Of a stretch of DNA of 64,000 bases, positions 1 to 64,000 are shown in pieces. This stretch comes from Ancylobacter sp. IITR112. GTDB lineage: Bacteria; Pseudomonadota; Alphaproteobacteria; Rhizobiales; Xanthobacteraceae. The first letter of the stretch is position 1. Every line of letters begins with the position of its first letter. The position numbers and the translations under genes were made by a program. The stretch covers positions 1,798,001-1,862,000 of the forward strand of contig NZ_JBGCUS010000001.1 of the NCBI RefSeq assembly GCF_041415945.1. The letters run 5' to 3'. The notes below the pieces were generated by a model, which ran no database searches, had not been told where the DNA came from, and saw nothing but the letters and a program-made list of their open reading frames with translations.

Positions 1-634
1 GGTCGAGATTATGGGTGGCGATCACCGCCGCCAGCCCCGTCGCCTCCACCAGCTGCGAGAGCGCGTGGAACACATGGTCGGCGGTGTGCGGGTCGAGATT
101 GCCGGTCGGCTCGTCCGCCAGCAGCACGCGCGGCGCATTGGCGACCGCGCGGGCGATGGCGACGCGCTGCTGCTCGCCGCCGGAAAGCTCGCCCGGACGA
201 TGTTCCAGCCTTTTGCCGAGACCGAGATAGCTCAGCAATTCCTTCGCCCGCTGCGCCGCTTCCCGGCGCGGCAGGCCGCGGATCATCTGCGGCAGCATCA
301 CATTCTCCTGCGCCGAGAATTCGGGGAGCAGGTGATGGAACTGATAGACGAAGCCGACATCCACCCGGCGGATGCGGGTGCGCTCGGCGTCCGACAGGCC
401 GGCCGTGCCGGTGTCGCCGATGAACACCTCGCCGGCGTCCTGATGTTCCAGCAGCCCGGCAATGTGGAGAAGCGTCGACTTGCCGGTGCCGGAGGGCGCG
501 ACCAGCGCCACCGACTGGCCTTCCAGCACGGTAAAATCGGCGCCGCGCAAGATCTCCAGCGTGCCCTCGCCCTGCGCGTAGCGGCGCTCGATACTCTCCA
601 GCCGCAGCGCGGCCCGTGGGGGTGCGGTCGTCAT
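1..634 (-). CDS. lolD: Lipoprotein-releasing system ATP-binding protein LolD (3' end cut by window)
   Basis: This is the ATPase of the Lol ABC transporter, which extracts outer-membrane lipoproteins from the inner membrane and passes them to LolA. The 211 codons visible show an ABC ATPase in order: Walker [10 protein letters not shown] (residues 46-54), the Q-loop near residue 98 ([13 protein letters not shown], typical of LolD), the signature [14 protein letters not shown] (150-163), Walker [12 protein letters not shown] (171-181) and the switch histidine in IATHN. About 15-20 C-terminal residues lie beyond the window edge. The start ATG is ten bases downstream of the end of the permease gene, so the two are very likely co-transcribed. 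Confidence 0.95.
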
Positions 635-644
635 CGGGCCCCTC

Positions 645-1964
645 CTATTCGTAGCGCAGCGCTTCCACCGGATCGAGGCGCGCGGCGCGCCAGGACGGGT
701 AGAGCGGGGCGAGAAGGGAGAGGATGAGCGCCATCAGCACCACGGTGGCGGTTTCCCCCGCGTTCAGCTCGGCCGGCAGGCGGCTGAGATAATACAGCTC
801 CGGCGAGAACAGCTCGGTGGCGGTGAGCCAGGAGATGAACTGGCGGATTTCCTCGACATTCAGGCAGACGATGAGGCCCAGCAGAAAGCCCGCCAGCGTG
901 CCGACCACGCCGATGGCGGCGCCGGTGACGAGGAAGATGCGCATGATCGCGCCGCTGGTGGCGCCCATGGTGCGCAGAATGCCGATATCGCGGCCCTTGT
1001 CCTTCACCAGCATGTTGAGGCCGGAGACGATGTTGAAGGCGGCCACCACCACGATCAGCGTCAGGATCAGGAACATCACGTTCCGCTCCACCTGCAGCGC
1101 GTTGAAGAAGGTGGCGTTACGCTGGCGCCAGTCGACAATGTAGATCGGCCGCTCCGCCGCCGCCTGCACCAGCGGCCGGTAGCGCTCCACATCGTCGGGA
1201 TGGTCGACATAGACCTCGATGGCGGTCACATCGCCATCCTTGTTGAAATAGGCCTGGCTCTCCGCCAGCGGCATGAAGACGAAGGCGCTGTCATATTCCG
1301 ACATGCCGATCTCGAACACCGCCGCGATCTTGTAGACTTTTATGCGCGGCGTGGTGCCCATGGGGGTCACCGCGCCACGCGGGGCGACAAGGGTGAGATT
1401 GTCGCCCGCCTGCAGCGACAACTGGTCGGCAAGGCGCTTGCCAATGGCGACGCCCGAGCCCTCGTCGAAACCGTCCAGCGTGCCGGCGCGGATATTGGAG
1501 CCGATGGCCGGAAGCGCCCGCAGGCTGGCCTCGGAAAGGCCGCGCACCAGCACGCCGCCGGCATTGAAGGCGGAGGAGGCGAGCGCCTGCCCTTCCACCA
1601 GCGGCACGGCGAGCTTCACGCCCGGCACGCCGGCAATGCGCTTGGCCACCGCGTCATAATCGGTCAGCGGGCCGTCAATGGGCTGCACCAGCATGTGGCC
1701 GTTCAGCCCGAGAATCTTCGACAGCAGCTCGGTGCGGAAGCCGTTCATGACAGCCATGACGATGATGAGCGTCGCCACGCCGAGCATGATGCCGAGAAAG
1801 GAGAAGCCGGCGATGACCGAGATGAAGCCCTCCTTGCGGCGGGCGCGCAGATAGCGCAGCGACAGCATCCACTCGAAGGCGCTGAACGGCCGGGAGCTTG
1901 TCGGTTCCCCGCCGGGTTGCGATTTCGCTGTCTTGGTTCGACGCGCTGCGCTCTTGGCCGCCAT
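645..1964 (-). CDS. lolC: Lipoprotein-releasing ABC transporter permease (LolC/LolE family)
   Basis: This is the membrane subunit of the Lol lipoprotein exporter, partner of the adjacent LolD. The 439 residues fit the family length. A first membrane helix (about 50-75) is followed by a large periplasmic region, then FtsX-type helices around residues 290-320, 340-370 and 400-425. The protein ends in the conserved [15 protein letters not shown]. The cytosolic loop [16 protein letters not shown], which couples to the ATPase, is present. Alphaproteobacteria often carry a single LolC/E-type permease, so the symbol is by family and could equally be lolE. Only one permease gene is visible, and the next gene upstream is proS. 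Confidence 0.92.
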
Positions 1965-2013
1965 GCCTGCTCCGCCCTTCGCCCGGCCCTGATCGGCCGC
2001 GCGCGTCCTCTAC

Positions 2014-3336
2014 TCAACCGGTGATGCGCTCCAGCGCCGCCGCGATGGACAGCGTCTCGCGCGACCCGTCGGCCCGCCGCTTCAGCTCCACGGTGCCGGC
2101 CGCAAGGCCCTTGGGGCCGACGATGATCTGCCAGGGAAGGCCGATCAGATCGGCGGTGGCGAATTTCGAGCCCGGCCGCTCCTCGGTGTCGTCATAGAGC
2201 ACATCGACGCCACTTTCGCTCAGCGCGGCATAGATCTGCTCGCACGCCGCGTCCGTCCCGGCATCGCCGACCTTGAGGTTCAAGAGGCCGACGCGGAACG
2301 GGGCGATCGCCTCCGGCCAAATGATGCCGTTCTCGTCATGCGACGCCTCGATGATCGCCGCGACGAGACGCGACGGACCGATGCCGTAGGAGCCCATATG
2401 CACGGGCGTCTCCACGCCATCGGGGCCCGTCACCTTGGCGCCCATCGGCTCGGAATATTTGGTGCCGAAATAGAAGATGTGACCCACCTCGATGCCGCGC
2501 GCCGAGACCCGCTGTTCCTCGGGAATCGCCGCGAAGGCCTCTTCGTCATGCTTTTCTTCCGTGGCCGCATAAAGGCTGGTCCAGCGGTTCACGATCTCTT
2601 GCAGCCCGGCCGGATCGCGGAAGTCGACGCCCGCCTCCGGCGTGGCCATGTCGAGATAGTCAGCATGGCAGAACACCTGGCTCTCGCCGGTGGAGGCGAG
2701 GATGATGAACTCATGGCTGTGATTGCCGCCGATCGGGCCGGTGTCGGCGACCATGGGAATCGCCTTCAGCCCCAGCCGGGCGAAGGTTCTGAGATAGGCG
2801 ACGAACATGCGGTTATAGGCGACGACCGCGCTCTCGAAGTCGAGGTCGATCGAATAGGCGTCCTTCATCAGGAATTCGCGCGAGCGCATGACGCCGAAGC
2901 GCGGACGCACCTCGTCGCGAAACTTCCACTGGATGTGGTAGAGATTCAGCGGCAAGTCCTTGTAGGACTTCACATAGGCGCGGACGATCTCGGTGAGCAT
3001 CTCCTCATTGGTCGGCCCGTAGAGCATGTCGCGCTCATGCCGGTCCTTGATGCGAAGCATCTCCTTGCCATAGTCGTCATAGCGCCCGCTTTCGCGCCAG
3101 AGATCGGCCGACTGGATGGTCGGCATCATGATCTCGATGGCGCCGGAGCGGTTCTGCTCCTCGCGGATGATGGCGCAGATCTTGTCGAGCACGCGCTTGC
3201 CCAGCGGCAGCCACGCATAGATGCCGGCGCTCTCCTGCCGGATCATGCCGGCGCGCAGCATGAAGCGGTGCGAGACGATTTCCGCTTCCTTCGGGACTTC
3301 GCGGAGGATGGGAAGGAAGTAGCGGGACAGGCGCAT
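2014..3336 (-). CDS. proS: Prolyl-tRNA synthetase, short form
   Basis: This class II aminoacyl-tRNA synthetase attaches proline to tRNA-Pro in the cytosol. Motifs seen are YGPTNEE (residues 106-112), the motif 2 region with [12 protein letters not shown] (151-162) and motif 3 with GSYGIGPSR, followed by an anticodon-binding domain. The product is 440 residues, much shorter than the E. coli-type enzyme. The stretch between motifs 2 and 3 has no room for the roughly 180-residue editing (INS) domain, which is usual in alphaproteobacteria. The chosen start [10 protein letters not shown] matches the family N-terminus. An ATG 27 codons upstream is in frame, but the extra residues look like translated leader. 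Confidence 0.95.
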
Positions 3337-3498
3337 CAGCGGAAACTCACGATTCGGCCGGGATCGGCTGCGTGGCGGCGATGGCGGAGTGAAACCGGAT
3401 CGCCCCACAAAACACAAGCCCTTGCCCCGGCGGCGCGGAAGAATGGCGCAAAGACTGCCTCAACTTAGGGCTTGCTGCCGGTAACGCGCCCAATTTTG

Positions 3499-3548
3499 TT
3501 GCATCGCACCATACTCGTATTGCGACGCAAGGATGACAAGGTTCTAAT
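3499..3548 (+). promoter_or_regulatory. Candidate promoter with overlapping dyad
   Basis: A -35-like TTGCGA (3520-3525), a 17-base spacer and a -10-like TCTAAT (3543-3548) face the small-RNA candidate. A near-perfect inverted repeat overlaps the -35 box: TTGCATCGCA (3499-3508) and TGCGACGCAA (3521-3530), nine of ten positions complementary, separated by 12 bases. That is the layout expected of a repressor or activator site. The promoter call rests on sequence similarity alone. Confidence 0.4.
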
Positions 3549-3554
3549 TTTTGC

Positions 3555-3730
3555 TAGAGTGCCGGCCTCTAGAAAGAGGTCCGCTGAACGCTTTGAGAAG
3601 CGTGCTGATCGGTCCAGGTCTCGGGAGGAATGACGGCTAAGAAAGCCCCCTGGCGGACGCCGAAACGGCGCGGAATCAGGTGCGGGCGGCCAGACAAGGA
3701 AGGCGGGACCTCGGTCCCGCCTCTTTTTTT
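3555..3730 (+). ncRNA. Candidate structured small RNA of about 175 nt
   Basis: No convincing protein gene lies in the 416 bases between proS and the DUF1467 gene. Downstream of the candidate promoter the plus strand shows successive hairpins: CCTC/GAGG around 3566-3579, ACGCTT/AAGCGT at 3588-3602 with a TGAG loop, and GGTCCAGG (3611-3618) able to pair with CCTGGCGGAC (3649-3658) with a bulge. The region ends in a strong intrinsic terminator. A GGAGG sits in the middle of the third element, one base from an ATG, which is too close to serve as a ribosome site for it. A reading frame starting there runs on past the terminator, so translation is unlikely. I do not recognise the RNA family. Confidence 0.35.
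3701..3730 (+). terminator. Intrinsic terminator
   Basis: A nine-base-pair stem AGGCGGGAC / GTCCCGCCT with a CTCG loop is followed by C and seven T residues. It is oriented for plus-strand transcription although both neighbouring genes are on the minus strand, which is the main evidence for a transcript starting near 3555. Confidence 0.8.
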
Positions 3731-3752
3731 GCCTTCATGCCCGCTCTGCGGC

Positions 3753-4028
3753 CTATTTGGTCTCGTAGAGCTGGAACGGCATTGGGAACATATCGACATT
3801 CAGCCGGTCGGTTTCCACCAGCCAGGCGAAGAGCAGCACCAGGATGGCGGAGATCACGGTCGTCGCCAGCGCCTTGCGCAGCAGCATCGGCCGCTGCGGC
3901 GCGCCCGGCTCGGTGCCGTCCTCGACCGCGCCATCCTCATGCTGCGAGCGCACGCCGAACGGCAGGACGGTGAAGATCACCACCCACCAGACGATGAAAT
4001 AGATCGCGATATAAGTGCCGACGCCCAT
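3753..4028 (-). CDS. DUF1467 family small membrane protein
   Basis: This is a 91-residue protein of unknown function, conserved in alphaproteobacteria. There is a membrane helix at residues 5-25 (IYFIVWWVVIFTVLPFGV), a short charged loop, and a second helix around 55-70 (ATTVISAILVLLFAWLV). The sequence FIVWWVVIFTVLPFGVRSQ is the family hallmark. It follows the methylmalonyl-CoA epimerase gene by nine bases, and this epimerase-DUF1467-proS order recurs in alphaproteobacteria. The family is recognised from its pattern; the function is unknown. Confidence 0.85.
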   Translation of the reverse strand: MGVGTYIAIYFIVWWVVIFTVLPFGVRSQHEDGAVEDGTEPGAPQRPMLLRKALATTVISAILVLLFAWLVETDRLNVDMFPMPFQLYETK

Positions 4029-4037
4029 GGTGCCGCC

Positions 4038-4445
4038 TCACGCCTGTTCGAGTTCCACCAGCGTGCCGAGGAAATCCTTGGGGTGCAGGAACAGCACCGG
4101 CTTGCCATGCGCGCCGAGGCGCGGCTCGCCGGAGCCCAGCACCCGCGCCCCCGCCGCCAGCAGGCGGTCGCGGGCGGCGAGGATGTCGTCGACCTCGTAG
4201 CAGAGATGATGGATGCCGCCTTCCGGGTTGCGTTCAAGGAATTTGGCGATCGGCGAACCCTCCCCGAGCGCGCCGAGCAGCTCGATCTTGGTGTTGGGCA
4301 GGGTGACGAACACCGTGTTCACCCCGTGCTCCGGCTGCGGTGTGACGCCGGACACCTGGCCGCAGAGCGTATCGCGATAGGTGGCAATCGCCGCCTCAAG
4401 GTCCGGCACGGCGATGGCGACATGGTTCAGACGGCCGATCATCAA
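4038..4445 (-). CDS. mce: Methylmalonyl-CoA epimerase
   Basis: This small glyoxalase/VOC-fold enzyme interconverts (R)- and (S)-methylmalonyl-CoA between propionyl-CoA carboxylase and methylmalonyl-CoA mutase. It has 135 residues, the usual length. It contains the family features LNHVAIAVPDLEAAI at the N-terminus (metal-binding His), the GGIHHLCYEVDDI segment in the middle, and a C-terminal VELEQ containing the last metal-binding Glu. The start may be either of two adjacent ATG codons. It lies 52 bases downstream of RNase J in the same operon. Confidence 0.93.
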   Translation of the reverse strand: MMIGRLNHVAIAVPDLEAAIATYRDTLCGQVSGVTPQPEHGVNTVFVTLPNTKIELLGALGEGSPIAKFLERNPEGGIHHLCYEVDDILAARDRLLAAGARVLGSGEPRLGAHGKPVLFLHPKDFLGTLVELEQA

Positions 4446-4497
4446 GGCTCCCTCCCCGGCTCGGCCGCGCCTGCCCTAGGCACCGCCGGCCCGTCCG

Positions 4498-6201
4498 TCA
4501 TACCGTGATGACGAGCACATGGCAGAGCGGCTTCTTGCCCCAGGCGGCGTTGATCTGGGCGCGCACTGCGCGCGTCACCGATTCCGCGACCGCGTCCGGG
4601 TCGCGCCGGCGCGGCTTGGGCAGGCCGTCGAGGCAGTTCAGCACCGCGTCTTCCACCACCTCGTCGAGCGGCGTGCCGCCAATACCGAGGCGCGGCAGGC
4701 CGGACAGGTCGATCATGGGATCGCCGACCACCTCGCCCTTGGACGACATGGCGATGGCGACCGACACCAGCCCGCTGAAGGAGAGCCGCCGCCGCTCGGA
4801 GATCGCCGGGTCCTCGGCGCCGACCAGCACCTGCCCGTCCTTGTAGAGCCGGCCAGACGGAATCTCCTCGATCACCTCGGCACCAAGCGCGGGGTCGGCG
4901 CTGATCAGGCGCACCACATCGCCATCCACCAGCCGGATCACCTCGCGCACGCCCATGCGGCGGGCGAGCTCGGCATGTTCGGACAGATGCAGCGGCTCGC
5001 CATGCACCGGCACCGCCACCTGCGGGCGCAGCCACTGGTACATCTGCTCCAATTCGCCCCGGCGCGGATGGCCGGAGACATGCACCAGCCCGTCGCGGTC
5101 GGTGATGACCTTGATGCCCTGCAGCACCAGAGCGTTGATGATGCGGTTCACCGCCCGCTCATTGCCGGGAATGGTGCGGGAGGAGAAGATGACATGGTCG
5201 CCCGGCGACAGGGCGATGTCGGGATGGTCGTCATCGGCGATGCGCGCCAGCGCCGCGCGCGGCTCGCCCTGGCTGCCGGTGAGGATAGCGACCACCTTGT
5301 CGCGCGGCAGGAAGCCATAGGCGTCGACGGGACGGAAGGGCGGCAGGCCGTCGAGCATGTGCTGCTCGCGCGCCACGCCGATCACCCGCTCCATCGCCCG
5401 CCCGACAAGCACCACCTCGCGCCCCGCCTTCACCGCCGCCTCGGCGATGGAGCGGATGCGCGCCACATTGGAGGCGAAGGTCGTCACCGCGACACGGTGC
5501 GGCGCGGCGGCGATCAACTCGCCGAGTGCGGCCTGCACATCCACTTCCGAGGGCGAAATGCCGTCGCGGATGGCGTTGGTGGAATCGCAGATGATCGCCC
5601 GCACGCCCTCATCGCCCAGCGCGGTGAAGCGCGCGGGATCGGTGACGTTGCCGACCACGGGGGTCGGGTCGATCTTCCAGTCGCCCGTATGCACCACCAG
5701 CCCGAGCGGGGTGCGGATGGCGAGCGAATGGCTGTCGGGAATCGAATGCGCGACCGGCACGAATTCCACGTCGAACGGACCAATCCGGGTCCGCCCGCCG
5801 GTCGGCACGATGTGGAAGGGAATCTTCGGCGCACCCGGCTCACCCAGGCGCCGCGCCTCCGCCAGCGCATGGGTGAAGGGCGTGGTGTAGACCGTGCAGC
5901 CAAGGCGCGGCCACAGATCCACCAGCGCGCCGATATGGTCCTCGTGCCCGTGGGTGATGACGAGGCCGGCGAGGTTGCCGGCATCCGCCTCACGTTCCAG
6001 AAAGCCGACATCAGGCATGATCAGGTCGATACCCGGCACCTCCGGCGGGGCGAAGGAAATGCCGAGATCGACCGCGAGCCATTTGCGCCGGTTGCGTGGC
6101 CCCAGACCGTACAGCCCGAGATTCATCCCGATCTCGCCCACCCCTCCGAGAGGGGCGAAGACCAGTTCGTCCGGCCACTTGCTCACATTCCTGCCTTTCA
6201 C
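4498..6201 (-). CDS. rnj: Ribonuclease J
   Basis: This metallo-beta-lactamase/beta-CASP ribonuclease has endonuclease and 5'-3' exonuclease activity and acts in rRNA and mRNA processing in the cytosol. The zinc-binding motif HGHEDH is at residues 84-89. Further metal ligands are in VAHSIPDS and HTGDWKID, and the beta-CASP part contains SGHPRRGELEQM and VPVHGEP. The C-terminal domain is present, and 567 residues is normal for alphaproteobacterial RNase J. The GTG at 6201 overlaps the birA stop codon by four bases. A second in-frame GTG five codons later has a better-placed AGGA, so the exact start is uncertain. Confidence 0.95.
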   Translation of the reverse strand: MKGRNVSKWPDELVFAPLGGVGEIGMNLGLYGLGPRNRRKWLAVDLGISFAPPEVPGIDLIMPDVGFLEREADAGNLAGLVITHGHEDHIGALVDLWPRLGCTVYTTPFTHALAEARRLGEPGAPKIPFHIVPTGGRTRIGPFDVEFVPVAHSIPDSHSLAIRTPLGLVVHTGDWKIDPTPVVGNVTDPARFTALGDEGVRAIICDSTNAIRDGISPSEVDVQAALGELIAAAPHRVAVTTFASNVARIRSIAEAAVKAGREVVLVGRAMERVIGVAREQHMLDGLPPFRPVDAYGFLPRDKVVAILTGSQGEPRAALARIADDDHPDIALSPGDHVIFSSRTIPGNERAVNRIINALVLQGIKVITDRDGLVHVSGHPRRGELEQMYQWLRPQVAVPVHGEPLHLSEHAELARRMGVREVIRLVDGDVVRLISADPALGAEVIEEIPSGRLYKDGQVLVGAEDPAISERRRLSFSGLVSVAIAMSSKGEVVGDPMIDLSGLPRLGIGGTPLDEVVEDAVLNCLDGLPKPRRRDPDAVAESVTRAVRAQINAAWGKKPLCHVLVITV

Positions 6202-6953
6202 CCTGACGCGGCGGGCGTGGGAAACACGTCGCCGGCGCTGATCGTCTCGCGCACGCCGTCATGGCGGCGCAGAACCATGGCACCTGAAGAATCCAGTGCC
6301 TCGAATACTCCCGCAACCTCCCGGCTGCCAAGTCGCGCCGTCATCGCCTTGCCGAGCCCGCTGGCCCGGCTCAGCCACGCTTCACGGATATGACCGAAGC
6401 CTGCCCCCCCGGCCCATTCCGCCAGCCGCGCACGCATCGCCGCATCCAGCGCCGCGAGCAGCGCCGGGGGATCGGTGGGATAGCCTGCGGCGGCGAGATC
6501 CGTGGTGGGATAGGGCGTGTCGGCGGGGTGGTGGGCGCAGTTGACGCCGAAGCCGATCACCGTCGCCGCCCACCCACCCGGCACCGCCGCGCCTTCCAGC
6601 AGGATGCCGGCGAGCTTGGCGCCGTCGATCATCACATCATTCGGCCATTTGAGGCTGATGCGCAGCGGATCAATGCCGGTGACCGCCCGCACCGCGTCGT
6701 ACAGCGCCAGGGCGGCGACAAAGCAGAGTTCGGGCTGGTGCGCCGGCGAACCCGCATCCCTCAGCAGCAGCGAGGCATAGAGATTGCCGGGTTCCGACAC
6801 CCAGGGCCGACCGCGCCGGCCGCGCCCCCCGGTCTGCCGCGCCGCGACGAACCAGCAAGGCGCCGCGCCGCCCGTCCGGGCCAGCGCGGCTTCATTGGTG
6901 GAACCGACGGTGTCGAAGCGAACGACCGGCGTCGCGACCGGCGTGAGCGCCAT
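6198..6953 (-). CDS. birA: Biotin-[acetyl-CoA-carboxylase] ligase
   Basis: The enzyme activates biotin as biotinyl-AMP and attaches it to the carboxyl carrier protein of biotin-dependent carboxylases. The biotin-binding GRGRRGRPW (43-51) and the catalytic KWPNDV (102-107) with KLAGIL (113-118) are clear. At 251 residues there is no N-terminal winged-helix domain, so it is the monofunctional ligase and not a repressor. It starts two bases after nuoN and overlaps RNase J, giving the conserved alphaproteobacterial string nuoN-birA-rnj. Confidence 0.95.
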   Translation of the reverse strand: MALTPVATPVVRFDTVGSTNEAALARTGGAAPCWFVAARQTGGRGRRGRPWVSEPGNLYASLLLRDAGSPAHQPELCFVAALALYDAVRAVTGIDPLRISLKWPNDVMIDGAKLAGILLEGAAVPGGWAATVIGFGVNCAHHPADTPYPTTDLAAAGYPTDPPALLAALDAAMRARLAEWAGGAGFGHIREAWLSRASGLGKAMTARLGSREVAGVFEALDSSGAMVLRRHDGVRETISAGDVFPTPAASG

Positions 6954-6955
6954 CC

Positions 6956-8383
6956 TCAGAAAAGCGCCCGTGCCGCCGCCCCGGCCGCCGCGATCAGCGG
7001 CGCGGGATACACAAAGAACAGCAGGGTGAAGGCGCCGGAAATGGCCAGCACCACCCGCGGCTCCGAGCGCATCGGTTCGAAGGGCGCCGCCGGCTCGTCG
7101 AAATACATGATCTTGACGATGCGCAGATAGTAGAAGGCGCCGACCACGCTGGTGAGAACGCCGATCACCGCCAGACCGTACAGCCCGGCCTCGATCGCCG
7201 CCAGGAACACATAGTATTTCGCGAGGAAGCCGGCGAGCGGCGGAATGCCGGCGAGCGAGAACATCAGCACCGCCAGCATGAACGCCTTCACCGGGCTGGT
7301 ATGGGCGAGGCCGGCGAGTTCGTCATAGGTCTCGACCATGCCGTCCTTGCGCCGCATGGAGAGGATGCAGGCGAAGGTGCCGAGCGTCATGACGAGATAG
7401 ATCGCCATATAGACCAGCACGCCCTGCACGCCCTGCGCCGTGCCGGCGGCAAGGCCGACCAGCGCGAAGCCCATATGGCCGATGGAGGAATAGGCCATCA
7501 GCCGCTTGAAGTTGCGCTGGCCGATGGCGGCGAAGGAGCCGAGCGCCATGGAGGCGATGGAGACGAAGACGACGATCTGCTGCCACTGATGCACCACATT
7601 GGGCAGTGCTTCCATGGCGAAGCGCACGAACACCGCCATGGCCGCGACCTTCGGCGCCGAGGCGAAGAAGGCGGTGACCGGGGCCGGAGCGCCCTCATAG
7701 ACATCCGGCGTCCACATGTGGAACGGCACCGCCGAGACCTTGAAGCACAGGCCGGCGAAGGTGAACACGATGCCGAAGATCAGGCCGAGCGAGGGCTCGC
7801 GCGCCGCCTCGGCGATCTGGGCGAAATTCACCGAGCCGGTGAAGCCATAGATCAGCGAGGCGCCATAGAGCAGCATGCCGGAGGACAGCGCGCCGAGGAC
7901 GAAATATTTCAGGCCGGCCTCGGTGGAGCGCACGGAATCGCGGTTATTGGCCGCGATCACATACAGCGCCAGACTCATCAGTTCGAGGCCCATATAGAGC
8001 GCGATGAGATCGCCGGCCGAGATCAGCACCATCATGCCGAGGGTCGAGAGCAGGACCAGGACCGGATATTCGAAGCGGTCCTGCTTCTCGGTCTTCAGCC
8101 AGTCCACCGACATGGCCAGCGTCCCGCCGGCGCCGACCAGCGCCAGCACCTTCATGAAGCGGCCAAAGGCATCGACCTGGAAGGCACCGTGGAACAGCGT
8201 CGCCTCGCCGGGGCCGATCAGCACCAGCACCAGCGCGCCGAACAGCGCGGCGAGCGCCAGCCCGTTCACCGTGTCGGTCGATTTCGGCCCGGCATAGGCG
8301 CCGAGCATCAGCAGCGCCAGGGCGGAGAGCGCCAGCAGCAATTCGGGCAGCGCGGGGCCGAGCGCGGCGAGGGAGAGGGTCAT
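6956..8383 (-). CDS. nuoN: NADH-quinone oxidoreductase subunit N
   Basis: This antiporter-like membrane subunit of complex I (475 residues, about 14 helices) forms one of the proton channels. The family signature [20 protein letters not shown] is present, with the helix-7 lysine region and the broken-helix segment after it. The start [15 protein letters not shown] matches the family. An upstream in-frame start would add 30 residues without hydrophobic character and was not used. It is the last nuo gene, 31 bases after nuoM. Confidence 0.97.
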
Positions 8384-8414
8384 TGGACGGGCTCCGCGAT
8401 GGTCATGTGTCGGA

Positions 8415-9929
8415 TCAAGGCAGCACCAGCGCGGCGGCCCGGATGGCGCCGGCGGCGACATCGGCGCGGGCAACGATCGCGTTCACCGCGACGTTGCAGG
8501 CGTCGAGGATCGGCTGCGGCCAGACGCCGAACAGGATGGTGAAGAACAGCAGCGGAACGAGCGTGACCAGTTCGCGCGGGTTCACGTCGCGGATGCTCTT
8601 CAGGCTTTCCTTTTCCAACGCACCGAAGACGACCCGGCGGTACAGCCAGAGCGCATAGGCGGCGGAGAAGACGACGCCGGTGGTGGCGAAGAAGGCAACC
8701 CAGGTGTTGCGCCCGAAGGCCGCCAGCAGGGTGAGGAACTCACCGATGAAGCCCGACGTGCCCGGCAGGCCGACATTGGCCATGGTGAACACCATGAACA
8801 GTGTGGCGTAGACCGGCATGCGGAAGACAAGCCCGCCATAGGCCGCGATCTCGCGGGTGTGCATGCGGTCATAGAGCACGCCCACGCACAGGAACAGCGC
8901 GCCCGAGACGAAGCCGTGGCTGACCATCTGGAACACAGCGCCCTGGATGCCTTCCTGGGTCATTGTGAAGATGCCCATCGTCACATAGCCCATATGGGCG
9001 ATGGAGGAATAGGCGATCAGCTTCTTCATGTCGTCCTGCCGCAGGGCGACCAGCGACGTGTAGATGATGGCGATCACCGAGAGGGCGAAGACGAAGGGCG
9101 CGAAATAGGCGGAGGCCTCGGGGAACATGGGCAGCGAGAAGCGCAGCAGCCCGTAGCCCCCCATCTTCAGCATGATGGCCGCCAGGATCACCGAGCCCGC
9201 CGTCGGCGCCTCGACATGCGCGTCGGGAAGCCAGGTATGCACCGGCCACATCGGCATCTTCACCGCGAAGGAGGCGAAGAAGGCGATCCAGAGCCAGTAC
9301 TGCATGCCCGCCGGGAAATCATGCTTCAACAGGACTGCGATGTCGGTGGTGCCCGACTGCCAGTAGATCGCCATGATGGCGAGCATCATCAGCACCGAGC
9401 CGGCCAGCGTGTAGAGGAAGAACTTGAAGGCCGCGTAGACCTTTCGCCCATGTCCCCAGATGCCGATGATGAGGAACATCGGGATCAGGCCGCCTTCGAA
9501 GAAGAAGTAGAACAGCAGCAGATCGAGCACGGAGAAGGTGCCGATCATCAGCGTTTCCAGCACCAGGAAGCAGATCATGTACTCCTTGACGCGGTGCTGG
9601 ATCGCATCCCAGCTCGCCAGGATGCACATCGGCATCAGCAGCGTCGTCAGCAGCACGAAGGGCAGCGAAATGCCGTCAACGCCCATGCGGTAGGCCGCGA
9701 CATCGCCGAGCCACGCCTGATACTCGACGAACTGGAAATCCGGGTTCGACGGATCGAAGCCGAACAGCAGCAGCAGCGAGATGGCGAAGGTGACGAGCGT
9801 CGCCCACAGCGCCACCCAGCGGGCATTGCGCTTGGCCACCTCATCATCGCCGCGGATCATAAGGATGATCAGCAGCGCACCGACGAGCGGCAGGAAGGTA
9901 ACGACGGAGAGAATGGGCCACTCATACAT
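8415..9929 (-). CDS. nuoM: NADH-quinone oxidoreductase subunit M
   Basis: This antiporter-like proton-pumping subunit of complex I has 504 residues and about 14 membrane helices. Conserved segments seen are [31 protein letters not shown], with the essential channel Lys, and [12 protein letters not shown]. Its ATG overlaps the nuoL stop codon by one base (TGATG), indicating translational coupling. Confidence 0.97.
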
Positions 9930-11860
9930 CAGTGCGCGCCCCCGAACATGAACCAGGTGATGAAGGCCGCGACACCCACCAGCATCACGAAGGCATAGTG
10001 GTAGAGATAGCCGGTCTGCAGCCGCACGACGCGGTTGGTCACGTCGATGACCCGGGCCGACACGCCATTGGGGCCGTAGCCGTCAATGACCCGCATATCG
10101 CCCTGCTTCCACAGGAAGCTGCCGAGCCACAGGGTCGGACGCACGAACAGGAAGTCATAGAGCTCGTCGAAATACCACTTGTTGAGCAGGAAGCGGTACA
10201 GCACGTCGTTCTGCTTCGCGAGCGCCTTCGGCACCGCCGTGTTGGCGACATACATCCAGTAGGCCAGGCCGAAGCCCATCGCCATCATCGCCGTCGGGGC
10301 CCATTTCGCCCAGAACGGAATGTGGTGCATCTCTTCCAGGATCTTGTTGTCGGAGGCCATGAAGATCGACTCCCGGAAGAAGTGATCGACATCGTGCCCG
10401 ACAAAGTACGGGTAGAGGATCATGCCGGCGAACAGCGCCCCGAACGACAGCACGCCGAGCGGAATGAGCATGGTCAGCGGCGATTCATGGGCGTGATCGT
10501 AGGTGTGGTGATCGGCCCGCGTCTTGCCATGGAAGGTCATGAACATCTGCCGCCAGGTGTAGAAGGCGGTGAGCGCCGCCGCCGCCACCGTCATCACCCA
10601 GGCATAGGTGGCGAAGGGGCTGTGGCTGACAAAGGCAGTCTCGATGATCGCGTCCTTGGAATAATAGCCGGCGGTGAAGGGGAAGCCGGTGAGAGCCAGG
10701 CCGCCGATCATCATCGTGCCGTAGGTGAAGGGGATCTTCCGCCACAGCCCGCCCATATGGCGCATGTCCTGCTCGTGGTGCATCGCGGTGATGACCGAGC
10801 CGGCCGCGAGGAACAGCAGAGCCTTGAAGAAGCCGTGGGTCAGCAGGTGGAACACGCCGACCGAATAGGCCCCGGTGCCCAGCGCGGTGAACATGTAGCC
10901 GAGCTGCGAACAGGTGGAATAGGCGATCACCCGCTTGATGTCATTCTGCACGCAGCCGATGGTCGCCGCGAAGAAGGCCGTGGAGGCGCCGACGAACAGC
11001 ACCACATTCAGCGCCGTCGGCGACAGTTCGAACAGGGGCGACAGGCGCGCCACCATGAACACGCCAGCGGTGACCATGGTCGCGGCATGGATCAGCGCCG
11101 ACACCGGGGTCGGGCCTTCCATCGCGTCCGGCAGCCAGGTGTGCAGGCCGAGCTGCGCCGACTTGCCCATGGCACCGATGAACAGCAGCAGGCAGATCAC
11201 CGTCGGCGCGTGCCACTCATGGCCGAGGAACAGGATGTTCTTGTCCATCAGCGCGGGTGCCGCGGCGAAGACCTGTTCGAACGCCACCGACCCGGTCATC
11301 AGATACACCGCGAAGATGCCGAGGGCGAAGCCGAAATCGCCGACGCGGTTGACGATGAACGCCTTCATCGCCGCCGCGCAGGCCGACGGCTTGTCGTACC
11401 AGAAGCCGATCAGCAGATAGGAAGCGAGGCCCACCCCTTCCCAGCCGAAGAAAAGCTGCACCAGATTGTCACTGGTCACCAGCGTCAGCATGGCGAAGGT
11501 GAACAGCGAGAGATAGGCGAAAAAGCGCGGGCGGCTGGGGTCTTCGTGCATGTACCCCATGGAGTAGAGATGCACCAGCGAGGACACCGTGGTGACCAGG
11601 ATCAGCATCACCGCGGTCAGCGTATCGACGCGGATCGACCAGGTGACATCGAGCTTGCCCGACGCCATCCATGTGAACAGCTCGACAGTGCCCGACTGAC
11701 CGCCGAAGGCGGTCTGGAAGAACACGATCCACGCGAAGAACGCGGAGATCATGAGCAGCCCGGTCGTCACCAGCTCCGAGGCGCGCGCGCCGATCAGCCG
11801 GCCGAACAGGCCGGCGATGAAAAAGCCGACAAGGGGGAGAAATACGATCGCCTGGTGCAT
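9929..11860 (-). CDS. nuoL: NADH-quinone oxidoreductase subunit L
   Basis: This is the distal antiporter-like subunit of complex I (643 residues). It has about 14 channel helices followed by the long lateral helix and a final anchor. Typical segments are [46 protein letters not shown] and [13 protein letters not shown]. The C-terminus ends near the coast of the membrane arm with a hydrophobic anchor ([19 protein letters not shown]). It starts ten bases after nuoK. Confidence 0.97.
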
Positions 11861-11870
11861 GAATGCCCGC

Positions 11871-12179
11871 TCAGCCCTTCATGGTGTTGATGTCCTCGAC
11901 GGCGATCGACCCGCGATTGCGGTAGAACACCACGAGGATGGCGAGGCCGATGGCGGCCTCGGCGGCGGCGACCGTCAGCACGAACAGGGCGAAGACCTGC
12001 CCGACGATGTTGCCGAGGAAGACGGAGAAGGCGACGAGGTTGATGTTCACCGCCAGCAGGATGAGCTCCACCGACATCAGGATGACGATGACGTTCTTCC
12101 GGTTGAGGAAGATGCCGAGCGTGCCGAGCGTGAACAGGATCGCCGCGACGGTCAGATAGTGCGGAAGGCCGATCGCCAT
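11871..12179 (-). CDS. nuoK: NADH-quinone oxidoreductase subunit K
   Basis: This membrane subunit of complex I has three helices and 102 residues, the standard length. The second helix carries the conserved Glu in [11 protein letters not shown] and the third the Glu in [13 protein letters not shown], both part of the proton pathway. Three bases separate it from nuoJ. Confidence 0.97.
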
Positions 12180-12182
12180 GGC

Positions 12183-12788
12183 TCAGAGCCCCTTGCCGGA
12201 AGGCACCTTGACGACATCAATCGCCATCGCCTTGGTGCGCGCGTTCTGGACCGGAATGCTCTGGCGCTTGACGTTCTCCTTGTGGCGGAGCGTCAGCACG
12301 ATGGCACCGATCATGGCGACGAGCAGGATGAACCCGGCCGCCTGGAAGAAATAGACATAATCCGTGTACAGCACCCGGCCGATCGCCACCGCGTTCGACA
12401 CCTCGGGCGTCGCCGAGGTGACCGCGCCGGTGACGCCGGCGCCGAAGCTCCAGGAACCGACGACAAGCACCAGCTCGGCGAGGAACACCATGCCGATCAG
12501 CACGCCGACCGGCAGGTATTGAAGGAAGCCCTGGCGCAGCTCGACGAAATCCACGTCCAGCATCATCACCACGAACAGGAACAGCACCGCCACCGCGCCG
12601 ACATAGACCACGATGAGCAGCATCGCGATGTATTCGGCGCCGATCAGGATGAACAGGCCGGAGGCGTTGACGAAGGTCAGGATCAGGAACAGCACCGAAT
12701 GGACCGGGTTCCGCGACGCGATGACCATGAAGGCCGAGGCCACGGCGACCCCGGCGAAGAGATAGAAGAACAGCGCGGCGAGGCTCAT
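12183..12788 (-). CDS. nuoJ: NADH-quinone oxidoreductase subunit J
   Basis: This is a membrane subunit of complex I with five predicted helices and 201 residues. The conserved third-helix segment AEYIAMLLIVVYVGAVAVLFLFVVMML, containing the pi-bulge linked to quinone-site motion, is clear. The ATG giving MSLAALFFYL is preferred over a GTG three codons upstream because it matches the family N-terminus. About 107 bases separate it from nuoI, the largest gap inside the nuo cluster. Confidence 0.95.
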   Translation of the reverse strand: MSLAALFFYLFAGVAVASAFMVIASRNPVHSVLFLILTFVNASGLFILIGAEYIAMLLIVVYVGAVAVLFLFVVMMLDVDFVELRQGFLQYLPVGVLIGMVFLAELVLVVGSWSFGAGVTGAVTSATPEVSNAVAIGRVLYTDYVYFFQAAGFILLVAMIGAIVLTLRHKENVKRQSIPVQNARTKAMAIDVVKVPSGKGL

Positions 12789-12895
12789 GCCCGGCACCCC
12801 CCAGTCATTCCGGCGCCCGCCGTCACGGCGGTCGCAGCGCGAACGGCCCTAGCGGCCCTTATCGTTTCGGTCGTCACGTTCCCAGCCCCCAGCGC

Positions 12896-13384
12896 TCAAC
12901 GGTACGGCGCGTCAAGCGCCATGTTGCGCGCGATCTCGCGCTCCCAGCGGTCGCCATTCGCGAGCAGCTTGGCCTTGTCGTAATAGAGTTCCTCGCGCGT
13001 CTCGGTGGCGAACTCGAAGTTCGGTCCCTCGACGATGGCATCGACCGGGCAGGCTTCCTGGCAGAAGCCGCAATAGATGCACTTCACCATGTCGATGTCG
13101 TAACGGGTGGTGCGGCGGGTGCCGTCATTGCGGCGCGGGCCGGCCTCGATGGTGATGGCCTGCGCCGGGCAGATCGCCTCGCACAGCTTGCAGGCGATGC
13201 AGCGCTCTTCCCCATTGGGGTAGCGGCGCAGCGCGTGCTCTCCGCGGAAACGCGGCGACACCGGGTTCTTCTCGAAGGGATAGTTGATCGTCGCCTTCGG
13301 CTTGAAGAAATAGCGCATCGCCAGGAAGAACGCCGAGACGAACTCGGTGAGCAGTAGCTGGCGTGCGGCCAGATCCAATCTCAT
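12896..13384 (-). CDS. nuoI: NADH-quinone oxidoreductase subunit I
   Basis: This peripheral-arm subunit of complex I carries iron-sulfur clusters N6a and N6b. Two ferredoxin motifs, [12 protein letters not shown] and [12 protein letters not shown], provide the eight cysteines. The 162-residue product beginning [11 protein letters not shown] is the usual alphaproteobacterial length. A longer in-frame extension upstream overlaps the preceding small gene and has no family resemblance. Confidence 0.97.
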
Positions 13385-13394
13385 GTCGCTCTCC

Positions 13395-13658
13395 TCAATC
13401 GGCCAGAGCCACGGCAAGGCCGAAGCCCGCCAGCGGCATCGAAACGGCGAAGACACGGATCACGGTCTTCCACCACGAAATCACGCCCGCGAGCTGATCA
13501 GCGCTCAGTTTGCGGGCTTCCTTGGAACCGCGGATCGAGGTTTCGACGATCCCCGGCAGTATGAACCATTCGAGTGCGCCGAACACCGCACCCGCCAGAG
13601 CCCCCGCCCAGCCAAGGGCGGACGCCTGCATCAGGGCCTGAAGCGTGCCCTCATCCAT
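13395..13658 (-). CDS. Small two-helix membrane protein inside the nuo operon
   Basis: I do not recognise this 87-residue protein. It has a hydrophobic stretch near residues 14-35 ([22 protein letters not shown]) and another at the C-terminus ([17 protein letters not shown]), separated by a basic and acidic loop with [10 protein letters not shown]. The ATG at 13658 directly follows the nuoH stop, with GGGGGG a few bases upstream as ribosome site, and nuoI starts ten bases after it. It is therefore probably translated with the complex I genes. It is not one of the 14 core subunits. An assembly or lipid-contact role is only a guess. Confidence 0.7.
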
Positions 13659-13659
13659 C

Positions 13660-14694
13660 TCATCCCCCCGCCGCCGCAAGGCCGGTGAAGTGCAGCACAG
13701 CGGCCACGATCACCACCATCGCCAGCGAGATCGGCAGGAACACCTTCCAGCCGAGCCGCATGAGCTGGTCGTAGCGGTAGCGAGGCACCATCGCCTTCAC
13801 CATGGCGAACATGAAGAAGACCAGCAGCACCTTGAGCAGGAACCACACGATGCCCGGCACCCAGGTGAAGGGCGCCACCGGCACCGGCGGCAGCCAGCCA
13901 CCCATGAACAGGATGGCGGTCAGCGCGCACATGGTCATGATCGCCACATACTCGCCGAGCATGAACATCATGTACGGGGTGGAGCCGTATTCCACCATGA
14001 AGCCGGCGACCAGTTCCGATTCCGCTTCGCCGAGATCGAAGGGCGGGCGGTTGGTCTCAGCCAGCGCCGAGATGAAGAAGATCACGAACATCGGGAACAG
14101 CGGCAGCCAGTACCAGCCCAGGATGCCCCAGGAGGTGTTCTGCGCCTCGACGATGGCCGAGAGGTTCAGCGAGCCGGCGCACAGCAGCACGGTGACGATG
14201 ACGAAGCCGATGGAGACCTCATAGGACACCATCTGCGCCGCCGCGCGCAGCGCCGACAGGAACGGGTATTTCGAGTTCGACGCCCAACCGGCCATGATGG
14301 TGCCGTACACGCCGAGCGAGGAGATCGCGAAGATGTAGAGCACGCCGACATTGATGTCGGCCACCACCCAGCCCGCGTCGATCGGCACCACGGCCCAGGC
14401 GGCGAGCGCCAGCAGGCAGGTGACGAAGGGGGCCAGCAGGAACACGCCCTTATTGGCGCCGTCCGGGATCACCGGCTCCTTCAGCACGAACTTGATCAGG
14501 TCGGCGAAGGACTGGAACAGGCCGAACGGCCCGACCACGTTGGGGCCGCGACGCAGCTGCACCGCCGCCCAGATCTTGCGGTCGGCCAGCAGCACATAGG
14601 CGACGATGATCAGCAGGCCGACCAGCAGCGCGAGGCTCTGGGCGACGATGATGAGCACCTGGATCAGCGTGTCGAACCAGCTTGTTTCGGTCAT
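13660..14694 (-). CDS. nuoH: NADH-quinone oxidoreductase subunit H
   Basis: This membrane subunit joins the peripheral and membrane arms of complex I and forms part of the quinone chamber. It has 344 residues and eight helices. The signatures [20 protein letters not shown] and the Glu-rich loop [24 protein letters not shown] are both intact. It starts 13 bases after nuoG. Confidence 0.97.
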
Positions 14695-14707
14695 GTGCTC
14701 CCTCCCC

Positions 14708-16786
14708 TCACTCGGCCGCCGCCGCGTGGCGGCTGGACGCGAGCGCGGAGCATTCCGCCATGACGGCGGAGGCGCGGGCGATCGGATTGGTGAGGTAGAA
14801 ATCGGTGACGGCGGCGGCGAAGGGCCCGCTCGCCGGCGTACCGGCGGACGAGGCCAGCGCGCTCACGCCCGCCGCATCGGCCGGAGAAACATGGTCGATG
14901 CGGGCCAGATGCGGATAGGCCGCATAGAGCGCGGCACGAAGCTGCGCCAGGCTGTCGAAGGGCAGGCGATGGCCGACCACATCGGACAGCGCGCGCAGCA
15001 CCGCCCAGTCCTCGCGCGCCTCCCCGGGCGGGAAGGCGGCGCGGTTGGCGATCTGCACCCGCCCTTCCGTGTTCACATAGGTGCCGGACTTCTCCGTATA
15101 GGCCGCGCCCGGCAGGATCACGTCGGCGCGATGGGCGCCGCGATCGCCATGGGTGCCGAGATAGACGACGAAGGCGCCGGGAGCGATGTCGATCTCGTCC
15201 GCGCCGAGCGCGAACAGAACGTCGACCCCGCCCGGATTGGTCATCGCCACCGCGTCGAGCCCGCCCTCGCCCGGCACTGCGCCGATATCGAGCGCGCCAA
15301 CTCGCGAGGCCGCCATGTGCAGCACGGAGAAGCCGTTCCAGCCCTCCGTCACCGCGCCGACGGCGCCCGCCAGCCGCGCCGCCTGCGCCAGCACCGCCGC
15401 CCCGTCGGGACGGGCGAGCGCGCCCTGCCCGATCAGGATCAGCGGACGCTGCGCGCCCTTCAGCACCTCGGCGAAGCCGCCGCCATTGACGAGATCGGCC
15501 AGCGTGTCGGTGCCGGCGCCGAGATAGTCATAGGGATAGGTCAGGTCGACATGCGGGCCGACCAGCCCGATGGGGAAATTGCCCTGCAGCCAGCGCTTGC
15601 GGATGCGGGCATTGAGCACGCTCGCTTCAAGGCGCGGATTGGAGCCGATGATCAGCAGCGCGTCGGCCTGCTCGATGCCGGCGATGGTCGCGTTGAACAG
15701 ATAGCTGGCGCGGCCGAGCGCCGGGTCGAGCTTCGCCCCATCCTGCCGGCAGTCGATGTTGGCCGAGCCGAGCGAGGCGAGCAGCGACTTCAGCGCGAAC
15801 GCTTCTTCCACCGAGGCGAGATCGCCGACCAGACCGCCGATGCGATTGCCCGGCACGGCCTTCACCTTGGCCGCGATGGCGGCGAAGGCTTCCGGCCAGC
15901 TCGCGACCTTCAGCTTGCCGTTCACCCGCACATAGGGGCGATCGAGGCGCTGGGTCTTGAGGCCATCCCAGATGTAGCGGGTCTTGTCGGAGATCCACTC
16001 CTCGTTCACGTCCTCGTTGAGACGCGGGAGGACGCGCATGACCTCGCGGCCGCGCGTGTCGACGCGGATGTTGGAGCCGACAGCGTCCATCACGTCGATG
16101 GATTCGGTCTTGGACAGCTCCCACGGGCGGGCGTGATAGGCATAGGGGCGCTGGGTCAGCGCGCCGACCGGGCACAGATCGGCGACATTGCCCTGCAGCT
16201 CCGAGGACAGCGCCGCTTCCAGATAGGTGGTGATCTCCATGTCCTCGCCGCGCCCGATGGCGCCGAGCTCGGCCACGCCCGCCACCTCGGTGGTGAAGCG
16301 CACGCAGCGTGTGCACTGGATGCACCGGGTCATGGAGGTCTTGATCAGCGGGCCGATATACTTGTCTTCGACCGCGCGCTTGTTCTCGGCATAGCGGGAC
16401 GTGTCCACGCCATAGGCCATGGCCTGGTCCTGCAGGTCGCACTCGCCGCCCTGGTCGCAGATCGGGCAATCGAGCGGGTGGTTGATGAGCAGGAACTCCA
16501 TCACCCCTTCGCGCGCCTTCTTCACCATGGGCGACTTGGTGAGGATGACCGGCGGCTCGCCATTCGGGCCGGGGCGCAGGTCGCGGACGTTCTGCGCGCA
16601 GCTCGCCGTCGGCTTGGGCGGGCCGCCCTTCACCTCAACCAGACACATGCGGCAATTGCCGGCGATGGACAGGCGCTCATGGAAGCAGAAGCGCGGGATT
16701 TCCGCGCCCGCCGCCTCGCAGGCCTGGAGCAGCGTGAACTCCGGCGGAACATCCAGCTCGATGTCGTCGACGATGATCTTGGCCAT
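14708..16786 (-). CDS. nuoG: NADH-quinone oxidoreductase subunit G
   Basis: This is the large peripheral iron-sulfur subunit of complex I (692 residues). The N-terminus carries the 2Fe-2S set ([19 protein letters not shown], then ASCAQ), the His-ligated cluster ([18 protein letters not shown]) and a 4Fe-4S set ([10 protein letters not shown], with a later Cys in DLCPVGAL). The remainder is a molybdopterin-oxidoreductase-like fold that has lost its cofactor. It lies nine bases after nuoF. Confidence 0.97.
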
Positions 16787-16795
16787 GATGCTCTC

Positions 16796-18097
16796 TTACT
16801 CCGCCGCCACCGGCACCGGGTCGGAATGCGGATTCGCCGAATACTGGTCGATCCGCTTTTCGATCTCGGGACGGAAATGCCGGATCAGGCCCTGCACCGG
16901 CCACGCCGCCGCGTCGCCGAGCGCACAGATGGTGTGGCCCTCGACCTGGGTGGTGACCTGAAGCAGAAGGTCAATCTCGCGCTTCTGCGCCCGGCCCACA
17001 ACCATGCGGTCCAGCACGCGCCACATCCAGCCCGTTCCCTCGCGGCAGGGCGTGCACTGGCCGCAGCTCTCGTGCCGGAAGAAATAGGAGATGCGCGCGA
17101 TGGCCTTCACCACATCGGTGGACTTGTCCATCACCAGCACGCCGGCGGTGCCGAAGCTCGACTTCACCGCGCGGCAGCCGTCGAAATCCATGATCAGGTC
17201 GGCGCACTGCTCGGCCGGGATGATCGGGCAGGACGCGCCGCCGGGGATGATGGCCAGCAGATTGTCCCAGCCGCCGCGCACGCCGCCGCCATGCTTCTCG
17301 ATCAATTCCTTGAACGGGATGCTCATCGCCTCTTCGACGATGCAGGGCGTGTTCACATGGCCGGAAATGCCGAACAGCTTGGTGCCGACATTGTTGGCCC
17401 GGCCGATGGACGAGAACCACGCCGCGCCGCGCCGCAGGATGGTGGGCGCAACGGCGATGGATTCGACGTTGTTCACCGTCGTCGGGCAGCCATAGAGGCC
17501 GACATTCGCCGGGAAGGGCGGCTTCAGCCGCGGCTGGCCCTTCTTGCCCTCAAGGCTTTCCAGCAGCGCGGTTTCTTCGCCGCAGATATAGGCGCCGGCG
17601 CCATGGTGGACATAAATGTCGAAGTCCCAGCCATGCACGTTGTTCTTGCCGATCAGCCGGGCCTCATAGGCCTGGTCGACCGCGGCCTGAAGGTTTTCCC
17701 GTTCCTGGATGAATTCGCCGCGCACATAGATATAGGCCGCGTGCGCGCCCATGGCGAAGCCGGCGATCAGGCAGCCCTCGACCAGATGGTGCGGGTCGTG
17801 GCGCAGGATCTCGCGGTCCTTGCAGGTGCCGGGCTCGGATTCGTCGGCATTGACGACGAGGTAATGCGGCCGCCCGTCATTATTCTTGGGCATGAACGAC
17901 CATTTCAGGCCGGTCGGGAAGCCGGCGCCGCCGCGCCCGCGCAGACCCGACGCCTTCATATGCTCGATGATGAAGTCGCGGCCGGCATCGAGGAACAGCT
18001 TGGTGCCGTCCCACGAGCCGCGCTTCAGCGCGCCCTGCAGCCCCCAGTCATGGTGGCCGTAAATATTGGTGAAGATGCGATCCTTGTCGGCAAGCAT
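16796..18097 (-). CDS. nuoF: NADH-quinone oxidoreductase subunit F
   Basis: This NADH-binding, FMN-containing subunit of complex I has 433 residues. The Gly-rich FMN/NADH site [16 protein letters not shown] is near residue 60, and the [10 protein letters not shown] and [11 protein letters not shown] motifs follow. The 4Fe-4S ligands are in [13 protein letters not shown] plus a later Cys. The start [13 protein letters not shown] matches the family. The open frame extends about 70 codons further upstream but only as Pro/Arg-rich shadow of nuoE. Confidence 0.97.
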
Positions 18098-18107
18098 GGT
18101 TCGCTCC

Positions 18108-18986
18108 TCATTCCGCCTTCGGGTCCGCCTTGCCGCCGGGCGGCGGGGCGACGGGCTTCTTGGGCTTCTCCTTGTCGGCCTCGCCGGCCGCCTCGACCGC
18201 CTTCGCGGCGGGCGCGGCAGCGGGGGCCGGATCGCTCTTCGGCGGGGGCGGCGGCGCCGCAGCCGCGGCGGCCGGTGCCGGCGCGGCCGGGGCGGTGCCG
18301 CCATTGGCCTTGGCCGCCAGCGCTTCGCGCGCGAGGGCGAGGCCGGCGCCCTGCCCGACCATCGAGCCGTCGAAAAGTTCCGGCGAGGTCAGGACCCGCA
18401 GGCCGCTGACCGGCGCCGAGGTGAAACGGCCGTTCTGCGGGCCGGGCGCGGGATGCTCGCCGCGCTCGAACGCATCGAGTATCCTGTCGAGATCCGCCGG
18501 CGTCAGGTCTTCATAAACGTCCTTCCACACCTGGATCATCGGCGCGTTGACGCAGGTGCCGGCGCACTCGACCTCTTCCCACGACAGTTCGCCGCTGGCG
18601 GACAGGTGGAAGGGCTCTTCATGGATGCGGCGCTTGCACACCTCCATCAGCTCGCCGGCGCCGCGCAGCATGCAGGGCGTGGTGCCGCACACCTGGATAT
18701 GCGCCCGCTTGCCGACCGGCTGGAGCTGGAACTGGGTGTAGAAGGTCGCGATCTCATAGACGCGGATCGGCGCCATGCCGAGCATGTCGCCGACATAGCG
18801 CATCGCCGGCTCGGACACCCAGCCGCCCGCCTGCTCCTGCGCGCGCATGAGCAGCGGAATCACCGCGCTGGCCTGCCGGCCGGGCGGGTATTTCGCGATG
18901 GTCTTCTCGGCCCAGGCGAGATTCTCGTCCGTGAACGCGAAGCTCTCGGGCTGAACCTCTTTTGGCGCAAGCCTACGGACAGACAT
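18108..18986 (-). CDS. nuoE: NADH-quinone oxidoreductase subunit E with long Ala/Pro/Lys tail
   Basis: This thioredoxin-like 2Fe-2S subunit of complex I passes electrons near NuoF. The cluster ligands are in VCGTTPCML and CAGTCVNAP. The core ends around residue 200. The remaining ninety or so residues are a low-complexity tail of Ala, Pro and Lys ([13 protein letters not shown], then [15 protein letters not shown]), making the protein 292 residues instead of about 170-200. Such tails occur in some alphaproteobacteria and are probably disordered. The start [16 protein letters not shown] is chosen by family; 37 bases separate it from nuoD. Confidence 0.95.
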
Positions 18987-19023
18987 GCCGTACCCTTCCG
19001 ATCGAACCGCCTCCCCTCGGGGA

Positions 19024-20223
19024 TCAGCGGTCCACTTCACCGAACACGATATCCAGCGACCCGAGGATCGCCGAAATATCCGCGAGCATGTAGCCGCGGC
19101 AGAGGAAATCCATCGCCTGCAGATGCGCGAAGCCGGGCGCGCGAATCTTGCAGCGATAGGGCTTGTTGGTGCCGTCGGCGACGAGATAGACGCCGAACTC
19201 ACCCTTCGGAGCTTCCACCGCGGCATAGACCTCGCCGGCGGGAACGTGGAAGCCTTCCGTGTAGAGCTTGAAGTGATGGATGAGCGCTTCCATCGAGCGC
19301 TTCATCTCGCCGCGCTTGGGCGGAACGATCTTGTTGTCGACCGCCGACACCGGGCCGGCTTCCTTCAGCAGGCGCTCGCAGCACTGGCGCATGATGCGCG
19401 CCGACTGCCGCATCTCTTCCATGCGGATGCAGTAGCGGTCGTAATTGTCGCAGTTCTTGCCGATCGGAATGTCGAATTCCATCTCGTCATAGCATTCATA
19501 GGGCTGCGCCCGGCGCAGGTCCCATGCCGCGCCCGAGCCGCGCACCATGACGCCGGAGAACCCCCACGCCCAGGCGTCCTCCAGGCTGACAATGCCGATA
19601 TCGACATTGCGCTGCTTGAAGATGCGGTTGTCGGTGAGCAGGCCTTCGAGGTCATCCATGAAGGCGGGGAAGGTGTGCGTCCAGGCGAGGATGTCCTCGA
19701 CAAGCTGGCGCGGCAGGTCCTGATGCACCCCGCCCGGCCGGAAATAGGCCGCATGCATGCGCGAGCCGGAGGCCCGCTCATAGAACATCATCAGCTTCTC
19801 GCGTTCCTCGAAGCCCCATAGCGGCGGGGTGAGCGCGCCGACATCGAGGGCCTGCGTGGTCACGTTCAGCATATGGGAGAGGATGCGGCCGATCTCGGAA
19901 TAGAGCACGCGGATCAACTGGCCGCGCTTGGGCACGGTCAGGTCGAGCAGGCGCTCGATGCCGAGGCAGAAGGCGTGCTCCTGGTTCATCGGCGCGACAT
20001 AGTCGAGCCGGTCGAAATAAGGCACGGCCTGGAGATAGGTCTTGGCCTCGATCAGCTTCTCGGTGCCACGGTGCAGCAGGCCGATATGCGGATCGACGCG
20101 CTCGACGATCTCGCCGTCGAGTTCGAGGATGAGGCGCAGCACGCCATGCGCCGCCGGATGCTGCGGGCCGAAATTGATCTGGAAGTTGCGGACGTTGGGG
20201 TCGACCTTGCCGGGTGCGTTCAT
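19024..20223 (-). CDS. nuoD: NADH-quinone oxidoreductase subunit D
   Basis: This is the 49-kDa-type subunit of complex I, which forms the quinone-binding pocket and descends from NiFe-hydrogenase large subunits. It has 399 residues. [15 protein letters not shown], with the quinone-contacting His, is at the N-terminus, and the C-terminus has DIVFGEVDR as expected. nuoC is a separate gene 15 bases upstream, unlike the NuoCD fusion of enterobacteria. Confidence 0.97.
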
Positions 20224-20238
20224 CGCTCGGACCTCACC

Positions 20239-20853
20239 TCAGCCCGCCTTCGGGGTGGTTGCCTTCTCGTCGCCCGGGAGCACGTAGTCGGGCCCCTCCC
20301 ATGGCGACAGGAAGTCGAAGCTGCGGAACTCCTGCGCGAGCTTCACCGGCTCGTAGACCACGCGCTTGCGCTCATCGTCATAGCGCACCTCGACGAGGCC
20401 GGTGGTCGGGAAGTCCTTGCGCAACGGATAGCCGTCGAAGCCGTAATCGGTGAGCAGACGGCGCAGTTCGGGATGCCCCGCGAACAGGATGCCATACATG
20501 TCGAACGCCTCGCGCTCGAACCAGAAGGCACCCGGGAACACGCCGGTCGCGGACGCCACGGGCGTCGTCTCGTCGGTCTCCACCCGCAGGCGAATGCGTG
20601 CGTTCAGCGTGGGCGACAGCAGGTGGTAGACAACGTCGAAACGCTTCTCGCGCTGGGGCCAGTCGACACCGCAAATGTCGATGAAGCTGACAAAACGGCA
20701 GGACGGGTCGTCACGCAGGAAGCGCAGCACCTTGATGACCTCGGCGGCCGACGCCACCAGCGTCAGCTCGCCATGCGCCACCACCACTTCCTCGACCGCG
20801 TCGGGAAGGGCTTCCTTCACGTGCGCGCCAAGCTCTTTCAGCGTCTCGTCCAT
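20239..20853 (-). CDS. nuoC: NADH-quinone oxidoreductase subunit C
   Basis: This is the 30-kDa-type peripheral subunit of complex I (204 residues). The signature [27 protein letters not shown] is present. The chosen start [12 protein letters not shown] follows nuoB by 14 bases. A longer upstream frame overlaps nuoB and is not used. The C-terminus ends in a short Lys/Thr-rich tail. Confidence 0.96.
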
Positions 20854-20867
20854 ATCGCCTCGAACCC

Positions 20868-21446
20868 TCAGCGCTCGATCGTTCCGGTGCGGCGGATCTT
20901 CTTCTGCAGCAGCAGCACGCCGTAGAGCAGAGCCTCTGCGGTGGGCGGGCAGCCGGGAATGTAGATGTCCACCGGCACGATGCGGTCGCAGCCGCGCACG
21001 ACCGAATAGGAATAATGGTAGTAGCCGCCGCCATTGGCGCAGGAGCCCATGGAGATGACGTAGCGTGGCTCCGGCATCTGGTCGTAGACCTTGCGCAGGG
21101 CCGGAGCCATCTTGTTGGTCAGCGTGCCGGCGACGATCATCACGTCCGACTGGCGCGGCGAGGCGCGCGGCGCGAAGCCGAACCGCTCCACATCGTAGCG
21201 CGGCATGGAGACCTGCATCATCTCGACCGCGCAGCAGGCGAGGCCGAAGGTCATCCACATCAGCGAGCCGGTGCGCGCCCAGTTGATCAGGTCGTCCGTC
21301 GCGGTGACGAGAAAGCCCTTGTCGGCGAGCTCGGCATTGACCTCGACGAAGAACGGATCGGTGGCGCCGACCGGACGGCCGGTATTGGGGTCGATGATAC
21401 CCTTGGCCGCCGGGGCGACGAGAGGGCTATGCGCGCTCAATCCCAT
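20868..21446 (-). CDS. nuoB: NADH-quinone oxidoreductase subunit B
   Basis: This subunit carries cluster N2, which reduces quinone. The ligands are seen in [10 protein letters not shown] (tandem Cys), [16 protein letters not shown] and [20 protein letters not shown]. The ATG giving MGLSAHSPL yields 192 residues. An alternative start seven codons upstream is possible. The gene overlaps the end of nuoA by ten bases. Confidence 0.96.
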
Positions 21447-21802
21447 TCGAGCGCTCCCTTCTTCCACTCGTAAACGAAACCGATGGTCAGCACCGCGAGG
21501 AACACCATCATGGACCAGAAACCGAAATTGCCGAGCTCCCCGAACGTGATCGCCCAGGGAAACAGGAAGGCGACCTCAAGATCGAAGATGATGAAGAGAA
21601 TGGCGACCAGATAGAACCGAACGTCGAACTTCATGCGCGCGTCGTCGAACGCATTGAAGCCACATTCATAAGCCGACATCTTCTCCGGATCGGGCCGGCT
21701 GAAGGCGACCAGGAACGGCGCCACCAGCAGGGCGAGGCCGATAAAGCCCGAGACGCCGATAAAGATCACGACGGGCAGGTAATCCTGAAGCAGGCTGCTC
21801 AT
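21437..21802 (-). CDS. nuoA: NADH-quinone oxidoreductase subunit A
   Basis: This three-helix membrane subunit of complex I (121 residues) is the first gene of the operon. The conserved loop [43 protein letters not shown] is intact. Its Cys in the YECG loop is the residue that becomes exposed in the deactive state of related enzymes. A ribosome site GGGAGGATCC lies just before the ATG. The operon promoter should lie in the following 420 bases. Confidence 0.97.
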
Positions 21803-22224
21803 GGATGGGATCCTCCCGGGCCAGGATGGGTCATCGGTCGTGCGGTCGCAGTTGCGAAATATTCAAAGCACGCGGCAGGCTTATCGCACCGACCAGACCG
21901 AGGCAAGGGCATCCGCCGCCAATCGCGCAGGTCTGGTATACAGAATTCACACCTCGCGGAAGCCGCCCGCCGCCCCGCACGGCATCCCCTGCGGGAACCC
22001 GTGAATTAACGGCAAACAACAGCGAATTCTGCCTAATAGCGCGTCCCCGCGCGCCGCTTATGTTACCGGGCGCCGGCCCTGCCGCCAACAGCGCCCGGCC
22101 GGCGCAGGCTCCTGCCGCGTGGCGGCCAAGCTTGCACCGGCCGCCGGCTGCGCAGCCGGCAAAATACGCGCTAACATCGGACCGGGCGCGGGTGAGACAC
22201 TTCGTCCACCCGCCCCTACCCCGG
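21803..22224. other. Intergenic region upstream of nuoA
   Basis: These 422 bases contain no convincing gene. The nuo promoter is expected here, reading on the minus strand. The best -10-like element I can find is TATACC near 21935-21940 on the minus strand, with only a weak -35, so I do not mark a promoter. A perfect 18-bp palindrome GCCGGCTGCGCAGCCGGC lies at 22143-22160, but no T-run follows it on the strand of the symporter gene, so it is not a standard terminator for it. Confidence 0.5.
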
Positions 22225-23640
22225 CTAGTGCCGCCAGATATCCGGGTCGATCTGACCGGACAGTTCCGGCATGGAGGCGGCGGTGAAGCGCGGCTTCTTC
22301 CCCGCCCGACGCTGCTGCAGATAATCCCGGGTCAGCCGCGCCACAAGACCGGACAGCAGCACGATGGCGACGAGATTGACCGTGGCCATCAGCCCCATCG
22401 AGGCATCGGCGGCATTGAACACCGTCGCCACCGATTCGTGGGCGCCCCAGATCACCATGCCGAGCACCGCCACGCGCAGCACCGTGCGGCCGACATGACC
22501 GCCGATGCCGAGATAGACCAGTGCGCCTTCGGCATAGGAGTAATTGCCGATGATCGAGGTGAAGGCGAAGAAAAAGATCGCCAGCGCGACGAAATAGGCC
22601 CCGGCCCAGCCGATATGATGGTCCATCGCCGCCTGGGTGAGCTGGGTGCCGGTGAGGCCGGAACCGGGCTCCAGCAGGCCGGACAGCAGGATGAGGAACG
22701 CGGTCGCGGTGCAGATCAGGATCGTGTCGATGAACACGCCGAGCGCCTGCACGAAGCCCTGGCTGACCGGGTGATGCGGATCGGGCGTCGCCACCGCGGC
22801 GATGTTCGGCGCCGAGCCCATACCGGCCTCGTTGGAGAACAGGCCGCGCTTCACCCCGTTCAGCATCGCTGCCGCCACCGAGCCCGCGACCCCGCCGGCG
22901 GCCGGCGCGAAGCCGAAGGCGCTGGCGATGATCAGCGAGAACATTGACGGCACGTCGCCAATATTGAGCGCCACCGCGAACAGCGCCATTCCGAGATAGC
23001 CGGCCGCCATGAACGGCACGACGATTTCCGCCACCCGGGCGATGGCGGCGATGCCGCCGAAAATGATGATGCCGGTAAGCGCGGCGATGACGACACCGGT
23101 GCCGAGCTTGGGGAAGCCGAAGGCGCCTTCCATCGCGTCGGCGATGGAGTTCGCCTGCACCGCATTGAAGACGAGGCCGAAGGAAAGGATCAGGCAGACG
23201 GAGAACACCGCGCCCGCCCAGGGGGCCTTCAGCCCTTTCGCCATGTAAAAGGCCGGGCCGCCGCGATACTGGCCGTCCTCGTCCTTGATCTTGTAGAGCT
23301 GCGCCAGCGTGCTCTCCGCGAACGCGGTCGCCATGCCGAGCGCGGCCACCACCCACATCCAGAAAATGGCGCCCGGCCCGCCGAGATAGAGCGCCACCGC
23401 GACGCCGGCGATGTTGCCGGTGCCGACCCGCGAGGCGAGACTGGTGCACAGCGCCTGAAACGGCGTGATGCCGGCACGGTCGGTCTCGGCCGATCCCATG
23501 ACCGAGCGGATCATCTCCGGGAAATGCAGGACCTGCAGGAATTTCAGCCGGACGGTGAAATAGATGCCGACCGCCAGCAGGCCGTAGATCAGCACATAGC
23601 CCCAGAAGATGGTGTTCAGAAAGTCGATGATCATGTCCAT
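22225..23640 (-). CDS. Alanine/glycine:cation symporter (AGCS family)
   Basis: This is an inner-membrane sodium- or proton-coupled importer for alanine or glycine. The 471 residues contain about 11 membrane helices. The family signatures SLASRVGTGNIAGVAVAL (substrate and ion site in the unwound first helix region) and FSNEAGMGSAPNIAA are present. The C-terminus is short and basic. It is transcribed on its own, 422 bases upstream of nuoA, with no partner gene. The exact substrate cannot be told from sequence. Confidence 0.93.
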   Translation of the reverse strand: MDMIIDFLNTIFWGYVLIYGLLAVGIYFTVRLKFLQVLHFPEMIRSVMGSAETDRAGITPFQALCTSLASRVGTGNIAGVAVALYLGGPGAIFWMWVVAALGMATAFAESTLAQLYKIKDEDGQYRGGPAFYMAKGLKAPWAGAVFSVCLILSFGLVFNAVQANSIADAMEGAFGFPKLGTGVVIAALTGIIIFGGIAAIARVAEIVVPFMAAGYLGMALFAVALNIGDVPSMFSLIIASAFGFAPAAGGVAGSVAAAMLNGVKRGLFSNEAGMGSAPNIAAVATPDPHHPVSQGFVQALGVFIDTILICTATAFLILLSGLLEPGSGLTGTQLTQAAMDHHIGWAGAYFVALAIFFFAFTSIIGNYSYAEGALVYLGIGGHVGRTVLRVAVLGMVIWGAHESVATVFNAADASMGLMATVNLVAIVLLSGLVARLTRDYLQQRRAGKKPRFTAASMPELSGQIDPDIWRH

Positions 23641-23978
23641 GGTCGCCCCCGCTGAATCACCGCGCGCCGGATAGCCTTAGGCCGTTACCACGCTACACGG
23701 GCGGTCACGCCGCTGTCACACGCGCCAGACGTTGCGGCGCGGCAGAAGCGGCGGCGTCCACAGTTCAGGGCGAGCGGGAGGAGCGCCCGGCGCCGGCACA
23801 ATGTTGCCGGCCCAGCGCCACCGGCGCGGAGGGGCCAGGCGGCGCGGCAAACCGCCTCCAGCCCTCGCGTCGTTTCGCGCGACATGGAGGGCGGCAGGCG
23901 CGGAGAAATGCCGAAAAAGGATGCCAGGCCCCGCCGATCAACCGGATGCACCGCAAGGGCTCCGGCGCGCGGCGCGGT
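23641..23978. other. Intergenic region without a visible gene
   Basis: These 338 bases lie between the symporter and a small secreted protein. The frames that are open here have no ribosome site and no family resemblance, and are typical of GC-rich non-coding DNA. I see no RNA gene or terminator in it. Confidence 0.5.
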
Positions 23979-24272
23979 CTACTCCATGATCTGCGGCGTG
24001 CCGCAATTGGGCGGCGCGCAGTCGGGCAGCTTGATTTCCGCCGCCTTGCCCTCGGGCGGCGGGCCGGGCAGCGGCACGAGTTCGCCGGTCTGCGGCTGCG
24101 GCGCGTCCGGGCCGAGGCTGTCGACATAAGGACCGGGCGCGGTCTGGCCGGGCGGGGTGGGCGAGGCGTCGAGGCCGTCCTGCGCCATCGCCGGCAGGGC
24201 AGCGCCCGCCAGCAGCAGCACCGAGGCCATGAGGCCGGCGGAACGGAATGCCTTCGGGAATGCGCGCGTCAT
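23979..24272 (-). CDS. Small secreted Pro-rich protein
   Basis: I do not recognise a family. The 97-residue product starts MTRAFPKAFRSAGLMAS with a signal peptide (basic start, helix ASVLLLAGAALPA, cleavage at AMAQD). The mature part is about 65 residues, rich in Pro, Gly and Gln, and carries two cysteines near the end (PDCAPPNCGTP). It is probably periplasmic or exposed. An upstream extension of the frame lacks a plausible start. It is the last chromosomal gene before the prophage attachment site. Confidence 0.7.
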   Translation of the reverse strand: MTRAFPKAFRSAGLMASVLLLAGAALPAMAQDGLDASPTPPGQTAPGPYVDSLGPDAPQPQTGELVPLPGPPPEGKAAEIKLPDCAPPNCGTPQIME

Positions 24273-24454
24273 GGGCCCTGCCTCACTGTCTGCCATCGCA
24301 TGGAATCTAACAGGCCCGGCCGACGCATAAAAGCCGGGGCAGCGGCGAAACATGCCGCAGGGCGAGGCCGTGGTGCCGGGAACACGCGAAAGCACGAAGC
24401 CGAAAGGGAGATAAAGGAGCCGGGACAGAGATGCCGGCGAGCCATTTCAGGGAA

Positions 24455-24504
24455 TGGCGGGAGTGACGGGGCTCGAACCCGCGACCTCCGGCGTGACAGG
24501 CCGG
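24455..24504 (-). other. Prophage attachment site: 3' half of tRNA-Asp(GTC)
   Basis: Read on the minus strand, these 50 bases are the anticodon arm with loop CTGTCAC (anticodon GTC), the variable loop AGGTC, the T arm GCGGG-TTCGAGC-CCCGT, the acceptor 3' strand CACTCCC, G73 and an encoded CCA. Similarity to tRNA-Asp stops exactly at the base of the anticodon stem: no D arm or 5' acceptor strand follows at 24505 onward. A clean 3' tRNA half bordering phage genes is what integration into a tRNA gene leaves behind. The intact tRNA-Asp should be at the other prophage end, beyond 64,000. Confidence 0.88.
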
Positions 24505-24620
24505 ACGAAGCGACACCGGATCAACGAGGCGTGACATCTTTCTGAGGTCGGAACTGGTGCCAAACTGGCCAAAGTGTCACGCTGCCCCCTGCTCTTCTCT
24601 GGGCGAATCGGGGCGACCTG

Positions 24621-24833
24621 TCATCCGAGGCTGACCTTAGGTCGGCACATGCGCCGGCAGCATGGTGAGCGCGATCCGCTTCGATCCGCATGCAGCGCGC
24701 CATGTTCCGGGCCGAGCTTGGCGGCGAGCGCCGGCAGGTCAAGCTCACGCGCATGCCAGCAGGCCAGGCACGTCGCCCGGATGCCGTAGCCCAGCGCAAT
24801 GCAGCCGCCGATGGTGTCATTCGATGATCCCAT
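24621..24833 (-). CDS. Small Cys-rich prophage protein
   Basis: This 70-residue protein starts MGSSNDTIGGCIALGY. It contains CLACWHARELDLPALAAKLGPEHG and a further Cys cluster PCCRRMC near the C-terminus. The spacing suggests a zinc-ribbon-like fold, and similar small proteins occur in rhizobial genomes and prophages as far as I recall. The ribosome site is weak and the reading frame extends upstream without a better start. It is the gene nearest the attachment site. Confidence 0.5.
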   Translation of the reverse strand: MGSSNDTIGGCIALGYGIRATCLACWHARELDLPALAAKLGPEHGALHADRSGSRSPCCRRMCRPKVSLG

Positions 24834-24858
24834 GGCAGGAGCATAGGCCAGAAACGCG

Positions 24859-24892
24859 AAAAACGCCCCGCCACCCGTGAGGGCGGCGGGGC
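24859..24892 (-). terminator. Intrinsic terminator (minus strand)
   Basis: A 12-bp stem with one mismatch (GCCCCGCCACCC / GGGCGGCGGGGC, loop GTGA, 24865-24892) is followed on the minus strand by five T residues after GC. It lies downstream of the whole late region on that strand, so it could stop transcripts that run past the lysis genes, or transcripts starting within the accessory unit. Confidence 0.6.
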
Positions 24893-24991
24893 AAGGCGAC
24901 AGGGAGGAACGCCCCGAGGGGCATTGACCGGGAGGCGTCCCGGCGGCGATCCGCGCGTCTGCGCGAATTTCTTCGGTCTCCACAAAATGGT

Positions 24992-25041
24992 GCTTGTATT
25001 TAGCGTAAATTGCGCTATATTGATCCTGTCAGCCGGGGCTG
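24992..25041 (+). promoter_or_regulatory. Promoter and palindromic element before the accessory unit
   Basis: TTGTAT (24992-24997), a 16-base spacer and TATATT (25014-25019) form a good sigma-70-type promoter facing the plus-strand genes. The spacer carries an imperfect dyad AGCGTAAATTGCGCT (25000-25014). Just after the expected start lies the inverted repeat GTCAGCC-GG-GGCTGAC (25026-25041). A 14-of-16 match to that repeat, GTCATCCGAGGCTGAC, lies at 24620-24635. Both are candidate operators. The region is far more AT-rich than its surroundings. Confidence 0.55.
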
Positions 25042-25084
25042 ACGTCCGGCGCCTCCCGGATATAGCGAGGCAGGAGATAAGACC

Positions 25085-25384
25085 ATGACCAAGATTTTCT
25101 TCGGCGACCGCTGCATGCTCGAAGTGACCGAGCTCCCGTCTCTCACCGGCACCGAAAAGCAAGTCGCTTGGGCCGAAGACATCCGCGCTTTCGCGATCAA
25201 TGAAATGCGTCGCGCCTTTGATCATATGCGTACCGCCAAGAATATTAACGACAGCGCCGACCTGGACCGTGGCGCCGAATTCGCCCACAAGACTTTTGCT
25301 CCGCTTTTCGACACCAAGACCGAAGCAAAATACTGGATTGACAACCGCAACACCGATATCCGCACCCTCGCCAAGTCACTCTGA
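25085..25384 (+). CDS. Prophage accessory protein, 99 residues, unknown function
   Basis: This is the first gene of a four-gene plus-strand unit next to the attachment site, opposite in direction to the late genes. The protein is mostly helical and polar, without membrane segment or recognisable motif (MTKIFFGDRCMLEVTELPSL at the start, ending RTLAKSL). A strong ribosome site GGCAGGAG lies ahead of the ATG. Codon use is less GC-rich than in the neighbours. The promoter above suggests expression in the lysogen (a moron). No function can be assigned. Confidence 0.7.
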   Translation: MTKIFFGDRCMLEVTELPSLTGTEKQVAWAEDIRAFAINEMRRAFDHMRTAKNINDSADLDRGAEFAHKTFAPLFDTKTEAKYWIDNRNTDIRTLAKSL

Positions 25385-25403
25385 AAACGACGGGCGGCGG
25401 CTG

Positions 25404-26114
25404 ATGCCGACATCCTTGCCGATCTCATCAATGAGCATCTATGCCTGCCGCGACACGCTCGCGGCAGGCCTCGTCACCCGGTTTTCCGGCCTCCACCCGA
25501 GCGACACGCCTGCGGTACACCGCGCCGCGATGCCGCGGGGCGTGGATGTCAAGAGCCTCGAATCGACACCGGCCATCGTGACGCCTCTCCGGTCGCCCTC
25601 GCTCGATGAGATCCACAATCTGGCCATCACGCGGGCATGGGCATCGGGAGCCTGGGATATCACGCTCTCCCTGACCTCTCCGCTCGACGACAGCGCCATC
25701 ATGATGGTGGTCGCGGGCAAGGATTATGACCTCGCGCCCGGGCTCCGCGATGCCCTGATTTCCGCCGGGCAAAAGGGCCGGCTGGCACTATGGCTGTGGA
25801 GGCCGATCCATAGAGGGAGCCCTACCCGCGGACTCGCGCACGCCGCCAAGGATCGCACGCTGCAGCCTGATGGCAGCCGAGCGGGCGAGCCCCCGGAGGG
25901 CCTTAAGCGGCCGATATGGTCGTGGCGAGGCAGCCGGCAATGGACAATCCGGCTTGGCCAATGGAGCGAGACGCATCGGCCGGCGACAGCCGCGCAGCGG
26001 CGATATCTCGCCGTCCTCTTGTCTCAGCGTCGGGACGCGACGCCGATCCCGGCCTTGCTATCGTTTGCCAGGGCGTCGGAGTGGATCGACACACTCAAAG
26101 GAGACAGCGCGTGA
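25404..26114 (+). CDS. Prophage accessory protein, 236 residues, unknown function
   Basis: This is the second gene of the unit, 19 bases after the first. The start MPTSLPISSMSIYACR has GGCGG upstream. No known domain was recognised. The central part has an ordered beta/alpha look (ACRDTLAAGL, DITLSLTSPL, IMMVVAGKDYDL, KGRLALWLWRP) and the C-terminal half is basic (RPIWSWRGSRQW, RRYLAVLLSQRR). The next gene starts on a GTG overlapping its last codon and stop. Confidence 0.65.
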   Translation: MPTSLPISSMSIYACRDTLAAGLVTRFSGLHPSDTPAVHRAAMPRGVDVKSLESTPAIVTPLRSPSLDEIHNLAITRAWASGAWDITLSLTSPLDDSAIMMVVAGKDYDLAPGLRDALISAGQKGRLALWLWRPIHRGSPTRGLAHAAKDRTLQPDGSRAGEPPEGLKRPIWSWRGSRQWTIRLGQWSETHRPATAAQRRYLAVLLSQRRDATPIPALLSFARASEWIDTLKGDSA

Positions 26115-26575
26115 CCAGTCGCTATATCAAGCACATCACGCTCAACACTGGACATTCCGTCCAGTCGCCGCGCGCCGGGGTGCGGGACGATATCGTCAAT
26201 CTGCTGCGCCCCGTCCTGCGTAACGCCATCGAGAGCCACGCCCTTACCCCTCTGGTCTATGGCGCTCTCAACGTCTCGCTGCGGGCGACCAGTGGCGGCG
26301 CCCACGCGATGATTACGCTCTTTGACGACGCCTCCGGCCACCCCATCATCACCATGACCGTGGCGACGAGGTCGCGAGGGGCAACGGGCCTGTGGGAGAT
26401 GCTGCATCGTGATTTTGCTGGCATGGACACGGACCCGTCCGTACCGCCTCTGGCACCGTGGTGCGGCGTCGTCCTGCTGCCAGCCCTGCCGCTGCGGCCC
26501 GACGCTCTCGGATGGGCGGGAGACCTCGAGCGGTGTCTCGCATGGGCCTGGATGGAGGAGAGACATGGATCTTGA
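26111..26575 (+). CDS. Prophage accessory protein, 154 residues, unknown function
   Basis: The GTG start overlaps the stop of the preceding gene and has AGGAGA upstream, so the genes are translationally coupled. The protein begins MTSRYIKHITLNTGHS. It has a beta-rich middle with MITLFDDASGHPIITMTVATR and a C-terminal Trp-rich part. I recall similar proteins in rhizobial prophages without known function. There is no membrane segment. Confidence 0.65.
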   Translation: MTSRYIKHITLNTGHSVQSPRAGVRDDIVNLLRPVLRNAIESHALTPLVYGALNVSLRATSGGAHAMITLFDDASGHPIITMTVATRSRGATGLWEMLHRDFAGMDTDPSVPPLAPWCGVVLLPALPLRPDALGWAGDLERCLAWAWMEERHGS

Positions 26576-26792
26576 TCTGGAGGCTATCCGCCTGCGGCTC
26601 GGCGTGCCGACTCAGGTCGGCTTTGCCGCCCTGCTGGGCATCAGCGGCCAGCAATATCGCAAGATCATTGCTCGCACATCGCCGCCGACACGCACGCTAA
26701 CTCGGCTGGTACACGCCTATATCGCCGGCTACAGGCCGGCGGATTGGTCGGACATCACTGTCGACCGGCGCCGCATCCGGCAGGCGGGCTAG
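26565..26792 (+). CDS. Small helix-turn-helix protein
   Basis: This 75-residue protein is the last gene of the accessory unit. It overlaps the previous gene by 11 bases and is preceded by GGAGGAGAG. Residues 14-45 (PTQVGFAALLGISGQQYRKII and following) have the spacing of an XRE-type helix-turn-helix, with recognition helix around QQYRKIIAR. It is likely a DNA-binding regulator, perhaps of its own unit through the palindromes near 25030. That link is inference. Confidence 0.65.
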   Translation: MDLDLEAIRLRLGVPTQVGFAALLGISGQQYRKIIARTSPPTRTLTRLVHAYIAGYRPADWSDITVDRRRIRQAG

Positions 26793-26797
26793 CCGCC

Positions 26798-27013
26798 TCA
26801 CACCTCCGGCAGCGCCGGCGGGGCCGGCCACTTGCCCTCATAGGCATCGACCCGCACCTGGTGCCGCGCCAGCCGGATAAAGCGTTCAATCTGCTCCACC
26901 TCTTCCAGCGTTCCGATGCCCGAAAAGGTCGGGCCGGCAATGAGCAGCCGGCCCGTGGGCTCGTGGAAATCGGCCCGCAGGCCGGTCGCCGGGCAGACGA
27001 TCACCGGGGCCAT
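26798..27013 (-). CDS. Small prophage protein downstream of the holin
   Basis: This 71-residue protein is of unknown function, the last gene of the minus-strand late region. It starts MAPVIVCPATGLRADF and overlaps the end of the preceding membrane-protein gene by 13 bases. The sequence is soluble in character, with a charged C-terminal half (EEVEQIERFIRLARHQ). It converges with the accessory unit, only five bases from the end of the HTH gene. Confidence 0.55.
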   Translation of the reverse strand: MAPVIVCPATGLRADFHEPTGRLLIAGPTFSGIGTLEEVEQIERFIRLARHQVRVDAYEGKWPAPPALPEV

Positions 27014-27354
27014 GGCGGCGGCCTCCATCCCGGCGGCGGGCCGTCGCGCCACAGGCGCACCCAGCGGATCGCCGCCTCGCACAGGGACATGCCGATAAGG
27101 CCGAGCACAAACCCCACCATGCCCTCGACAGACGCCGCCGGCAGGTCCGGCGCAGCCAGCCAGCGGGCCGCGAAATGCGCGCCGATGGGCGTGCCATAGC
27201 CGGCCACGACCGCGCCGACGACGGCAGCGCTCATGTGCCGAGCAAAGGAGCCGCCCGGCCGCGTCAGCGAGCGGGCGAGGCCCCCGACGAAGCCGGCCAG
27301 CAGATGAGCGAGCTTGATGCCCCACAGGGCCGGATCGGGCGGAATATCGGCCAT
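27001..27354 (-). CDS. Prophage membrane protein, possible second holin
   Basis: This 117-residue protein starts MADIPPDPALWGIKLAH. It has hydrophobic stretches around residues 9-26 (LWGIKLAHLLAGFVGGLA), 38-60 (MSAAVVGAVVAGYGTPIGAHFAA) and 75-95 (GMVGFVLGLIGMSLCEAAIRW), and a basic Pro-rich end. Its ATG overlaps the stop of the holin gene. Position and topology fit a holin, antiholin or other lysis membrane protein. No family was recognised. Confidence 0.6.
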   Translation of the reverse strand: MADIPPDPALWGIKLAHLLAGFVGGLARSLTRPGGSFARHMSAAVVGAVVAGYGTPIGAHFAARWLAAPDLPAASVEGMVGFVLGLIGMSLCEAAIRWVRLWRDGPPPGWRPPPWPR

Positions 27355-27773
27355 TACCGCCCCCACCGCGCGGAAAGGGTGCTGGCGACCTTTTCCACCG
27401 TGCGCCCGCCGAAATAGACGCCGATCACCGTCAGCATAATGTCGGAAAGCTGGGCCGATAGCGGATCGGTCACGCCCCAGCCGAACACCTTGTCCCACAC
27501 CACCAGCTTCCAGACGTAGACGATGAAAGGGAGTGCGAAGAGCGGGCGGATAATCGCCGTGTACCAGCGGCCCTGCTCGGCAATGAGGAGGTCGCGCCCG
27601 GCCTTCTGCGCCTCCACCTCCGCGCGGATGCTCTCCTTTGTGACCTCGGCCGCCATCCGCTCGCGCTCGGTCTGCGCGTCGGTTCGCTTATCGAGCGTCT
27701 CGAGCACCCGGCCGACCGTGCCGCTGGACGCAAAGGAAAGCGCCCAGGTAACGATTTTCCAGATCAACCCCAT
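27354..27773 (-). CDS. Holin of the 3TM family
   Basis: This 139-residue protein has an N-terminal hydrophobic part, a long charged helical section (residues 25-70, RTDAQTERERMAAEVTKES) and two C-terminal helices. The segment RWYTAIIRPLFALPFIVYVWKLVVWDKVF, followed by GGRTVEKVA at the end, is typical of the 3TM holins of phages and gene transfer agents. Holins form the inner-membrane lesion that lets the endolysin reach the wall. It lies next to the lysozyme gene with one small gene between them. Confidence 0.8.
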   Translation of the reverse strand: MGLIWKIVTWALSFASSGTVGRVLETLDKRTDAQTERERMAAEVTKESIRAEVEAQKAGRDLLIAEQGRWYTAIIRPLFALPFIVYVWKLVVWDKVFGWGVTDPLSAQLSDIMLTVIGVYFGGRTVEKVASTLSARWGR

Positions 27774-27775
27774 CG

Positions 27776-28141
27776 TCACGACTCCCAATCCGGCAGATCG
27801 ACGGTCTGGCCGGCGAGCGCGTGCGTGCAGTCAGCGAGAAACTGGATGCGCCCGTCGGTGACGAAGGAGTGGCAGACGGTGCACGCGAAGGGCGCAGGCT
27901 TGCCGAGCCGCTTCTCATAGTCACACCAACACGGATCGCCCGGCTGGTGGGTCGACACATAGTGGCCGCTGCGCAGGAGGATCGAGGGCGTGAACGTCGG
28001 GGCGCCCGGGTTCTCATTGTAGCCCCAGCGGGGGCCGTCGCCCTCGCCAACGCGGACCATGTGATTTTCACTACAGCCGGGGCAGCGGAACATCAGCCCG
28101 CCGCCCTCAACCGAGCGGAGCTTGCGCGAGATCATCCCCAT
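27776..28141 (-). CDS. DUF6527 family phage protein
   Basis: This is a 121-residue Cys/His-rich protein often found in phage lysis regions. Features are GGLMFRCPGCSENHMV, WGYNENPGAPTFTPSIL, CHSFVTDGRIQFLADCTHALAGQTVDLPDW near the C-terminus (each typical of the family) and about seven Cys plus several His residues, which suggests metal binding. The biochemical role is unknown. It sits between lysozyme and holin with three-base gaps on either side. Confidence 0.75.
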   Translation of the reverse strand: MGMISRKLRSVEGGGLMFRCPGCSENHMVRVGEGDGPRWGYNENPGAPTFTPSILLRSGHYVSTHQPGDPCWCDYEKRLGKPAPFACTVCHSFVTDGRIQFLADCTHALAGQTVDLPDWES

Positions 28142-28144
28142 GCC

Positions 28145-29302
28145 TCACGCCCCCGTGTCGCGGCCGAGGCGCACCGCCCGCACCGTCTGATCGACGGCGT
28201 TGCGCGAGCGCAGCCAGAGCACGAGCGAGATGCCGATCACCGCGGCGAAGAACAGCCACGGCCCGGCGGCGAGCAGATCCTCCTTGAAGGGCGAGAGCGA
28301 CGACAGCGCATCGCCCGACTGCTCCCACGCGCCGTAGATCATCATGGCGACGGTCGCGAAGGCCGCCTGCACCTTGGCCCAGAAGCCGCCCTTCAGCGCC
28401 GCCTGTGCCGCCGGCGGCAGCCGGCCGGCTTCGGCGAGGCTCGCCGCCGTGGCCCGCTCGCGCTCCGGCGCCAGCTGCCGCGCCGGCACGCCATGGGCGA
28501 GGATGAATGCCCGCGTCTCTGTATTCATCTCGCCCGTCGCCGGCAGAGCATTGTCGGTCTGGAAGGCGAACAGCGCCGCACGGGTGCGGGTGCCGATTTT
28601 CCCATCGACGAAGCCCACCTCGGTATAGAGGGCATCGTGCAGTTGCTGCTGCAGCGCGCGAATCTCGTATTCCGTCATCGTGGCCGGCGAAGGCGGCGCA
28701 GAGACGGTGGCAGGCTTCGGCGGGCGTGGCGCCGTCGGAGCGGGAGCGGCAGAAGCCAGAGCCGCCTTCAGCGCGGCCCGTGCGTCAACCCGGCGAGCGC
28801 TTCCCCAGTCCGGCGTCATCTTGCCCGTGAGCCGGGTATATTCGGTTATCTTGCCGTCGTTGGACCACTTGCCGTCAAAGAAGAGGTCACGCTCCTTCTC
28901 GCGGCGGGGGATGATCTCGGCCGGCTTGCGCCAATCCATGAAGGCCTTGCGCGCGCCTGCGATGTCGCCGGCCAGCCATTTCTTGACCCAGCTCGCGCGG
29001 GAGATGGCGCCGGCGTTGTAGTGGAAAGAGAGTGCAGCCGCGAATTGCGCCTGCGTCAGTGTCCGACTACCGAATGCCTTCCGCACCGCCGGCGCGTACT
29101 TGTTCTCCAGCAGCCAAGCGAAGACAGCGAGGCAGTGCTCCAGCGGCTGTGGCTTGCCGACATAGCGATCGACATCGTGGCCGCTGGCGCTGGTGACGCC
29201 GATCGACCACGTCGGAATGCCCTTGCTGTCCTTATAGGTCTGGCGCACCAGCCCCTCATGCGACGCGACTTCAAGCGCCACATCGTCATCGACGCGGTTC
29301 AT
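28145..29302 (-). CDS. Endolysin: GH24 lysozyme with peptidoglycan-binding and membrane domains
   Basis: This 385-residue enzyme is expected to cleave the glycan strands of peptidoglycan at lysis. The T4-type catalytic set is E16, D25 and T31, with spacing of 9 and 6 as in T4 lysozyme (HEGLVRQTYKDSKGIPT). The lysozyme domain covers about 1-150. An Ala/Pro linker follows near 175-205, then a PG_binding_1-like domain at about 208-265 (LQQQLHDALY, GKIGTRTRAALFAFQTDN). The C-terminus holds one or two hydrophobic helices, clearest in GPWLFFAAVIGISLVLWL. There is no N-terminal signal peptide, so holin dependence is expected. Confidence 0.88.
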   Translation of the reverse strand: MNRVDDDVALEVASHEGLVRQTYKDSKGIPTWSIGVTSASGHDVDRYVGKPQPLEHCLAVFAWLLENKYAPAVRKAFGSRTLTQAQFAAALSFHYNAGAISRASWVKKWLAGDIAGARKAFMDWRKPAEIIPRREKERDLFFDGKWSNDGKITEYTRLTGKMTPDWGSARRVDARAALKAALASAAPAPTAPRPPKPATVSAPPSPATMTEYEIRALQQQLHDALYTEVGFVDGKIGTRTRAALFAFQTDNALPATGEMNTETRAFILAHGVPARQLAPERERATAASLAEAGRLPPAAQAALKGGFWAKVQAAFATVAMMIYGAWEQSGDALSSLSPFKEDLLAAGPWLFFAAVIGISLVLWLRSRNAVDQTVRAVRLGRDTGA

Positions 29303-29326
29303 GGTCTCTCTCCGATGTCAGGAAAT

Positions 29327-29352
29327 CAAAAAGGCCGCCCGGAGGGGCGGCC
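29327..29352 (-). terminator. Intrinsic terminator before the lysozyme gene
   Basis: An 8-bp perfect stem GGCCGCCC / GGGCGGCC with a four-base loop is followed on the minus strand by five T residues. It lies between a 62-residue gene and the lysozyme gene, so the lysis cassette would need read-through, antitermination or its own promoter. Confidence 0.75.
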
Positions 29353-29363
29353 CTGGAAGGCGG

Positions 29364-29552
29364 CTAGTGTCGTCGGGTCGTTCGTGGCGGCGCCTCGGCA
29401 GCGGCCGCATCGGCGATGTGCTCGGCAAGCGCCATCACCAGCATCGAGGCGAGATAGGCTGCGAGGGCGAGGCTTGGCTGCTCGCGGAGGCAGTCGTGGA
29501 TGCGCTGCACGTCGTGGCGCAGCGCTAACAGGCTGTCGAGATCGTCCGGCAT
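29364..29552 (-). CDS. Small prophage protein, 62 residues
   Basis: This short protein is of unknown function. Residues 1-25 are polar and helical (MPDDLDSLLALRHDVQRIHD), residues 28-50 are Ala/Leu-rich and could be a weak membrane helix, and the tail is basic (PPRTTRRH). It is bracketed by two hairpins that both look like minus-strand terminators. Confidence 0.5.
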   Translation of the reverse strand: MPDDLDSLLALRHDVQRIHDCLREQPSLALAAYLASMLVMALAEHIADAAAAEAPPRTTRRH

Positions 29553-29594
29553 GTCCGTCCCCCCTTGGGTTGCAAGGGGATCAGGCTCACATGG

Positions 29595-29614
29595 AAAAGC
29601 CGCCCGGAGGCGGC
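29595..29614 (-). terminator. Hairpin with short T-run (minus strand)
   Basis: The stem GCCGCC / GGCGGC with loop CGGA is followed on the minus strand by four T residues. It lies between the tail genes and the 62-residue gene and is likely a weak terminator or attenuator. Its arms resemble the next hairpin at 29,333-29,352. Confidence 0.5.
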
Positions 29615-29655
29615 GGCATGGAGGGCGGAGAAGGTTAGCGCGCTGCGGTGCGCCA

Positions 29656-29976
29656 TCACCAGCCCGGAATGACGGTCGGCGCGAAGATCGTTTCCGTCTC
29701 CAGCGTGCACCACGGCAGCGTCAGTAGATAGGCGATCATGCCCGGCGCATAGGTGGCATATTCCGGGTCATCGACGATTGCCTTCGGCGCGACGAACTTT
29801 CCCACCAGCGTGACCGGATCGCCCGGCTCATAATCGCTGGCGTTGTCGTTGAGGTTCAGGCCGACACCCGGGGTCGGGTTGTCAACCGCGCGAGGGTCAA
29901 TAGCCACATCCGGTGTGTTAAACGCCATCGACTCTACTCGTTGGGCTGGAGTGAGCACGAAGAAATTCTGCATCAT
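29656..29976 (-). CDS. Prophage protein near tail fibre genes, 106 residues
   Basis: I do not recognise the function. The protein starts MMQNFFVLTPAQRVESMAF and has an extended middle with GVGLNLNDNASDYEPGDPVT, without membrane segment or catalytic motif. It directly follows the tail-fibre-like gene with one base between them. Comparable small proteins are common at the distal end of tail modules in rhizobial prophages. Confidence 0.6.
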   Translation of the reverse strand: MMQNFFVLTPAQRVESMAFNTPDVAIDPRAVDNPTPGVGLNLNDNASDYEPGDPVTLVGKFVAPKAIVDDPEYATYAPGMIAYLLTLPWCTLETETIFAPTVIPGW

Positions 29977-29977
29977 T

Positions 29978-30802
29978 TCAGATGGCTCCTACTGCGGTTA
30001 GGTAGGTAGAAATCGCGGAGTAAAGCGCGGCTTGATCGTCGCTCGTCAGTCCGCCACCGATGGAAGCGGCGGCAAGCTGGTCGCTGCTCGGATTTACGAG
30101 GGGGCCTCCGACTGTCTTCCCCAAAAGCAGCGGAATGAAATCATTAGCATTGGACAAGGCGACAGAAGCGCTGCTGTTGCTTGCAAGCAACGCGCCGTCC
30201 TTGTACATTGCCTGCGCCGTAGCCCCCGTGCGACTAATCACATAGTAGCCGGACGACGACGTGACGCTTGGCTGCATCGCGGCTGTGAGGCCCTGATTTA
30301 CTCGCCCCAACGCAACATTGCCTGTATACCTTGTATTGATGTGGTTTTGGTAAGACGACCCGTTGAAAAGACCGACTTCGATAGAAGCGCTTGCCGCCGC
30401 CCTATTCGTCAAATCCCATATCGATACGTGCGCTGTATCTTGGAGGAATTTGGCCCCGGCCGCCGTGAATGCGTTGAAACCAGTGCTAAGGTATGCCGAC
30501 GAGCCGTTTCCTGCGTACCCCCTGTCTGCCGTGAAAGCCGGACTGTTCACAGAGGATATGGTGTAGTTCGTGCCGCACCAGTTGAGCCGCGCCGCTTGCG
30601 CGTTTGCCGCTGCGAGCAGATAGAGCGCGTCCAGCTTTGCCCACACACCGGCCGTCTTCAGCGACCTGATCAGTGAGTTGATCAACAATTTCCGCTCATA
30701 TGTCGGTGGTGTCGTGAAGCGGTCGAACAGATCCAGCGCTTCCAGTTCGAACGGGCTGGAGCTTGCGCGCCTGATCGTCAGCCGAAACCCAAGGCCAATC
30801 AT
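29978..30802 (-). CDS. Putative tail fibre / lectin-like tail protein
   Basis: This 274-residue protein has an N-terminal helical part (PPTYERKLLINSLIRSLKTAGVW), then a beta-rich region with GYAGNGSSAYLSTGFN and repeated Ser/Gly/Ala stretches. This pattern is typical of concanavalin-like domains on phage tail tips, which bind host surface sugars. The ATG at 30802 is preferred over a GTG four codons upstream. It stands in the row of adhesin-like genes after the tail tip protein. The codon use is less GC-rich than in the head genes, as is common for receptor-binding genes. Confidence 0.6.
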   Translation of the reverse strand: MIGLGFRLTIRRASSSPFELEALDLFDRFTTPPTYERKLLINSLIRSLKTAGVWAKLDALYLLAAANAQAARLNWCGTNYTISSVNSPAFTADRGYAGNGSSAYLSTGFNAFTAAGAKFLQDTAHVSIWDLTNRAAASASIEVGLFNGSSYQNHINTRYTGNVALGRVNQGLTAAMQPSVTSSSGYYVISRTGATAQAMYKDGALLASNSSASVALSNANDFIPLLLGKTVGGPLVNPSSDQLAAASIGGGLTSDDQAALYSAISTYLTAVGAI

Positions 30803-30825
30803 ACCAATCACCACCCTGAACTATA

Positions 30826-32028
30826 CTACGAAGCCGCATCATAAGTAATAGAAAACGTCACTGCCCTTCCATCTCCGATTATTGTCGTGTTGTCATATTT
30901 GAAAATGGTAAGAACAGTGCCGGAAGCAGATATTGTGACAGAACATAGATTGCCTGTTACTAGAGTTTCGCGGGCATCACCCGAAATAGAAGAAGTAGAC
31001 CCACACTGATAGGGCAGCGCCACTTGCAGCCCATTCGCTCCTGTTCCAGCCGTTGTCACAGTGACCGTACCCGACAGTCGAACTCTTGTGCCGATTTTTT
31101 CGGCCTTGAGAGAGCTGGATGCAGTCGTGATGGTGCCAGTAGTAGAGGTAGGCGTCGGCGTACTGGTGCTCACCACAGGGATGACCTTTCCCGCCAACTC
31201 GTCTATCGCCGCGTCAACATTCGTCGCGGTCATGCCCGTGGCGGGGGTATACCAGTGATTGCTTGCTAGAAATGCGTCTGCCGCGATGTTGGAAGGGTCA
31301 TAGATGGCTGTTGCCATCTTGCCAGCAATGGCGGTGTTCGCTGTGCCAAGGTCCGTGTCCAATTCCGCTACGGCATCCTGCACGTTGGTGGACGACAGGC
31401 CGGTGCCTGTAGGGTCGAAGGCGTGATTGGCGCTGTCGAAAGCGTCGGCCCCCACACCGGTTGGGTCATATTCCGCCTGCGTCATGTCCGCCTGCGGCTG
31501 CCACCCGCTGTCATAGACATAGAGGCGATCTCCGACAGCATAAGCCTGCCATCCGGCTTCTGGCGTTGTGTAAGCCCATGCTGAGCCGGTCCACTGCGCC
31601 AGCTTCCCGGCATTGCCCGACCATGGCCCAGTCGGGGACGAACCGAGCGCATAGGCATCATTCGCCACGGGCGAGCTGGGCGGGGTATTGGTCTTGGCGA
31701 TGACAGAATAAACCGGGGCGCCCGCCTCAATGATGCTGGTCCGCTCGATCAGCGCCCGCACCTGGGTGGCGAGATAGGCCGATGTGAACCGCGACGGCGC
31801 GTTGTAGACTATCGTGTAATCCGACCCCGACAGCGTCGTTCCCGCCCACGTAGCAGTCAGCGTCAAGGACGTGTAGGGGCTCACTGGCGCGGAGGCGATT
31901 ATCGCCTGGAGCCCGACAAGCACCAATGTGTCACCGGCGCGCACATCGCTCCAGAGCACACCGGAGCCGGTCACAGTCGTGCCGCCGTTCGACACAGAGA
32001 CAGTGCCGGTCGTATAAAAGTCAGCCAT
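30826..32028 (-). CDS. Phage tail fibre protein with DUF2793-like part
   Basis: This 400-residue structural protein starts MADFYTTGTVSVSNGGTTVTGSG, a start common in phage fibre proteins. The middle (AKTNTPPSSPVANDAYALGS, then GNAGKLAQWTGSAWAYTTPEAGWQAYA) matches the DUF2793 pattern of tail fibres. Two imperfect copies of a YDPTGVGADAFDSANHAF-like unit with SSTNVQDAVAELD follow, probably coiled-coil trimer segments. The C-terminal third is Thr/Ser-rich beta. Its role is likely host binding. Confidence 0.75.
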   Translation of the reverse strand: MADFYTTGTVSVSNGGTTVTGSGVLWSDVRAGDTLVLVGLQAIIASAPVSPYTSLTLTATWAGTTLSGSDYTIVYNAPSRFTSAYLATQVRALIERTSIIEAGAPVYSVIAKTNTPPSSPVANDAYALGSSPTGPWSGNAGKLAQWTGSAWAYTTPEAGWQAYAVGDRLYVYDSGWQPQADMTQAEYDPTGVGADAFDSANHAFDPTGTGLSSTNVQDAVAELDTDLGTANTAIAGKMATAIYDPSNIAADAFLASNHWYTPATGMTATNVDAAIDELAGKVIPVVSTSTPTPTSTTGTITTASSSLKAEKIGTRVRLSGTVTVTTAGTGANGLQVALPYQCGSTSSISGDARETLVTGNLCSVTISASGTVLTIFKYDNTTIIGDGRAVTFSITYDAAS

Positions 32029-32038
32029 GTCGGGATCC

Positions 32039-33346
32039 TCAGAAGTCCGAGACGTTCATCGTTGCAAGCGCTGTCAGCGTGCTCGACGACGCTCCGAGCC
32101 ACGTATACTTGTCGCGTGCCGAGACATAAGCGTTCAATGTGTCCGCGACGACCCACTGGTCTGTGGTCGTGTTGAAACGTCGCATGTCGAACGCGCCGCT
32201 ATACCCGCATCCACACCACCAATCGCCGGAATTGTTCGTGTAATGCAGAAAAAATGTGAAAGGAAATCCGGCGCCGATAGGGGGCGGCGAGGATAGATTG
32301 TAAATCCCGAACGGCCTTGACGCCGGTATTTGCTCATAAGCCTTTATGTAGGGAGTCAACCTGTTGGAACGGAATATATAGTCCGTAGGGCCGGCCTCAT
32401 CATAATTGACGTTGTGCTTTGTAACAACGAGACCAGTTGCCGGCGAATAGTGCCAACGCCTTACGCCCTCAGCGGCGTCATCTCCACCACGATAGGCCGG
32501 ATCGGTTGCTACCACAGCAAAGCGAAAGGTGGTCCCGCTGGCACCGCCGGTTATCATAAGCCGGCTCGAATTGATCCAGTAGACCGAACACGCCACGCCT
32601 TGGACATTGGTGGTGAAGTAGACGATCACAGGCGGGTAGTCTGGGTAGGAGCCTTCAAGATCCACAAAGCCAATGACCGGCCCCGATCCGGTCAGCACCG
32701 GGTCCGCCATAGGATCGGAGAGCGACAACCCAGAACTGGTGCACGTCCCTGTCTCGGCGATCTGGAAAACGTTCTTCTTGGTCGCGACCGTCATATCTTC
32801 GAGGCCGGCGGTCTCGATCACCGCTCCCGGCCGCGAGACAAAGAGTCCACGGCCATGCAGCGGGTGCTCCCCCAGGATAAACCCGTTCGTGCCCGAATCC
32901 TCGGACGAAGAGGCATTGTTCCCGAAGATGAAATAGACATAGTCCACGCCGCTAAGCTGCGGCGACAGCAGTATGAACGAGGTGCGCAGGCTGACCCCGC
33001 ACTGCCGGTACCCACGCTGATAAGCCTGCGTCCGCGTCACGCCGCCAGAAATGTACTGGATCAAACCCGCCCCGCGCCTAGCCCAGGCGAGAACCGGCCG
33101 GACCAGGCTGCCATTGGATGGCAGCAGCTTCACCCTTCGCGTCGCACCGCTCGCGTAGTTTACCGTCAGGTTTGCAAGCGAGGCAGCGGAGACCACATTG
33201 TTGTCGATCAGCCGGAAGGCATTAGGCCAGGTGCTATCGAAGGTGACATAGCGCTCATCAAGGTTGATGTTCTCGACATCTTGGCCCGGCAGGCACGTCC
33301 TCAGCCGCGTGACGCCATCAAGGTTTCCAAGCAGAAAATCCGCCAT
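32039..33346 (-). CDS. Tail-tip associated protein, 435 residues
   Basis: No domain was recognised. The protein starts MADFLLGNLDGVTRLRTCLP and is beta-rich throughout, with many Gly/Tyr/Asn turns. There is a possible glycan- or esterase-like character in the middle, but no catalytic motif. It overlaps the stop of the TipJ-like gene and precedes the fibre gene, which places it at the tail tip as baseplate hub extension or receptor-binding protein. Confidence 0.6.
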   Translation of the reverse strand: MADFLLGNLDGVTRLRTCLPGQDVENINLDERYVTFDSTWPNAFRLIDNNVVSAASLANLTVNYASGATRRVKLLPSNGSLVRPVLAWARRGAGLIQYISGGVTRTQAYQRGYRQCGVSLRTSFILLSPQLSGVDYVYFIFGNNASSSEDSGTNGFILGEHPLHGRGLFVSRPGAVIETAGLEDMTVATKKNVFQIAETGTCTSSGLSLSDPMADPVLTGSGPVIGFVDLEGSYPDYPPVIVYFTTNVQGVACSVYWINSSRLMITGGASGTTFRFAVVATDPAYRGGDDAAEGVRRWHYSPATGLVVTKHNVNYDEAGPTDYIFRSNRLTPYIKAYEQIPASRPFGIYNLSSPPPIGAGFPFTFFLHYTNNSGDWWCGCGYSGAFDMRRFNTTTDQWVVADTLNAYVSARDKYTWLGASSSTLTALATMNVSDF

Positions 33347-36300
33347 CAGCTTGTACCAGTGATCGTACCGTTGGTGATGTCGATCCGGAGCTTGGCGCCG
33401 GGGCCACCCTTGATGAGCCCCGTGGTAATCTCGCCGATGTTGCCGGTGATCGCGCTAAGTTCGTCCACCGCAAATTTTTCAGCGGTGACAGACCCGTCCT
33501 CGATCAGCACCCCCGAAATCGTCACGCTGGTGCCGGAAATGACGAACGGGCTGATCGTCTCGCCGGTCGAGGAGTTGCTGACGATGAACTTCTCGGCGTC
33601 AAAATTGACCACCGAGAACGCCCCACCGGCCAAGTCCGAATAGGCAGCTATCGTGAATGCCGCCTGTGTGGTGGACAGGCTTTCATCTACCCTAGCGATC
33701 ACCTTATAAGCCGCGAGCGCTCCGGCCGGCGTGACGGCTGCGGTGAAGCTTACATTCAGATTGGCGCCGATGTTACCGACCTCGGCTTGCAGGTCCGTGA
33801 TCGCCTGCGCGATGGCAGAATCCGGCCCGGTAGCTACCGTGATCGCCTCGGTGTAGGAGGCCGTCACCCGGTCGCTGGTCGCGCGAAGCTGGAAGCGCCA
33901 TTCCTGCCGGTCAAGGTAGGATTGGGCGTCACGCTCCGCCTGCAACTGCGCAAGGAACTCCTGCGCCTCGTTCAAATCGGCGAGCGCCGCGTCGTTTTGC
34001 TCGACTATCTTCTCCCGCAGGCCCGCCTTGAAGCTGTCGATGGTCGCTTGCAGGTTATCGGCCCGAATGTCGTCGGCAGATGGCGCGTCGAGGCTATAGG
34101 ACGACCACGGCCCCTGCTTGCCGGCGGCGTTCACCGCAGCAACTTGCAGCGTTAGCGCAAGAGGGTCCACTACGGTGGACAAGATGTTCTCGCGCGTCTC
34201 GCCGAGCGCCGTCCAGTTCTCGCCGTCGTCATAGGAGACGCGCGCCACATAGGTCACGGCCCCGGCGGCCGGCGCCCACTGCGCCTCCACGCGGCGCGGC
34301 ACCTCGTTGGCCAGAATGCGCGCCGTGAGGCCGAAGACCTGCGGGAAGGTCGGCAGCACCAGTTCCGTTGAAGTCGGCAGCGGAGGCGGCGGCGTGCCGT
34401 CTTCCACATGCACGCGCTCATCGTCCAGATAGACGCTGATCTGCACGCGGGTGCCGGAAGGCGTGCCGCGAGACACCACGCCACGGCGCACCCAACTGGT
34501 GCCAAGCCCGAAGGCGAGGCTGGGCAGCGGCGCGCCAGGTTCGATGTCGAGCACGTCCTCAAGGGTCAAGCCCTGCGCCGTCTCGACAACGCCGAGGTCG
34601 GTCTCATCCAGCACCAGCACAGAGGCGTTCGCGCCCATGCTGCACTTGATCGGCCCGAAAGACTTGGCGCGGGTCGTGCGCAGAACGGCGTAGTTCTGCC
34701 CTGCCTCCCAGGTGAGCGCGCGGTCGAGATAGAGCGTCGCGCCTACCTGCTGGGCAATCTTGGCGCCCTGCCCCCATTCCAACGGCAAGTCGGACTGGAT
34801 GAGGATCGGCGTGCCAATGGACAGCATCCGCCCCTCGTACTCCGTCTCGAACGTCGCATGCCGGCGGCGATAAATGTTCTGCCGAAGGAGAAATTCGGCC
34901 TCGCGCTGCGCCTGCGCCTGGTTCACCACGCCCTCAAGCTGGAGCCGCGTCGCGTCGGCGATCATCTCCTCGGTAGCGTCACGGGGAGCAATGGCCTCCT
35001 CGATCTGCCAAGTGTCCTCGTTGATGTACTCATGGACGACGCACTGCTGCGCGTCGGAGGGCTTCATGATGTACTCGATTTCCATGCTTCCCCGGACGAT
35101 CTCGCCATCGGTCAGCATCACTTCGGGGACGGGCGCCCACTCGTCGCGGAACAGCGAGAGCGTGCCGCCGAGCCATTTGTGCTTTGCCCGGCAGGCGCCA
35201 AGCGCGATGTCGAGCGCGTCCGGCACCGGCTGGGTAGACGTGAAGTCGTAGTCGAAGGTGTCGCCGCGCTCTTCACATTGCTCGGCGAGGTCATAGAAAG
35301 CCTGAAAGTCCATCCGGGTGTCGGAGAATCGCCCGCCATATTCCGTATTGGTGGCGATGTCGTAGGCCGCCCATGCCGGCGAGCGCGTCGGCTGGTCCTC
35401 CCACTCTGTACCGGACCAAACAGGGAGAATGCGCGTCTCAACCACGGCGAGATTGCTGGCCGAGTCCCCCGAAAACTGGTCGGTCGCTTTCGCACGGATC
35501 GCGATGGTGGAAACCGGGAAGGCTTTCGGCCCGGTAATGAAGGCTCGCAGCCCGGCCCAGGTCATCGTGTCGGAGACGCGGGAATCGGTCGACTTGGCCA
35601 CGTTACGGCGCAGGCGCACCTCGTAGCGGCCTGGCGCGACATCGGCACCGACGCTGAAGCGCACCGCCGATTTGGTCCGGTAGAAATTACCCCCCGTGGC
35701 TAACAGCGACCAGCTCCCGTCGCCAGTTGGCGTGCCGGAATTGTCGACGGGACGATATTCCGCGCGGGCGACGACGGGATAGAGATCAAGCCCGCCGCTG
35801 CTATTCGCCAGCCCCACCCCATTGGGGCAGACGACATCGCACACCAGCCGCGTCGCCGTGGTGCCAGATGCGTTCGCGATGAACCCGCCAGTATAGGACG
35901 GATATTCAAGCTCCTGACCGTCCACCTCTTCCGAGGTTTCGACATTGACCGGGAAGGCGGTGATTTCCTCGTTAGGGTCGTAAAAGTCGATGGTGACGCC
36001 TGTGAAATTCGGGTTCAGCCCATCCTCGGACGACCAGAGGACCGTGTCGCCGATCAGGATTTGCTCGCGGTCAAACTTCCCCACGCCTTCCGACAGCAGA
36101 AGGTGGGCATACTGGTTGTTGCCCTCGAACGACGACCACGGCACAGCGGCATAGTCACAGGTGCGCTTGGTGCGGCCATAGGCGCAGGGGATCGGTTGGA
36201 GTGGGCGGGCTGAATTGGTCTGGCGGTTCCACGAATAGATCGGCGTTTCGGCTTCCTGATCGCCACCGGCTTTGACTGCCGTAAGCGTGGACAGAAGGAA

Positions 36301-36681
36301 CCCGCCACCGAGAAGGATCGCGCCGGAGACAATAGAGGCGCCGAGTGTGCCTGCACCGAACGCGAGCCCCCCGGCCCAAGGCGCCAGCGCCGTAAGGGCG
36401 ATCATACCAAGCAGGCCCGCGATGGATGAGCCGTTCATGCTGCCGCCGCGCGGAAGCGACTGGAACAGCACCGACATGCCGGCCTTGATCCGGGTCTTGC
36501 GCCACATCGCCCGCAGCACCGGCTCGCCGTTGACCACGCAGATGGTCGGCGTGCGGGTCGTGCTCCACCCGGTGCGGCGCAGGAACCCCGCAACGGTCTC
36601 GCGCGCCTTGGGCATGGCACGCGCAAGCTCTATCCCCGGCGCTGCGATGTGCAGAACCGGGAGAAAGACAGCAGTGGTCAT
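33346..36681 (-). CDS. Host-specificity / tail tip protein (TipJ-like, lambda J type)
   Basis: This 1,111-residue central tail-tip protein is the largest phage gene here. The N-terminal 130 residues include a hydrophobic Ala/Gly stretch (GLLGMIALTALAPWAGGLAFGAGTLG). Residues about 150-560 hold the hub-type domains (QPIPCAYGRTKRTCDYAAVP, AEYRPVDNSGTPTG). Fibronectin-like modules follow around 810-880 (VEAQWAPAAGAVTYVARVSY), then a coiled coil and a C-terminal part with repeated EDGSVTAEKF-type turns. Order and size match lambda gpJ, which threads the tail tip and selects the host receptor. Confidence 0.85.
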   Translation of the reverse strand: MTTAVFLPVLHIAAPGIELARAMPKARETVAGFLRRTGWSTTRTPTICVVNGEPVLRAMWRKTRIKAGMSVLFQSLPRGGSMNGSSIAGLLGMIALTALAPWAGGLAFGAGTLGASIVSGAILLGGGFLLSTLTAVKAGGDQEAETPIYSWNRQTNSARPLQPIPCAYGRTKRTCDYAAVPWSSFEGNNQYAHLLLSEGVGKFDREQILIGDTVLWSSEDGLNPNFTGVTIDFYDPNEEITAFPVNVETSEEVDGQELEYPSYTGGFIANASGTTATRLVCDVVCPNGVGLANSSGGLDLYPVVARAEYRPVDNSGTPTGDGSWSLLATGGNFYRTKSAVRFSVGADVAPGRYEVRLRRNVAKSTDSRVSDTMTWAGLRAFITGPKAFPVSTIAIRAKATDQFSGDSASNLAVVETRILPVWSGTEWEDQPTRSPAWAAYDIATNTEYGGRFSDTRMDFQAFYDLAEQCEERGDTFDYDFTSTQPVPDALDIALGACRAKHKWLGGTLSLFRDEWAPVPEVMLTDGEIVRGSMEIEYIMKPSDAQQCVVHEYINEDTWQIEEAIAPRDATEEMIADATRLQLEGVVNQAQAQREAEFLLRQNIYRRRHATFETEYEGRMLSIGTPILIQSDLPLEWGQGAKIAQQVGATLYLDRALTWEAGQNYAVLRTTRAKSFGPIKCSMGANASVLVLDETDLGVVETAQGLTLEDVLDIEPGAPLPSLAFGLGTSWVRRGVVSRGTPSGTRVQISVYLDDERVHVEDGTPPPPLPTSTELVLPTFPQVFGLTARILANEVPRRVEAQWAPAAGAVTYVARVSYDDGENWTALGETRENILSTVVDPLALTLQVAAVNAAGKQGPWSSYSLDAPSADDIRADNLQATIDSFKAGLREKIVEQNDAALADLNEAQEFLAQLQAERDAQSYLDRQEWRFQLRATSDRVTASYTEAITVATGPDSAIAQAITDLQAEVGNIGANLNVSFTAAVTPAGALAAYKVIARVDESLSTTQAAFTIAAYSDLAGGAFSVVNFDAEKFIVSNSSTGETISPFVISGTSVTISGVLIEDGSVTAEKFAVDELSAITGNIGEITTGLIKGGPGAKLRIDITNGTITGTS

Positions 36682-36685
36682 GCGA

Positions 36686-37102
36686 TCAGTCCGAAATGGG
36701 CTCGAAAAAGCGGATCTGGTTCCAGCCGGCGGCGCGGAGCGTCGGCACCGCTTCGATCTGGACGCCGAAGGTTTCGTCGCAGTGGATCACGCGGCGTTCC
36801 GGGGCGAGCCAGACACCGATATGCGCGGCGCGGTGCGCGCGGGCCATGGCCACCAGAGCGCCGTCAGGGGCGGCTATCAGGCCGGGCATTGCCGGGGGCG
36901 GACATTCGCGCCAGCGGCCGCGCTCCGGGTGCTGGGCGATGGTCTCCATCATCCAGCGCCATGTGAGATCGTCAGGGAGCGCGACGTACGGCAGCGCGCG
37001 GCCAAAGAGCGCCGCCTGCACCTCAACGGCCAGATGCCAACAGGAGCGCTCCCGCGTCCATTTCTGGCCGAGTAGGCCGGTGAGATAGGCGGCGCGGTCC
37101 AT
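36686..37102 (-). CDS. NlpC/P60-like tail assembly peptidase
   Basis: This 138-residue protein with a Cys-His hydrolase layout corresponds to the lambda gpK position. C21 lies in RSCWHLAVEVQ, and H94 in HIGVWLAPERRVIHC with a second His at 107. The family cleaves peptidoglycan stem peptides and acts at the tail tip during entry. It is shorter than gpK and lacks its N-terminal JAMM domain. It directly precedes the TipJ-like gene (four bases). Confidence 0.75.
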   Translation of the reverse strand: MDRAAYLTGLLGQKWTRERSCWHLAVEVQAALFGRALPYVALPDDLTWRWMMETIAQHPERGRWRECPPPAMPGLIAAPDGALVAMARAHRAAHIGVWLAPERRVIHCDETFGVQIEAVPTLRAAGWNQIRFFEPISD

Positions 37103-37104
37103 GG

Positions 37105-37419
37105 TCAGGCGAGCGAGCGTCGAAGGCCGTAGGCGCGTTCCATCTCACGGGCCAAAGGGCCGCGTTCCTTAATCTCGCCGGCAACGATTTGCCCTATATT
37201 GGCCGATACAGCCTCGAGTTCGGCCACGCTGAGTTTCGGCGCGGCGATCGCCGCGTCCTTGTAATCTGCCCAAGGAATTCCGGCCTCACCAACGGCATAG
37301 TCCGCCGTCGAAAGCACGTAGCCGCCATTTGCCGGCTTCGGCAGTCCAAAAGCCGCCGCAACAGCAGCGGCCGGCGCACCAAAGCCCAAGGCACGGATCA
37401 TCGAACGACGCGTGAGCAT
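37105..37419 (-). CDS. Prophage protein with Tat-like N-terminus
   Basis: This 104-residue protein is of unknown function, placed among tail genes. The N-terminus MLTRRSMIRALGFGAPAAAVAAAFG has the twin-Arg, hydrophobic pattern of a Tat signal, although the motif after RR is not ideal. The rest is helical with AAPKLSVAELEAVSANIGQ and a basic end. An exported protein would be odd in a tail module, so it may be a lysogenic accessory gene or a membrane-anchored one. Confidence 0.6.
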   Translation of the reverse strand: MLTRRSMIRALGFGAPAAAVAAAFGLPKPANGGYVLSTADYAVGEAGIPWADYKDAAIAAPKLSVAELEAVSANIGQIVAGEIKERGPLAREMERAYGLRRSLA

Positions 37420-37448
37420 CGGCAGTCTCCAGATTGATGATGGATGAA

Positions 37449-37655
37449 TTAGTTGGCGGGCGGCACAAACATGCGGCCGGCATCGTCAATGCAGACGACG
37501 CGAAGAGAGAAAACGCCTTTGACCGTCGTCCAGCCGGCGCCTGCCCGCTGGCACGCCTCGCGCTGCGGCTGAAGGCTAGACCAAACGAGCACGAACATGC
37601 ACACAAGCACGGCGCCGCCAAGCAGATAGAGAATGGTTTCGCGCGGGTAATGCAT
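37449..37655 (-). CDS. Small single-helix membrane protein
   Basis: This 68-residue protein has one membrane helix at residues 8-27 (ILYLLGGAVLVCMFVLVWSS) and a short periplasmic part with two cysteines (EACQRAG, RVVCIDDAGRMF). No family was recognised. It sits between the DUF1833 gene and the Tat-like gene, 15 bases after the former. Confidence 0.55.
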   Translation of the reverse strand: MHYPRETILYLLGGAVLVCMFVLVWSSLQPQREACQRAGAGWTTVKGVFSLRVVCIDDAGRMFVPPAN

Positions 37656-37670
37656 GGGCAGAACCTTACC

Positions 37671-38207
37671 CTACCGAATTAACCCAGGGAAAGCCGCCCG
37701 CGTGTAAACCTTGGACGGAAACTTCTTGTCGTAGAGCACCGACACCTGAGCGGTTCCGGTGATCGTGGTGGCGTTGACCTTCACGCGCTTGATAATGAAG
37801 GGTATGGGGCCATAGGCCGGCTCCGAGGGGTCCTCGCTGGTGTACTGCCGGAAGATCGCCACCAGGTGCGCGTCGTACTCCATCGCCGCCTCAAGCGCGG
37901 CGGTGAAGCCCCGGTCCACATTGTCGATGGTGATCTCGCAGCTCGGCACCTGCCCTTCCTGATAGGTCGGAAAGGCAGCACCGAAAGCGCCCGGCGAGAA
38001 CACCACCGTTTCCCCGGCGTCGAAGGTGGCGCCGGCCTCGATCCCGAAGGATTGCTGCCGAACGTCGTTGACGACCCGCGCGGGCACCTCTTCCTCTTCG
38101 TCGTTCTGGATTGCCGGGTGCTGGAGCTCCAGCGTGTCATAGATCAGCACGCTGGGCGGGCAGGCGGCCACAGCCTCTTCCCATGCGGGGGTCCAGGGGT
38201 CGGGCAT
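37671..38207 (-). CDS. DUF1833 family phage tail protein
   Basis: This 178-residue minor tail protein starts MPDPWTPAWEEAVAACPP. The family pattern includes LELQHPA, VDRGFTAALEAAM and LVAIFRQYTSEDPSEPAYGP, ending in a conserved FPSKVYTRAAFPGL. It corresponds to a position between the tape measure and the peptidase/TipJ genes in many siphoviruses and is probably a hub component. Its ATG overlaps the preceding stop by one base (TGATG). Confidence 0.8.
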   Translation of the reverse strand: MPDPWTPAWEEAVAACPPSVLIYDTLELQHPAIQNDEEEEVPARVVNDVRQQSFGIEAGATFDAGETVVFSPGAFGAAFPTYQEGQVPSCEITIDNVDRGFTAALEAAMEYDAHLVAIFRQYTSEDPSEPAYGPIPFIIKRVKVNATTITGTAQVSVLYDKKFPSKVYTRAAFPGLIR

Positions 38208-38482
38208 CAGTAATATTCTTCCGGGATCCACTCGTCAGGCAGGACATCGACCAGCATGGCTTTCTCGGCCTCTGTCAGCAGCGCGTCATAGGCCTCCTGA
38301 GAGAGCCCGATCTGCGCCTCAAGCGGAGTGGTGGGAATTGTCAGAGCCGCGCGCCCATCCAACGGATGAGGAACCCATGACCAGAGAGAGGTCGTGCTGT
38401 CCGGAAGATAGCCACAATCGAGCCATGCCTGCTCGCTGCGCGCCTGCGCGGCCGCCACTGTGTCGAAGATGAGGAACGTCAC
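38207..38482 (-). CDS. Small phage tail-region protein, 91 residues
   Basis: This short acidic protein (MTFLIFDTVAAAQARSEQAW at the start, DVLPDEWIPEEYY at the end) has no recognised domain. It overlaps the preceding gene by four bases and the DUF1833 gene by one base, so it belongs to the same translational unit. Its position suggests a chaperone or minor tail component. Confidence 0.6.
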   Translation of the reverse strand: MTFLIFDTVAAAQARSEQAWLDCGYLPDSTTSLWSWVPHPLDGRAALTIPTTPLEAQIGLSQEAYDALLTEAEKAMLVDVLPDEWIPEEYY

Positions 38483-39909
38483 GACATCACCCCTTGAAGA
38501 GCCGTGTCCAGCGCCGCGACATCAAGCGCCGAGCGGGAAAGGACCATGCAGGAGATAGGCCCGGTCAGCGGAGAGCCTCCATTGGGCGATGCGCCGATCC
38601 GGTCGAAAACTTGTCCGTAGCTATCGAGCGATGGAGTGGTGGTGCCGAGCGAGGCCGTCGTGGTCGTGCCGTCAATGGCGAAATCCACGTTGCCGGCCGT
38701 GAACCGGGCGCGGCCAATCATTCTAGCCCAAGTGCCCGCTGTATAAGACCGAGAGGCAAGCGGCGGGTTATCGGCGTCATTGGCGGAAGCGGAGAAACGT
38801 GCCGACGTGCCGACGATGCAGAGCAGGCCGAGACGGTACCAACTGATATTTGGCGCCGCGCGGCTTGCCGTGAAGAATGCGCCGGATGCGCCTGGGGCGG
38901 TAGAAGCCCCCGCGAGGGCTACCGTGACGTTGCTGGCGTTCCGCGCAAAGCCGGCCGTTTCCGGGCTGTAGCTCTGGGTACCGGAGAAGACCAGCATGGG
39001 CTTTTCGTTCGGGCCTACGTCGAGCACGCCGGCATTGTAGATGCGGGCCTGCGACGGCCCTGACGCCTGCACCCAACGCCGGCCGTTCCCACTCTGGTCG
39101 TACCACCGGGTGACATAGCCACTCCCCGAACCGCAATGAGCCGTGATTTCGTCGGTGCTGATCCAACGATCAGGACCAAATCCGATATCCGCCTCAAGCC
39201 CATCGCTGGAGCGGCGCACACGGGCGCAGGGGCTTCCGACATAGGACGACAGCAGCAGCTTGAGGCCACTGGCCGAATAGAGGTCAGCGGCAAAGGCATC
39301 GAGCACCGCCGCTGCGATCGTGTAATCCTCGGCCGCGCTCCAGACCCCATTCCCGTGCCTGACTCGGACAGAATAGGTGCCGGGCGACAGGTCGGAGCCG
39401 TCTATTTCAAAGGCGCCATCCGTCGCGACTGCGGCGCTGCGCACCACGCCGTCAATCTCGACATCCACCGTCCAGCCGGCGATGCCAGTGCCAAGGATGA
39501 AATAGTCGAACAGCGTGATTTCAGGCAGCGGCACCATGTCGGACGGGAAGACCAAAAGGGAGAAAGAGACCTGCGTCTCAATGCCGACGGCGGAATAGGA
39601 GATGCCGCCTGCACCGCCGACGATCTGCACAACCCGCGTCTGATAGGTCGCGCCGGTGGTAGGAACCGGCATCAGGAACCGCGCGGCGCCGCTGGAAATG
39701 TCCAACAGGAAATCGTCCCAGGTAGCCATCTCGGCTTCGCTGAAGCTCCGGCCCCATTGCATGGTGCCGACATCGTCGGCCGGCCGGCGGCGTTGCCGAG
39801 TGTCGCCGCCTTCCATCTCGGTGACCAGAGCTTCGCGGCCGGGCGTATTGCCCCACTGGTCACGCCAGGGCCGGTATGGCAGCGCAAGCGGCCATTCGAA
39901 ATAGGTCAT
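38479..39909 (-). CDS. Minor tail protein fused to an arabinofuranosidase-B-like lectin fold
   Basis: This 476-residue protein has two parts. Residues 1-120 (MTYFEWPLALPYRPWRDQWG, TMQWGRSFSEAEMATWDDFL) are a tail-hub type domain normally found alone after the tape measure. Residues about 205-470 resemble the jellyroll seen in AbfB-type arabinofuranosidase catalytic domains and LamG-like phage adhesins: SPCARVRRSSDGLEADIGFG and GSGYVTRWYDQSGNGRRWVQ are characteristic. The second part probably binds or trims surface polysaccharide; catalytic activity cannot be judged. Confidence 0.75.
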   Translation of the reverse strand: MTYFEWPLALPYRPWRDQWGNTPGREALVTEMEGGDTRQRRRPADDVGTMQWGRSFSEAEMATWDDFLLDISSGAARFLMPVPTTGATYQTRVVQIVGGAGGISYSAVGIETQVSFSLLVFPSDMVPLPEITLFDYFILGTGIAGWTVDVEIDGVVRSAAVATDGAFEIDGSDLSPGTYSVRVRHGNGVWSAAEDYTIAAAVLDAFAADLYSASGLKLLLSSYVGSPCARVRRSSDGLEADIGFGPDRWISTDEITAHCGSGSGYVTRWYDQSGNGRRWVQASGPSQARIYNAGVLDVGPNEKPMLVFSGTQSYSPETAGFARNASNVTVALAGASTAPGASGAFFTASRAAPNISWYRLGLLCIVGTSARFSASANDADNPPLASRSYTAGTWARMIGRARFTAGNVDFAIDGTTTTASLGTTTPSLDSYGQVFDRIGASPNGGSPLTGPISCMVLSRSALDVAALDTALQGVMS

Positions 39910-42305
39910 CAGGCGGTGCCCCTGCGCAGGCCGGGATAGTTGGTCTCCAGCGTCCGCGCGGCGCGCCCGCGCGCCTGGAACTGGTCAACCATAGCCGTCT
40001 CGACCATGCGTTCGATCGTGAGCTTGAGGTTCACCTCGCCATTGGCGCCGGTCGATTTCTCGACACCCACCTTGGCACCGGCGTTGTTGACCACCTGGAC
40101 ATTGACCTGAGAACCGCCGCCAGCGGCCGACATCGATGCCATGGCCTTCATGGCGCCAAACACGTCCTGCGTCGGGCTCACCTGCGCGCCCTTGGGCAGG
40201 TTCACCAGTTCCGGGCCGTGCTCGCCGACGATGGACAGGCCACCGCGCCAGTTGTCGTTGCCGGCGGCGTTCCCCGGGATTGCGCCCATGATGCCGGTCA
40301 CCAGCGAGCCGAGAATGCCCCCCGGAGCCCCGTTGGTGCCCGTCGTGCCGAACAGGCCGGCCAACGGGCCGGTGCCGAGCAGCGCCGCCTGCAGTGCCAT
40401 TTCCAGCAGCTTGTCGGTCAGGTCGGTGATGACATCACCGAACTCCTTGCCGCCGCTGATCAGGCCGGAGAAGGCATCGTAGCCGAGTTGGGCGAAGCCG
40501 TTGGCGGCGTCGTTGAAGGCATCCTGCCGCTTCTGCAGATCCTCATAGCCTTGGGCTGCCACCGCCGCCCGGTCGGCATAGGCCTCAATCTCGGCATTGA
40601 GCTCTGCCGTGACATCCTTGCCCGCGCGCTGGGCATTGGTCAGGAGTTCCTGCCGAACCCGCAGCCGCTCCACCTCGCCAGCCGAAAGCCCGAAGGCCTC
40701 GGTCTGGAGCTCGATGTCGCGGACATAGTCGTCCACCTGCTGCTTGCTGCGCTCATAGGCGCGATCCAGCTGCTTCTGCCGGTTCTCGGCGTCGCGCGCC
40801 GCTTCGGCCGACGTCTTCTGCGCCTGCTCCAGATCGTAGAGCTTGTTGGCCTGCTCCTCGATCTCCCGGATTTTTGCGGGGTCCGCGCCGCGGTTCTGAT
40901 CGAGATAGCGGCCGACGAACTGCGCGCGCGGATCGCCAACCCGCGAGATCTCCCGGTCAAGGCCCTCCAGGGTGTCGACAGCGCGCTGTGCATTGCGCAG
41001 CTTAAGCAGTTCCTGCTGCGCCTCGGTCGCCTTGCCGGCCAGTTGCGCCACCGTGGCCGCGGCCTTTTCCATCGCCTGTTCGAGGCTGAGCCCCGCGTCG
41101 ACATTGCGGATGATCTCATTGGCGAGATCGCGAAGGGCCGGCGAGCTGTTGCCCAGCCTCGCCACTTCCTCGGCGAAGCCGCGAACATCGGTCTGGCCGT
41201 CGCGAAATTTCTCGATGATCTCAGCAAAGGCCTGATATTTTGGCAGGATATCATCCGACATGACACCGGTGAAATTCCCCATCGGGTCATAGACCGGGCC
41301 GGAGGTGAACCCTTCCGCGAAGGTGCGCTTGAAGTCGTCGAGGCGCCTCTGGAGCTTTTCGAGTTGGTCCGTCGCCTGAAGCGTCAGGATTTCCTTGCTG
41401 CGCTCGGAAAAATTCCCGGCCGCCGTCTCGGCGTTGTTGTAGGCGTCCGTGACCAGACCGATGGTCTTGGAGCTTCGCTCCATCAGCTCTTCGAGCGTCT
41501 CGGTCTCTCCGCTCAGAGCCTGGAAGGCCGCATAGGCGGCATACCCGCCGATCACCAAGCCCCCGAGCGCCAGCGTCGTCGGGTTGATCAGTGCGAGAAG
41601 CCCCTGCCCTACTCCCGAGAGGATCTCGGTGAGGCCGCGCTTGCCCATGATCTGGCTGATCTGCGAACCCTGCTGGGTCATTACCAGGAACGGCGACTGC
41701 CCGCCGGCAAGCGAGACGCCGATGTCCTGCAGCTGTGCCGTGAGGTTCGATACCTCGTGCGTCGCCAGCTTGGTCGACGTCGCCGTCTGGTTGATGATCG
41801 CCGGCGCCTGGCCCAGGCTCGACATCAGCGAGTTTGCGCGCTCGTTGGCGTTCTGCCTGGCGGAAAACGCCGCGCTGGCGCTGCCGAGCCCGGAGAGAGC
41901 GGCTGAGGCCTTCTGCTCGGCGTTGAGCCGGCGCTGCGCAGCGGTCAGTTCATCCGCCGCACCAGCGGAGCGCGAAAACCGCGCCGCGATCTTCTCCTGC
42001 TCCGCGGCGAGTTGATCGGAGTTGATGATGTTCTGCTTGAACGCCAGGTCGAGGACAGAGAGAGCCTTTTCCATGCGGTTCTGCGCGGCATAGGCGGTAT
42101 CGTAGCCCAGCCGCTGGCGATGCAGCGCCTGCTCGGCGCTCAGCAGGGACCGGGTCGCGGAATCCGTGACCGTCGCGGCACGCCCAGTCGCCGTCGCGAC
42201 TTCCCCCTGCGCAGCCGCAAGCTGGTTCACCTCATTGGTGACCTGCTGCACGCCTTCGGACTTCGCCTGGAGCGTAAGCCGGCGGATTTCTTCGACAGAG
42301 GCCAT
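39909..42305 (-). CDS. Tail tape measure protein
   Basis: This 798-residue protein sets tail length and fills the tail tube. It has long helical, Ala/Gln/Glu-rich stretches (residues 1-190 and 300-640), a hydrophobic segment near residue 240 (TLALGGLVIGGYAAYAAFQAL) and a second Gly/Ala-rich region around 690. By the usual rule of about 1.5 angstrom per residue the tail would be near 120 nm. It follows the G/GT pair by 12 bases, the classic order. Confidence 0.9.
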   Translation of the reverse strand: MASVEEIRRLTLQAKSEGVQQVTNEVNQLAAAQGEVATATGRAATVTDSATRSLLSAEQALHRQRLGYDTAYAAQNRMEKALSVLDLAFKQNIINSDQLAAEQEKIAARFSRSAGAADELTAAQRRLNAEQKASAALSGLGSASAAFSARQNANERANSLMSSLGQAPAIINQTATSTKLATHEVSNLTAQLQDIGVSLAGGQSPFLVMTQQGSQISQIMGKRGLTEILSGVGQGLLALINPTTLALGGLVIGGYAAYAAFQALSGETETLEELMERSSKTIGLVTDAYNNAETAAGNFSERSKEILTLQATDQLEKLQRRLDDFKRTFAEGFTSGPVYDPMGNFTGVMSDDILPKYQAFAEIIEKFRDGQTDVRGFAEEVARLGNSSPALRDLANEIIRNVDAGLSLEQAMEKAAATVAQLAGKATEAQQELLKLRNAQRAVDTLEGLDREISRVGDPRAQFVGRYLDQNRGADPAKIREIEEQANKLYDLEQAQKTSAEAARDAENRQKQLDRAYERSKQQVDDYVRDIELQTEAFGLSAGEVERLRVRQELLTNAQRAGKDVTAELNAEIEAYADRAAVAAQGYEDLQKRQDAFNDAANGFAQLGYDAFSGLISGGKEFGDVITDLTDKLLEMALQAALLGTGPLAGLFGTTGTNGAPGGILGSLVTGIMGAIPGNAAGNDNWRGGLSIVGEHGPELVNLPKGAQVSPTQDVFGAMKAMASMSAAGGGSQVNVQVVNNAGAKVGVEKSTGANGEVNLKLTIERMVETAMVDQFQARGRAARTLETNYPGLRRGTA

Positions 42306-42317
42306 GGGCTTGGATCC

Positions 42318-43075
42318 TTAGACGGCGCCGCCAGCGCCTTCCCGCTTCCGGTTTATCTGTTCCAGAAACGCGCTATCCATCGCCCGTATGAGCGATGTGA
42401 AGCGGTCAAACTCGTCGATGCCGTCGATGCCGTAGCGTATCGCGTACCGATCGACGGACGAGAACTGGATAGGCCCGACGCCACCGAACCCGATCTGCCG
42501 GTCGGTGGAAAGGGCCCAGAAGGCATTCCACACCGGCAGCAGGTTTTCGGTTAGCGCCGGCTTGCTGCGCATGAATGGCAAATCTGTCACCTTGCCCTTA
42601 TGCGCGGCGAGGATGCGCTTTTCGTGAGGCCCCCACTCCAGATTCCAGTTGAGGGCCTCGTTCAGTTTTTTGCGTCGAGCTCCAGATCCTCGACACCCTG
42701 AGAGGCGACGATCTGGGCGGCAAACCCCACAGCATTGCGCAGCACCCGGCCGATATCAGGATCGTTCAGCAGATCACGCGCCTTGTCCTCCGAGAAGGGC
42801 AGCGCCTTGCCGCTTTCTTCCTCGATGTTCCAGTCGACGAGAATGGTCCGCACCGCCACCTCGACGCTGATGCGCTGGTCGTTCTCCGGCGAAAGCGGCT
42901 TGCGCTCGTCCTTCGGCAGTTCGTTGATCAGCGAAGTCCGCAGGCGGATGGCATCGGAATTGAACGCCCCGCGGACCTTGAGCGCGAGATCGTCGAGGCC
43001 GTCGATCGGGAGATTGCGCACCCAGGCGCCAGCCTCGGCTTTCGCGACTCCGCTGCGTATCTTGGAGAGCTTCAT
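42318..43075 (-). CDS. Tail assembly chaperone GT fusion made by -1 frameshift
   Basis: The gene for the short chaperone ends at 42662, and the downstream frame (to 42318) is open through that point in the -1 frame. A slip on A AAA AAC would join them into one 252-residue protein, with the junction reading DAKKLNEALNWNLEWGP. The T part contains WNAFWALSTDRQIGFGGVGP and is otherwise without a good start codon. In lambda the GT fusion, at a few percent of G, loads the tape measure with tail tube subunits. Gene position just before the tape measure agrees. Confidence 0.8.
42662..43075 (-). CDS. Tail assembly chaperone G
   Basis: This 137-residue protein made by normal termination starts MKLSKIRSGVAKAEAGAWVR and ends LELDAKN. 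It is small, acidic and helical (DLALKVRGAF, EDKARDLLNDPDIGRVL). It is placed between the tail tube and tape measure genes, where lambda-type phages have gpG. It coats the tape measure during assembly and is absent from the virion. Confidence 0.8.
   Translation of the reverse strand: MKLSKIRSGVAKAEAGAWVRNLPIDGLDDLALKVRGAFNSDAIRLRTSLINELPKDERKPLSPENDQRISVEVAVRTILVDWNIEEESGKALPFSEDKARDLLNDPDIGRVLRNAVGFAAQIVASQGVEDLELDAKN
42665..42671 (-). promoter_or_regulatory. Slippery heptamer A AAA AAC (-1 frameshift site)
   Basis: On the minus strand the last codons of gene G read GCA AAA AAC TGA. The heptamer A AAA AAC fits the X XXY YYZ rule and lies immediately before the stop codon. Slipping one base back moves ribosomes into the T frame, as confirmed by codon phase (both frames checked by coordinate). 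Confidence 0.82.
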
Positions 43076-43082
43076 GGGGTCC

Positions 43083-44570
43083 TCAGTTCGGCAGATACCA
43101 GATGCGCGTCACCGAGGCGGTGTAGCCCTTGGTGGCATCGCGGATGGCCTGGAAGGTGGCGGGGAGCATCACGTCTTGGTTCTTCCCCGGCACGGTCGGC
43201 GCGCCGGCGGAAAGCTTGATGCTGGGAAAGTCAAAAACGAGCTTTTCGCGATTGCCGTCGGAACGCCCGACGCGCAGATCGAACGAGGTCAGGGTGTTGT
43301 TGAGGATCTTCGTCAGCACCGAAGCGTCCGAGAAATAGCTCTCCAGCGTGCCGGTGACGTTGAACTCGCCATTGCCCACGCCCACCGCCGCGACGGAACC
43401 CACCGCAGTCTGGCGGCGCAGATTGTTGCCGTAGTTGATCGCCGCGCGCATCACATAGTTGGCGCCGGTGATGGCCGAGCCATCGAAGCCGATGCGGCCG
43501 ACATTGGAAGAGGAGTTCATCACGAACTTGGTCGGCGCAGCGACATCCGAGGCGCCGGAGGCGCGCGTCGTCGTGCTGGTGCCATTGGCGCCGATATAGC
43601 TCTTGTTGAGCGTGACGATAGCCTGGGCCGGCGCCTCGATCGCCAGCGTGTCGAGGATTTGTCCGGTCAGGTATTCATAGGTGACAGGCGAGTGGTCGAG
43701 ATACTGGCGCTCGAAGGTGCTGGAGCGCTTGGTCGTGCCGTTGATCAGGAAGTCGCCGAAATAGAGCTGGATCGTCTTGCTGGTGCCGGCATCGGCCGCC
43801 CAGCCGGTAGGGACGATGTCGAACGAGAGCCGGTTGGCCGAGATGGCGGAGATTCGCGCCCAGTCATTGTTCGCCGCCGTGGTGGCGAAGAAGGTATTGA
43901 TGGCCACGCCGCCGATCTTGATCCATTCGCCGACATTGAGGCTCAGGGTCGTGAAATCCAGCGAGGTGGAGGTCAGGGCATTGCCGCCCGTCACGGTGGC
44001 GACGATGTCGCCCGAGGCGCCCTGATAGCCCACCGCCCGCAGCACCGCCGCGCCAGGGGGCACGGCTTCGTCCACCAGGCCTGGGGACGACGGAGCAATC
44101 ACTGCCGTCGCATTCGTGCTGGCCTGCGCGATGAAGACGCCGTTATTGGCGCTCTGGCCGAAGCCCTCAGCGAGGATGATGTGGTTGGGCAGGAAGGCCG
44201 CGCCGGTGACCACCGTATAGGTGTCGCTCGACGCCGCGACCGCGGTGATGACGCTGTCCGCCGTGCCGTTGTTGTCACGGGTGGGCTTGGTCGCCCACGT
44301 GCCCTGCAGCGCCTCTTCCAGATCGTCATCGACCGACTTGAACGACAGCTCGCCGCCGATGGGGCCGCCTGAGGTGATGCCGGTCAGGATCAGATCGGTG
44401 ACCTGCCGGTCGGAACGGATTTCGTTGGAGATCACCGTGTTCGGATTAGCCGCGAGGCCAGAGGAGGTCTGGCGAACCTCCTTGAACACGGGGCTGGTGG
44501 GCGTCACGCCGAAGGTGCTTTCGCGGACCTTCGACAGCTTGACCCGGTTAGTCGACTGAAGTTCGGCCAT
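43083..44570 (-). CDS. Major tail tube protein
   Basis: This 495-residue protein starts MAELQSTNRVKLSKVRESTFG. The N-terminal 120 residues have the pattern of siphovirus tail tube proteins (EVRQTSSGLAANPNTVISNE, GGPIGGELSFKS). The middle contains Ser/Thr/Ala-rich beta repeats, which likely form an extra surface domain, since simple tube proteins are about 150-300 residues. It stands directly before the tail chaperone pair, as expected for the tube subunit. Confidence 0.75.
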   Translation of the reverse strand: MAELQSTNRVKLSKVRESTFGVTPTSPVFKEVRQTSSGLAANPNTVISNEIRSDRQVTDLILTGITSGGPIGGELSFKSVDDDLEEALQGTWATKPTRDNNGTADSVITAVAASSDTYTVVTGAAFLPNHIILAEGFGQSANNGVFIAQASTNATAVIAPSSPGLVDEAVPPGAAVLRAVGYQGASGDIVATVTGGNALTSTSLDFTTLSLNVGEWIKIGGVAINTFFATTAANNDWARISAISANRLSFDIVPTGWAADAGTSKTIQLYFGDFLINGTTKRSSTFERQYLDHSPVTYEYLTGQILDTLAIEAPAQAIVTLNKSYIGANGTSTTTRASGASDVAAPTKFVMNSSSNVGRIGFDGSAITGANYVMRAAINYGNNLRRQTAVGSVAAVGVGNGEFNVTGTLESYFSDASVLTKILNNTLTSFDLRVGRSDGNREKLVFDFPSIKLSAGAPTVPGKNQDVMLPATFQAIRDATKGYTASVTRIWYLPN

Positions 44571-44584
44571 CGAAAGGGCTCCTG

Positions 44585-44995
44585 TCAGGCGTGGAGGTCG
44601 AAGTGGTATTCAACGGCGCTGGAGAGCATCCAGTAGCCGCCATCGTCGTTTCGGTCGTCGAGAACGCCCCCGGAGGGCGCCCAGGTGGTCACGTGGTCGA
44701 ACTGCTTTCCGCGGAACAGCGCGCGGAGTTCGTCGAGCCAGACGGAATATTCGTCGACACCGGCTCCGATCGGGATGGAGAGCACGAGGCGGATCACGCC
44801 GGCTTCGCGGAACACGTTGTTCCCTGGCGCGCCGACGGTCTTCTGTTCCTCGGTCGCGACGGGGTACTGCACCGAGAGGAAGGCGTCCTTGTCGGCCGGC
44901 GCCGTCATCCCCTCATTGGCGTAGAAGACCGGACACCGGGTCCAATTGGCATCGAGCCGCGCGCGAACGGCGGCCATGACAGCAGCGCAGGCCAT
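44585..44995 (-). CDS. Tail terminator-like protein (DUF4128-type)
   Basis: This 136-residue protein starts MACAAVMAAVRARLDANW. It has a core of FLSVQYPV and GVIRLVLSIPIGAGVDEYSVWLDELRALF, resembling the DUF4128/tail terminator group that caps the tail tube before it joins the head. It lies between the head-tail connection genes and the tube gene, the normal position. The ATG at 44995 is preferred, since an upstream extension overlaps the neighbour. Confidence 0.65.
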   Translation of the reverse strand: MACAAVMAAVRARLDANWTRCPVFYANEGMTAPADKDAFLSVQYPVATEEQKTVGAPGNNVFREAGVIRLVLSIPIGAGVDEYSVWLDELRALFRGKQFDHVTTWAPSGGVLDDRNDDGGYWMLSSAVEYHFDLHA

Positions 44996-44997
44996 GG

Positions 44998-45666
44998 CTA
45001 CCTCAGCGTGATCACGACGGCCGGCTGACGGGTCAGCCACTCGAAGCGCTTGTCGCCCGGCCGGTTTCGGCTGTTCTGGCTCGCGCGCATGTTGGTGGTC
45101 TTGGCCCAGTCGCCGATGGAGCCCGCCGGCAGGGAGCGGTAGCCAAAGCGCACCCGCGCCACATTGGAAAAGCGCCGGCTGGCGAGCGTCGCTACCGCCT
45201 CATAGACGCCATCGGGCGCCATTGGAGACTGGCCGCGCTCGATCTTCCGGGCATAGGGCTGAGCATTCACGAAGGAGTATTCCTGCGCCTCCGGCAGCGT
45301 GGCGCCGGGCTCCACCTCAACCCCGTCGGCAAAGAACAGGTGAGATTCCTGATACCGGCCGGACAGGACCGGGGAATGTTGCATCAGCGTGAGGCCGATC
45401 CACTCGAACAGGTCGTTGAGCAGATCGAACTCGAAAACGATGGTGCCGTCGGGCTTGACCGTTTCCAGCGCCGCGCCGCGCCGCCCGTCGACGAAAGTCT
45501 CATGCGTGGGCACCTGCCCCGTCGCGCGCCGGTTGACCTCCTGGGCTTCCACCAGCGCCTCGCGGGCATAGGCTGCGAACTGCCGGGACCGGTCGGCATC
45601 GTCGCCCACCAGCCGCAGAACGATGTCGCGGTCGATGGTCTCGACCTTGGCGGACACGCGCATCAC
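44998..45666 (-). CDS. Head-tail connection / minor tail protein, 222 residues
   Basis: The protein has an N-terminal half with DADRSRQFAAYAREALVEAQ and a C-terminal half with VNAQPYARKIERGQSPMAPDGVYEAVA and RVRFGYRSLP. The second stretch is typical of gp10/minor tail proteins that complete the head-tail joint. It overlaps the preceding gene by four bases and the tail terminator gene follows two bases later. The assignment comes from position and loose resemblance. Confidence 0.6.
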   Translation of the reverse strand: MMRVSAKVETIDRDIVLRLVGDDADRSRQFAAYAREALVEAQEVNRRATGQVPTHETFVDGRRGAALETVKPDGTIVFEFDLLNDLFEWIGLTLMQHSPVLSGRYQESHLFFADGVEVEPGATLPEAQEYSFVNAQPYARKIERGQSPMAPDGVYEAVATLASRRFSNVARVRFGYRSLPAGSIGDWAKTTNMRASQNSRNRPGDKRFEWLTRQPAVVITLR

Positions 45667-45935
45667 AAACCCACGCGTTCCGGCGCCAGCGCCTTCATGG
45701 TTGCCGGCGCGTCATCGCGAATTCCGACCACAACGGCGCCATGCAGCGTCTGCAATGTGAAATTATCCCCGTCGTGCACCAGGCTCCCTTCTTCCCTGAG
45801 GTACAACGTCACTGTGCCCGCTTCTTCGTCGGCGGTGACGACATCTCTCATGCGCTTGCCATCAAGCGATATTGTCGCCCATCGCGCCCAAAGCACACCG
45901 AACCCGGCATCGGTCTCGTCAACAGAGATTCTCAT
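45663..45935 (-). CDS. Small head-tail region protein, 90 residues
   Basis: The function is unknown. The short beta-rich acidic protein has VLWARWATISLDGKRMRDVV and VTLYLREEGSLVHDGDNFTL. It overlaps both neighbours by one to four bases, so it is surely translated within the head-tail connector unit. It could be a head-closure component. Confidence 0.6.
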   Translation of the reverse strand: MRISVDETDAGFGVLWARWATISLDGKRMRDVVTADEEAGTVTLYLREEGSLVHDGDNFTLQTLHGAVVVGIRDDAPATMKALAPERVGL

Positions 45936-46309
45936 CAGCCGCGTACCTGGAGCTCTATGCGGACAAGCTGCCCGTCCATGTAGAAGGGCGTTGCCGCCAG
46001 GATGTTGCGCGCCCGGCCGGCGACGATCAGGTTGTCAGTCTTCACCGGCACCCGCCCGTCCGTCCCGTCCACCGGGGTTCCGCCCCAGGAGGCGGCGATA
46101 ATCTGGGTGGGCGAGAGGATCGCGCGGCTGTCGCCCTGGATGATGCCGCCGACCAACTCCTCCGGTAGATAGGCATCCAGCCGCACGCGCACCGTGACGT
46201 CGGAGGCCGTGCGGCTGGGCCCGGTGCCGACATAGCGGCGCAGCGTGGCATTCTGGCCATGCAGGCGGAGCTGGCGATCGAGAGCAACAAGCGCGGCGGT
46301 AGGAGTCAC
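45935..46309 (-). CDS. Head-tail connector region protein, 124 residues
   Basis: This 124-residue protein starts MTPTAALVALDRQLRLHGQN. It shows a beta pattern (VTVRVRLDAYLPEELVGGII, SPTQIIAASWGG, LVRIELQVRG) similar to head-closure or head-tail adaptor proteins, which are small beta-barrels. It overlaps the upstream connector gene by four bases. No specific family was recognised. Confidence 0.55.
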   Translation of the reverse strand: MTPTAALVALDRQLRLHGQNATLRRYVGTGPSRTASDVTVRVRLDAYLPEELVGGIIQGDSRAILSPTQIIAASWGGTPVDGTDGRVPVKTDNLIVAGRARNILAATPFYMDGQLVRIELQVRG

Positions 46310-46941
46310 GACACCCAGACCGTGCGATAGGGATCAAGCATAGCCTGCACGGCCGGCGAGAAGGCGCTGCCGCTTCCCGCTGCGCCGAAGCCGCCGATCC
46401 AGAATTCCTGCTCGCCCATACCGTCGACCTTGTCGCGCTTGAGGAGAGGATCTCGGTTCTTGGCGCTCCACTGTTCCTGAACTGCCTGCATCGCGGCCAA
46501 GGCGAGATCGTCAGGAACCGCGGAGAAGCCTGCTTGGTAGCTCACGACGACAACCGCCGGGCACCAGAGGCCGTACCGACCATCGTAAAGCCGCCGGGTC
46601 ATGCCCGCCGCAGCAGCGAGCTCATAGTCGGACGCCGCGGCAGCGACGCCGTCGATGGTGAGCGAAGACACGGACGCGACAAACCGGCGAGCAAGGATCA
46701 GGGCTGACACACTGGAGGACAGCCGGAACGTCTGAGAAACCGTCTCGCGCTTCAGCGTCGGAATGTGAACCCCGTCACTGGTCACAGCGCATTCCTGCGC
46801 GATGCGATCAGCAACAGCCAGGCCGAGGCTCTCCAGAGCCCCATCCCGTGAGACGTCCCCTGCTTCGAGGCCTGCTGCCTCCCGAAGCTGCTCGATGGTG
46901 AGCAGCTTGCGGTCTTCCGCAGGGACGGTGACGGTGAACAT
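46306..46941 (-). CDS. Head-tail connector protein (gp6-like)
   Basis: This 211-residue protein is helical and resembles HK97 gp6-type connectors that sit below the portal. It has SLGLAVADRIAQEC with a following TFRLSSSVSALILARRFV, and the typical end segment DDLALAAMQAVQEQWSAKNRDPLLKRDKVDG. Position in the row fits. It starts three bases after the preceding gene. Confidence 0.7.
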   Translation of the reverse strand: MFTVTVPAEDRKLLTIEQLREAAGLEAGDVSRDGALESLGLAVADRIAQECAVTSDGVHIPTLKRETVSQTFRLSSSVSALILARRFVASVSSLTIDGVAAAASDYELAAAAGMTRRLYDGRYGLWCPAVVVVSYQAGFSAVPDDLALAAMQAVQEQWSAKNRDPLLKRDKVDGMGEQEFWIGGFGAAGSGSAFSPAVQAMLDPYRTVWVS

Positions 46942-46944
46942 CGA

Positions 46945-47274
46945 TCAGATTTCCACGCGCCGGGCGAGCTCAGCTTCGATGATGGCCTCCGCCGCATCGG
47001 TGTTATCGACCTCGTCGCCGCTAATTTCGCGCGCAAGCTTCTTCTTCGTCGCATGGTGGAGGGAGTGCCAGTCCGCCGGGATATCGACAGGCGGAGCGTC
47101 TTCCTTACCCCCGGCCGTCGCGCCAGCCAGCTTCACATAGCCCTCATCGGTGAGGCCCTTCAGCAGGTCGAGCCGCACCCTGTCGGGCGTGCCGGCAACG
47201 AGCTGGCGAATCTTGATGCCATCGTCCGAAACCGGGACGTTCCGAAGCACTTCAACGTCAACCATTTCGAGCAT
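46945..47274 (-). CDS. Prophage head-region protein, 109 residues
   Basis: No family was recognised. The start MLEMVDVEVLRNVPVS has a strong GAGGGGGGA ribosome site; another ATG three codons in is possible. The C-terminal half is charged and helical (SLHHATKKKLAREISGDEVD). It lies between the spike-base-like gene and the connector gene. The position suggests a minor head or connector protein. Confidence 0.55.
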   Translation of the reverse strand: MLEMVDVEVLRNVPVSDDGIKIRQLVAGTPDRVRLDLLKGLTDEGYVKLAGATAGGKEDAPPVDIPADWHSLHHATKKKLAREISGDEVDNTDAAEAIIEAELARRVEI

Positions 47275-47284
47275 GGATCCCCCC

Positions 47285-47539
47285 TCAGTACAGCGCGACC
47301 ATATTGGTCGCCGTGGTTCCAGATACCCGCACGGCTTTGGCGCGGATCGGCAGCACAGTTCCGGCGGGAACGCCGGGGATCGTAACGGCACCCGCATCAT
47401 TCTCGGCGACGATGGCGACATCGCCTGCGCCTCCGACCCACAGCGCCTTACAGACCCCGCCGGGGAGATCGTCTGTCGCGTGAGGCGAGACAGCCGCGAG
47501 GCTGCGCGCCGGCGTGCTGGGTGAACTCGGTTCAGCCAT
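47285..47539 (-). CDS. Spike base-like protein (RCAP_Rcc01079 type)
   Basis: This 84-residue beta-rich protein starts MAEPSSPSTPARSLAAVSPH and contains LPGGVCKALWVGGAGDVAIV and PIRAKAVRVSGTTATNMVALY. This pattern recurs in phages and gene transfer agents of alphaproteobacteria, where it is annotated as the base of head spikes. It sits among the head genes here. The naming is from memory of the family and not proven. Confidence 0.6.
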   Translation of the reverse strand: MAEPSSPSTPARSLAAVSPHATDDLPGGVCKALWVGGAGDVAIVAENDAGAVTIPGVPAGTVLPIRAKAVRVSGTTATNMVALY

Positions 47540-47555
47540 CTGTCTGTCTCCGGCC

Positions 47556-48278
47556 TTAGTTCTTCACCAGGGGGTTGGGGTGGCGGCTGTGGTCATAGCG
47601 CCGCTCGATCTCATCGGCTGACGGGGCGGATTCCTTGGGGGTGAACCGCACGCGCGCCGGACCGTCGCCGCCGCCTTCAAATTCGAGGTCGAGCGTGTCG
47701 TAGCCATAGATGCGCTCGTGGTCGGGAGCGCAGGCATCCATGAGCGACGTTCCTTCGGGAAAGCCAATCTCAATGCCGCGCGCCTTCGCGATGCCGAGGT
47801 GAAACTCGACACAGGCGCGGCCCTTCTCGGCAAGGTGGCTGTTGGCATAGGTGAAGTCGAAGCCGAAGAGCCCAATCTTCTTGACGCCGATGTGGACGGC
47901 ATAGGCCACGGCATAAGCGGCCGTGCTGTTGAAGTAGGCCATGCCGCAGCTGTTCAGCACATCCTCAAGCGGATAGGCGACGAGGCCGGGGTAATCCGGG
48001 TGGGGTCGGCTGGTGTAGACCGGGCCCGTGTGAACCTTCAGCCACTTGAGCATTTGAGCGATGTTGCTATCGGGGCGCGCAGCCGCGCGCACTTCCTGAA
48101 CTCGCACATCGTCCATGTGAAAGATGCGATCGCACTGGATGACATCGCCCACGGCGTTGATGCCCCACACCTCGTCGCAGAAGGCCCGACGTCCGCCAAG
48201 ACGCTTCGCGATGTCGACATAGGCCTCAAGCGACGGGCCGAGACCGAGGATCACGACGTGGTTCGGAATTTTCATCAT
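47556..48278 (-). CDS. Rossmann-like 'norphogenetic' phage protein
   Basis: This 240-residue protein starts MMKIPNHVVILGLGPSLEAY. The GLGPS loop and later GVKKIGLFGFDFTYANSHLAEKG match the DUF115/MptE-like group, which otherwise occurs in glycan and pterin metabolism. Phage versions are annotated as norphogenetic proteins without known role. It is encoded among head genes but looks like an enzyme or nucleotide-binding protein and not a structural protein (CDRIFHMDDVRVQEVRA, YPLEDVLNSCGMAYFNSTAA). Confidence 0.7.
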   Translation of the reverse strand: MMKIPNHVVILGLGPSLEAYVDIAKRLGGRRAFCDEVWGINAVGDVIQCDRIFHMDDVRVQEVRAAARPDSNIAQMLKWLKVHTGPVYTSRPHPDYPGLVAYPLEDVLNSCGMAYFNSTAAYAVAYAVHIGVKKIGLFGFDFTYANSHLAEKGRACVEFHLGIAKARGIEIGFPEGTSLMDACAPDHERIYGYDTLDLEFEGGGDGPARVRFTPKESAPSADEIERRYDHSRHPNPLVKN

Positions 48279-48298
48279 GCCATCCAGAAGGAAGCGAG

Positions 48299-48322
48299 GC
48301 GCGCCGGGCGATGCCGGCGCGC
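48299..48322 (-). repeat. GC-rich intergenic hairpin
   Basis: A 9-bp perfect stem GCGCGCCGG / CCGGCGCGC encloses a six-base loop, between the head-region genes ending at 48339 and starting at 48278. No T-run follows, so it is more likely an mRNA stability or attenuation structure than a terminator. Confidence 0.45.
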
Positions 48323-48338
48323 TTGAGCCGGCCTGCGA

Positions 48339-48761
48339 TCAGGAAGCCGGCTTGCTGGCCGCCTGCTGGGTGGCGATGGCGGAAACGACGGTGGCGGCGG
48401 TGACGGTCGACTTGACGCTGACCTGGCAGTACCGTTTGCCTCCCTTATAGGCGACCTTCTTGGTGACGTTCTTGGTCGCTCCAGAGGTGCGGGCGCCGGT
48501 GCCGGGTGACGCCGCAGCCTCGGTGCCGATCAGGTCGATATCGGCGACGGACGTCAGAGCGCCGGTGACATCACCTTCCTTCACCGTAACGGTGTAGACC
48601 GCATTGGTGGCGGTGATCTCGCCATAGCTGAGAGCGAACAGAACCGGGCCGAGATAGCCCTTGCGATCGATGACCTTGCCGGTCTGGCCGGTGCCGGTGG
48701 TGCCGATGGCGACGGGCTTGATCGCCGTCCGCACATTCAAGCCGCTGTAATTGTCGTCCAT
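48339..48761 (-). CDS. Head-associated protein, 140 residues (possible decoration protein)
   Basis: This protein follows the major capsid gene directly. It starts MDDNYSGLNVRTAIKPVAIG and is beta-rich with many Thr, Ala and Gly (GYLGPVLFALSYGEITATNA, KRYCQVSVKSTVTAATVVSA). Size, composition and location are those of a head decoration or fibre-like head protein. No family was recognised. Confidence 0.6.
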   Translation of the reverse strand: MDDNYSGLNVRTAIKPVAIGTTGTGQTGKVIDRKGYLGPVLFALSYGEITATNAVYTVTVKEGDVTGALTSVADIDLIGTEAAASPGTGARTSGATKNVTKKVAYKGGKRYCQVSVKSTVTAATVVSAIATQQAASKPAS

Positions 48762-48790
48762 GATGAAATCCCTTCATCCGGATTGAAAGG

Positions 48791-48814
48791 GAAGCCCGGG
48801 CAGCGCCGGGCTTC
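48791..48814 (-). terminator. Hairpin after the capsid gene, possible partial terminator
   Basis: A 9-bp perfect stem GAAGCCCGG / CCGGGCTTC with a six-base loop is followed on the minus strand by CCTTTC. The T-run is short, so termination would be partial. Such a structure could raise capsid mRNA stability and reduce downstream expression. Confidence 0.5.
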
Positions 48815-48852
48815 GGTTGTTCGGATGCGGCAAGCCGCCGATCAGTGCGGCG

Positions 48853-50298
48853 TCAGGAAGTCGCGCACTTCAGCTTGCGGATGGCCTCGGCCAGTACGAC
48901 CTTGCCGCCGACACGGCGGCGGAAGATGAAGCGGATCGCGCCGCTGGTCGCCTGGGTATAGGGATCGCGCAGCATCTCCATGGCGATGCGGTCCACCATG
49001 GTGTAGCCGCGACGGAAGTCGCCATAGGCGATCGGATAGGTGCCGGCGCCCTCGGACGGCATGTCCGGGAACTCGACATAGGGATCGCCGTCGATCGTAT
49101 TCGGGCGGCCCTGCGCGATGCCGGGCATCCAGATGTAATTGTTCTCGCCGTCCTTCAGCTTGCGAACCGAGCCCATGGTGGTGCGGTTCATGATCCAGGT
49201 CGCATTGCGCGCATAGGCCGTCTTCAGCCCATACTTGAGCGTCAGCAGCCCGTTCGCCTGCCCCGTGCCATCGGCGATGGTCGCCGCCGAGCCGGAGACA
49301 TTCTCGCCAACGCCAGCGTTGACCAGGATGCCTTCCATTTCGCCGACACCGGTGCCGGACACAAACTCCGCGCCTTCCTTGACCGCGAACTGCTCGGCCG
49401 CTTCCTCGCGGATCTCCGCCTCCATGTCGAACGCGGTGTCCTCGAGCATCTGATTGGTGATGTCGATGAGCGCGTACATCTCCGGAGCCTGGAGTTCCTC
49501 CAGCCCATAGGCGAGGCCGGTGGTCTCGGACTTCGGACCCGTTTCATGGGTGCGGCGAGCCGCAAACTGACCGGTCCGCTTCGGGATCTGGATCGACTTC
49601 GAAGCGGTATTGCGAATGCGCGCCAGCGCCCGGGCCGGGCTGAGTTCAGTGACGCCCTTGATGATCTCGCGAACATATTCCGTCGGGGCGAGATAGCCGC
49701 CAGCGGTGTCGGTGCCGACGTTCAGGGCCTTCGCTTCGGCGGCGATGTCCGACAGCACCTTCTGCTCTTCCTTCGACAGGTTCACGACGCCAACCGCGTT
49801 CGCCTGAACGACGGCGTGGGCCCAGTCATTGGCGACGGTCTTCCAGCCATCCTCGCCATGCGCGCCGGGCTGGAGGTTCTTCGGCAGGCGGCTGAGCATC
49901 ACCTCGATGCGGTCCGACGCCTCCTTGGCTGCCTTCGCCTGATCAGTCGCCGTGGTGATCTGCTGGTTCAGGCCTTCATACTGCTGGAGGGTCTGCTCGA
50001 TCTTGCCGAGTTTTTCGACAGTGACCGGGTCGGCAACGCCCTTCTTTTCCAGTTGGGCGAGCCGCTCGTCATTCGTCTTCTTGAACTCGTCGAAGGCCGA
50101 CATGAGCGGCGTGACGGCTGCCTTCACTTCATCGGCGAGGGCCGGAGCCGCCGCCGAGGCGATCAGAAGGTGGTTGACGTCGAAATTGGACATGGCGGCG
50201 TGGATCAGGCCGACATGCGGAACTGTGTCCAGCGCGAACGAGAGAACGGCAGCGAGCGCAAGCGCGCCCACCACCGCCAGGATGGTGAACTTCTTCAT
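48853..50298 (-). CDS. Major capsid protein, HK97 fold, with N-terminal extension
   Basis: This 481-residue protein is the head subunit. Residues 55-175 form a delta-like helical scaffold (ADEVKAAVTPLMSAFDEFKK, LEKKGVADPVTVEKLGKIEQ). The shell part begins near KALNVGTDTAGGYLAPTEYV and contains MEGILVNAG, NRTTMGSVRKLKDG and DFRRGYTMVDRIAMEMLRDP, all typical of HK97 capsids. Before the delta domain the protein starts MKKFTILAVVGALALAAVLS, a sequence that looks like a signal or membrane segment and is unusual for a capsid. It would probably be removed by the adjacent protease with the delta part. Confidence 0.9.
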   Translation of the reverse strand: MKKFTILAVVGALALAAVLSFALDTVPHVGLIHAAMSNFDVNHLLIASAAAPALADEVKAAVTPLMSAFDEFKKTNDERLAQLEKKGVADPVTVEKLGKIEQTLQQYEGLNQQITTATDQAKAAKEASDRIEVMLSRLPKNLQPGAHGEDGWKTVANDWAHAVVQANAVGVVNLSKEEQKVLSDIAAEAKALNVGTDTAGGYLAPTEYVREIIKGVTELSPARALARIRNTASKSIQIPKRTGQFAARRTHETGPKSETTGLAYGLEELQAPEMYALIDITNQMLEDTAFDMEAEIREEAAEQFAVKEGAEFVSGTGVGEMEGILVNAGVGENVSGSAATIADGTGQANGLLTLKYGLKTAYARNATWIMNRTTMGSVRKLKDGENNYIWMPGIAQGRPNTIDGDPYVEFPDMPSEGAGTYPIAYGDFRRGYTMVDRIAMEMLRDPYTQATSGAIRFIFRRRVGGKVVLAEAIRKLKCATS

Positions 50299-50322
50299 GA
50301 TGTCCTCGGAGTTGGATGGAGC

Positions 50323-51045
50323 TCAGTTGCCCCGGATGCGTTTCACAGCGTCCTCGACGAACGCTTTGAGGGCTTCTCCGTCCTCATCCCGAGGTTCCGG
50401 TCGTGCCTTGAATCCGCCGGCGGCGATCGCCTTGGCGGCCGAATGCGAGAAGTCGCCTACATCCCGCAGGAACTCCTCGAAATCCCGAATGGTCTTGATC
50501 TGATCAGCGAAGCTCTCGCCATCGTCTCCCGCCATCTTGGCGCTGTAGACGCGCGCCAGCACGTTCGACGGATCATCTACCAGCGACACTTCCCGCAGGA
50601 GTGCCGACTTGATGTAGCGCAGCGGTTCGCCTGCCCGGCCCGAGCCTTTGCGAGAACCCGACGGCGGCACCCGATAGCCGATCGACAGGCCCTTCAGAGC
50701 ACCTTCGCGCAACTGCGCATATGTCCACTTGCCCTGCTCGGTATCGAGCCCGACCAGCCTGCCCTTGACGTGCAGTCCGTTGGCATCTTCGGACATAGCC
50801 TCCCAGACGCCGATTGGCTCCTGCCGATTGCCGGTCATGGCGCCGTGCATCTTGTACATCGGCGGCAGGCTGCGGCCCGACCGTTCGCGGTCCAGCAGCG
50901 ACTTGGCAAAAGCGCCCGGCTCGATCACGTCGCCATGGCTGTCGATGTTGCCGAAGACGGCGCCATAGCCCTCGAAGCTGCCGACGGGCGCTTCGTCGGA
51001 CGCAAACTTGATCTCGAAGGGAACGCCGACCAGGCCGAGCTCCAT
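50323..51045 (-). CDS. HK97-family prohead protease
   Basis: This 240-residue serine protease matures the prohead by cutting the capsid delta domain. The family pattern FEGYGAVFGNIDSHGDVIEPGAF is at residues 24-46. The presumed catalytic His is in MYKMHG (H67) and the Ser in LKGLSIGYRV (S121). It starts ten bases after the portal gene, which is the normal portal-protease-capsid order. An upstream in-frame extension overlaps the portal gene and was not used. Confidence 0.88.
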   Translation of the reverse strand: MELGLVGVPFEIKFASDEAPVGSFEGYGAVFGNIDSHGDVIEPGAFAKSLLDRERSGRSLPPMYKMHGAMTGNRQEPIGVWEAMSEDANGLHVKGRLVGLDTEQGKWTYAQLREGALKGLSIGYRVPPSGSRKGSGRAGEPLRYIKSALLREVSLVDDPSNVLARVYSAKMAGDDGESFADQIKTIRDFEEFLRDVGDFSHSAAKAIAAGGFKARPEPRDEDGEALKAFVEDAVKRIRGN

Positions 51046-51055
51046 GATGGTCTCC

Positions 51056-52774
51056 TCACGGGTCAAGTTCTTCGAAGCGTTCAGGGCCAAAGACGAGCTT
51101 GCCCTGGTACGCCTCGACAGATGACAGATCGACGCCCGAAGCGTCATAAGTGATAGTGATGTGGGGCTGGAAATCGGGCTGGTCGTGGGTAGCGCCAGCT
51201 TCGATGATCTGCTCGTGCCGCCATTCCAGTTCCGCCGACACGAATTTGAGCGCCACCGCAGCGCCGCGCGCAGAACTCATTGCCTCGACGAGCCTCGGCC
51301 CGCCGGGCGGGATGATGATCTCGCCATTGTCGTTCGGGTTCCAGCTGCGCTGGATGGACATCCAGTCGATTGCAACCTTGCTGTAGACCAGCGTGACGTG
51401 AAGGTCTTCCGCCGCCACGGTGCTCTTGAATCCCTGAGATCGCGCCCAGCGGATGAATTCCGCCCCGTTCTTCAAGGAGCGGCTCACATAAAGCGAGCGC
51501 GGCGTGCTGGACTTCATTTCCGGCTTCGCGGGGGGCGCGGCCTCGGCATTCACAGGTGCCATCGTCGCCGGCTGCCAGACCTGATCCATGTCAGGATCCT
51601 CGTCCGGGTTCCAACCGTCATCCTCGCGCACTTCGTTCGGCCTCAGCCACCCGGGCGACGAATTGGTGCCGAGGGCAGCCTTGTAATACTCGGTGCGAGC
51701 CTGGAGCGAACCGCGGAGTAGCTCGCTCGTGTCGACCCGGGAGAAATAGCCCTCGCGGCGCTCGTCCCGCGTCAACAGCTGCGCGTCGATCGCCGCCGTC
51801 ATGTTCTTGATCCACGGCTGCAGCGTGTAGCGCACATGCGCTTCGAGGAAGGCGTCGGCGCTGGCGAAGGTCGGCGACTGGTCGCCGGCATGCCCCAGCA
51901 TGATGGGAAAGACGCCAAGGAATCGTGCGATCTCCTCGATCTGATGCTTCCGGGTCGCGAGATGCTCGGCATCCACGCCTGACATGCGGAGCTGCGCCCA
52001 TTTGAGCCCGCCTGTCAGCACCGCTGGCTTGGACGAATTTTCCGTGCCGGCGTAGGCCTGCGTCCACTGTTCGCGCAGCACTTCAAGCTGCGCCTTGTCG
52101 AACTTCTGCTCGGTCGAGAGGACACCGCTGGGTCGCGCGCCGTTCTTGTGCAGCCGCGCATGCGTCTCTTCCGTCACCTGCGACAGGCCGATGGCCTCCC
52201 GTCCTACCAGCGCAGGGTCAATGCCCTTGTGAAGCTGCCAGCTCGGGCCGCGCAGGTGGAACACGTCTTTTGCGCGCAGGCGGACGAAGGTCCCCTTCTC
52301 GAAAGTGCAGTCATAGGTGATCTCGCTCAGGAAAGGGTCGAGATCAATGGTGACGTTCTCGGGCCGGAACGGCAGCAGCTCCTTAAGCTGGCCGTTCACC
52401 TCCACCCGGTAGGATACCGAATTTCCGGCCCCCACCGCGTGCATCATGATCGTGCGAAAGAAGGTCGGGGCGTCCTGTATTCCGCTCGCCTGGTACCGCA
52501 GCATGTCATAGAGCGGGTGGTCGGTAGCCGGCTCGGCGCCGCGCCCGTTGGGCAGGCGTCGATAGAGTTCGACCGGCAGCTGCGCCACGCCATCGGCGAT
52601 GACCAGCACGCCGCGATAGAAGGCCGACTGACCAAGCGCCGAGCTGAACGACACGTCCGCGCCCGATTTGGTCGGTACGCCCCACCCGCCGTTGATTGCC
52701 GCCCACACCTCGGGGGAGAAATCAACCGACTTCGTCTCGTCGCCTCGCAGCAGAGACCGCAGGATGCCGCTCAC
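51056..52774 (-). CDS. Portal protein fused to a C-terminal 2H phosphoesterase (Acb1-like) domain
   Basis: This protein of 572 residues is longer than the usual 380-430 for this portal type. Residues 1-410 are an HK97-type portal (QSAFYRGVLVIADGVAQLPV, RKHQIEEIARFLGVFPIMLG, DAFLEAHVRYTLQPWIK), which forms the DNA entry ring at the head vertex. After a Pro/Ala linker, residues 427-570 form a second domain starting SLYVSRSLKNGAEFIRWARS. It carries two HxT motifs, LHVTLVYS (H459, T461) and PHITITYD (H538, T540), 79 residues apart. This is the 2H phosphoesterase layout of Acb1, the phage enzyme that degrades CBASS cyclic nucleotides. Start is GTG, overlapping the preceding small gene. Confidence 0.85.
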   Translation of the reverse strand: MSGILRSLLRGDETKSVDFSPEVWAAINGGWGVPTKSGADVSFSSALGQSAFYRGVLVIADGVAQLPVELYRRLPNGRGAEPATDHPLYDMLRYQASGIQDAPTFFRTIMMHAVGAGNSVSYRVEVNGQLKELLPFRPENVTIDLDPFLSEITYDCTFEKGTFVRLRAKDVFHLRGPSWQLHKGIDPALVGREAIGLSQVTEETHARLHKNGARPSGVLSTEQKFDKAQLEVLREQWTQAYAGTENSSKPAVLTGGLKWAQLRMSGVDAEHLATRKHQIEEIARFLGVFPIMLGHAGDQSPTFASADAFLEAHVRYTLQPWIKNMTAAIDAQLLTRDERREGYFSRVDTSELLRGSLQARTEYYKAALGTNSSPGWLRPNEVREDDGWNPDEDPDMDQVWQPATMAPVNAEAAPPAKPEMKSSTPRSLYVSRSLKNGAEFIRWARSQGFKSTVAAEDLHVTLVYSKVAIDWMSIQRSWNPNDNGEIIIPPGGPRLVEAMSSARGAAVALKFVSAELEWRHEQIIEAGATHDQPDFQPHITITYDASGVDLSSVEAYQGKLVFGPERFEELDP

Positions 52775-52920
52775 TTGCGCGCACCCAGCAAAGCGATCGC
52801 GAGCGCCATAAGACCACCAACGATGATGCCGGCCGGCATGTAGATCATCCCGCAGCCCACGATGACCGCGATCGCGCCAGCGGCCCCGATGAGGTCATAG
52901 GCGGTTTGCGTGTTCAGCAT
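52771..52920 (-). CDS. 49-residue membrane protein between terminase and portal
   Basis: This short gene encodes MLNTQTAYDLIGAAGAIAVI... with two hydrophobic stretches split near residue 28 (CGMIYMPAG) and a basic end ALLGARK. Its stop overlaps the GTG start of the portal gene (GTGA), and its ATG lies seven bases after the terminase stop. Small two-helix proteins at this position occur in several HK97-like phages; the function is unknown. Confidence 0.65.
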   Translation of the reverse strand: MLNTQTAYDLIGAAGAIAVIVGCGMIYMPAGIIVGGLMALAIALLGARK

Positions 52921-52927
52921 GGCGACC

Positions 52928-54468
52928 TCACAGGAGCCAGATTTCAGGCAACCGATCGTCCGACCGGAGATCGCTGGCAGCCGCGCCGACCGCCATCGCT
53001 ATGGTGACCATGCCGTCAATGCGGCCGCGCGAGCGCTTCTTGTCGAAGGCGCGGTTTTTCATGCCGTCAGCGAGCACATGAGCATTTGCCGCGCAGGAAT
53101 AGGTAACCGGTGAGGAGTCGATAACGATCGACCTGTCGAGAATCCTGTCTTCAAGACGCTCGATGGAGCGTGGCATGCACAAGCGTTCGACAGGCTTACC
53201 CTGATCGTCCAGCTTCTTATAGAAGAGCACCTTGGTTCCCTGCCCGTGCGGTACGAGCATTAGTCCGGTGCCATGATCACCGTCTGGCCCCTCGAACAGC
53301 CAGACAGGGAAACCGATTTCCTCGCATGCCGCCATGAAGTCCCCGATGCCTGCGGGGTCGAACACCAAGCATCGCACATCATGATTCGCGAAGAGCTCAG
53401 CAACAAAGGCCGCAACGAAGGTCTTATCGATCACGGCACCTTCTACCGCGGTGAGATGGCCTTCAATCACCCACCGGCTGTAAGGGGCCTGATCAGCCCT
53501 CTCGCGCTGTTCGAGACCGCTCTTCGATGTCCAATACCAAGTCTTGGCGAGGAGCTCGTCATCCTTCAGCCAGACAGCCGTGAGTGACGTAAGGTCATTC
53601 TTCTGCGAAAGGTCGAGAGAGAGCCAGCATGGGCAGCCCTTGAGTTCCTCCGGCTCCACCTTCCCCTGAACTGCCGACCAAGCTTCCTCGGCGATCCAGA
53701 ACTCTGTCGCGCCAATAGGGATGCCAAAGTAGAGGCGCTTCAGAGACAATGCCGTCGACAGCATCGATTTAGCGGTCTTCACCTGACCGCGGATATTCTC
53801 GATTGGGAACGTCACCCCCAGCGCCGGCAGGGCCTTTGGCCAGCAGTCCTCATTGTCGAATACCGTGTCTCGATCAGCTTTGTCGACGCGCGCCACGAAG
53901 GCAAAAGCCTCGTCGTCATCAACTTCGCCCAGGGCGACCTTCTGATAGAACTCTGAATATTCCGTGCCGACGATCTGCGATGACGATGGCGTGTTGGTAC
54001 CCAGCAGCATCAAAGCGTCACCAGGCATCTTGGCGATAGCGGCCTTCCAGATCTCGATCGACGTGTTGCTCTTGAACTCGTGGATTTCGTCCGCGGCGAC
54101 CAAGGTTGGCTTTGGACCAGAGATGGCTTCACCGTTCGCCAGCGACTGGAAGATGGATTCGCTTTCGGGGAACTCCAGCTTCCAAGCGTTATCGCCCTCG
54201 CCGCGGACGACGACATGGCCGTTCGCAACGAGGGTGTCGTCATCCTCTCCACCGGGGATCTTGGCCCGGCACATCGCCACCGCATCCTTGAACAGCACGT
54301 TCGCGGTGTTCTTGTCTTGGCCGATGGCGAAGGCCCGAGCGCGCTTAATGCCATAGAAGCCGGTCATGTAGAGCCCGGTGGCTGCCATGAACGGGCTTTT
54401 CGCCTGGCCCTTTCCAGTCTCCAGCCAGCCGCTGCGAAACCGCATCCGGCCGCTGTCCTTGCGCCAGC
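52928..54468 (-). pseudogene. Large terminase, C-terminal part (gene split by an insertion sequence)
   Basis: This is the larger part of a TerL gene, the ATPase and nuclease that packages phage DNA. The Walker-A-like WLETGKGQAKSP lies just after the break, followed by Walker B VAADEIHE and the coupling motif LLGTNTP. The nuclease part has SLDLSQKNDLTSLTAVW and VFDPAGIGDFMAA, then the last acidic site in RIDGMVTIAMA. Removing the insertion and one copy of the 4-bp duplication joins it in frame to the piece at 55668-55978, giving a normal 615-residue TerL (AGSLFGWRKDSGRMRFRSGW at the junction). The C-terminal piece alone lacks a proper start and the first 100 or so residues. Confidence 0.9.
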
Positions 54469-54494
54469 TGACGTTGCCCCCTGAATGCCCTCGT

Positions 54495-55316
54495 TCATAA
54501 CCAGAATCCGTTCTGGTTGTGGTCCTGCCTGGACCGGGCTGCGAACTCGTTTGGGGTAAGGCCGCCGAGGCTCGTGTGAGGCCGGTGGCCGTTGTAGTCG
54601 ATCCGCCAAGCTTCGATGATCCGACGTGCCATCGGCAAGCCCTGGAACAGGTGCTCGTTCAGACATTCGTCGCGGAAGCGGCCGTTCAGGCTCTCGACGA
54701 AGGCGTTCTGAACCGGCTTGCCGGGAGCGATGTAGTGCCACTCGACACCTGTGTCCTGCTGCCAACGCAGGACCGCGTGCGAGGTCAGTTCGGTGCCGTT
54801 GTCGCTGACGACCATGAGCGGCTTGCCACGACGTTGGATGATGGCGTCCAGCTCCCGTACGACCCGGTGGCTCGACAGCGACGTGTCGGCCACGAGCGCC
54901 AGGCACTCCCGGGTGAAGTCGTCGACGATCACCAGCACGCGGAACCGGCGTCCGTCCGCGAGCACATCGGAGACGAAGTCCAGGCTCCATCGCTGGTTGG
55001 GTGCCTGCGGCAAGGTCATCGGCGCTCGCGTGCCAAGCGCTCGCTTGCGTCCGCCGCGACGGCGCACCGACAGCCGCTCCTCGCGGTAGAGCCTGAAGAG
55101 CTTCTTGTGGTTGATCTCCTTGCCCTCTCGCCGAAGCAGGATCAGCAGACGCCGATAGCCGAACCGCCGACGCAAGCTCGCCAGCTCACGAAGGCGCTGG
55201 CGGAGCGCGGTATCGTCGCCTCGCGTCGAGGCGTAGCGATAGGTCTTCGGCTCGATGCCGATGAGGCCGCACGCACGCCGCTGCGAGTAGCCCTTCTCCT
55301 CGATCGCCCAGGTCAC
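54495..55316 (-). CDS. IS3-family transposase OrfB (DDE integrase core)
   Basis: This 273-residue catalytic half of the transposase has an HTH-like start ([20 protein letters not shown]). The DDE triad is in SLDFVSDVL (first Asp), [10 protein letters not shown] (second Asp) and [14 protein letters not shown] (Glu). The fusion product with OrfA, made by -1 frameshift, is expected to be the active enzyme. The last codons overlap a small palindrome AACCAGAATCCGTTCTGGTT close to the element end. Confidence 0.93.
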
Positions 55317-55339
55317 GACCTTCCTCCGGGAACTGGGCG

Positions 55340-55606
55340 TCAGAAGTTTTTTCCAAGAGCCTCGCGGAGAGTGGCTACGTCGAGCATCGACTCGGCCAGA
55401 AGCTTCTTCAGCTTCCGGTTTTCCTCCTCGAGCGCCTTAAGGTTGCGGGCGTCGGACACCTCCATCCCGCCGTACTTCGTGCGCCACGTGTAGAAGGTCG
55501 CGTCGCTGATCCCGTGCTTCCGGCAGAGGTCCACGACCGGGATTCCGGCCTGGTGCTCCTTCAGGATCCCGATGATCTGTTCCTCGCTGAACCGGCTCTT
55601 GCGCAT
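55340..55606 (-). CDS. IS3-family transposase OrfA
   Basis: This 88-residue N-terminal DNA-binding part has a helix-turn-helix ([36 protein letters not shown]) followed by a leucine-zipper-like segment ([18 protein letters not shown]). Near the 3' end GGA AAA AAC TTC TGA contains the slippery heptamer A AAA AAC (55346-55352). The -1 frame from there runs into OrfB without a stop. Confidence 0.93.
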
Positions 55607-55667
55607 CGTCCGTCTCCTCTCGACGGATCCTAGCTTCTGAGCGGGGTCATTTCAGGGGGCAACGTCA

Positions 55668-55978
55668 CAGCCGAAGAGAGAACCGGCAACGAATGTGTGC
55701 CATGGCAGGAGGTTGAAAGGTTCACCCTCCTTTGCCCCTTCGGTGATAGTCAACATCGCCGGGTAGAAGCCGAGAGCATGGGCGGCCTTCTCTGGACGCC
55801 AGTGAAGCCCTCTCGCCGGCCCGTCTCTCAGATCACGAAGGTGACGCTCGGCGGCGTGGCGAACCAACTCACCCGAGACGATACGGCCTTCGACCACCTC
55901 GCATGCCCACCGGCTGGTGGGATCATTTGGAAAGCGAGCCGAGGTAGCTGTCCGCGGCGCGCGGGGCTTTCTTGCCAC
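55668..55978 (-). pseudogene. Large terminase, N-terminal part
   Basis: This is the first 100 or so residues of TerL. The best start is the GTG at 55978 with AAGG eight bases upstream, giving MARKPRAPRTATSARFPNDP, the usual start of TerL paired with P27-type small subunits. It continues with the WACEVVEGRIV and ERHLRDL pattern and LLPWHTFVAGSLFG, where the insertion sequence breaks it. Translation now runs into the element and stops after five foreign codons at 55652. The gene overlaps the small-terminase gene by 56 bases. Confidence 0.88.
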
Positions 55979-56360
55979 GTTGCACCTTCCCGGCCTTGCC
56001 GCGTCGAACCGGCGCAATGCCGAGTTCAGCCTCGAGCACTCGAATGTGCTCGTCGGCCTGGCGCATGATCGTCCAATACGGACTGACCTGCGGAACTCTG
56101 GTTCGACGGGCTTTGAGGATGGTTCCGTGCTCGGCGATCTGGCGAGCGGCACGACGGTATTCGACATAAAACTCCACGAGACGCTGCATCGCATGGCCGT
56201 TCACCATCGCTAGCGTCGCCGCATCTTTCATCTCGCGCTCAAGGATGCCCCAACGCTCATGGGCCTCTGCGATGTCGAGCTCATCGGCGAACTGAGAGCT
56301 CCAATCGGGCTCGGGCGGAACGCCCTCACCTCCTCCCAGAGAGGTAAGTGTCATGTTCAC
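55923..56360 (-). CDS. Terminase small subunit, P27 family
   Basis: This 145-residue protein recognises phage DNA and hands it to TerL. It has the P27-type pattern EAHERWGILEREMKDAATLA, followed by VEFYVEYRRAARQIAEHGTI and the ARRTRVPQVSPYWTIMRQAD segment, then a basic C-terminus (RRGKAGKVQRGKK). The reading frame is intact. It is the first of the packaging genes, 114 bases after the HNH gene. Confidence 0.88.
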   Translation of the reverse strand: MNMTLTSLGGGEGVPPEPDWSSQFADELDIAEAHERWGILEREMKDAATLAMVNGHAMQRLVEFYVEYRRAARQIAEHGTILKARRTRVPQVSPYWTIMRQADEHIRVLEAELGIAPVRRGKAGKVQRGKKAPRAADSYLGSLSK

Positions 56361-56474
56361 CCCCTACGGGGGTGCTCGAAACCCCCCGTCCGAAAACTAC
56401 TCGCGGTGCGAACGCTTGACCCCAAGCGGTCCTGGGCCCCTACCCCTTGGAGATTAGATACCCCCCGGGGGTGC

Positions 56475-56840
56475 TCAGCGGGACCGGTTCCAAGGATGAT
56501 CCGGATCGATCGGCCGGCCGTCCGCGGTGCATCCAATCATGCCTCTGCCGCTCCGCTCTTCCCTCTGTTTGGTGCTGACGTGATGATCCACGCAGAGGGG
56601 TTGCCAGTTGTTCTTGTCCCAGAACAACCGACGCGCCGCGGCGATTGCCTCTGGTGTCTTAGCCTCAGCTAGACGATGAGGAACGATATGATCGACATGA
56701 ACAGCGTCAGCATCCCGTCCAAGCCTGCGGCAACGCTCGCACTTGGGATGAGCCTTCAGGAAGGCCGCGCGGGCCTTGTCCCATCGGCTGTCATAGCCAC
56801 GTTGACGAGACGACGGCCGAGGCGCGGATGTTCCCTGCAC
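56475..56840 (-). CDS. HNH endonuclease
   Basis: This 121-residue phage HNH protein sits just upstream of the terminase genes, where it assists cos cleavage in many siphoviruses. The zinc knuckle CERC (34-37) pairs with C83 and nearby His. The HNH core is VHVDHIVPHRLAEA, then WDKNNWQPLCVDHHVSTKQR. The start is a GTG. A helical N-terminus SRQRGYDSRWDKARAAFLKA is typical. Confidence 0.9.
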   Translation of the reverse strand: MQGTSAPRPSSRQRGYDSRWDKARAAFLKAHPKCERCRRLGRDADAVHVDHIVPHRLAEAKTPEAIAAARRLFWDKNNWQPLCVDHHVSTKQREERSGRGMIGCTADGRPIDPDHPWNRSR

Positions 56841-56977
56841 GTCAACCCCTCAAATGCTTGCGTCCCGCAGGGAAGTGAGGCGTGCGTTACGGCGGTCAGA
56901 CAAGATGGGAGAGCCTCATCTTGCCTGCTGCAGCGTTCATCGGCGAGTATTGCAACTTCCGCTGAAGGGAGCCCGGC

Positions 56978-57385
56978 ATGCGCCTCGCCTATCTGATCTC
57001 CGCCGCAGGCCTGACGCTGGCCGGCTGCTCCACAACACCGACCGACCTTGAGCAGAAGAGCGCGCCTACCGTTCTTGAGTTCAAGGAGAACTACCAGGAG
57101 ATCTATCGGCGTGTGGCAAAGCAGGCGACGCGCTGCCTAAAGGTGGATGTGGGCGACGGCGGTTCATTCGAGGTGGACACCGAGCTCTACAACGAACTCG
57201 GCTATGGCGAGGTGAGCTATTCGCTCGGCAGCCTGTCGCGGAACTACTACATGTCGGCCAAGATCGAGAAGGTGGGCGAAGGTAGCCGCCTCACTCTTCA
57301 TACCGGGAACCAGTTGGCCTCGGCGCGCGTCCGAGATCTGGTGATCGAATGGGCGAACGGCTCGACCGCATGCCCGGCTTTCTAG
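56978..57385 (+). CDS. Prophage-encoded lipoprotein
   Basis: This 135-residue protein lies on the strand opposite to the late genes. The signal peptide MRLAYLISAAGLTLAGC ends in a lipobox with Cys17 (LAGC). The mature part is polar, with KENYQEIYRRVAKQATRCLK, DTELYNELGYGEVSYSLGSL and one further Cys pair (Cys near 53, Cys near 132). A ribosome site GAAGGGAG precedes the ATG. Gene orientation suggests expression from the lysogen (a moron), possibly acting at the envelope, for example in superinfection exclusion. No family was recognised with certainty. Confidence 0.75.
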   Translation: MRLAYLISAAGLTLAGCSTTPTDLEQKSAPTVLEFKENYQEIYRRVAKQATRCLKVDVGDGGSFEVDTELYNELGYGEVSYSLGSLSRNYYMSAKIEKVGEGSRLTLHTGNQLASARVRDLVIEWANGSTACPAF

Positions 57386-57398
57386 TCCGCCTGTCCCC

Positions 57399-57476
57399 TC
57401 ACCACACCCCGAACGCCGCCGCGACGACGAGGGCGCCGAGGACGACGATGCAGCCGCGGAGGAAGACGGGGTTCAT
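57399..57476 (-). CDS. 25-residue hydrophobic peptide
   Basis: This tiny gene encodes MNPVFLRGCIVVLGALVVAA and five more residues, a single membrane helix. Its ATG overlaps the stop of the preceding 48-residue gene in an ATGA, so translation coupling is likely. Function unknown. Confidence 0.45.
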   Translation of the reverse strand: MNPVFLRGCIVVLGALVVAAAFGVW

Positions 57477-57619
57477 GGGCGGTTGAGCTTCGCTTCGCGC
57501 CGTCGCCCCCGGCGATTGGTGCGGGGCTCGGCGGGGTGATAAATGGCCGGCACGCGCGGCAGGACGGCGGCCCGGGTGAAGTCAGGCGAGAGCAGCGCCA
57601 GCCACAGGAGGTAGGCCAT
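57473..57619 (-). CDS. 48-residue prophage peptide with hydrophobic start
   Basis: The product begins MAYLLWLALLSPDFTRAAVL and ends in a basic tail (NRRGRRREAKLNRP). GAGGTGAGA lies at the right distance from the ATG. It may be a membrane-associated or exported peptide. The start follows two bases after the preceding small frame. Confidence 0.5.
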   Translation of the reverse strand: MAYLLWLALLSPDFTRAAVLPRVPAIYHPAEPRTNRRGRRREAKLNRP

Positions 57620-57621
57620 TC

Positions 57622-57702
57622 TCACCTCACGAAAAACTCGCCGCGCGTGAGCGGGCGGGCTGGATAGGGTCGACGCGGCACCTTTGGTTCGGAGGGCGCC
57701 AT
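57622..57702 (-). CDS. 26-residue basic peptide
   Basis: The frame encodes MAPSEPKVPRRPYPARPLTR followed by GEFFVR. It is short, Pro/Arg-rich and precedes the 48-residue gene by two bases. The ribosome site is weak. It is listed because of its tight packing with the next two small frames. Confidence 0.35.
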   Translation of the reverse strand: MAPSEPKVPRRPYPARPLTRGEFFVR

Positions 57703-57773
57703 TGGAAGGGCGTCGCAGCACAGCAGGTGGGCTGATCTGGCTTGCCGCCGTGTCCTTTTGGACCGCGTCGAAC

Positions 57774-57850
57774 TGGTTGCAGGGGCGGGATTCGAACCCG
57801 CGACCTCTTGGTTATGAGCCAAGCGAGCTACCTGACTGCTCTACCCTACG
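57774..57850 (-). tRNA. tRNA-Met (CAT), initiator type, with encoded CCA
   Basis: This 77-base tRNA has acceptor strands CGTAGGG and CCCTGCA, D stem GAGC/GCTC, anticodon arm CTTGG-CTCATAA-CCAAG, T arm GCGGG-TTCGAAT-CCCGC, A73 and a genomic CCA. Position 1 is C and 72 is A, an unpaired end that marks initiator tRNA in bacteria, and the D stem has A11-U24 as in initiators. The anticodon stem has G-C at 30-40 and 31-39 but U-A at 29-41 in place of the third G-C pair. It lies in the prophage control region, not at an attachment site. Confidence 0.92.
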
Positions 57851-57995
57851 TCATATGGCTTGCCACTGTTCCCGCCAGCGCATCGGCCGGCGGCGGGGCT
57901 TCGGGATCGTCACCGCCGTGGCGGTGCGGAACCCTCGCAGCGCTCCCCCGAGCATCCACATCTCACCGACCAGCGCTTGACCGGACAGATAAAAA

Positions 57996-58049
57996 TCGTA
58001 CTGAGTTAGCTATTTGATCGTTGCATTTGCGTACTGAGTACGCTACAAC
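57996..58049 (+). promoter_or_regulatory. Early promoter with two tandem operators
   Basis: TTGCAT (58021-58026), a 17-base spacer and TACAAC (58044-58049) form a candidate promoter on the plus strand. The spacer holds the palindrome GCGTACTGAGTACGC (58029-58043). A second, less perfect copy TCGTACTGAGTTAGCTA starts at 57996; the corresponding copy GCGTACTGAGTACGCTA starts at 58029, exactly 33 bases apart, about three helical turns. This is the layout of a repressor-controlled phage promoter. The region is AT-rich compared with its flanks. Confidence 0.65.
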
Positions 58050-58097
58050 ATTCTTACCGGGTCGCCGTGGCCCGGCAACGGAAGGAGGTGAGACGCA

Positions 58098-58169
58098 ATG
58101 AAGTTCCGGAGGTTCCGGTTCGAACTCAAGTTCCTCGGCTGCACACTGAGACTTGAGATCGAATTCTAA
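58098..58169 (+). CDS. 23-residue basic peptide with strong ribosome site
   Basis: The peptide MKFRRFRFELKFLGCTLRLE IEF is encoded directly downstream of the operator promoter, with a near-ideal GGAAGGAGGTGAG ribosome site eight bases ahead. Its alternating aromatic and basic residues are striking. It may be a leader peptide or a small regulator. A stable hairpin follows. Confidence 0.55.
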   Translation: MKFRRFRFELKFLGCTLRLEIEF

Positions 58170-58175
58170 AGAACC

Positions 58176-58199
58176 GGGGTCGGGCGAAAGCCCGGCCCC
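58176..58199 (+). other. GAAA-tetraloop hairpin
   Basis: A ten-base-pair stem GGGGTCGGGC / GCCCGGCCCC (one T-G pair) is closed by a GAAA loop, a particularly stable GNRA tetraloop. It follows the 23-residue gene by six bases and precedes the HTH gene. No T-run follows, so it is more likely an mRNA element than a terminator. Confidence 0.5.
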
Positions 58200-58243
58200 A
58201 CCGGAACGGAAAGCGCCTCACCTCCCGCTGCAGGGAAGATATC

Positions 58244-58456
58244 ATGACACCGGACGACTTCAAGGCGTGGCGCGCGACCATGGGCCTGTCGCAACAGGCT
58301 GCTGCTGATGCTCTCGGCATCTCGAAAGGCAGCGTGGAGCTCTACGAAGCCGGAAAACGGCGCGATGACGGCCGGCCGGTCGTGATCCCCAAGACGGTGG
58401 CGCTAGCGTGCGCTGCGCTCTACCACAAACTTGGGCCGTGGGGCGCTAAGACCTGA
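58244..58456 (+). CDS. XRE-family HTH regulator (Cro/CI-like)
   Basis: This 70-residue protein consists essentially of one helix-turn-helix domain: FKAWRATMGLSQQAAADALGIS then KGSVELYEAGKRRDDGRP. It has no dimerisation or cleavage domain, so it is Cro-like in size. It is transcribed from the operator-bearing promoter and is the natural candidate to bind the tandem operators. A ribosome site GGGAAG precedes the ATG. It converges with the replication operon. Confidence 0.85.
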   Translation: MTPDDFKAWRATMGLSQQAAADALGISKGSVELYEAGKRRDDGRPVVIPKTVALACAALYHKLGPWGAKT

Positions 58457-58481
58457 AGGCGAGCCCTGCATATGGAAACAC

Positions 58482-58503
58482 AAAAACTCGCCCTCTTGGG
58501 CGA
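58482..58503 (-). terminator. Intrinsic terminator after the replication operon
   Basis: The stem TCGCCC / GGGCGA with a four-base loop is followed on the minus strand by G and five T residues. It lies about 150 bases downstream of the NusG-like gene and before the late region. It is where an antiterminator would have to act if late genes are reached from this operon. The bases between it and 58651 show no other feature. Confidence 0.7.
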
Positions 58504-58651
58504 TCTAGGCCGTATTGGCCGGGCTGCGTTGGGAAGGTCGCCCTATCGGGTCGGGCCCATTGCAACCGATCGCGCGCCGCATGGGGCGATTTCCGCGACC
58601 GCCGACGCGGTAGCGTCGACATCGTGATGTACGCGCATTCGCGCACCATCG

Positions 58652-59215
58652 TCAAGCCGCCGTTACGGCCTCCTTCACATGCCTGGGGTCAACGTGCACT
58701 TCGCGGGCGGCTCCGAGCATATGCAGCAGGACGACGACTTCCTTGCCCGCGTCGCGCACCACCTCTCCCGCGATGCCGGCCAAAGGGTGGTCCGTCTTGA
58801 GGCGGACAATTGTGCCCTCCGGGATACGGGGGCGCGCCGTGAGGTCGATGGCGCCAACAAGCCCTCGGTCATCCGTCAGCGCCATCAGGCAATCGATAAT
58901 GATCGGCGGAATGCGCATCGGCACACCGCCAAGCGTGACGATGGTCGAAACCGTGTCCTCTGCGTTCACCATGCCGATCTGCCCGTCATGGTCGAGGCCG
59001 ACGAACACGTAACGGCTGAAGAACGGCTTGTCGACCCATTCGACGATCATCTGCGTCGTGCCCGGCTTCCGCCGCCGGCGGCGCACTCGGGTGAAGGGAT
59101 AGAACACCTGCAGGCCAAGCCGCTTGAGCTCAACAAAGGCTTTTTCCTCCATCTGGGCCCGCGTGTGAACCGCATACCAAGTCGAGGAACCCGCCTGCTC
59201 CGTATCGTTTGCCAT
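58652..59215 (-). CDS. NusG-like transcription elongation/antitermination protein
   Basis: This 187-residue protein has an N-terminal NGN domain (about 12-115: WYAVHTRAQMEEKAFVELKR, GLQVFYPFTRVRRRRRKP, KPFFSRYVFVGLD) and a C-terminal KOW domain (about 128-185: IPEGTIVRLKTDHPLAGIAG, VVVLLHMLG). NusG paralogues bind RNA polymerase and change pausing or termination, often at specific operons. It is the last gene of the replication operon, overlapping the preceding gene end, and is followed by a terminator. Start MANDTEQAGSS is preferred over an upstream Trp-rich in-frame start. Confidence 0.87.
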   Translation of the reverse strand: MANDTEQAGSSTWYAVHTRAQMEEKAFVELKRLGLQVFYPFTRVRRRRRKPGTTQMIVEWVDKPFFSRYVFVGLDHDGQIGMVNAEDTVSTIVTLGGVPMRIPPIIIDCLMALTDDRGLVGAIDLTARPRIPEGTIVRLKTDHPLAGIAGEVVRDAGKEVVVLLHMLGAAREVHVDPRHVKEAVTAA

Positions 59216-59243
59216 CGTCCACCACTCCCACCACCAAGCCCAT

Positions 59244-60260
59244 TCACCCACCGGCCGCCTGCTGCTGGCGATCCGGCCCGTCTCGGCTAGGAGGCCACTC
59301 GCTGGGCATGTACCGGCCGGTCACAGCCTTAGGGCGTCCGGCGAACGGACGGGCGGGATAGCCGATGGCGCGCAGCGGCAACTGCGCTTCTTCGGCCACG
59401 GAAGCCCATGCCGCCCACTGCGGCGAGCCCAGCTCGACCATCACGCCGCCGCTGAAGTTCGTCCCCAGCGCCTTCCGCAGGGCCTGCACGGCCTCACTTT
59501 CAGGCGCCCTCGGCTTGGGCCGGCCGGGGAAGTTCTTGAACGTGCCGCGCAGATAGGCCGACGGGTCGCTCATCTTGCGCCGCTCCTTGGCGCAGATGGC
59601 CCGATAGGCCGGGATCGCGGCGACAGCGGCCTTGCGCTCGTCCTCGGTCAGCTTGAGCCACTGGCGATAGCCGCGGTGCCTCGGCCAGGCTTGCGAGGGC
59701 CCGTACTCGGCGAGGAAGGCGAGATAGGCCGGATCGGCTTCCCATCCTCTTTCCGTTGACGAAGTCCCCTCATCCACCGCCCCCTTGGGGGCTATGGGGG
59801 TTCTTTTTTTAGAATCCGTATTTGTTTCTTCTATATGCACAGCCTGAAAAGCCGCGCGCGGCAAACACGGTTGTGGATGGTGCTCAGGTGTGCCGTGAGC
59901 CACAACCGGATTTTCAGGCTGTGGCTCACCAGCGGAGGAGACGTCTTCGACACCATCCGTTGTGTCGGTCGGTTCGTCGTACACCACATAGTCCATGCCA
60001 TTGAAGGCACGGGTGACCGGGTCGCGCGTGCGTTCCCGCTTTATCCACCCTGCGGAAACGAGCTCGGCGACAACCCGCTGGGTCTTGTCCCGGCCGATCT
60101 TGAAGCGCTCCGATAGGTGCGAAAGCTCGACATTCCAATCGGCAGGCCGGGACCTGAGATAGCAAAGAACGCCCATCGCCTCGGCCGACAGCCGGTTATC
60201 GTCGAGCACGGCGTTGGGCAGAACCGTGAAGTTGCGATTGTAGCGGCGGCGGATGATCAA
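59244..60260 (-). CDS. Winged-helix replication protein (O-like)
   Basis: This 338-residue protein has an N-terminal winged helix: NFTVLPNAVLDDNRLSAEAM, then LSHLSERFKIGRDKTQRVVA and ELVSAGWIKRERTRD. The middle is a long variable linker. The C-terminal part has a helical domain (LAFLAEYGPSQAWPRHRGYR, AYLRGTFKNFP) common in phage replication initiators. It probably binds the phage origin. Its ATG overlaps the preceding gene by four bases. Confidence 0.75.
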   Translation of the reverse strand: MIIRRRYNRNFTVLPNAVLDDNRLSAEAMGVLCYLRSRPADWNVELSHLSERFKIGRDKTQRVVAELVSAGWIKRERTRDPVTRAFNGMDYVVYDEPTDTTDGVEDVSSAGEPQPENPVVAHGTPEHHPQPCLPRAAFQAVHIEETNTDSKKRTPIAPKGAVDEGTSSTERGWEADPAYLAFLAEYGPSQAWPRHRGYRQWLKLTEDERKAAVAAIPAYRAICAKERRKMSDPSAYLRGTFKNFPGRPKPRAPESEAVQALRKALGTNFSGGVMVELGSPQWAAWASVAEEAQLPLRAIGYPARPFAGRPKAVTGRYMPSEWPPSRDGPDRQQQAAGG

Positions 60261-61543
60261 AGCCCGCCTCCAAGATCGTCACTGGAGAAGAGCAGCGGCT
60301 GCACCGTGCCGTCGGCGAAGACGCGGTCGAGCGGCTGATCTGCCACCGGCTCGCTGCCATCCCACCCGTCGGGCCAGGTCCCGGCGACGATCAGCTCGCG
60401 GATGCGTGCTTCCTCTTCGGCATTAAGAAGGTCGATCTTCGGGCGGCCGAGCCGACGGGCGGCCTCGTTGATTTCCGCCTGGATGGACAGCACACGGCTA
60501 AGCCCCATGCGCCGGGCCTCGAAAGTCAGCGGGCCCATGCGCTGTGGGTTGGCCGCAATGGACCCATCCTTCAGTCGTTCCACGCCTTCCTTGCGGAGGC
60601 GGTTAGCCGGCTGACGCAATTCCCGATAGAGCGGCTTGAGCCGCTGAAGCGGGGCGAGGTAGCCCCAAAGCGGCTGCGCCACGATGCTATCGAGGGCCGT
60701 GTCCTTGCTCGCCAGTGGGCAACCGGCGCAGCCGGTCCGCGCATTGATCTCCTCCGCCTCGTCACCGCCATAGGCATCGGCGATGGCGGCGGTAGACCAG
60801 CCGCCATATTCCGCCATCGGGGCATAGATGCGCAGCCAGTCCCAGACATTGCACACCCGCCAATGGAGGATCGGCGCCAGCGTAGCGATCCGGCCGCGAA
60901 TGCCCTTCGCCTCCGGCAGGACCTGCTGATACCAGCCCTGTCCGCACTCGGCGCCGTCCTTGCCGCAGCTCATGCGGATCCTCTGGTCCCGAATCGCACT
61001 CTCGCCTTGGCGAACGCCTGTGATCATCAGTGCGCTGCCGCCGATTTCGTCGAGCCGGGCCGCGAGGGCCTGCTGCATGGGCTCGACCTTGATCTGTCGA
61101 GTACACCAGCGCAGCGTGTTGTTGTTCGGCGGGGGAACGCCCCGGCCCAGAATGTAGATGAGGAATCGCTTGTCGAGCGGGGCGCGGACGACCTCGCAAC
61201 GGACGCCGCGCACCGCGAGCTGCTCCATGATCCGGCGAGCCGCCAAATAGAGAGGTAGCAACTCCATGCGGGTGTCGGCGTAGAAGATCGTCAACGTCTT
61301 CGGGGGGGCAATCCGCCCAGCATCGATCAGATGTGCGATCACGGTGAGCGTCGCAGTGCTATCCTTCCCTCCCGACCACGCGATAGCCCAATGCTCATGT
61401 TCGGGGCCGTAGGCCTGCATCGATCTGATCGTTAGATCGACCGCGTCGTCATAGGCCAGCCTCGCCGAACCCTCGAAAAGGGTCGGTTGTGTGCTGCCGG
61501 TGCTTTTGATTGCCGGAGGAGAGGCGAGGGAAAAGTCGCTCAC
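60257..61543 (-). CDS. DndC/PAPS-reductase-like PP-loop protein
   Basis: This 428-residue ATP-pyrophosphatase of the phosphoadenosine-phosphosulfate reductase superfamily has the PP-loop SGGKDST at residues 57-63. A PPPNNNTLRWCTRQIKVEPM segment (137-156) and LMITGVRQGESAIRDQR (172-188) closely follow the pattern of DndC/SspD, the enzyme that activates DNA for phosphorothioation. Cys residues at 147, 193, 200, 231, 272 and 275 could ligate an iron-sulfur cluster (CAGCPLAS). No dndB, dndD or dndE gene is in the window. The start is a GTG overlapping the preceding gene. Confidence 0.8.
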   Translation of the reverse strand: MSDFSLASPPAIKSTGSTQPTLFEGSARLAYDDAVDLTIRSMQAYGPEHEHWAIAWSGGKDSTATLTVIAHLIDAGRIAPPKTLTIFYADTRMELLPLYLAARRIMEQLAVRGVRCEVVRAPLDKRFLIYILGRGVPPPNNNTLRWCTRQIKVEPMQQALAARLDEIGGSALMITGVRQGESAIRDQRIRMSCGKDGAECGQGWYQQVLPEAKGIRGRIATLAPILHWRVCNVWDWLRIYAPMAEYGGWSTAAIADAYGGDEAEEINARTGCAGCPLASKDTALDSIVAQPLWGYLAPLQRLKPLYRELRQPANRLRKEGVERLKDGSIAANPQRMGPLTFEARRMGLSRVLSIQAEINEAARRLGRPKIDLLNAEEEARIRELIVAGTWPDGWDGSEPVADQPLDRVFADGTVQPLLFSSDDLGGGL

Positions 61544-61839
61544 CGCAGCGACCTCCGTTTGACCGGCTCGGTGGCCGGAAGCCGCGCGGCGATTTCAGCG
61601 CGGATCTCGGCGAAGCCCTCATGGGCAAAAAGCCCCTCAAGCCCAGACAGCGCCTCCTTCAGGTTACTGATCACATCGGGCACGGCATTGCTGCCAAAAC
61701 TCATCGTTTCGTGCAGGCGGCTGGATTTCATCAGCAGGTAGGCCGCCGCCAGCGCCTTCGGGTCGAAATGCCATGGCGGATCGAGCTCGACGAGGTCGTA
61801 GCTGAACATGCGAAGGGGATCGAAGGGCCAAACACTCAC
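61540..61839 (-). CDS. Chimeric remnant of an MT-A70-type DNA methyltransferase
   Basis: This 99-residue protein's first 25 residues, MSVWPFDPLRMFSYDLVELD with PPWHF, match the N-terminus and catalytic DPPW motif of MT-A70 adenine methyltransferases of phages. The rest (LLMKSSRLHETMSFGSNAVP, GLEGLFAHEGFAEIRAEIAA) is unrelated, helical and looks like a separate small phage protein. The enzyme fold cannot form in so few residues. It appears to be a deletion fusion still held in the overlapping operon (GTGA overlap with the DnaA gene). Confidence 0.6.
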   Translation of the reverse strand: MSVWPFDPLRMFSYDLVELDPPWHFDPKALAAAYLLMKSSRLHETMSFGSNAVPDVISNLKEALSGLEGLFAHEGFAEIRAEIAARLPATEPVKRRSLR

Positions 61840-63233
61840 GCCGCCACCTCGCCGGTCAGCACCGCCGTCAGCCTCTCGATGTCGCCGGCTAGCGCGGCCT
61901 CCACCTTCCTTAGCCCGTCGATCTTCCGCACCGCGTGGAGCACGGTTGTGTGGTCTCTTCCGCCGAAGCGCCGGCCGATCTCGGGGAGAGACCGCGGAGT
62001 GAGCGTCTTTGCCAGGTACATCGCGATCTGGCGGGGCATCACCACGTTGGCCGTGCGGCGCTGCGAGATGATGTCGGCGCGGGTGATGTCGTAATGGGAG
62101 GCCACGGCCTTCAGAATGTCTTCCACCCGGGCGCGCTTCGGCTCGGCGGTGCCCGCCAGATCCCGCAGCGCTGCCTCCGCCACGTCCCGGGTAAGCGGAA
62201 CGTCACCAAGCTGGCTGTGCGCCAGCAGGCGGTTCAGCGCCCCGTCGAGCGACCGAGGGGCCCGCCCGCAAATCTGGGCGACGAAGTCCAGCACGTCCGG
62301 CGGAACGGCAAAGTTCGGGAACTCGATCCCCAACGTGGCTACCCGGTCCGCGAGGATATCGCGCAGCAGTTTCTCATCCGGCGCGGCGATCACCAGCACT
62401 AGGCCGCCGGCAAGGCGGGCGCGCTCGCGCTCTCCGATAACCTCGAGATCGCCAGGAGGCCGGTCGGCAGAGACCACCACCTGCCGCCCGGCTTCCACCA
62501 ATCGGTAAATGGCCTCGTGAAATTCCTGCTGGACGATCTTGCCGCGCAGATTGTGTACATCGTCCAGCACCAGCAGATCCGCCGCCGTCAGGCCGTCACG
62601 GAACTCTTGCATTTTCAGGTGCTGCACGGCATGGGCGATGCCCAGCATAAAGCGGTCCGCCGTCATATAGACCGCATTCCGCTCGCCAGCCGCTGCGGCG
62701 ATTCCCTGCAGTAGGTGCGACTTTCCGCACCCATCGGCCCCGTAGACGTAGAGCGGATTGAACCGCGAAACCCCAGGTATGGCCGCTGCACTCGCCGCCG
62801 CGTGAACCAGCCTATTCACAGCGCCGTGCCGGAAGGTCGAAAGCGTCTTGCTGGCATCCACCGCGGAGCCGATCTGCGCCCAGGAACGGGGCGGCGCCTT
62901 CGCTGCAGGCTTGGCCGGCGTCGGGGGAACCACATGAGCCGCGCCGTCGGCGGCCCCAGCGGCTGGCGCCGCGCGCACATCAGTGCGAGCACCCGGCTGG
63001 CGCAGACCAATCACCACCTGGGTCACGGGCGCCACGTCTTGCCAGAGTTCGGTCAACAGGTCGGTATAGTGGTGGGCCAACCACTGGCGCAGGAACCGCG
63101 TAGGCACCGAAAGGCTCACCACCCCGTCGGCGCATCCAGCGAACTCCAGCCGGGCGAACCAGGCGTCATAGGTCTCCGATCCCACCCGGGCCTTGAGGGA
63201 GACGCGCAGTCGTTCCCATGTGTGTTTGTCCAT
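61836..63233 (-). CDS. Prophage DnaA paralogue
   Basis: This 465-residue protein has all DnaA domains. Domain I is residues 1-78 (TWERLRVSLKARVGSETYDA), then an Ala/Pro linker. The AAA+ domain has Walker A GADGCGKS (165-172) and Walker B LLVLDDVH (220-227). Domain IV ends with the DnaA-box binding signature GRRFGGRDHTTVLHAVRKI (421-439). It sits among overlapping phage replication genes, which argues against it being the host dnaA. It may load helicase at a phage origin or interfere with host initiation. The Walker A lacks the usual GLGKT. Confidence 0.85.
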   Translation of the reverse strand: MDKHTWERLRVSLKARVGSETYDAWFARLEFAGCADGVVSLSVPTRFLRQWLAHHYTDLLTELWQDVAPVTQVVIGLRQPGARTDVRAAPAAGAADGAAHVVPPTPAKPAAKAPPRSWAQIGSAVDASKTLSTFRHGAVNRLVHAAASAAAIPGVSRFNPLYVYGADGCGKSHLLQGIAAAAGERNAVYMTADRFMLGIAHAVQHLKMQEFRDGLTAADLLVLDDVHNLRGKIVQQEFHEAIYRLVEAGRQVVVSADRPPGDLEVIGERERARLAGGLVLVIAAPDEKLLRDILADRVATLGIEFPNFAVPPDVLDFVAQICGRAPRSLDGALNRLLAHSQLGDVPLTRDVAEAALRDLAGTAEPKRARVEDILKAVASHYDITRADIISQRRTANVVMPRQIAMYLAKTLTPRSLPEIGRRFGGRDHTTVLHAVRKIDGLRKVEAALAGDIERLTAVLTGEVAA

Positions 63234-63242
63234 AGCGGCACC

Positions 63243-63575
63243 TCATCGGGGGCAAAGGGAATGGCCGTCCGGCATCTGCCGTTCCAGCCAGAGCACGCGC
63301 GGCAGCGATATGCGGGTGCCGTCGCAGCGCTCGCGCACCACGGTTTTCTCGGTCGGGATGATTTCAGGGCGGCGCGGCCGATATCTCGTGTCAGACCTCT
63401 CAGGCTGCTGGGCGCGGCGCGCCCGCACCTGCGCTGCACGCCTTGCGGCATAGGTCGGGTCGACAGCGCGCTGGACTCGGTCTTTGGACACGCCGCACGC
63501 CCGCGCTATTGCGGTGATGCTCTCGCCCTGCTCTCGGAGAGATCGTGCCAGTTCCTGCCAAGGCAGATCTGTCAT
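63243..63575 (-). CDS. HTH protein of the replication module, 110 residues
   Basis: The N-terminal 45 residues form a helix-turn-helix (ARSLREQGESITAIARACGVSKDRVQRAVD) like those of small phage regulators and resolvase tails. The rest is basic and extended (RRAAQVRARRAQQPERSDTR) with a C-terminal Arg/Trp segment. It overlaps the preceding gene by four bases, and nine bases separate it from the DnaA-like gene. Confidence 0.65.
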   Translation of the reverse strand: MTDLPWQELARSLREQGESITAIARACGVSKDRVQRAVDPTYAARRAAQVRARRAQQPERSDTRYRPRRPEIIPTEKTVVRERCDGTRISLPRVLWLERQMPDGHSLCPR

Positions 63576-64000
63576 GGCGCCCTCCTGAACGGAACGACGG
63601 CGCTCTCGCTCTCCGGGGCGTTCTCAGCAGCACCAGAACAGTCGGCTGCGAGCGGCAAAGGCCAAGGCAAAGCTCGCACTGCGCTATCCGCCGCGCCGAG
63701 GCTCCAAAGGCGCGGCTTTCCAAGGTCAGGGTGAGGCTGAATAGCAGCCAGAAGCCGGTCGACAACGGCACCCTTGGCCATATCCCAGCCGACCTTGGGC
63801 CCGATGATGATCTGTCGCTTCAAACCCTCCGCCAACTGGCGGATGAGCGCGGGAGACGCAGTCTCCAGAGCTTCAGCCATCGCCGTGAGGGCGCTGGAAG
63901 GAAGTCCGTGCGGGTCGAGATAGCGAGCGAGGATGCGCTCTCGCTCGAACTGGCCTGGCAAAGCGAGCGAAATGTGAACGTCGAACCGCCTCCATATCGC
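63572..64000 (-). CDS. AAA+ ATPase, C-terminal part (start beyond window)
   Basis: The frame stays open to the window edge, so the start is outside. The visible 142 codons begin with WRRFDVHISLALPGQFERER, the arginine-finger/sensor 2 region of AAA+ ATPases, followed by a lid domain (ALETASPALIRQLAEGLKRQ). The C-terminus is a low-complexity acidic tail. It is probably a helicase-loader or chaperone-type ATPase of the replication module. A TTG at 63961 could be read as a start, but the continuous family-like sequence upstream argues against it. Confidence 0.6.
   Translation of the reverse strand, partial: AIWRRFDVHISLALPGQFERERILARYLDPHGLPSSALTAMAEALETASPALIRQLAEGLKRQIIIGPKVGWDMAKGAVVDRLLAAIQPHPDLGKPRLWSLGAADSAVRALPWPLPLAADCSGAAENAPESESAVVPFRRAP

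Follow-up and report, generated by a model that had tools for sequence, protein, structure and literature searches.

Why should the portal protein of a prophage end in a phosphoesterase domain? The question is raised by a portal gene in the 64,000-nucleotide stretch of Ancylobacter sp. IITR112 DNA analysed here (the window), whose product had been proposed in a preliminary description to carry an Acb1-like 2H domain directed against CBASS defence. We asked to which family the domain belongs, which phage proteins carry it, how it has come and gone among close relatives, and what it may do on a portal.

An Acb1-family domain at the end of an HK97-family portal

The gene and its parts are arranged as follows.

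51056..52774, minus strand: portal protein, 572 aa, GTG start; HK97-family core at residues 50-384, linker, C-terminal Acb1-family domain
51503..51595, minus strand: linker, approximately residues 394-424; pLDDT below 50 at 414-421
51059..51502, minus strand: Acb1-family 2H phosphoesterase domain, residues 425-572 of the portal
51392..51400, minus strand: first HxT motif, H459, V460 and T461, corresponding to H44/T46 of T4 Acb1
51155..51163, minus strand: second HxT motif, H538, I539 and T540, corresponding to H113/T115 of T4 Acb1

The protein is a portal of the HK97 family, with a PF04860 match at E 3e-77 in a Pfam profile search, a TIGR01537 (portal_HK97) score of 200.3 bits against a cut-off of 112.05, and a portal fold. 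The preliminary description ended the gene at 52487, a position that falls inside the open reading frame, yet its residue numbering agrees with the full 572 aa, and H459, T461, H538 and T540 are found where it placed them. The linker before the domain is P/A-rich by eye and corresponds to the C-terminal end of most portals that have no such domain.

When the C-terminal 148 residues were shuffled 20,000 times, two HxT/S motifs lying 60-95 residues apart appeared in 379 cases (~2%), so the motif pair by itself is only suggestive. Family membership is settled, at the level of sequence, by the profile match: PF23474 (Acb1) matches the window portal at E 4.5e-39, scoring 133.9 bits (cut-off 27). 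This bears out the proposal of a portal bearing an Acb1-family 2H domain. Among the grounds for rejection that the preliminary description had named, two did not materialise: no RNA ligase or RNA phosphodiesterase family outscored Acb1 in the profile comparison, and residues 425-572 take the Acb1 fold in the predicted structure. The PADLOC defence-protein library gave no match to the portal.

Prophage setting

The neighbouring head genes are carried on the same strand.

48853..50298, minus strand: major capsid protein, PF05065 at 1.1e-71
50323..51045, minus strand: prohead protease (Peptidase_S78), PF04586 at 3.2e-20
52928..54445, minus strand: large terminase, C-terminal piece, PF20441 at 4.3e-26; phrog_9
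54469..55667, minus strand: insertion sequence within terL, with 17-bp perfect terminal inverted repeats and gctg flanking both ends
55652..56194, minus strand: large terminase, N-terminal piece, phrog_10517 at 9.2e-20; the open reading frame overlaps the end of the insertion sequence

Counting the one in terL, the genome has 11 full-length copies of the insertion sequence, all 100% identical. Because terL is split by it, the prophage probably cannot package DNA, and the domain copy that the prophage carries may be idle. No integrase was found among nine open reading frames examined beyond the window edge. Upstream of the terminase, the prophage region has a tRNA-Met (cat) gene at 57774-57850, also on the minus strand. 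The window also encodes, at 60257-61543, a 428-aa protein resembling phosphoadenosine phosphosulfate reductase (phrog_12882 at 1.8e-235), which matches DndC models at 2e-28 as well.

The active site and the ligand contacts

The roles of the T4 and FBB1 Acb1 residues are taken from passages of Hobbs et al. 2022 (PMC9117128). Our alignment comprises 205 domain-bearing proteins: 77 HK97, 95 DUF1073 (PF06381) and 12 DUF935 (PF06074) portals, two DUF2213 proteins, the protein P0013, 12 short proteins and six references. The positions of H44 and T46 are kept throughout the four carrier groups (77/77 HK97, 95/95 DUF1073, 12/12 DUF935 and 2/2 DUF2213), and so is that of H113, except in one incomplete HK97 row. 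The T115 position is kept except in HK97 rows, where four have S, one has I and one is incomplete; cyanophage Pam3 has S there. Within alignment A1, H459, T461 and H538 are invariant and T540 nearly so.

The positions that hold the base in T4 and FBB1 present a different picture. The Y12 position is Y in 75 HK97 portals and F in two, and its equivalent is kept in the window protein. The W74 position, through a match that depends on the sequence alignment, corresponds to E497 in the window protein; it is acidic across the portals, with E in all 76 of 76 from the HK97 group and either E or D in 95/95 from DUF1073. The F107 position, mostly W, H, Y or F elsewhere, is Q532 in the window protein, the only HK97 portal among 77 to have Q there; in P0002, a relative with 97% identity, the residue is H. 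The E141 position varies across the alignment and is E568 in the window protein, so that by alignment the adenine contact is kept. The lid residue W147 is absent from the window protein, and W is found at this position in 20/77 HK97, 80/95 DUF1073 and 12/12 DUF935 portals. A looser scan for a tail Trp gave 22/77 HK97 portals, two of which are misparses (an incomplete row and a longer protein).

The window domain thus has in common with Acb1 of T4 and FBB1 (PF23474; PDB 7t26, 7t27) the fold, as predicted here, the HxT/HxT tetrad, and equivalents of Y12 and E141. It differs from them in being fused to a portal and at three of the four base-stacking positions, where the aromatic set of Y12, W74, F107 and lid W147 reads Y, E, Q and absent. 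With the tetrad kept and these contacts changed, the alignment suggests that the chemistry has been retained, whereas the base recognition known from T4 and FBB1 has not.

Proteins that carry the domain

The domain search returned 446 candidates, of which 171 were scored and the best 120 listed; its length window of 0.55-1.75 x 572 aa left out stand-alone relatives by design, and a second search for short relatives supplied 12 of 56 candidates. Among the best 120 of the 171, 117 have the domain on portals of three Pfam families. By Pfam label these 120 comprise 10 PF04860, 12 Mu-type PF06074 and 95 PF06381 proteins (two of them also PF04860), two DUF2213 (PF09979) proteins and P0013. In both DUF2213 carriers (P0098 and P0107) the Acb1 domain is N-terminal and the remainder has a match of about 1e-103 to phrog_530, a family named head maturation protease; they are predicted to be head-maturation protease fusions.

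P0013 (623 aa) was ruled out as a portal by the location of its Acb1 domain at residues 75-224 and by a match of its C-terminal part to phrog_1530, a family named DNA methyltransferase; its N-terminal start has a sub-threshold ChaB match. A 467-aa protein at 5971-7371 of viral locus L025, identical in L026, similarly has Acb1 near its N-terminus and a C-terminal phrog_1530 match. The L025 protein is encoded close to a head morphogenesis gene, and the XkdF-like protease profile PF14550 reached 17.4 bits there, below its cut-off of 24. Portals of 755-757 aa (P0192, P0195, P0197; L109 and L127 3947-6214) have ~170 extra residues after Acb1, and sub-threshold matches to the PBECR3 nuclease were seen in P0192 and P0197 (18.3 and 22.1 bits against a cut-off of 30). 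The roseophage DSS3P8 protein gp129 (L003 3989-4441), annotated as a prohead protease, was considered as a further fusion and rejected: with 150 aa aligned to Acb1 along its length, it is a stand-alone Acb1-like protein.

In a scan of IMG/VR, 592 among at least 600 stretches matching the pattern encode a relative of the domain, and 80 loci were kept. Assigned with our own profiles, the 88 Acb1-bearing open reading frames in L008-L106 comprise 70 DUF1073, seven DUF935 and six HK97 proteins, with five unplaced. Prokaryote genomes in three overlapping samples exceeded the Acb1 cut-off in 6/397 cases for the order, 2/385 for the class and 2/398 for the phylum (eight, five and four, respectively, at E <0.001). 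The eight distinct genomes above the cut-off have the domain on portals in six cases (two HK97, four DUF1073) and in frames of 146-147 aa in two. The domain is matched by 1344 phage records, 202 of them over 80% of its length in one place, and many of the top rows are annotated as portal or head protein. The whole window protein was covered to 80% by none of 1586 phage records.

Gain and loss at the seam between portal and protease

The portal search contributed the best 120 of 1339 relatives, 121 proteins with that of the window; P0238 (831 aa, with extra Pfam domains) was left out, giving a tree of 120 portal cores. These close HK97-type portals divide into 77 with the domain and 43 without it, although the latter may include incomplete proteins such as P0186, which stops in the linker. 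At least 23 changes are needed on the tree, and well-supported branches force 18 of them. With the labels shuffled, the mean was 35.3 changes and 0/500 shuffles needed as few as 23, so the presence of the domain is also clustered on the tree. The Mesorhizobium portals P0149, with the domain, and P0144, without it, are nearly identical.

The window portal ends at FEELDP, and the likely ATG of the prohead protease comes next at 51045, 10 bases past the portal stop codon. In three loci whose close portals have no domain (L131-L133), the protease gene starts 5 bases past the portal stop or overlaps it. The protease genes there are 69-77% identical to that of the window, relatives of the window protease begin at the same residue in these loci and in L107, and a tblastn search of L131-L133 with the domain gave a best E of 0.14. 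The Acb1 domain is an optional module at the tail of the portal, acquired and lost by phages where the portal and prohead protease genes meet.

Co-inheritance of domain and core gave a Mantel r of 0.523 (0/1000 permutations as high, n=76), a result that fits gain by transfer and loss alike. Across 25 of 91 pairs dN/dS ranged from 0.10 to 0.42 in the domain and from 0.08 to 0.41 in the core, values that are rough because dS was often near 1 or above. In the closest DNA pair, the domain (0.23) evolves faster and under weaker constraint than the portal core (0.083). Two separate acquisitions by HK97 portals were considered, given that a first domain tree had the window protein among the domains of PF06381 portals, and were rejected; a tree holding all HK97 domains together has the higher likelihood (p-AU 0.916). 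P0013 was labelled DUF1073 by default in both domain trees and, as it is not a portal, carrier-change counts from the first tree are not used.

Proposed function and alternative explanations

We lean towards the domain being an active cyclic-nucleotide phosphodiesterase that is probably directed against CBASS and acts during head assembly. For catalysis, substrate, timing and place of action we infer the following course. The domain would work as a metal-independent cyclic-nucleotide phosphodiesterase and erase a nucleotide alarm signal, of CBASS or a related system. It would be made together with the portal, late in infection. Where the head assembles, at one vertex, the portal is a 12-mer whose C-terminal part faces the head interior. 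As the domain is fused to late-made proteins concentrated at the assembling head, it could act in the infected cell while heads are being built, and the position of the 12-mer suggests that this cell would be its main site of action, served by new and assembling portals. Copies locked within the head would be a by-product or a reserve.

Head assembly as a trigger of CBASS has a mixed published picture. Interaction of a prohead protease with a CBASS sensor is reported in PMC12409349, in a passage citing Richmond-Buccola 2024. For staphylococci, passages of PMC10686824 describe RNA from terminase genes as the trigger, capsid genes alone that failed to activate the cyclase, and scaffold mutants that escape after the signal is made. 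The host genome has no match to SMODS or AGS_C with those two profiles. SMODS was found in 46/397 genomes of the order, 38 of them above cut-off, and in 0/8 domain-bearing genomes (the host and seven others above the Acb1 cut-off), where about one would be expected in so small a sample, so that the count is neutral as to a link with CBASS.

It is possible, though rather unlikely, that the same kind of enzyme has another nucleotide signal as its true target, such as the cA3 made by certain type III CRISPR systems, in place of the CBASS signals that T4 Acb1 cleaves. The acidic residue at the W74 position of HK97 and DUF1073 portals (E in 76/76, E or D in 95/95), the lid Trp in just 20/77 HK97 portals, the variable E141 position and the host without SMODS or AGS_C would all suit such a target. 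However, the mapping of these positions depends on sequence alignment, and the nine further Acb1 proteins described in Hobbs et al. (PMC9117128) all cleave 3'3'-cGAMP and cAAA, the passage not stating whether a portal fusion was among the nine. We regard it as unlikely that the domain is an effector carried in the head that enters the next cell at infection. The portal remains in the particle after ejection, so a delivered domain would need to be released by cleavage. Delivery in the virion has nevertheless been put forward for proteins in which a 2H domain is joined to MuF or a portal (PMC9503650), and Acb1 has been detected in particles of vibrio phage 6E351A, where the passage does not describe it as a fusion (PMC12028318).

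An RNA enzyme, either an RNA 2',3'-cyclic phosphodiesterase serving RNA repair or a Usb1-like RNase, seems improbable. Such enzymes share a superfamily with the domain, PHROGs labels the family RNA ligase, a jumbo-phage survey deems phage 2H enzymes specialists for 2',3'-cyclic phosphates (PMC7824862), and passages of Iyer et al. 2017 (PMC5512222) judge portal and MuF fusions consistent with an RNase role. On the domain piece, 2_5_RNA_ligase2 scores 29.6 bits against a cut-off of 27, but that piece gives Acb1 138.5 bits, while LigT_PEase stays at 18.2 bits against 23.3, and the TIGR02258 equivalog, with a cut-off of 65.7, at 17.8 bits (13.2 with the full-length protein). Most improbable is that the domain is a non-catalytic structural tail or a relic decaying in a defective prophage. 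The split terL, the unique Q532 and the missing lid would agree with it, but the tetrad persists in nearly all carriers as the other positions drift, and 43/120 close portals are without the domain, showing that the portal does not need it.

Relation to known systems

Cyanophage Pam3 (PDB 8hds by sequence) and Rhizobium phage RHEph05 have portals with a C-terminal Acb1 domain, as in the window, that of Pam3 being 37% identical to the window domain. Unlike the window portal, both belong to Phage_portal_3 (PF06381, formerly DUF1073). The Pam3 portal was not among the top 50 structure-comparison entries listed, which has no bearing on its domain. Poxvirus and other LigT-like cGAMP phosphodiesterases resemble the window domain in their LigT-like fold and reaction, as described in part of PMC11410667, but those of the poxvirus type are proteins of eukaryotic viruses.

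Fusions of 2H domains to MuF or portal domains are reported in passages of Iyer et al. 2017 (PMC5512222), with degradation of host nucleotide signals as an option added to the RNase role. A 2022 survey of NAD and ADPr systems (PMC9503650, in part) gives as the likely role of such fusions that they are packaged and injected against SMODS, cyclic-mononucleotide and CRISPR signals, and assigns tRNA repair to other phage 2H domains. The fusions of both papers share the outline architecture of the window protein, and databases already label some carriers of the domain Acb1. Given these proposals and names, neither the portal fusion nor the idea of counter-signalling is new. The passages of both papers contain no residue-level or gain and loss analysis, no HK97 branch and no protease fusions. 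Passages of PMC11249213, PMC9382816, PMC11780129, PMC12487901 and PMC12064943 do not name a portal fusion. In the open-licence literature searched, we found no paper on DUF1073 together with Acb1, and its passages held neither the gain and loss pattern nor the head-protease fusions nor the lid-less HK97 branch. What the present analysis adds is the gain and loss pattern among close relatives whose active site has hardly changed, the predicted protease fusions, and an HK97 branch that mostly lacks the lid.

Implications

As a broader and distinctly speculative proposal, phages may have repeatedly attached a signal-erasing phosphodiesterase to head-building proteins (the portal and the head-maturation protease), concentrating the eraser where and when assembly exposes the phage to nucleotide-signalling immunity, and the mostly lid-less HK97 branch may have shifted to another signal. 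The predicted protease fusions tie the domain to a class of proteins already linked in print to CBASS sensing. If active, the domain would be an anti-defence enzyme built into the virion machine and common in viral metagenomes, and the existence of close portals with and without it makes its role directly testable.
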